A stretch of 12,566 bases of DNA, from positions 1-12,566 of the forward strand of contig JAJRTI010000386.1 of the NCBI GenBank assembly GCA_024278415.1, given 5' to 3'. A program made the translations under genes and the position numbers. This document shows positions 1 to 12,566 of the stretch, in pieces (position 1 is the stretch's first letter; every line of letters starts with the position of its first letter). Below the pieces are notes generated by a model. The model worked only from the letters and a program-made list of their open reading frames with translations, was not told the DNA's origin and searched no databases. This stretch comes from Planctomycetota bacterium (GTDB lineage: Bacteria; Planctomycetota; Brocadiia; JAJRTI01).

Positions 1-299
1 TGAGATGCCTGAGTTGCCACGACGGCACCGTCGGCCCGGATGCCTCCTTCCGCGTGGGGCGCCGCAAATCCGTGGATTTATCCAAGAGCCATCCCATCGG
101 TGTGCGCTATCCAGTGAACGGCGTGGGCCGTCGAGGCCAATCTCGATACAAGTCGATTTCGCTTCTCGACAAACGCATCCGTCTGTTCGATGGCAAAGTC
201 GGCTGTGGCAGTTGCCACAACCCGTATTCGCGAGGCAAGCTGTTCCTCGTCATCGACAATAACCGTAGCCGGCTCTGCCGCGCTTGCCATAAGATATAA
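1..299 (+). CDS. Multihaem cytochrome c, doubled-CXXCH type (3' fragment)
   Basis: This is the C-terminal 98 residues of a secreted c-type cytochrome; the reading frame is open to the left edge (codons from base 3), so the start and signal peptide lie outside. Three CXXCH haem-attachment motifs are visible: CLSCH at residues 2-6 of the fragment, then CGSCH and CRACH near the end. The stretches CLSCHDGT and DLSKSHPIGVRYP closely parallel CLSCHDGT and DLSGGHPLSFVYD in the tetrahaem cytochrome at 1971-2711, and the spacing to the last two haems is similar. The two are therefore paralogues, and a fourth haem motif is expected just off the window. The internal ATG at 54 falls after the first CXXCH and is not the start. 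It is the first visible gene of the cytochrome operon, 28 bases ahead of the next gene. Electron-transfer role follows from the family; partners are inferred. Confidence 0.9.
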   Translation, partial: RCLSCHDGTVGPDASFRVGRRKSVDLSKSHPIGVRYPVNGVGRRGQSRYKSISLLDKRIRLFDGKVGCGSCHNPYSRGKLFLVIDNNRSRLCRACHKI

Positions 300-316
300 C
301 ATTACTGCACTGCATA

Positions 317-320
317 GAGG
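317..320 (+). promoter_or_regulatory. Ribosome binding site deciding the start at 328
   Basis: AGAGG (316-320) sits 7 bases before ATG 328. It supports starting the membrane protein there rather than at the in-frame ATG 190, which would overlap the preceding cytochrome by 110 bases. Confidence 0.5.
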
Positions 321-327
321 CGAGGTC

Positions 328-966
328 ATGGAACAAAAACGCGTTGCCAGGCGCTACTTTGTGAGACGCAGGTTCCAGGGGTGGTTCATCGCCGCCTTCT
401 GCATCCTCGTCTGCGCGGGCGGCGCCGCCGCGGCCGTAGTGACCGGCTTCGCGGTGAACGAAGCCCTCGGACGGGCCATGTACCGCTCCCACTACTTCGA
501 ACAGTCCACGGGAGCCATCGTCATGCCCGTGCTGATCAAAGTCAACGCCATCGCGGCGCTGGTCGTGATCGTGGGCGAAGTCGGCCTCGCCGCGTGGGTC
601 TTCTCCCGTGCGTCAAAGGCCGTGGACAGGCTCTGCGCACGGTTTGCCCAGTGGCAAGCCCACGTCGAGCAGGGCACGACCGAAGCGGCGCCGGGAGAAC
701 CGGAGAGCGCAGCCGACTCCCGTGCTCAGGATTGGATCGGCGACCTGGAGCAAGCTATCTGCGTCGCCAACGAGGCGCTTCACGAAACCTACCACGAGGC
801 CGCGGCCGCGGCCAAACAGGCCGCCACGGCCGCAGACCGGCTTCATGCCCGTCTATGCTCCGGAGCCCCTAGCGAAGCGGACGATCCCGATCTGGACGCT
901 CTGTCAAACAGCCTCGCCGACATCAGCGAGCACCTGACCCAGCACACGCGGGAAACCGATGCTTAA
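328..966 (+). CDS. Two-helix inner-membrane protein with cytoplasmic helical tail (chemoreceptor-like N-terminus)
   Basis: A 212-residue protein I cannot name with certainty. A very basic N-terminus (RRYFVRRRFQ, residues 9-17) is followed by a membrane segment at about 19-42, a short external loop of about 25 residues (MYRSHYFEQSTG), and a second membrane segment at about 66-92. A basic stretch and an Ala/Glu-rich helical region at about 135-176, probably coiled coil, follow. By the positive-inside rule both ends are cytoplasmic. The layout resembles the sensor half of methyl-accepting chemotaxis or HAMP proteins, but there is no recognisable HAMP or signalling domain and the loop is tiny. 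From memory, short proteins with a similar basic YFxxxxFQ start accompany multihaem cytochrome clusters in Geobacter-like bacteria; I could not check this. Its last 8 bases overlap the next start (ATGCTTAA), implying translational coupling. An anchor or sensor for the cytochrome assembly is a guess. Confidence 0.75.
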   Translation: MEQKRVARRYFVRRRFQGWFIAAFCILVCAGGAAAAVVTGFAVNEALGRAMYRSHYFEQSTGAIVMPVLIKVNAIAALVVIVGEVGLAAWVFSRASKAVDRLCARFAQWQAHVEQGTTEAAPGEPESAADSRAQDWIGDLEQAICVANEALHETYHEAAAAAKQAATAADRLHARLCSGAPSEADDPDLDALSNSLADISEHLTQHTRETDA

Positions 967-2032
967 CTGCCGCCTACCGGACACGAACGCCGCCTGCCAC
1001 GGCCGATACGGCCGCTCGGCATGGGCGCTGGGGCTCGTGCTGTTGGCGACGGGCTGCGCAACCACGCCACAACACCCCTGGCAGGCCACGTCCGAGGAGA
1101 TCGTCTGGCCTCTCCCGCCCAGCCCGCCGCGCATACGTTACGAGGGATCCATCGCCACCGGCCAGTTGCTCAAGTTCAGGAAAGGCTTCTTGTCATGGAT
1201 GCTCGATACGTTCGCGGGCAAACCCGAGGTCGGGTTGCGCGTCCCCCATGGCCTAGCGACGGACACCGAGCTTCTGGTGATCGCCGACTCTGCAAGCGGC
1301 AGCCTGCACATGTTTGACTTGCGCCATCGGCGCTACCGCCAAGTCGAGTCGGCCGGCAAGGTGCGCCTCCGATGCCCGATTGGCGTCGCCCTCGACGGCC
1401 AAGGCGGAGTGTTCGTCACCGATTCCGCCCTTGCGCGGGTCTTCCATCTGTCCCGAAAGGGCAAACTGCTCGGCGAAATCCAGGGCCCGTTCCTGCGCCC
1501 CACGGGCCTCGCATACGACCAAGTTCGCGGCCAACTGCACGTGGTGGATACCGGAGCCCACGTGGTGCTCACGTTCGAGCAGGGCCCCCGCGGCTTCACC
1601 CAGACGCGAGTGCTTGGCAAGCGCGGCGAAACCCTCGGCATGTTTAACTTCCCCACACACATCGCCCTCGACGCCCAGGCGAACCTATACGTTTCCGACT
1701 CGCTCAACTTCCGCATCCAGACCTTCAATGCCGACGGCAGGCGCATCGGCACGTTCGGACAAGTGGGAGATGGAGTGGGCGATTTCGCCAAACCCAAAGG
1801 CGTGGCCGTCGACAAGCACGGCCACGTGTACGTTGTGGATTCGCTGTTTGACGTAGTGCAGATATTCGACCAGAAAGGCCGGTTCCTGCTCAGCTTCGGC
1901 GGCAGCGGCCGAGCTGGCGGGAGCCTCTGGCTGCCCACCGGTATCTGTACGGATGAAGAGGATAGGATCTATGTGGCTGATTCAGGCAACCAACGCGTTC
2001 AAGTGTTTCGGCTGTTGCCGCAGAGCAACTAG
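959..2032 (+). CDS. NHL-repeat beta-propeller lipoprotein
   Basis: A 357-residue secreted lipoprotein. The N-terminus has basic residues, a hydrophobic stretch (AWALGLVLLATG) and a lipobox ending at Cys33 (ATGC), so it is probably cleaved by signal peptidase II and lipidated. The mature part holds about six NHL repeats from about residue 95 to the end, each with the pattern P-x-G-[IVL]-A-x-D then Y/V-V-x-D-S and [VI]-Q-x-F. The clearest are PKGVAVDKHGHVYVVDS and PTGICTDEEDRIYVADSGNQ. Such repeats fold into a six-bladed propeller that usually binds proteins or ligands rather than catalysing. The residue after the lipidated Cys is Ala, not Asp, which by the E. coli rule favours the outer membrane. 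It overlaps the upstream gene by 8 bases and its 3' end runs into the tetrahaem cytochrome gene. A scaffold or docking role for the neighbouring cytochromes is inferred. Confidence 0.9.
   Translation: MLNCRLPDTNAACHGRYGRSAWALGLVLLATGCATTPQHPWQATSEEIVWPLPPSPPRIRYEGSIATGQLLKFRKGFLSWMLDTFAGKPEVGLRVPHGLATDTELLVIADSASGSLHMFDLRHRRYRQVESAGKVRLRCPIGVALDGQGGVFVTDSALARVFHLSRKGKLLGEIQGPFLRPTGLAYDQVRGQLHVVDTGAHVVLTFEQGPRGFTQTRVLGKRGETLGMFNFPTHIALDAQANLYVSDSLNFRIQTFNADGRRIGTFGQVGDGVGDFAKPKGVAVDKHGHVYVVDSLFDVVQIFDQKGRFLLSFGGSGRAGGSLWLPTGICTDEEDRIYVADSGNQRVQVFRLLPQSN
1957..1962 (+). promoter_or_regulatory. Candidate ribosome binding site for the tetrahaem cytochrome
   Basis: AGAGGA lies 8 bases before ATG 1971, inside the 3' end of the NHL coding region. 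It is the best Shine-Dalgarno-like match among the three possible starts (1953, 1971, 2040). Because it lies in codons for Glu, Glu and Asp it could also be chance. Confidence 0.35.
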
Positions 2033-2711
2033 GCTTGCGATGGCCAGCGCTGGGATAGTGCTGTGCCTGGGGCCTGGCCTGCTCCGCGCCGCGGGCAATC
2101 AAAGCATTGTCAACACGAAACACAACCTCTCGGTCAGCGGCCCTGGTCCCATCAAGTCGCCGACCGAGACCCGGATCTGCATCTTCTGCCACACGCCGCA
2201 CAATGCACAGCCCGCCGCACCGCTGTGGAACCGGGAGCTTAGCGCAGTCTCGCACTACGAAATGCCCTGGAGCCCCACGATGCAGGCGTACTCGTCCTCC
2301 GTGTCGGCGCCCCAGCCCGATGGAGCCTCCAAGCTCTGTCTGAGTTGCCACGATGGCACTATCGCCTTGGGCTCGGTGCTCAGCCGCAGCGAACCGATTC
2401 CGATCTCCGGCGGCCCGACCATTCCGCCTACGTCGAAGGGCTATCTTGGCACAGACCTCTCGGGCGGCCACCCCCTCTCCTTTGTGTACGACGACGCCTT
2501 GGCCTTGGCCAACAACGCGGCCGGCGATATGACGCTGCGCCTGCCGTCAACTCTCAACGACCCAGACGTGAAACTCGACAAACAAGGCAAGGTGCAGTGC
2601 ACCACCTGCCACGATCCACACGACGATGGCAACTACGGATCAGGCGGCGTGCCTCATTTCTATGTGAAACCGGACTGGAGTGCAGTGTGTTTCACCTGCC
2701 ACGATCAATGA
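1971..2711 (+). CDS. Tetrahaem cytochrome c, doubled-CXXCH type (possible OmcE-like)
   Basis: A 246-residue exported cytochrome with four CXXCH motifs at residues 70-74 (CIFCH), 123-127 (CLSCH), 210-214 (CTTCH) and 240-244 (CFTCH). Extra histidines nearby (HTPH, DPHDD, SGGHPLS) could be distal haem ligands. Start choice is uncertain. ATG 1971 has AGAGGA 8 bases upstream and gives a signal peptide with RR and R before the hydrophobic core, but overlaps the NHL gene by 62 bases. ATG 2040 lies 7 bases after the NHL stop but gives a signal peptide with no positive charge. ATG 1953 lacks a ribosome site. Its stop overlaps the next start (ATGA, 2708-2711). It is a paralogue of the fragment at 1-299. 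The spacing of HTPHNA, CLSCHDGT and HPLSFVYD recalls, from memory, small tetrahaem cytochromes such as the filament-forming OmcE. That assignment is a hypothesis. Confidence 0.92.
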   Translation: MWLIQATNAFKCFGCCRRATRLAMASAGIVLCLGPGLLRAAGNQSIVNTKHNLSVSGPGPIKSPTETRICIFCHTPHNAQPAAPLWNRELSAVSHYEMPWSPTMQAYSSSVSAPQPDGASKLCLSCHDGTIALGSVLSRSEPIPISGGPTIPPTSKGYLGTDLSGGHPLSFVYDDALALANNAAGDMTLRLPSTLNDPDVKLDKQGKVQCTTCHDPHDDGNYGSGGVPHFYVKPDWSAVCFTCHDQ

Positions 2712-3754
2712 GACGCCGTCGCCCATGCGCCGCCGGGTTGGCGCTCTTGGCCTTCGTGATCGTCGCCCCCCGCGGCGGGCTCTGCCAGTCCGGCGCGTTC
2801 AGCGGCAGCGCGCACGGCAACCGCTCACTGCTGCCCATGGGCTGCAAGACTTGCCACGTGGGCCACGGCATCCCCCAAAGCAGGATGATGGACAATACCG
2901 TGCCTGCCGTATGCGTCAAATGCCACGGAGATGCAACGGGACGAGCCGCCGCGCGCAGCGAAGGCATACTCATCAACTCAGACCACCTCAAGAACGTCGA
3001 AGCCGAATTCCTCAAGACGTCGAGACACCCGGTGAATACCACGGGGGCCGGCGTGTCAACCATCTCCTGCACCGACTGCCACCCGCCCCACTGGATCCTC
3101 ACCGCAGCCAACGGCGGCGTGCAAGGCGGTTCTGGCACGGATGTCAAACGGCTCGTGAACTCGCGCGGCCAGTCGCAGCCCGAATACGAACTCTGCTACA
3201 AGTGCCATGGCTCCACTCCACCCATTGGCACGGCCGCGGTGAACATCAAGCGGCTCTTCCTCACCTCCAACCCGTCGTTCCATCCCGTACAGACCACGGG
3301 CCGCAATAGCGACGTGCCCAGCCTCATCAGCCCTCTCACCGAGCAGAGCATCATCTCCTGCACGGACTGCCACGGCAGCGACCAAGCAAGCGGACCACGC
3401 GGCCCTCACGGCTCCATCTACAGCCCCATCCTGAAGGCGCACTACGAGACTGACAGTGGGAAACCGGAGAGCAGCTACCAGTACGAACTCTGCTACCGAT
3501 GCCACAGCCAGTCATCCATACTGGGCGACCAGAGCTTCAGCAAACACAGAAGGCATATCGAAGGCACGAATGCGTCGTGCTTCGCTTGCCACAACGCCCA
3601 CGGCAGTACGGAGTACACGCATCTAATTGATTTCGACGAAAATGTCGTATTCGCCAACAGAATGGGCCAACTCTGGTTCCGAGACAACGGTTACAGGAGC
3701 GGCTCGTGTAGCCTGCTCTGCCACGGCAAGAATCACAAGAACAAGCGTTACTGA
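2708..3754 (+). CDS. Octahaem cytochrome c with a terminal CX3CH motif
   Basis: A 348-residue exported cytochrome. It begins MRRRRP and has a hydrophobic core to about residue 20, a standard Sec signal peptide with cleavage near residues 25-28. Seven CXXCH motifs lie at residues 46-50, 69-73, 121-125, 163-167, 218-222, 262-266 and 291-295, and an eighth, non-standard CSLLCH (CX3CH) at 334-339. The motifs come in pairs with matching context (CTDCH at 121 and 218; ELCYKCH and ELCYRCH after a conserved YELCY), so an internal module of roughly 100 residues appears duplicated. The start ATG overlaps the previous stop as ATGA and has no visible ribosome site, so translation is probably coupled. The longer open frame upstream (from 2345) is antiphase to the tetrahaem gene and is not coding. 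Probable role: multihaem electron conduit in the periplasm or at the cell surface. Confidence 0.93.
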   Translation: MRRRRPCAAGLALLAFVIVAPRGGLCQSGAFSGSAHGNRSLLPMGCKTCHVGHGIPQSRMMDNTVPAVCVKCHGDATGRAAARSEGILINSDHLKNVEAEFLKTSRHPVNTTGAGVSTISCTDCHPPHWILTAANGGVQGGSGTDVKRLVNSRGQSQPEYELCYKCHGSTPPIGTAAVNIKRLFLTSNPSFHPVQTTGRNSDVPSLISPLTEQSIISCTDCHGSDQASGPRGPHGSIYSPILKAHYETDSGKPESSYQYELCYRCHSQSSILGDQSFSKHRRHIEGTNASCFACHNAHGSTEYTHLIDFDENVVFANRMGQLWFRDNGYRSGSCSLLCHGKNHKNKRY

Positions 3755-3756
3755 CC

Positions 3757-3763
3757 AGAGGAG
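3757..3763 (+). promoter_or_regulatory. Strong Shine-Dalgarno for the GTG-initiated TPR lipoprotein
   Basis: AGAGGAG ends 9 bases before GTG 3773 and follows the octahaem stop (TGA, 3752-3754) directly. It is the clearest ribosome site in the window and supports the GTG start. Confidence 0.6.
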
Positions 3764-3772
3764 CAACATTCC

Positions 3773-4441
3773 GTGAGCCTTTCTTCTGACACCCCAGGCT
3801 GGCGCCGCACCGCACTGGGCCTCGCGGCAGCCTGCGGCATGCTGTTCGCCGCATGTGGGCCAAAGGAGCCAACCCCGTCGCCAGCGTCGAACTCGGCTCC
3901 CAGCGCGGGCAAGCCCAGACAGACTCTATCGGCCGCCCAGCGCGCGCAGCACATCGCCAAAACGGAAGCCGCGCTGAAGAAACAGATTCTCCTTAACCCA
4001 AACGACGTAAAAGCGCACCTGGCGCTCGGCAACTTGTACTACGATACCAACCGCCCCCATCTGGCGGTGGCCGAGTACCAGATCGTGCTCAAGACGGCCC
4101 CCTGCGACCCCAACGTGCGCACCGACCTGGGCACGTGCTACAAACACATGAACCAATGGGACAAGGCGCGCGCCCAGTACGAGCAAGTGATCAAGAAGCA
4201 CCCCAACCACATCATGGCCACGTTCAATCTGGCGGTGGTGCTCGAACACCAAGGAGACTTGCGGCACGCTGCGGAGCTGTGGGAGCGCGCGGCCTTCCTC
4301 AACCCCGATTCGCACGTGGCCACTGTCGCGCTCAAGTACGCCACCTCCGCGCGTAAGGCCGCAGCCAAACGCAAGTCAGCCAACGCCAAGCCAGGCGCCA
4401 GCACGCCCCGCACCTCCCCCACCACACCAGTTGCAGACTAA
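3773..4441 (+). CDS. TPR-repeat lipoprotein
   Basis: A 222-residue protein starting with GTG. The N-terminus has WRR, a hydrophobic segment and a lipobox LFAAC with Cys28 as the lipidation site, followed by a Pro/Ser-rich linker (about 30-50). Three tetratricopeptide repeats run from about 78 to 180: the A helices LALGNLYYDT, DLGTCYKHMNQ and NLAVVLEHQGD are each followed by a B helix with the typical A-x-x-x-Y/W and a closing L/I-x-P (NPND, APCDP, HPNH, NPDS). A Lys/Ala/Thr/Pro-rich tail follows. TPR domains bind other proteins, so this is a likely assembly or scaffold factor for the cytochromes on either side; the partner is inferred. It lies 18 bases after the octahaem gene and 8 bases before the undecahaem gene, clearly in the same operon. 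Confidence 0.9.
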   Translation: MSLSSDTPGWRRTALGLAAACGMLFAACGPKEPTPSPASNSAPSAGKPRQTLSAAQRAQHIAKTEAALKKQILLNPNDVKAHLALGNLYYDTNRPHLAVAEYQIVLKTAPCDPNVRTDLGTCYKHMNQWDKARAQYEQVIKKHPNHIMATFNLAVVLEHQGDLRHAAELWERAAFLNPDSHVATVALKYATSARKAAAKRKSANAKPGASTPRTSPTTPVAD

Positions 4442-4449
4442 CTATTGAC

Positions 4450-5523
4450 ATGAAAGCCGCCGACAAACACGTATTCATCCTGGCCGCCCTGCTCTGCGCG
4501 TGCGCGCTGGCGCGGCCCGCGGCCGCGGCCGATGCCCCTAAAGTGCTCAAGCCCGACCAGTTCTGCAACAGTAAAGGATGCCATCCGGACATCACGGAAG
4601 AGAAGTACATTCACGGCCCTATCAACGTCGGTGAATGCAAGAAGTGCCACAAGCCACAGGGGGATAAGCACGAGTTCACCACGGCCAGCACGAGCACAAA
4701 GATGTGCACCCAATGCCACGAGCAACTCAAGATGAAAAAAGTCGTGCACAAGGCGTTTGAGGAGGGGGGCTGCATCGCATGCCACGACCCCCACCAAGGC
4801 GAAAGCAAAATGTTCCTCACAGCGAGTGGCTCGGAACTGTGCGAGGACTGCCACGACGAGTTGGTCGAGAAGGCCCAAGAGGCCACGACGGTCCACAAGG
4901 CCGTGCTCGACGAGAAAAGAGCGTGCCTCACTTGCCACAACCCTCACACCAGCGACTACCCCAAGCTGCTCGCGGCGCCGGTAATGGACGTCTGCCTCAA
5001 TTGCCATGACAAGAAGATCAAGACCGAATACCGCACACTGCCGGATCTGAAAAGCTTCCTGGCTTCGAAAAAGTTCGTGCACGGACCGATCAAGGAGGGC
5101 AAGTGCGGCGACTGCCACTTGGTCCACGGCAGCGCGTACTTCGCCATGCTCAAGGCCGAATACCCCGCAACGTTCTACGCACCCTTCAGCCCCGGCATAT
5201 ACGCACTGTGCTGGCTGTGCCACAAGGAGACACGGGTCGAAGAACAGCACACGATGAAGCTGACGAATTTCCGAAATGGCGACAGGAACCTCCACTACCT
5301 TCACGTCAACAAGAAGATCAAGGGCCGCACGTGCCGGGCCTGTCACGCGACGCACGCCAGCAACACCGCTCTCCACATCCGCAAGTCCGTGCCTTTCGGC
5401 AGCAGCGGCTGGGCCATCCCCATCCGGTATACCAAGACCAAGAACGGCGGCACGTGCGCCTCCGGATGCCACCGGCCCAAGACCTACGACCGAGAGAACC
5501 CTGTCCAGTACGATACGGAGTGA
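4450..5523 (+). CDS. Undecahaem cytochrome c with CX4CH and CX3CH motifs
   Basis: A 357-residue exported cytochrome with a signal peptide (MKAADK, hydrophobic core, cleavage near RPAAAA-DAP, about residue 27). Nine CXXCH motifs lie at residues 63, 86, 108, 131, 159, 182, 219, 254 and 295. Two extra motifs are a CX4CH near the N-terminus (CNSKGCH, 39-45) and a CX3CH near the C-terminus (CASGCH, 336-341), giving eleven likely haems, one per 32 residues. HGPIxxGxCxxCH occurs twice (residues 55-67 and 211-223), which points to internal duplication. The DPH and NPH sequences after CXXCH are typical of doubled-CXXCH/NapC-NrfH-like proteins. No ribosome site is visible before ATG 4450; the preceding stop is only 8 bases away, so coupling is likely. 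The basic, Lys-rich character differs from the tetrahaem protein and suits a periplasmic shuttle or conduit (inference). Confidence 0.93.
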   Translation: MKAADKHVFILAALLCACALARPAAAADAPKVLKPDQFCNSKGCHPDITEEKYIHGPINVGECKKCHKPQGDKHEFTTASTSTKMCTQCHEQLKMKKVVHKAFEEGGCIACHDPHQGESKMFLTASGSELCEDCHDELVEKAQEATTVHKAVLDEKRACLTCHNPHTSDYPKLLAAPVMDVCLNCHDKKIKTEYRTLPDLKSFLASKKFVHGPIKEGKCGDCHLVHGSAYFAMLKAEYPATFYAPFSPGIYALCWLCHKETRVEEQHTMKLTNFRNGDRNLHYLHVNKKIKGRTCRACHATHASNTALHIRKSVPFGSSGWAIPIRYTKTKNGGTCASGCHRPKTYDRENPVQYDTE

Positions 5524-5532
5524 TCCCCGGCC

Positions 5533-6687
5533 ATGATTGACATCTCCCGACTCCTCTGTGGCTCCACTTCAGCATCCGAGCATCTTCGCTACCGGCCCGA
5601 CGTCCAGATCGACCGCAAGCCGGTCATCGTCTGGAACTCCACCAACCAGTGCAACCTGCGCTGCGCGCACTGCTATGCCCACGCACAACAATGCCCCTCT
5701 GCGGACGAGTTCTCCACCGAAGAAGCCCGCGCGCTCATCAACGACGTGGCCGCATACGGGTCGCCCGTCATGCTCTTCTCCGGCGGCGAGCCCACCCTAC
5801 GAAGCGACCTCGTCGACCTCGGCGCCTACGCGGTGGATAGGGGCATGCGAGCCGTCATCTCCACCAACGGCACGTTGATCTCTCCGCAACTCGCCCGGGC
5901 AATCAAGCAGGCAGACTTCAGCTACGTCGGCGTCAGCCTCGATGGCCGCCCGGAAACCAACGACAAATTCCGAGGCGCACCGGGCGCCTACGAGCGCGCT
6001 CTGACTGGCATACGCAACTGCCTCGACGCCGGCGTCAAAGTCGGCCTGCGGTTCACCATCAGCCGGCGCAACGCCCAGGACATCGAGGCAATCTTCGACT
6101 TGCTTGAGGAGGAGAGTATCCCCCGCTGCTGCATCTACCATCTCGTCTATGCCGGCCGCGGCAGCAGCCTGATGTCTGAAGACCAATCGCATGAAGAAGC
6201 TCGGCAGAGCCTGGACACCATCTTCCGGCGCACGCAACAGATGTTCCAAGCCGGCTCGCCCCGGGAAATCCTGACCGTCGACAACCATGCCGACGGCCCG
6301 TATTTGTATCTGACACTTCAGCGAGAAGACCCGCAACGCGCGGAAAAGGTTCTGGAGCTGCTCCGCTGGAATGGAGGCAACAGCTCCGGCATCGGCATCG
6401 CCTGTGTCGACCACCGCGGCGACGTGCATCCGGACCAATTCTGGTCGCACTACACGCTTGGCAACGTGCGCGAGAGGCCCTTCTCGGAGATCTGGTCGGA
6501 CGAGAGCGATCCCGTCCTCCATGGGCTTCGGCATAGGAAAGACCTGATCAAGGGTCGGTGTGCAGCTTGCCGGTTCTTCGACGTGTGCAATGGTAATATG
6601 CGCGTGCGCGCCGAAGCTGCACTCGGCGACCTCTGGGCCTCCGCGCCGGCCTGCTATCTTACGGACGAAGAGATTGGAATCGCATAA
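5533..6687 (+). CDS. ahbC: 12,18-didecarboxysirohaem deacetylase (radical SAM, AhbC/NirJ family)
   Basis: A 384-residue cytoplasmic radical SAM enzyme. It has the family N-terminus (MIDISRLLCG), the cluster-binding CX3CX2C at Cys40, Cys44 and Cys47, SGGEPT at 83-88 and STNGT at 110-114. The C-terminal auxiliary-cluster region has Cys291, Cys343, Cys346, Cys352 and Cys374, set in VDHRGDVHPDQFW, GNVRERPFSEIW and NMRVRAEAALGD. This whole pattern is that of AhbC and the related NirJ. AhbC removes the two acetate side chains of 12,18-didecarboxysirohaem to give iron-coproporphyrin III in the sirohaem-dependent haem pathway. NirJ acts in haem d1 synthesis, but the immediate neighbour AhbD and the absence of other nir genes favour AhbC. 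It starts 9 bases after the undecahaem gene and overlaps ahbD. The setting suggests haem supply for the cytochromes. Confidence 0.88.
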   Translation: MIDISRLLCGSTSASEHLRYRPDVQIDRKPVIVWNSTNQCNLRCAHCYAHAQQCPSADEFSTEEARALINDVAAYGSPVMLFSGGEPTLRSDLVDLGAYAVDRGMRAVISTNGTLISPQLARAIKQADFSYVGVSLDGRPETNDKFRGAPGAYERALTGIRNCLDAGVKVGLRFTISRRNAQDIEAIFDLLEEESIPRCCIYHLVYAGRGSSLMSEDQSHEEARQSLDTIFRRTQQMFQAGSPREILTVDNHADGPYLYLTLQREDPQRAEKVLELLRWNGGNSSGIGIACVDHRGDVHPDQFWSHYTLGNVRERPFSEIWSDESDPVLHGLRHRKDLIKGRCAACRFFDVCNGNMRVRAEAALGDLWASAPACYLTDEEIGIA

Positions 6688-7756
6688 CACCCCGCCCCCG
6701 CCCCTCCGGATCGTGTTCTGGGAGACCACCTCCGCCTGCAACCTCAGGTGCATCCACTGCCGCGCCACGGCTAGCCCTGAGCCCGCTGCAGGCGAAATCA
6801 CCTCGGAAGAGGGCCTCGCGTTCATCGACGCCCTGGCCGAGTTCGCGTCGCCGATCCTGATCCTCAGTGGCGGCGAGCCGCTCGTGCGGCCCGACATCTT
6901 CGAACTCGCAAAACACGCCACCGACGCCGGCCTCCGCACCGCCCTGGCCACCAACGGCACCCTTCTCACCCGCGACCTGGCCCGCCAGGTCAAACAGGCC
7001 GGTATTCGCCGCGTGAGCGTGAGCCTCGACGGCCCCACCCCGGAGATCCACGACGCGTTCCGCGGCATCCATGGCGCCTTCGACGCCGCGCTCACGGGCC
7101 TGCGGCATCTCCGCGATGCGGGTGTGCCCTTCCAGATCAACATGACCGTGGCCCAACACAACATGGGCTGCCTCGACGCGGTCCTGGCGACGGCCAAGGA
7201 GCTGGGAGCCATCGCCGTTCATCTGTTCCTCCTCGTGCCCGTGGGCTGCGGACTCGAGATCGCCGAGGAGCAAATGATCACTCCAGACGAGTACGAGCGC
7301 GTTTTGCATTGGGCCTGCGACCGCATGCAAGACGACTCGATCGAGCTGAAGGTCACCTGCGCACCACACTACTTCCGGGTCATGCGCCAGCGGGGGGCTC
7401 TGCCCAAGCCGAAACCAAGCGCCCCACATGGCGGACACCCGCACGGCATGACCGCCACGACAAAGGGCTGCCTGGGTGGCCAGACCGTGTGCTTTGTGTC
7501 CTCCACGGGCGACGTCTTCCCCTGCGGCTATCTGCCGGTGAGCGCCGGCAACATTCGCCAGACGCCAATCCGACACATCTGGGAGCAGGCGGAGCCCTTC
7601 AAATGTCTCCGCGATCCAGGGCAGCTCAAGGGCAAATGCGGCCAGTGCGAGTATCGGCGCATCTGCGGCGGATGCCGGGCCAGAGCTTATGCGGCCTCCG
7701 GGGACTTCCTCGAAGCCGAGCCCTACTGCGTGTACACACCCAAGGCCGGAGCATGA
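6674..7756 (+). CDS. ahbD: Haem b synthase from Fe-coproporphyrin III (radical SAM, AhbD)
   Basis: A radical SAM protein of 360 residues if started at TTG 6674. It carries CX3CX2C at Cys22, Cys26 and Cys29 (ACNLRCIHC), LSGGEPLVRPD at 64-74 and ATNGTLLT at 92-99. A SPASM-like C-terminus has Cys266, 273, 284, 322, 325, 331, 334 and 352 (CGQCEYRRICGGCRARAYA). VFWETTSACNLRCIHCRA, VSLDG, FQINMTV and HLFLLVPVG match AhbD, which oxidatively decarboxylates the two propionates of Fe-coproporphyrin III to the vinyls of haem b. Start: the frame is open to ATG 6560, deep inside ahbC, but family members begin just before the PPLRIVFWE motif. TTG 6674 gives MESHNTPPPPLR and a 14-base overlap with ahbC. A His-rich insert at about 251-258 (PHGGHPHG) is variable in the family as far as I know. 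It pairs with AhbC to finish haem synthesis. Confidence 0.88.
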   Translation: MESHNTPPPPLRIVFWETTSACNLRCIHCRATASPEPAAGEITSEEGLAFIDALAEFASPILILSGGEPLVRPDIFELAKHATDAGLRTALATNGTLLTRDLARQVKQAGIRRVSVSLDGPTPEIHDAFRGIHGAFDAALTGLRHLRDAGVPFQINMTVAQHNMGCLDAVLATAKELGAIAVHLFLLVPVGCGLEIAEEQMITPDEYERVLHWACDRMQDDSIELKVTCAPHYFRVMRQRGALPKPKPSAPHGGHPHGMTATTKGCLGGQTVCFVSSTGDVFPCGYLPVSAGNIRQTPIRHIWEQAEPFKCLRDPGQLKGKCGQCEYRRICGGCRARAYAASGDFLEAEPYCVYTPKAGA

Positions 7757-7758
7757 AC

Positions 7759-7799
7759 GCCCCCCATGCGCCTTCGGCGCTCAAAGGCCGTGCGGGGGC
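7759..7799 (+). other. GC-rich hairpin between ahbD and the ankyrin gene
   Basis: GCGCC (7768-7772) and GGCGC (7776-7780) form a 5-pair stem with a TTC loop. GCCCCC (7759-7764) can pair with GGGGGC (7794-7799) around it. No T-run follows, so it is not a typical terminator. It lies between the ahbD stop and ATG 7831 and could be a leader structure or a processing site. In DNA this GC-rich it may be chance, and it would be coding if translation starts at 7753. Confidence 0.25.
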
Positions 7800-7830
7800 T
7801 TGCTCCACGCGCACAGAAAGACGATCGACT

Positions 7831-9681
7831 ATGCACAGAGGGCTGACCTCCGGTGCGCCCACAGCAATCGTGATTGCTGCCGCAATCCTGGCGGCGACCG
7901 CGCACGCCGCTGGCCTCCCGCCACTCCACCAAGCCGCCAAACTGAATGATACTCAAGGGATCCAGGAGGCTCTTGACGAGGGCGCCGACATCAATGGCAA
8001 ATACAAGGGCGAAACCGCACTGCACGTGGCGGCTCGAGGTGGCCACGAGGAGGCCGTCCAATTCCTGATAGCCAAGGGCGCCCAACTGAACGCCACTGAC
8101 CGATACGGCCGGACGCCCCTCCATGTCGCGGCATGGAAAGGCCATGACAAGCTTGTGGATCTACTTGCCCGCAGCGCGGCCGACGCCAACGCGCAAGACA
8201 AGAGGGGCGCAACGCCGCTGCATCTGGCCGCCACCCGCGGCCACGTCGAGGTCGCCAAGCTCCTCCTGGCCAAGGGCGCCAAGTGCGACGCGGTGGATGC
8301 ACTGGGCAAGACACCCCTCCACGTCGCCGCAGAACATGGGCAGCAAGCGGTGGCGCAACTGCTGCTGAATAGCGGGGCCAAAGTCGGGCTGAAGCAGGAG
8401 TTCGGACGGACCCCTCTGCACTATGCGGCCCGAGGAGGCTACACCCAACTGGCGGCTCTGCTCCTCGATAAAGGAGCCGCAATCGATCCGCGCGACCGGT
8501 CGGGTTTCACCCCCCTTCACTATGCGGCGCGGGAAGGCCATCTGGAGACGGCGCAACTGCTCGTCGAGAAGGGAGCCGACGTTCGCGCCAAACAGAAGTT
8601 TGGCTGGACGCCTCTGCATTGCGCCGCGCGCGCGGGCCACGCCGACATCGCCGCGCTACTGTTGGCCCATGGCGCGCCCATTGATGCCAAGCAGAACCAA
8701 GGCAGAACGCCCCTACACTGTGCCGCAAGGGAAGGGCGCCAGGATGTAGTGCGGCTCCTGCTGGCCAAGGGCGCGAATGCTGACGCACGATCGCAAGACG
8801 GCAAGACGCCGCTGATGATCGCGGCCGAGCATGGCCAGCGAGACACGGCCGAACTCATGCTGGCCACCGGGCCCGATGTGGACGCCAAGCGAACCGACGG
8901 CTGGACCCGCCTGCACTGGGCTGCCTGTTTCGGGCTCGACGAGGAGGTGCGAACGCTCTTGGCCAAGGGAGCGAATGCCAACGCGAAGACAGACAGGGGC
9001 TCGACACCGCTCCATCTGGCCTCGGAGTATGGCCGGCAAGCCGTGGCAAAGTTGCTGCTCGCCGGGGGCGCCCATGTCGACGCTCGCGATCTCGATGGCA
9101 TGACCCCCCTCCACCTGGCGGCCCAGTCGGGTGAGCATGACGTTGCCGCGGTCCTACTCAGCAAGGCCGCACGCTGTGACGCCAAGGACCGGCAGGGCTC
9201 GACACCGCTCCATCTGGCGAGCAGGTTTGGCAACGACGAGACCGCGGCCTTGCTTATTGCCCAGGGGAGTGACGTGAACGCCCGAGATTCCCAGGGCATG
9301 ACCCCCTTGCACGAAGCGGCGAAAAACGGCCGCCTCAAGGCAGCGGAACTCATCATGGGAAAAGGAGCGCTCATTGATGCCACAGATCAGAACGGCATGA
9401 CTCCGCTGTACATGGCGGCCCAGTTCGGGCACAAAGACATCGTCAAAAAGCTATTGGACCATGGGGCCAAAGTCGACGTGAGGGCAAACGATGGCTCGAC
9501 CCCGTTGCACGCAGCCGTCGAGTACAGCCACGAAGACGTCGCACTGCTGCTGGTGGCCCACGGGGCCGATGTCAACGCCAAGAGGAAGGACCAACTCTCG
9601 CCTCTCGACTTGGCGCGAAAACAAAGGCGGGGCGACCTCGCCGAACGTCTCGAGCACCAAACCAAGAAGGCAGCAGACTAG
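7831..9681 (+). CDS. Exported ankyrin-repeat solenoid protein
   Basis: A 616-residue protein with a signal peptide (MHRGLTSG, hydrophobic core, AHA-AG cleavage near residue 27). The rest is 17 consecutive ankyrin repeats of 33 residues plus a C-terminal capping repeat (QLSPLDLARKQRRGDLAERL). Nearly every repeat has G-x-TPLHxAAxxG, then LLLxKGAxxxAxD, so the periodicity is near perfect with no linker or catalytic domain. Ankyrin solenoids bind proteins; exported ones in bacteria are less studied. The start is a choice: ATG 7753 overlaps the ahbD stop (ATGA) but would put 26 unneeded residues before the signal peptide, while ATG 7831 gives a normal one. Repeats 12-13 and 14-15 look like a duplicated pair (24 identical bases exactly 198 apart). 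It is the last gene of the block and may be a large periplasmic scaffold for the cytochromes (inference). Confidence 0.9.
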   Translation: MHRGLTSGAPTAIVIAAAILAATAHAAGLPPLHQAAKLNDTQGIQEALDEGADINGKYKGETALHVAARGGHEEAVQFLIAKGAQLNATDRYGRTPLHVAAWKGHDKLVDLLARSAADANAQDKRGATPLHLAATRGHVEVAKLLLAKGAKCDAVDALGKTPLHVAAEHGQQAVAQLLLNSGAKVGLKQEFGRTPLHYAARGGYTQLAALLLDKGAAIDPRDRSGFTPLHYAAREGHLETAQLLVEKGADVRAKQKFGWTPLHCAARAGHADIAALLLAHGAPIDAKQNQGRTPLHCAAREGRQDVVRLLLAKGANADARSQDGKTPLMIAAEHGQRDTAELMLATGPDVDAKRTDGWTRLHWAACFGLDEEVRTLLAKGANANAKTDRGSTPLHLASEYGRQAVAKLLLAGGAHVDARDLDGMTPLHLAAQSGEHDVAAVLLSKAARCDAKDRQGSTPLHLASRFGNDETAALLIAQGSDVNARDSQGMTPLHEAAKNGRLKAAELIMGKGALIDATDQNGMTPLYMAAQFGHKDIVKKLLDHGAKVDVRANDGSTPLHAAVEYSHEDVALLLVAHGADVNAKRKDQLSPLDLARKQRRGDLAERLEHQTKKAAD

Positions 9682-9692
9682 CCCAGATTCCG

Positions 9693-9714
9693 CAGGAAAC
9701 ACCGTTTTCACCTG
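9693..9714 (+). terminator. Possible weak terminator hairpin after the ankyrin gene
   Basis: CAGG-AAAC (9693-9700) pairs with GTTT (9704-9707) and CCTG (9711-9714) around an ACC loop with a three-base bulge, 11 bases after the stop. No clear T-run follows (TCATTC), so intrinsic termination would be weak. Confidence 0.25.
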
Positions 9715-9769
9715 TCATTCAGTGTCTATCTGAACTCGTTGGAAAGATTCCCCTCGGAGTGGAGGAAAT

Positions 9770-9791
9770 GGGGTCGTCAAGGGCAGACCCC
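9770..9791. terminator. Possible bidirectional hairpin between convergent genes
   Basis: GGGGTC (9770-9775) and GACCCC (9786-9791) form a perfect 6-pair inverted repeat with a 10-base spacer, midway between the + strand ankyrin stop and the - strand fdhD stop. On the - strand the stem is followed by ATTT, so it may help end fdhD transcription. The rest of the 152-base gap shows nothing I recognise. Confidence 0.3.
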
Positions 9792-9833
9792 GGCGGGAAC
9801 CACCCGGTGGACGCGCATGCTCCATGCCCTTCG

Positions 9834-10661
9834 TTAGCCGTCCATCTCCACGCGGTCGGGGAAGGTGTACACGTTCAGGCGGGAGCCCCGCGCAAAGCCC
9901 ACTAGGGTGAGGCCGTGCTTCGCCGAGAGGCGCACCGCGTGCGCGGTGGGTGCGGATCGGGAGGCCAGCACGGGCACGCGCTGACGCACGGCCTTGAGCA
10001 CCATCTCGGAGCTGATACGGCCCGTGGTGACCAACACCCCCTGCGACAGATCCCGGCCCTCCATGAGCGCGCGGCCCACGATCTTGTCCACCGCATTGTG
10101 CCGCCCAATGTCCTCGAAGAAGATGCAGATCGCCTGGCCGTCACTGAATGCGGCCTGATGGGTACACCCCGTAAGCTTGAACACCGGCGCCATCGAGCGC
10201 AGTGAGCGCATGCACTCGAGAATGTGTGAGGCCCGCACGCGAAACCCGCTTTCGAGCGCGTCGTTGACCAGGACCGGCAACTGCGACCCGTACAAGTTTG
10301 CCCCACAGGTGGACGTCACGATAAGCTGCATGGCCCGGCGGATCTGGTCGTCGTCGACGTCCATCTCCAGCAGGACTCGCTTGCCGGCCCGGTCCTCAGC
10401 CACAGAGCGTATGTCGTCGAGGCTCTTTGCCAGCGACAGGTAAGCCACGAACCCCAGGGCCAGCTCCTGCAACCCGCTCGGCGTGCAGAGCACCGTGACC
10501 AGTTTCGCCCCGTTGACGTAGATCGCGACTGGCCACTCCTCGGCGACCCGGTCCGTCGACCGGGTAGGGCTGACCACGTCGACTTCGAGTGTGCCGTTGG
10601 CCACGCCTTCGTCCGCGAGATCGAGCGGCCCCCCGGCCGCGTCTCGTCGCTTCGCGGTCAT
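9834..10661 (-). CDS. fdhD: Formate dehydrogenase sulfurtransferase/chaperone FdhD
   Basis: A 275-residue cytoplasmic protein of the FdhD family. FdhD takes sulfur from a cysteine desulfurase (IscS in E. coli) and passes it to the molybdenum bis-MGD cofactor, which activates formate dehydrogenase. Family signatures are visible: EEWPVAIYVNG (41-51), GFVAYLSL (70-77), FFEDIGRHNAVDKIVG (181-196) and VTTGRISSEMVLKA (211-224), with APTAHAVRLSAKHGLTLVGFARG near the end in the usual place. The sulfur-carrying loop reads TSTCGANLYG: Cys119 is present, but the second cysteine of the E. coli CXXC (Cys121/Cys124) is replaced by Asn122. The start ATG overlaps the fdhA stop (ATGA on the - strand) and is preceded by AAGGTGA, so it is translationally coupled to its client enzyme. 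Confidence 0.95.
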   Translation of the reverse strand: MTAKRRDAAGGPLDLADEGVANGTLEVDVVSPTRSTDRVAEEWPVAIYVNGAKLVTVLCTPSGLQELALGFVAYLSLAKSLDDIRSVAEDRAGKRVLLEMDVDDDQIRRAMQLIVTSTCGANLYGSQLPVLVNDALESGFRVRASHILECMRSLRSMAPVFKLTGCTHQAAFSDGQAICIFFEDIGRHNAVDKIVGRALMEGRDLSQGVLVTTGRISSEMVLKAVRQRVPVLASRSAPTAHAVRLSAKHGLTLVGFARGSRLNVYTFPDRVEMDG

Positions 10662-12566
10662 GCACTCACCTTCGCTACCTGCACGGCACAGACTTTGTAC
10701 TCAGGTATCTTGGCGATGGGGTCGAGCGCGGCGATGGTGAGCGCGTTGGCCGGGCTCTCGTGAAAGTGGAAGGTCATGAACACCGTGCCCTGCGCCACCA
10801 TGGGGGTGACGTTGGCTCGGACCTCGATCTGCCCGCGCCGTGAGCGGACCTGCACGCGCTGTCCGTCGTCGACGCCGAGCGTGTCCGCGTCCGAGGGGTT
10901 GATCTCGATTTCGCCATCCGGCGCGAGTTGGTCGAGCACGTCGCACCGGCGCGTCATGGTGCCGGTGTGCCAGTGCTCCATCCGCCGGCCGGTGGTGAGC
11001 AGGAGGGGGTACTCGTCGTCGGGCAGCTCCTGGGCCGGGATGAATTCGACCGGGTGGAACTTGCCAAGGCCGCGCTTGAATTCGCCCACGTGGAGGATCG
11101 GTGTGCCAGGGTGGGAAGAGTCGGGGCAAGGCCATTGCAGGCCCGCGCCATGGAGCCGGTCGTACGTCATGCCGCCGTAGATAGGCGAGACCGAAGCGAT
11201 CTCGTCCTGAATCTCAGAGGGGCTACTGAAGTGCATGTCGCAGCCCATACGCCGCGCGACATCGGCCACGATTCCCCAGTCTGGCCGCGCCTGCCCGGGC
11301 GGCGTGATCGCCTTGCGCACGCGTTGCACGCGGCGCTCGGTGTTCGTGAAGCAGCCCTCCTTCTCGGCAAAGCACGCGGCCGGCAACACCACGTCGGCCA
11401 GCTCCGCGGTCTCCGTCATGAAGATGTCCTGCACGACGAGGAACTCCAGCCGCTCCAGGCCCTTGCGCACGTGGTTGATGTCCGGGTCGGACAGCATGGG
11501 GTTCTCGCCCATGGCGTAGAGCGCCTTGACCGATCCTTCGGCCGCGGCGTTCATGATCTCGACCACGGTCAGGCCGATCTTGGGCGAGAGCTTGGCGCCC
11601 CAGGCTTTCTCAAACTGGGCTTGCACCTCGGGGTCGTCGACCTTTTGGTAGCCGGGGTATACGTTGGGCAGTGCGCCGAGGTCGCAGGCGCCTTGCACGT
11701 TGTTTTGGCCCCGCAGCGGGTTCACGCCGCTGCCCGGCTTGCCCAGGTTGCCGGTGAGCATCGCCAGGTTGACCACCGACAGCACGTTGTCCGTGCCGGT
11801 GGTGTGCTGGGTGATGCCCATGGAGTAGTAGATGGCGGCGGCGCGGGCTTGCGCGTACATGCGGGCCGCGGCCTCGATGTCCTGCGCCGGCACGCCGGTG
11901 ATGCGTTCGGCCATCTCAGGCGTGTAGGGCTCGACGGCCTTGGCCAACTCGTCAAAGCCCTCTGTGCGCTCTTGCACGAACGCTTCGTCGTGGAGCCGGT
12001 CGCGGATGATGACGTGCATCATCGCGTTCAGCAGGGCCACGTCCGTGCCGCTGCGCTGGCGCAGGTGCAGGTCGGCGAAGCGCACAAGATCGATCTTGCG
12101 AGGGTCGGCGACGATGAGCTTCGTCTTGCCCTCGCGAGCCGCGGTCTCGATGGCCATGCCCATGACGGGGTGGTTTTCGAGCGTATTAGATCCGATGACG
12201 AAGATGACATCGCCGTCGCCAATCTCGTCGATGGAGTTGGTCATGGCCCCGCTGCCGAACGCGCGGGCCAGCCCGGCCACAGTGGACGCGTGGCAGAGCC
12301 GCGCACAGTGGTCGACGTTATTGGTGCCGACGCAGGCGCGCATGAACTTCTGCATCACGTAGTTGTCTTCGTTCGTGCACTTGGCCGACGAGAGGCCGGC
12401 GAGGCTGTCGGGGCCATGCGCCGCCTTGATCTCGCCCAGCCGCTTGGCCACGAGGTCGAGGGCCTCATCCCACGTCGCCTCTTCGAACGTTCCGTCGCGC
12501 TTGATGAGGGGCTTGGTGAGCCTCTCCGGATGGCCGACGAAGTCGTATCCGAACTTGCCCTTCACA
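10658..12566 (-). CDS. fdhA: Formate dehydrogenase catalytic (molybdopterin) subunit, cysteine form, N-terminus missing
   Basis: The C-terminal 635 residues of a molybdenum or tungsten bis-MGD formate dehydrogenase; the frame stays open at the right edge. The first visible codon, GTG, fits an internal Val in the conserved VKGKFGYDF, so it is not a start, and the N-terminal [4Fe-4S] domain lies outside. The active-site region NVDHCARLCHASTVAG matches E. coli FdhF around Sec140-His141, but the residue here is Cys91 (TGC, 12293-12295), followed by His92. The catalytic Arg is Arg285 in RGQNNVQGACD, at nearly the same distance as in FdhF. The dinucleotide-binding domain spans about 518-628 and includes TTGRRMEHWHTGTMTRR and LDPIAKIPEYKVCAV. 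These motifs favour soluble FdhF/FdsA-type enzymes over other molybdopterin oxidoreductases. It oxidises formate to CO2, or possibly the reverse; the electron acceptor subunit is not in view. fdhD follows with a 4-base overlap. Confidence 0.95.
   Translation of the reverse strand, partial: VKGKFGYDFVGHPERLTKPLIKRDGTFEEATWDEALDLVAKRLGEIKAAHGPDSLAGLSSAKCTNEDNYVMQKFMRACVGTNNVDHCARLCHASTVAGLARAFGSGAMTNSIDEIGDGDVIFVIGSNTLENHPVMGMAIETAAREGKTKLIVADPRKIDLVRFADLHLRQRSGTDVALLNAMMHVIIRDRLHDEAFVQERTEGFDELAKAVEPYTPEMAERITGVPAQDIEAAARMYAQARAAAIYYSMGITQHTTGTDNVLSVVNLAMLTGNLGKPGSGVNPLRGQNNVQGACDLGALPNVYPGYQKVDDPEVQAQFEKAWGAKLSPKIGLTVVEIMNAAAEGSVKALYAMGENPMLSDPDINHVRKGLERLEFLVVQDIFMTETAELADVVLPAACFAEKEGCFTNTERRVQRVRKAITPPGQARPDWGIVADVARRMGCDMHFSSPSEIQDEIASVSPIYGGMTYDRLHGAGLQWPCPDSSHPGTPILHVGEFKRGLGKFHPVEFIPAQELPDDEYPLLLTTGRRMEHWHTGTMTRRCDVLDQLAPDGEIEINPSDADTLGVDDGQRVQVRSRRGQIEVRANVTPMVAQGTVFMTFHFHESPANALTIAALDPIAKIPEYKVCAVQVAKVSA

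Follow-up and report, generated by a model that had tools for sequence, protein, structure and literature searches.

What kind of system is encoded by a planctomycete gene row that combines multihaem cytochromes with repeat proteins and putative haem-synthesis enzymes? The window (the whole stretch of DNA analysed here, 12,566 nucleotides of contig JAJRTI010000386.1) contains ten genes between positions 3 and 9681, all on the + strand, recognised from open reading frames, motifs and profile matches: multihaem cytochromes, NHL, TPR and ankyrin-repeat proteins, and AhbC/AhbD-like enzymes. A preliminary description had listed these genes and read them as an electron conduit with its own assembly scaffolds and haem supply; every gene was found, on that strand and in that order.

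Gene row and haem-binding motifs

The left edge of the contig (base 1) cuts the first gene, leaving the C-terminal part of the multihaem cytochrome cytA (3..299, 5' truncated). Its closest relatives found have six to seven CXXCH motifs: it is 40% and 42% identical to 7-CXXCH proteins in loci L020 and L159, and 41% and 38% identical to 6-CXXCH proteins in L125 and L130, respectively. The next gene, mem (328..966), encodes a small membrane protein with two hydrophobic segments, judged by eye. It matches no Pfam or NCBIfam model at E 0.001 and is a near-orphan, with one database relative (74%) and a weak match (27%, 43.5 bits) to the gene after the cytA-like gene in L020.

The junctions along the row measure +28, -8, -62, -4, +18, +8, +9, -14 and +74 bases. 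These spacings agree with those described before, except that the last, a 74-base gap between ahbD and the ankyrin gene, may not exist, because the ankyrin frame could also begin at an in-frame ATG, at 7753. A gene starting there would share 4 bases with the end of ahbD, and an AAGG lies 7 bases before the codon (by eye). With this start, the genes cover positions 3 to 9681 except for stretches of 28, 18, 8 and 9 bases. A single sigma-70-like match was found in the window, on the - strand (1.7 are expected by chance), no Rfam model reaches its gathering score, and a tRNA search of the window found none.

The four cytochromes contain 26 haem motifs, the same total as counted before: 23 CXXCH (at least three in the truncated cytA, four in cytB, seven in cytC and nine in cytD) and three of the CX3-4CH type, namely CSLLCH in cytC and CNSKGCH and CASGCH in cytD. 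In 1000 shuffles of each of the four proteins, the mean number of CXXCH motifs was 0.009 to 0.114 and the maximum 2. The unusual sites are not due to chance either, since all 27 aligned rows, including that of the window, conserve the CX3CH of cytC, and both cytD sites recur, by eye, in the relative from L001.

A split undecahaem protein and its neighbours

The NHL beta-propeller lipoprotein (959..2032; UetH/UetI-like; PF01436, 107.2 bits; lipobox by eye) is followed by the tetrahaem cytochrome cytB (1971..2711) and by cytC (2708..3754), with seven CXXCH and one CX3CH; both cytochromes have a signal peptide, by eye. In several phyla, an NHL gene is paired with one for an 11-CXXCH cytochrome, and the arrangement here is that pair in split form. 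Alignment establishes cytB and cytC as homologues of the N- and C-terminal halves, respectively, of the NHL-linked 11-CXXCH (UetJ-like) protein, here encoded by separate genes. Of 7995 candidates scored for the NHL protein, 4184 lie at E<=0.001. We compared 57 loci, 37 from a species scan and 20 fetched (19 for a UetJ match, one for AhbC). An NHL gene adjoins a UetJ-type gene in 46 of them, leaving 11 without the pair; in L031, the pair contains an N-half-type cytochrome only. In a tree of 46 rows (40 fused and six split, including the window; FastTree only, midpoint root), the split forms lie in one clade (0.999), which includes one fused protein (L022).

The 11-CXXCH protein shares homology with the nanowire subunit OmcE in its N-terminal half (E 6e-49). 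cytB is of the OmcE type: it has four CXXCH and all eight conserved histidines, matches OmcE (PDB 7tfs) with E 6.4e-25 and is homologous to 7tfs and 9yuq (16 chains) across nearly its whole mature length. Unlike OmcE, it corresponds to one half of a larger cytochrome. A predicted structure of cytC had a pLDDT of 50 and was left unused.

Further along are a TPR lipoprotein (3773..4441; PF07719, 60.3 bits; lipobox by eye) and cytD (4450..5523), with nine CXXCH, one CX4CH and one CX3CH; they are 48% and 46% identical, respectively, to the genes in the same place in L001. Relatives of cytD with 12-14 CXXCH are present in nine of 12 planctomycete NHL-UetJ loci. The nearest solved chain to cytD is 6r2q_A, which we take to be MtrA, the molecule name in the entry reading otherwise. 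cytD also matches the MtrC/MtrF domain II/IV model (PF22113, 49.0 bits, cut-off 30). It thus resembles parts of the MtrAB/MtrC and MtoAB conduits (PDB 6r2q), but has 11 motifs and scores 73.7 bits against the DmsE/MtrA decahaem family TIGR03508, below the cut-off of 192.2.

A beta-barrel HMM matched none of the window's frames of at least 40 residues, and the genes leave no room for a porin, which we reject inside the window. Of the 41 NHL-UetJ loci whose upstream DNA extends for 2 kb or more (five of the 46 pairs have less), 29 have a homologous beta-barrel gene there, nearest relative included. The missing porin is therefore probably encoded off the contig to the left, as the preliminary description had guessed. 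The barrel model of the relatives has MtrB as its top match, by a slim margin over other barrels, and the nearest structure by fold is 6r2q_B.

In L001, NHL, cytB, cytC, TPR and cytD genes are together, with a separate 4-CXXCH gene further left. AhbC, AhbD, the ankyrin protein and mem are not found on its 18.7-kb contig; AhbC is on another contig of the same genome, among other multihaem genes. The idea that relatives keep the whole set together thus holds for the core and fails on this contig for the four other genes.

Judged from descriptions of its parts, the core appears Uet-like. NHL proteins, an undecahaem cytochrome, a TPR protein (Tel_16525; PMC5371394), a porin and a tetrahaem are parts or neighbours of the Uet (undecaheme electron transfer) complex of Tenderiales and Gallionella, according to sections of PMC10734462 and PMC5371394. 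The window likewise has an NHL gene directly followed by an 11-CXXCH cytochrome, as two genes, together with a TPR protein; barrel, tetrahaem and trihaem genes are common to Uet, as far as described in those sections, and to the relatives of the window. The combination had been thought undescribed, which does not hold for the core. Unlike Uet, the window has the 11-CXXCH protein split in two and adds cytD, AhbC/AhbD, mem and the ankyrin protein, whereas the barrel, the PPIase and the trihaems are not in it, the left side being missing: no complete UetA tetrahaem, UetDEG trihaem or UetB PPIase was found before the contig ends. The row reads as a variant of a described type, set apart by the split undecahaem protein and the probable haem-synthesis genes beside it.

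Compared by description only, two other bacteria also have OmcE-type or other multihaem cytochromes beside NHL genes: Geoalkalibacter ferrihydriticus, in a locus where two NHL proteins accompany MtoA-like cytochromes and an OmcE homologue (PMC12016550), and Desulfovibrio ferrophilus, in several cytochrome clusters (PMC9769857). In contrast to the window, the relevant passages of both papers mention no haem-synthesis or ankyrin gene. The porin-cytochrome clusters PCC3 and PCC4, some PCC4 being from planctomycetes, are described in part of PMC5566968, a text in which the word NHL is absent; their cytochromes differ in size from those of the window, and their five-helix inner-membrane protein was not recognised, by eye, in the window. 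The text of PMC11475568 has no NHL, undeca or Uet, and sections of PMC11936953 have nothing on gene clusters.

Putative haem-synthesis genes and an ankyrin gene

The two radical SAM enzymes score best against the AhbC and AhbD families of the sirohaem-dependent haem route, but both fall below the NCBI cut-offs and are placed in a cytochrome row. The AhbC-like protein (5533..6687), a predicted 12,18-didecarboxysirohaem deacetylase, reaches 591.8 bits against TIGR04546 (cut-off 650); two relatives pass (G115, 717.4; G042, 706) and two do not (G001, 446.8; G388, 523.2). The AhbD-like protein (6674..7756, assuming a TTG start), a predicted haem b synthase, reaches 476.2 bits against TIGR04545 (cut-off 500).

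ResB/CcsA, CcmF or AhbC genes are near 13 of the 46 NHL-UetJ pairs, a count over related loci with no random control, and six of the 13 belong to one beta/gammaproteobacterial clade. It was made by tblastn, with ResB, CcsA and CcmF queries from three of the same loci and AhbC from the window; weak matches in L030 (CcsA, 31%, 61.6 bits) and L028 (AhbC/AhbD, 54 bits) were left out. Among 392 sampled genomes of the phylum, 22 have a UetJ match (E<=1e-40), 63 an AhbC match (E<=1e-100) and six both, with at most three and four candidates scored per genome, respectively. AhbC is among or near multihaem genes in three of these six (G001, G115 and G185); in G030, G034 and G388, no multihaem gene is near AhbC in the fetched DNA. 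Of 17 AhbC loci from UetJ-less genomes (L131, L141-L156; gene calls of 80 residues or more), none has another gene with at least two CXXCH in the fetched flanks; this comparison is confounded, because the five of the 17 genomes checked carry only 0-1 paired-CXXCH matches each. A haem supply as a fixed part of the system is rejected on the six of 22 and three of six counts. The proposal of a haem supply is supported more weakly than that of a conduit: haem-attachment and haem-synthesis genes recur beside related loci, which gives some support to a coupling of haem to conduit loci.

The exported ankyrin-repeat protein (7753..9681, starting at 7753 or 7831; PF00023, 16 stretches) had been counted among the scaffolds of the system. 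It had no tblastn match in the 57 related loci; we reject it as a conserved scaffold and consider its membership of the system doubtful. It is most likely a passenger or periplasmic helper.

Possible roles of the gene products

The reading we favour, and consider likely, is that the window would be the right-hand part of a Uet-like outer-membrane electron conduit with an Ahb haem supply; the Uet-like core upholds the earlier conduit proposal, with function assigned from homology only. A large beta-barrel, encoded off the contig to the left, would take the conduit through the outer membrane, with cytC in or at the barrel. The NHL protein would hold cytB, which may be the outer contact or a base for OmcE-like subunits. 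cytD and cytA would be further, periplasmic carriers, although cytD may be outside because of its MtrC-type match; the NHL and TPR proteins would serve in docking or assembly. From didecarboxysirohaem, AhbC and AhbD would produce haem b, covering the needs of at least 26 sites in step with expression.

A narrower reading, in which only NHL, cytB, cytC, TPR and cytD form the system and ahbC, ahbD, mem and ank are chance neighbours or housekeeping genes on the same transcript, is a credible one, if not one towards which we lean. It agrees with the L001 contig, with the absence of ank and the single weak mem match among the 57 loci, with the 16 of 22 UetJ-bearing planctomycetes sampled that have no AhbC match at E<=1e-100, and with the three genomes in which the fetched DNA shows no multihaem gene near AhbC; the other three, and the ResB/CcsA and CcmF genes by Uet-like loci elsewhere, argue against it. 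A role of the multihaem proteins in a periplasmic process, with a respiratory reductase or in the nitrogen cycle, and not in extracellular electron transfer, is very unlikely: cytC does give weak matches to NrfB-like and NapC/NirT models, short of their cut-offs, but no catalytic multihaem subunit was recognised in the row with Pfam and NCBIfam, and the barrel accompanies the module in 29 of the 41 loci.

It is also unlikely, if less so, that the cluster mainly makes an OmcE-like filament, with cytB polymerising, cytC anchoring and the NHL and TPR proteins assembling it. The match of cytB to 7tfs and 9yuq with all its histidines, and the tetrahaem being a separate protein in the lineage of the window, speak for it, as does haem 2 of OmcE, which is ligated by a histidine of the neighbouring subunit (excerpts of PMC12203936). 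On the other side, cytB is orthologous to the N-terminal half of the fused protein and not to the separate tetrahaem gene of many loci, and its polymerisation would be a prediction from homology.

The conduit reading can be taken a step further, in a form that we offer as speculation. The Uet undecahaem protein would combine an OmcE-type filament domain with an octahaem domain and be a base plugging a nanowire into the barrel; since the pieces are separate in the lineage of the window, the tetrahaem piece could itself polymerise, the operon's own haem enzymes paying for it. To our knowledge, how surface cytochrome filaments attach to outer-membrane conduits is not settled. A conserved protein of OmcE-type and octahaem parts, encoded next to a barrel across many lineages, is a candidate for the filament-conduit joint, and its natural split form here allows the halves to be tested apart. 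The recurring haem-making or haem-attaching neighbours suggest a possible tie between haem supply and the building of such conduits.

A split NHL-cytochrome pair in a row of ten genes

The protein database lists the proteins of the window on a single contig of 12,566 bases. Ten genes lie on one strand between positions 3 and 9681, in the order cytA (truncated), mem, NHL, cytB, cytC, TPR, cytD, AhbC-like, AhbD-like and ankyrin, and the 26 haem motifs of the preliminary description are confirmed: 23 CXXCH, one CX3CH in cytC, and a CX4CH and a CX3CH in cytD, both of which are also present in the planctomycete locus L001. The junction spacing is as first described, except that the ankyrin frame may begin at 7753, overlapping ahbD by four bases. 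A link between the ankyrin protein and the rest of the set is not conserved: tblastn hit none of 57 related loci, and the proposed role as a scaffold is rejected. The mem protein (328-966) is a near-orphan with two hydrophobic segments, identified by eye, and one database relative (74%); a weak match occurs in L020, after a 7-CXXCH gene.

The NHL protein was searched against 5.8 billion proteins. Among the best 120 of 4184 relatives, 30 show 55-62% identity, one of these being named as a protein from Planctomycetes; the remainder, apart from one short piece at 64%, is a broad family at 41-50%. Across 84,980 scanned species genomes we recovered 37 loci, in 24 of which the NHL gene is followed by a single fused cytochrome with 10-11 CXXCH, the first 200-245 residues of which align with cytB and the remainder with cytC. 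For this core, the notion of an undescribed combination does not stand: NHL, cytB and cytC are a known pair, here split. The split form occurs in the window, in L001, in L008, L010 and L012 (titled Nitrospira, Nitrospiraceae and Nitrospirae, respectively) and in L027 (Krumholzibacteriia). These form one clade (support 0.999), with one fused member inside, L022 (Nitrospirae). The window and L001 are 59% identical in NHL and 67% in cytB; the window AhbC is 60% identical to that of a genome from the same class as L001's. These identities suggest a planctomycete-like lineage for the window.

The OmcE-type half and the haem ligands

cytB matches PDB entry 7tfs (E 6.4e-25), which is OmcE according to a passage of PMC12954529, and a profile from 22 fused proteins matches it with E 6.2e-49, limited to positions 11-211. 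cytB also matches 9yuq (E 6.5e-20), a second OmcE-like entry of 16 chains, named putative multiheme cytochrome c. Histidine columns kept in at least 45 of the 46 aligned rows number eight in the N-terminal half and sixteen in the C-terminal half, enough for 12 bis-His haems. As the CX3CH of the C-terminal half is invariant (27 of 27 aligned rows), the "undecahaem" protein is likely a 12-haem protein. In OmcE, the neighbouring subunit contributes a histidine that completes haem 2 (excerpt of PMC12203936); by analogy, the OmcE-like N-terminal half would be expected to dock onto another such subunit. Where papers name both OmcE and undecaheme, the undecaheme excerpt concerns OmhA in one, and in another the excerpts on undecaheme and Tenderia make no mention of OmcE.

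Uet-like surroundings

Excerpts of a Gallionellaceae pangenome study (PMC10734462) describe Uet as undecahaem UetJ, tetrahaem UetA, trihaem UetDEG, PPIase UetB, NHL proteins UetHI and barrel UetC; in a Tenderia metatranscriptome, a TPR gene is also found with the trihaems (excerpt of PMC5371394). L134 and L135, of the same class as L013 (titled Sedimenticola), have the order tetrahaem-trihaem-trihaem-barrel-NHL-11 CXXCH. Because the comparison is with the published description of the complex, we call the window Uet-like. In a Geoalkalibacter locus, two NHL proteins are encoded together with MtoA-like cytochromes and a homologue of OmcE (excerpt of PMC12016550).

Twelve planctomycete loci carry an NHL-UetJ pair, and nine of these also contain relatives of cytD (12-14 CXXCH, 32-46% identity); cytA resembles proteins with 6-7 CXXCH near such loci. 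The nearest solved chain to cytD is 6r2q_A (E 1.7e-7), presumably MtrA. With the MtrC/MtrF domain II/IV model, too, cytD scores above the cut-off (49.0 bits against 30), so it may lie on either side of the membrane.

Haem genes, formate genes and a possible electron route

In L003, L004, L005, L007, L013 and L015, the genes immediately after UetJ, or no more than about 1 kb beyond it, are ResB and CcsA, which belong to system II of cytochrome c maturation; L125 has one ResB about 4 kb away. In the planctomycete loci L119, L120, L121 and L126, the Uet-like cluster is separated by 0.3-1.2 kb from CcmF, the haem lyase of system I. These tblastn calls were checked with Pfam in L003, L121 and L125. 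AhbC is present in L117 and L118. Together, ResB/CcsA, CcmF or AhbC occur in 13 of 46 pair loci, a raw count over related loci, without a random-locus control. Of 392 genomes sampled from the phylum to which L001 belongs, 6 have matches to both UetJ (E<=1e-40) and AhbC (E<=1e-100), and three of these have multihaem genes around or near AhbC: in G185 it diverges from a 10-CXXCH gene, with 0.3 kb between the open frames; in G115, roughly 5 kb separate AhbC-AhbD from a gene with 13 CXXCH; in G001, AhbC sits between an 11-CXXCH gene and, on the other side, 3- and 11-CXXCH genes, on a contig without that genome's UetJ. The window AhbC and AhbD both score below the NCBI cut-offs.

Two genes on the minus strand, at 9834-12565, converge on the row: FdhD, with 201.9 bits against TIGR00129, and the alpha subunit of formate dehydrogenase, with 864.9 bits, each exceeding its cut-off. 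In L025, too, a gene for this alpha subunit lies about 5 kb from UetJ. Formate may be the electron donor.

The window represents a known kind in a new variant, marked by its split undecahaem protein, by haem synthesis within the row and by a probably planctomycete-like lineage. The sequences show homology, gene order and conservation, whereas location, complex, electron direction and haem supply are inferred: cytC inside a barrel would link periplasmic carriers with the cell surface for electron transfer, with cytB as the outermost piece, the NHL and TPR proteins would dock the parts, and AhbC and AhbD would supply haem b.
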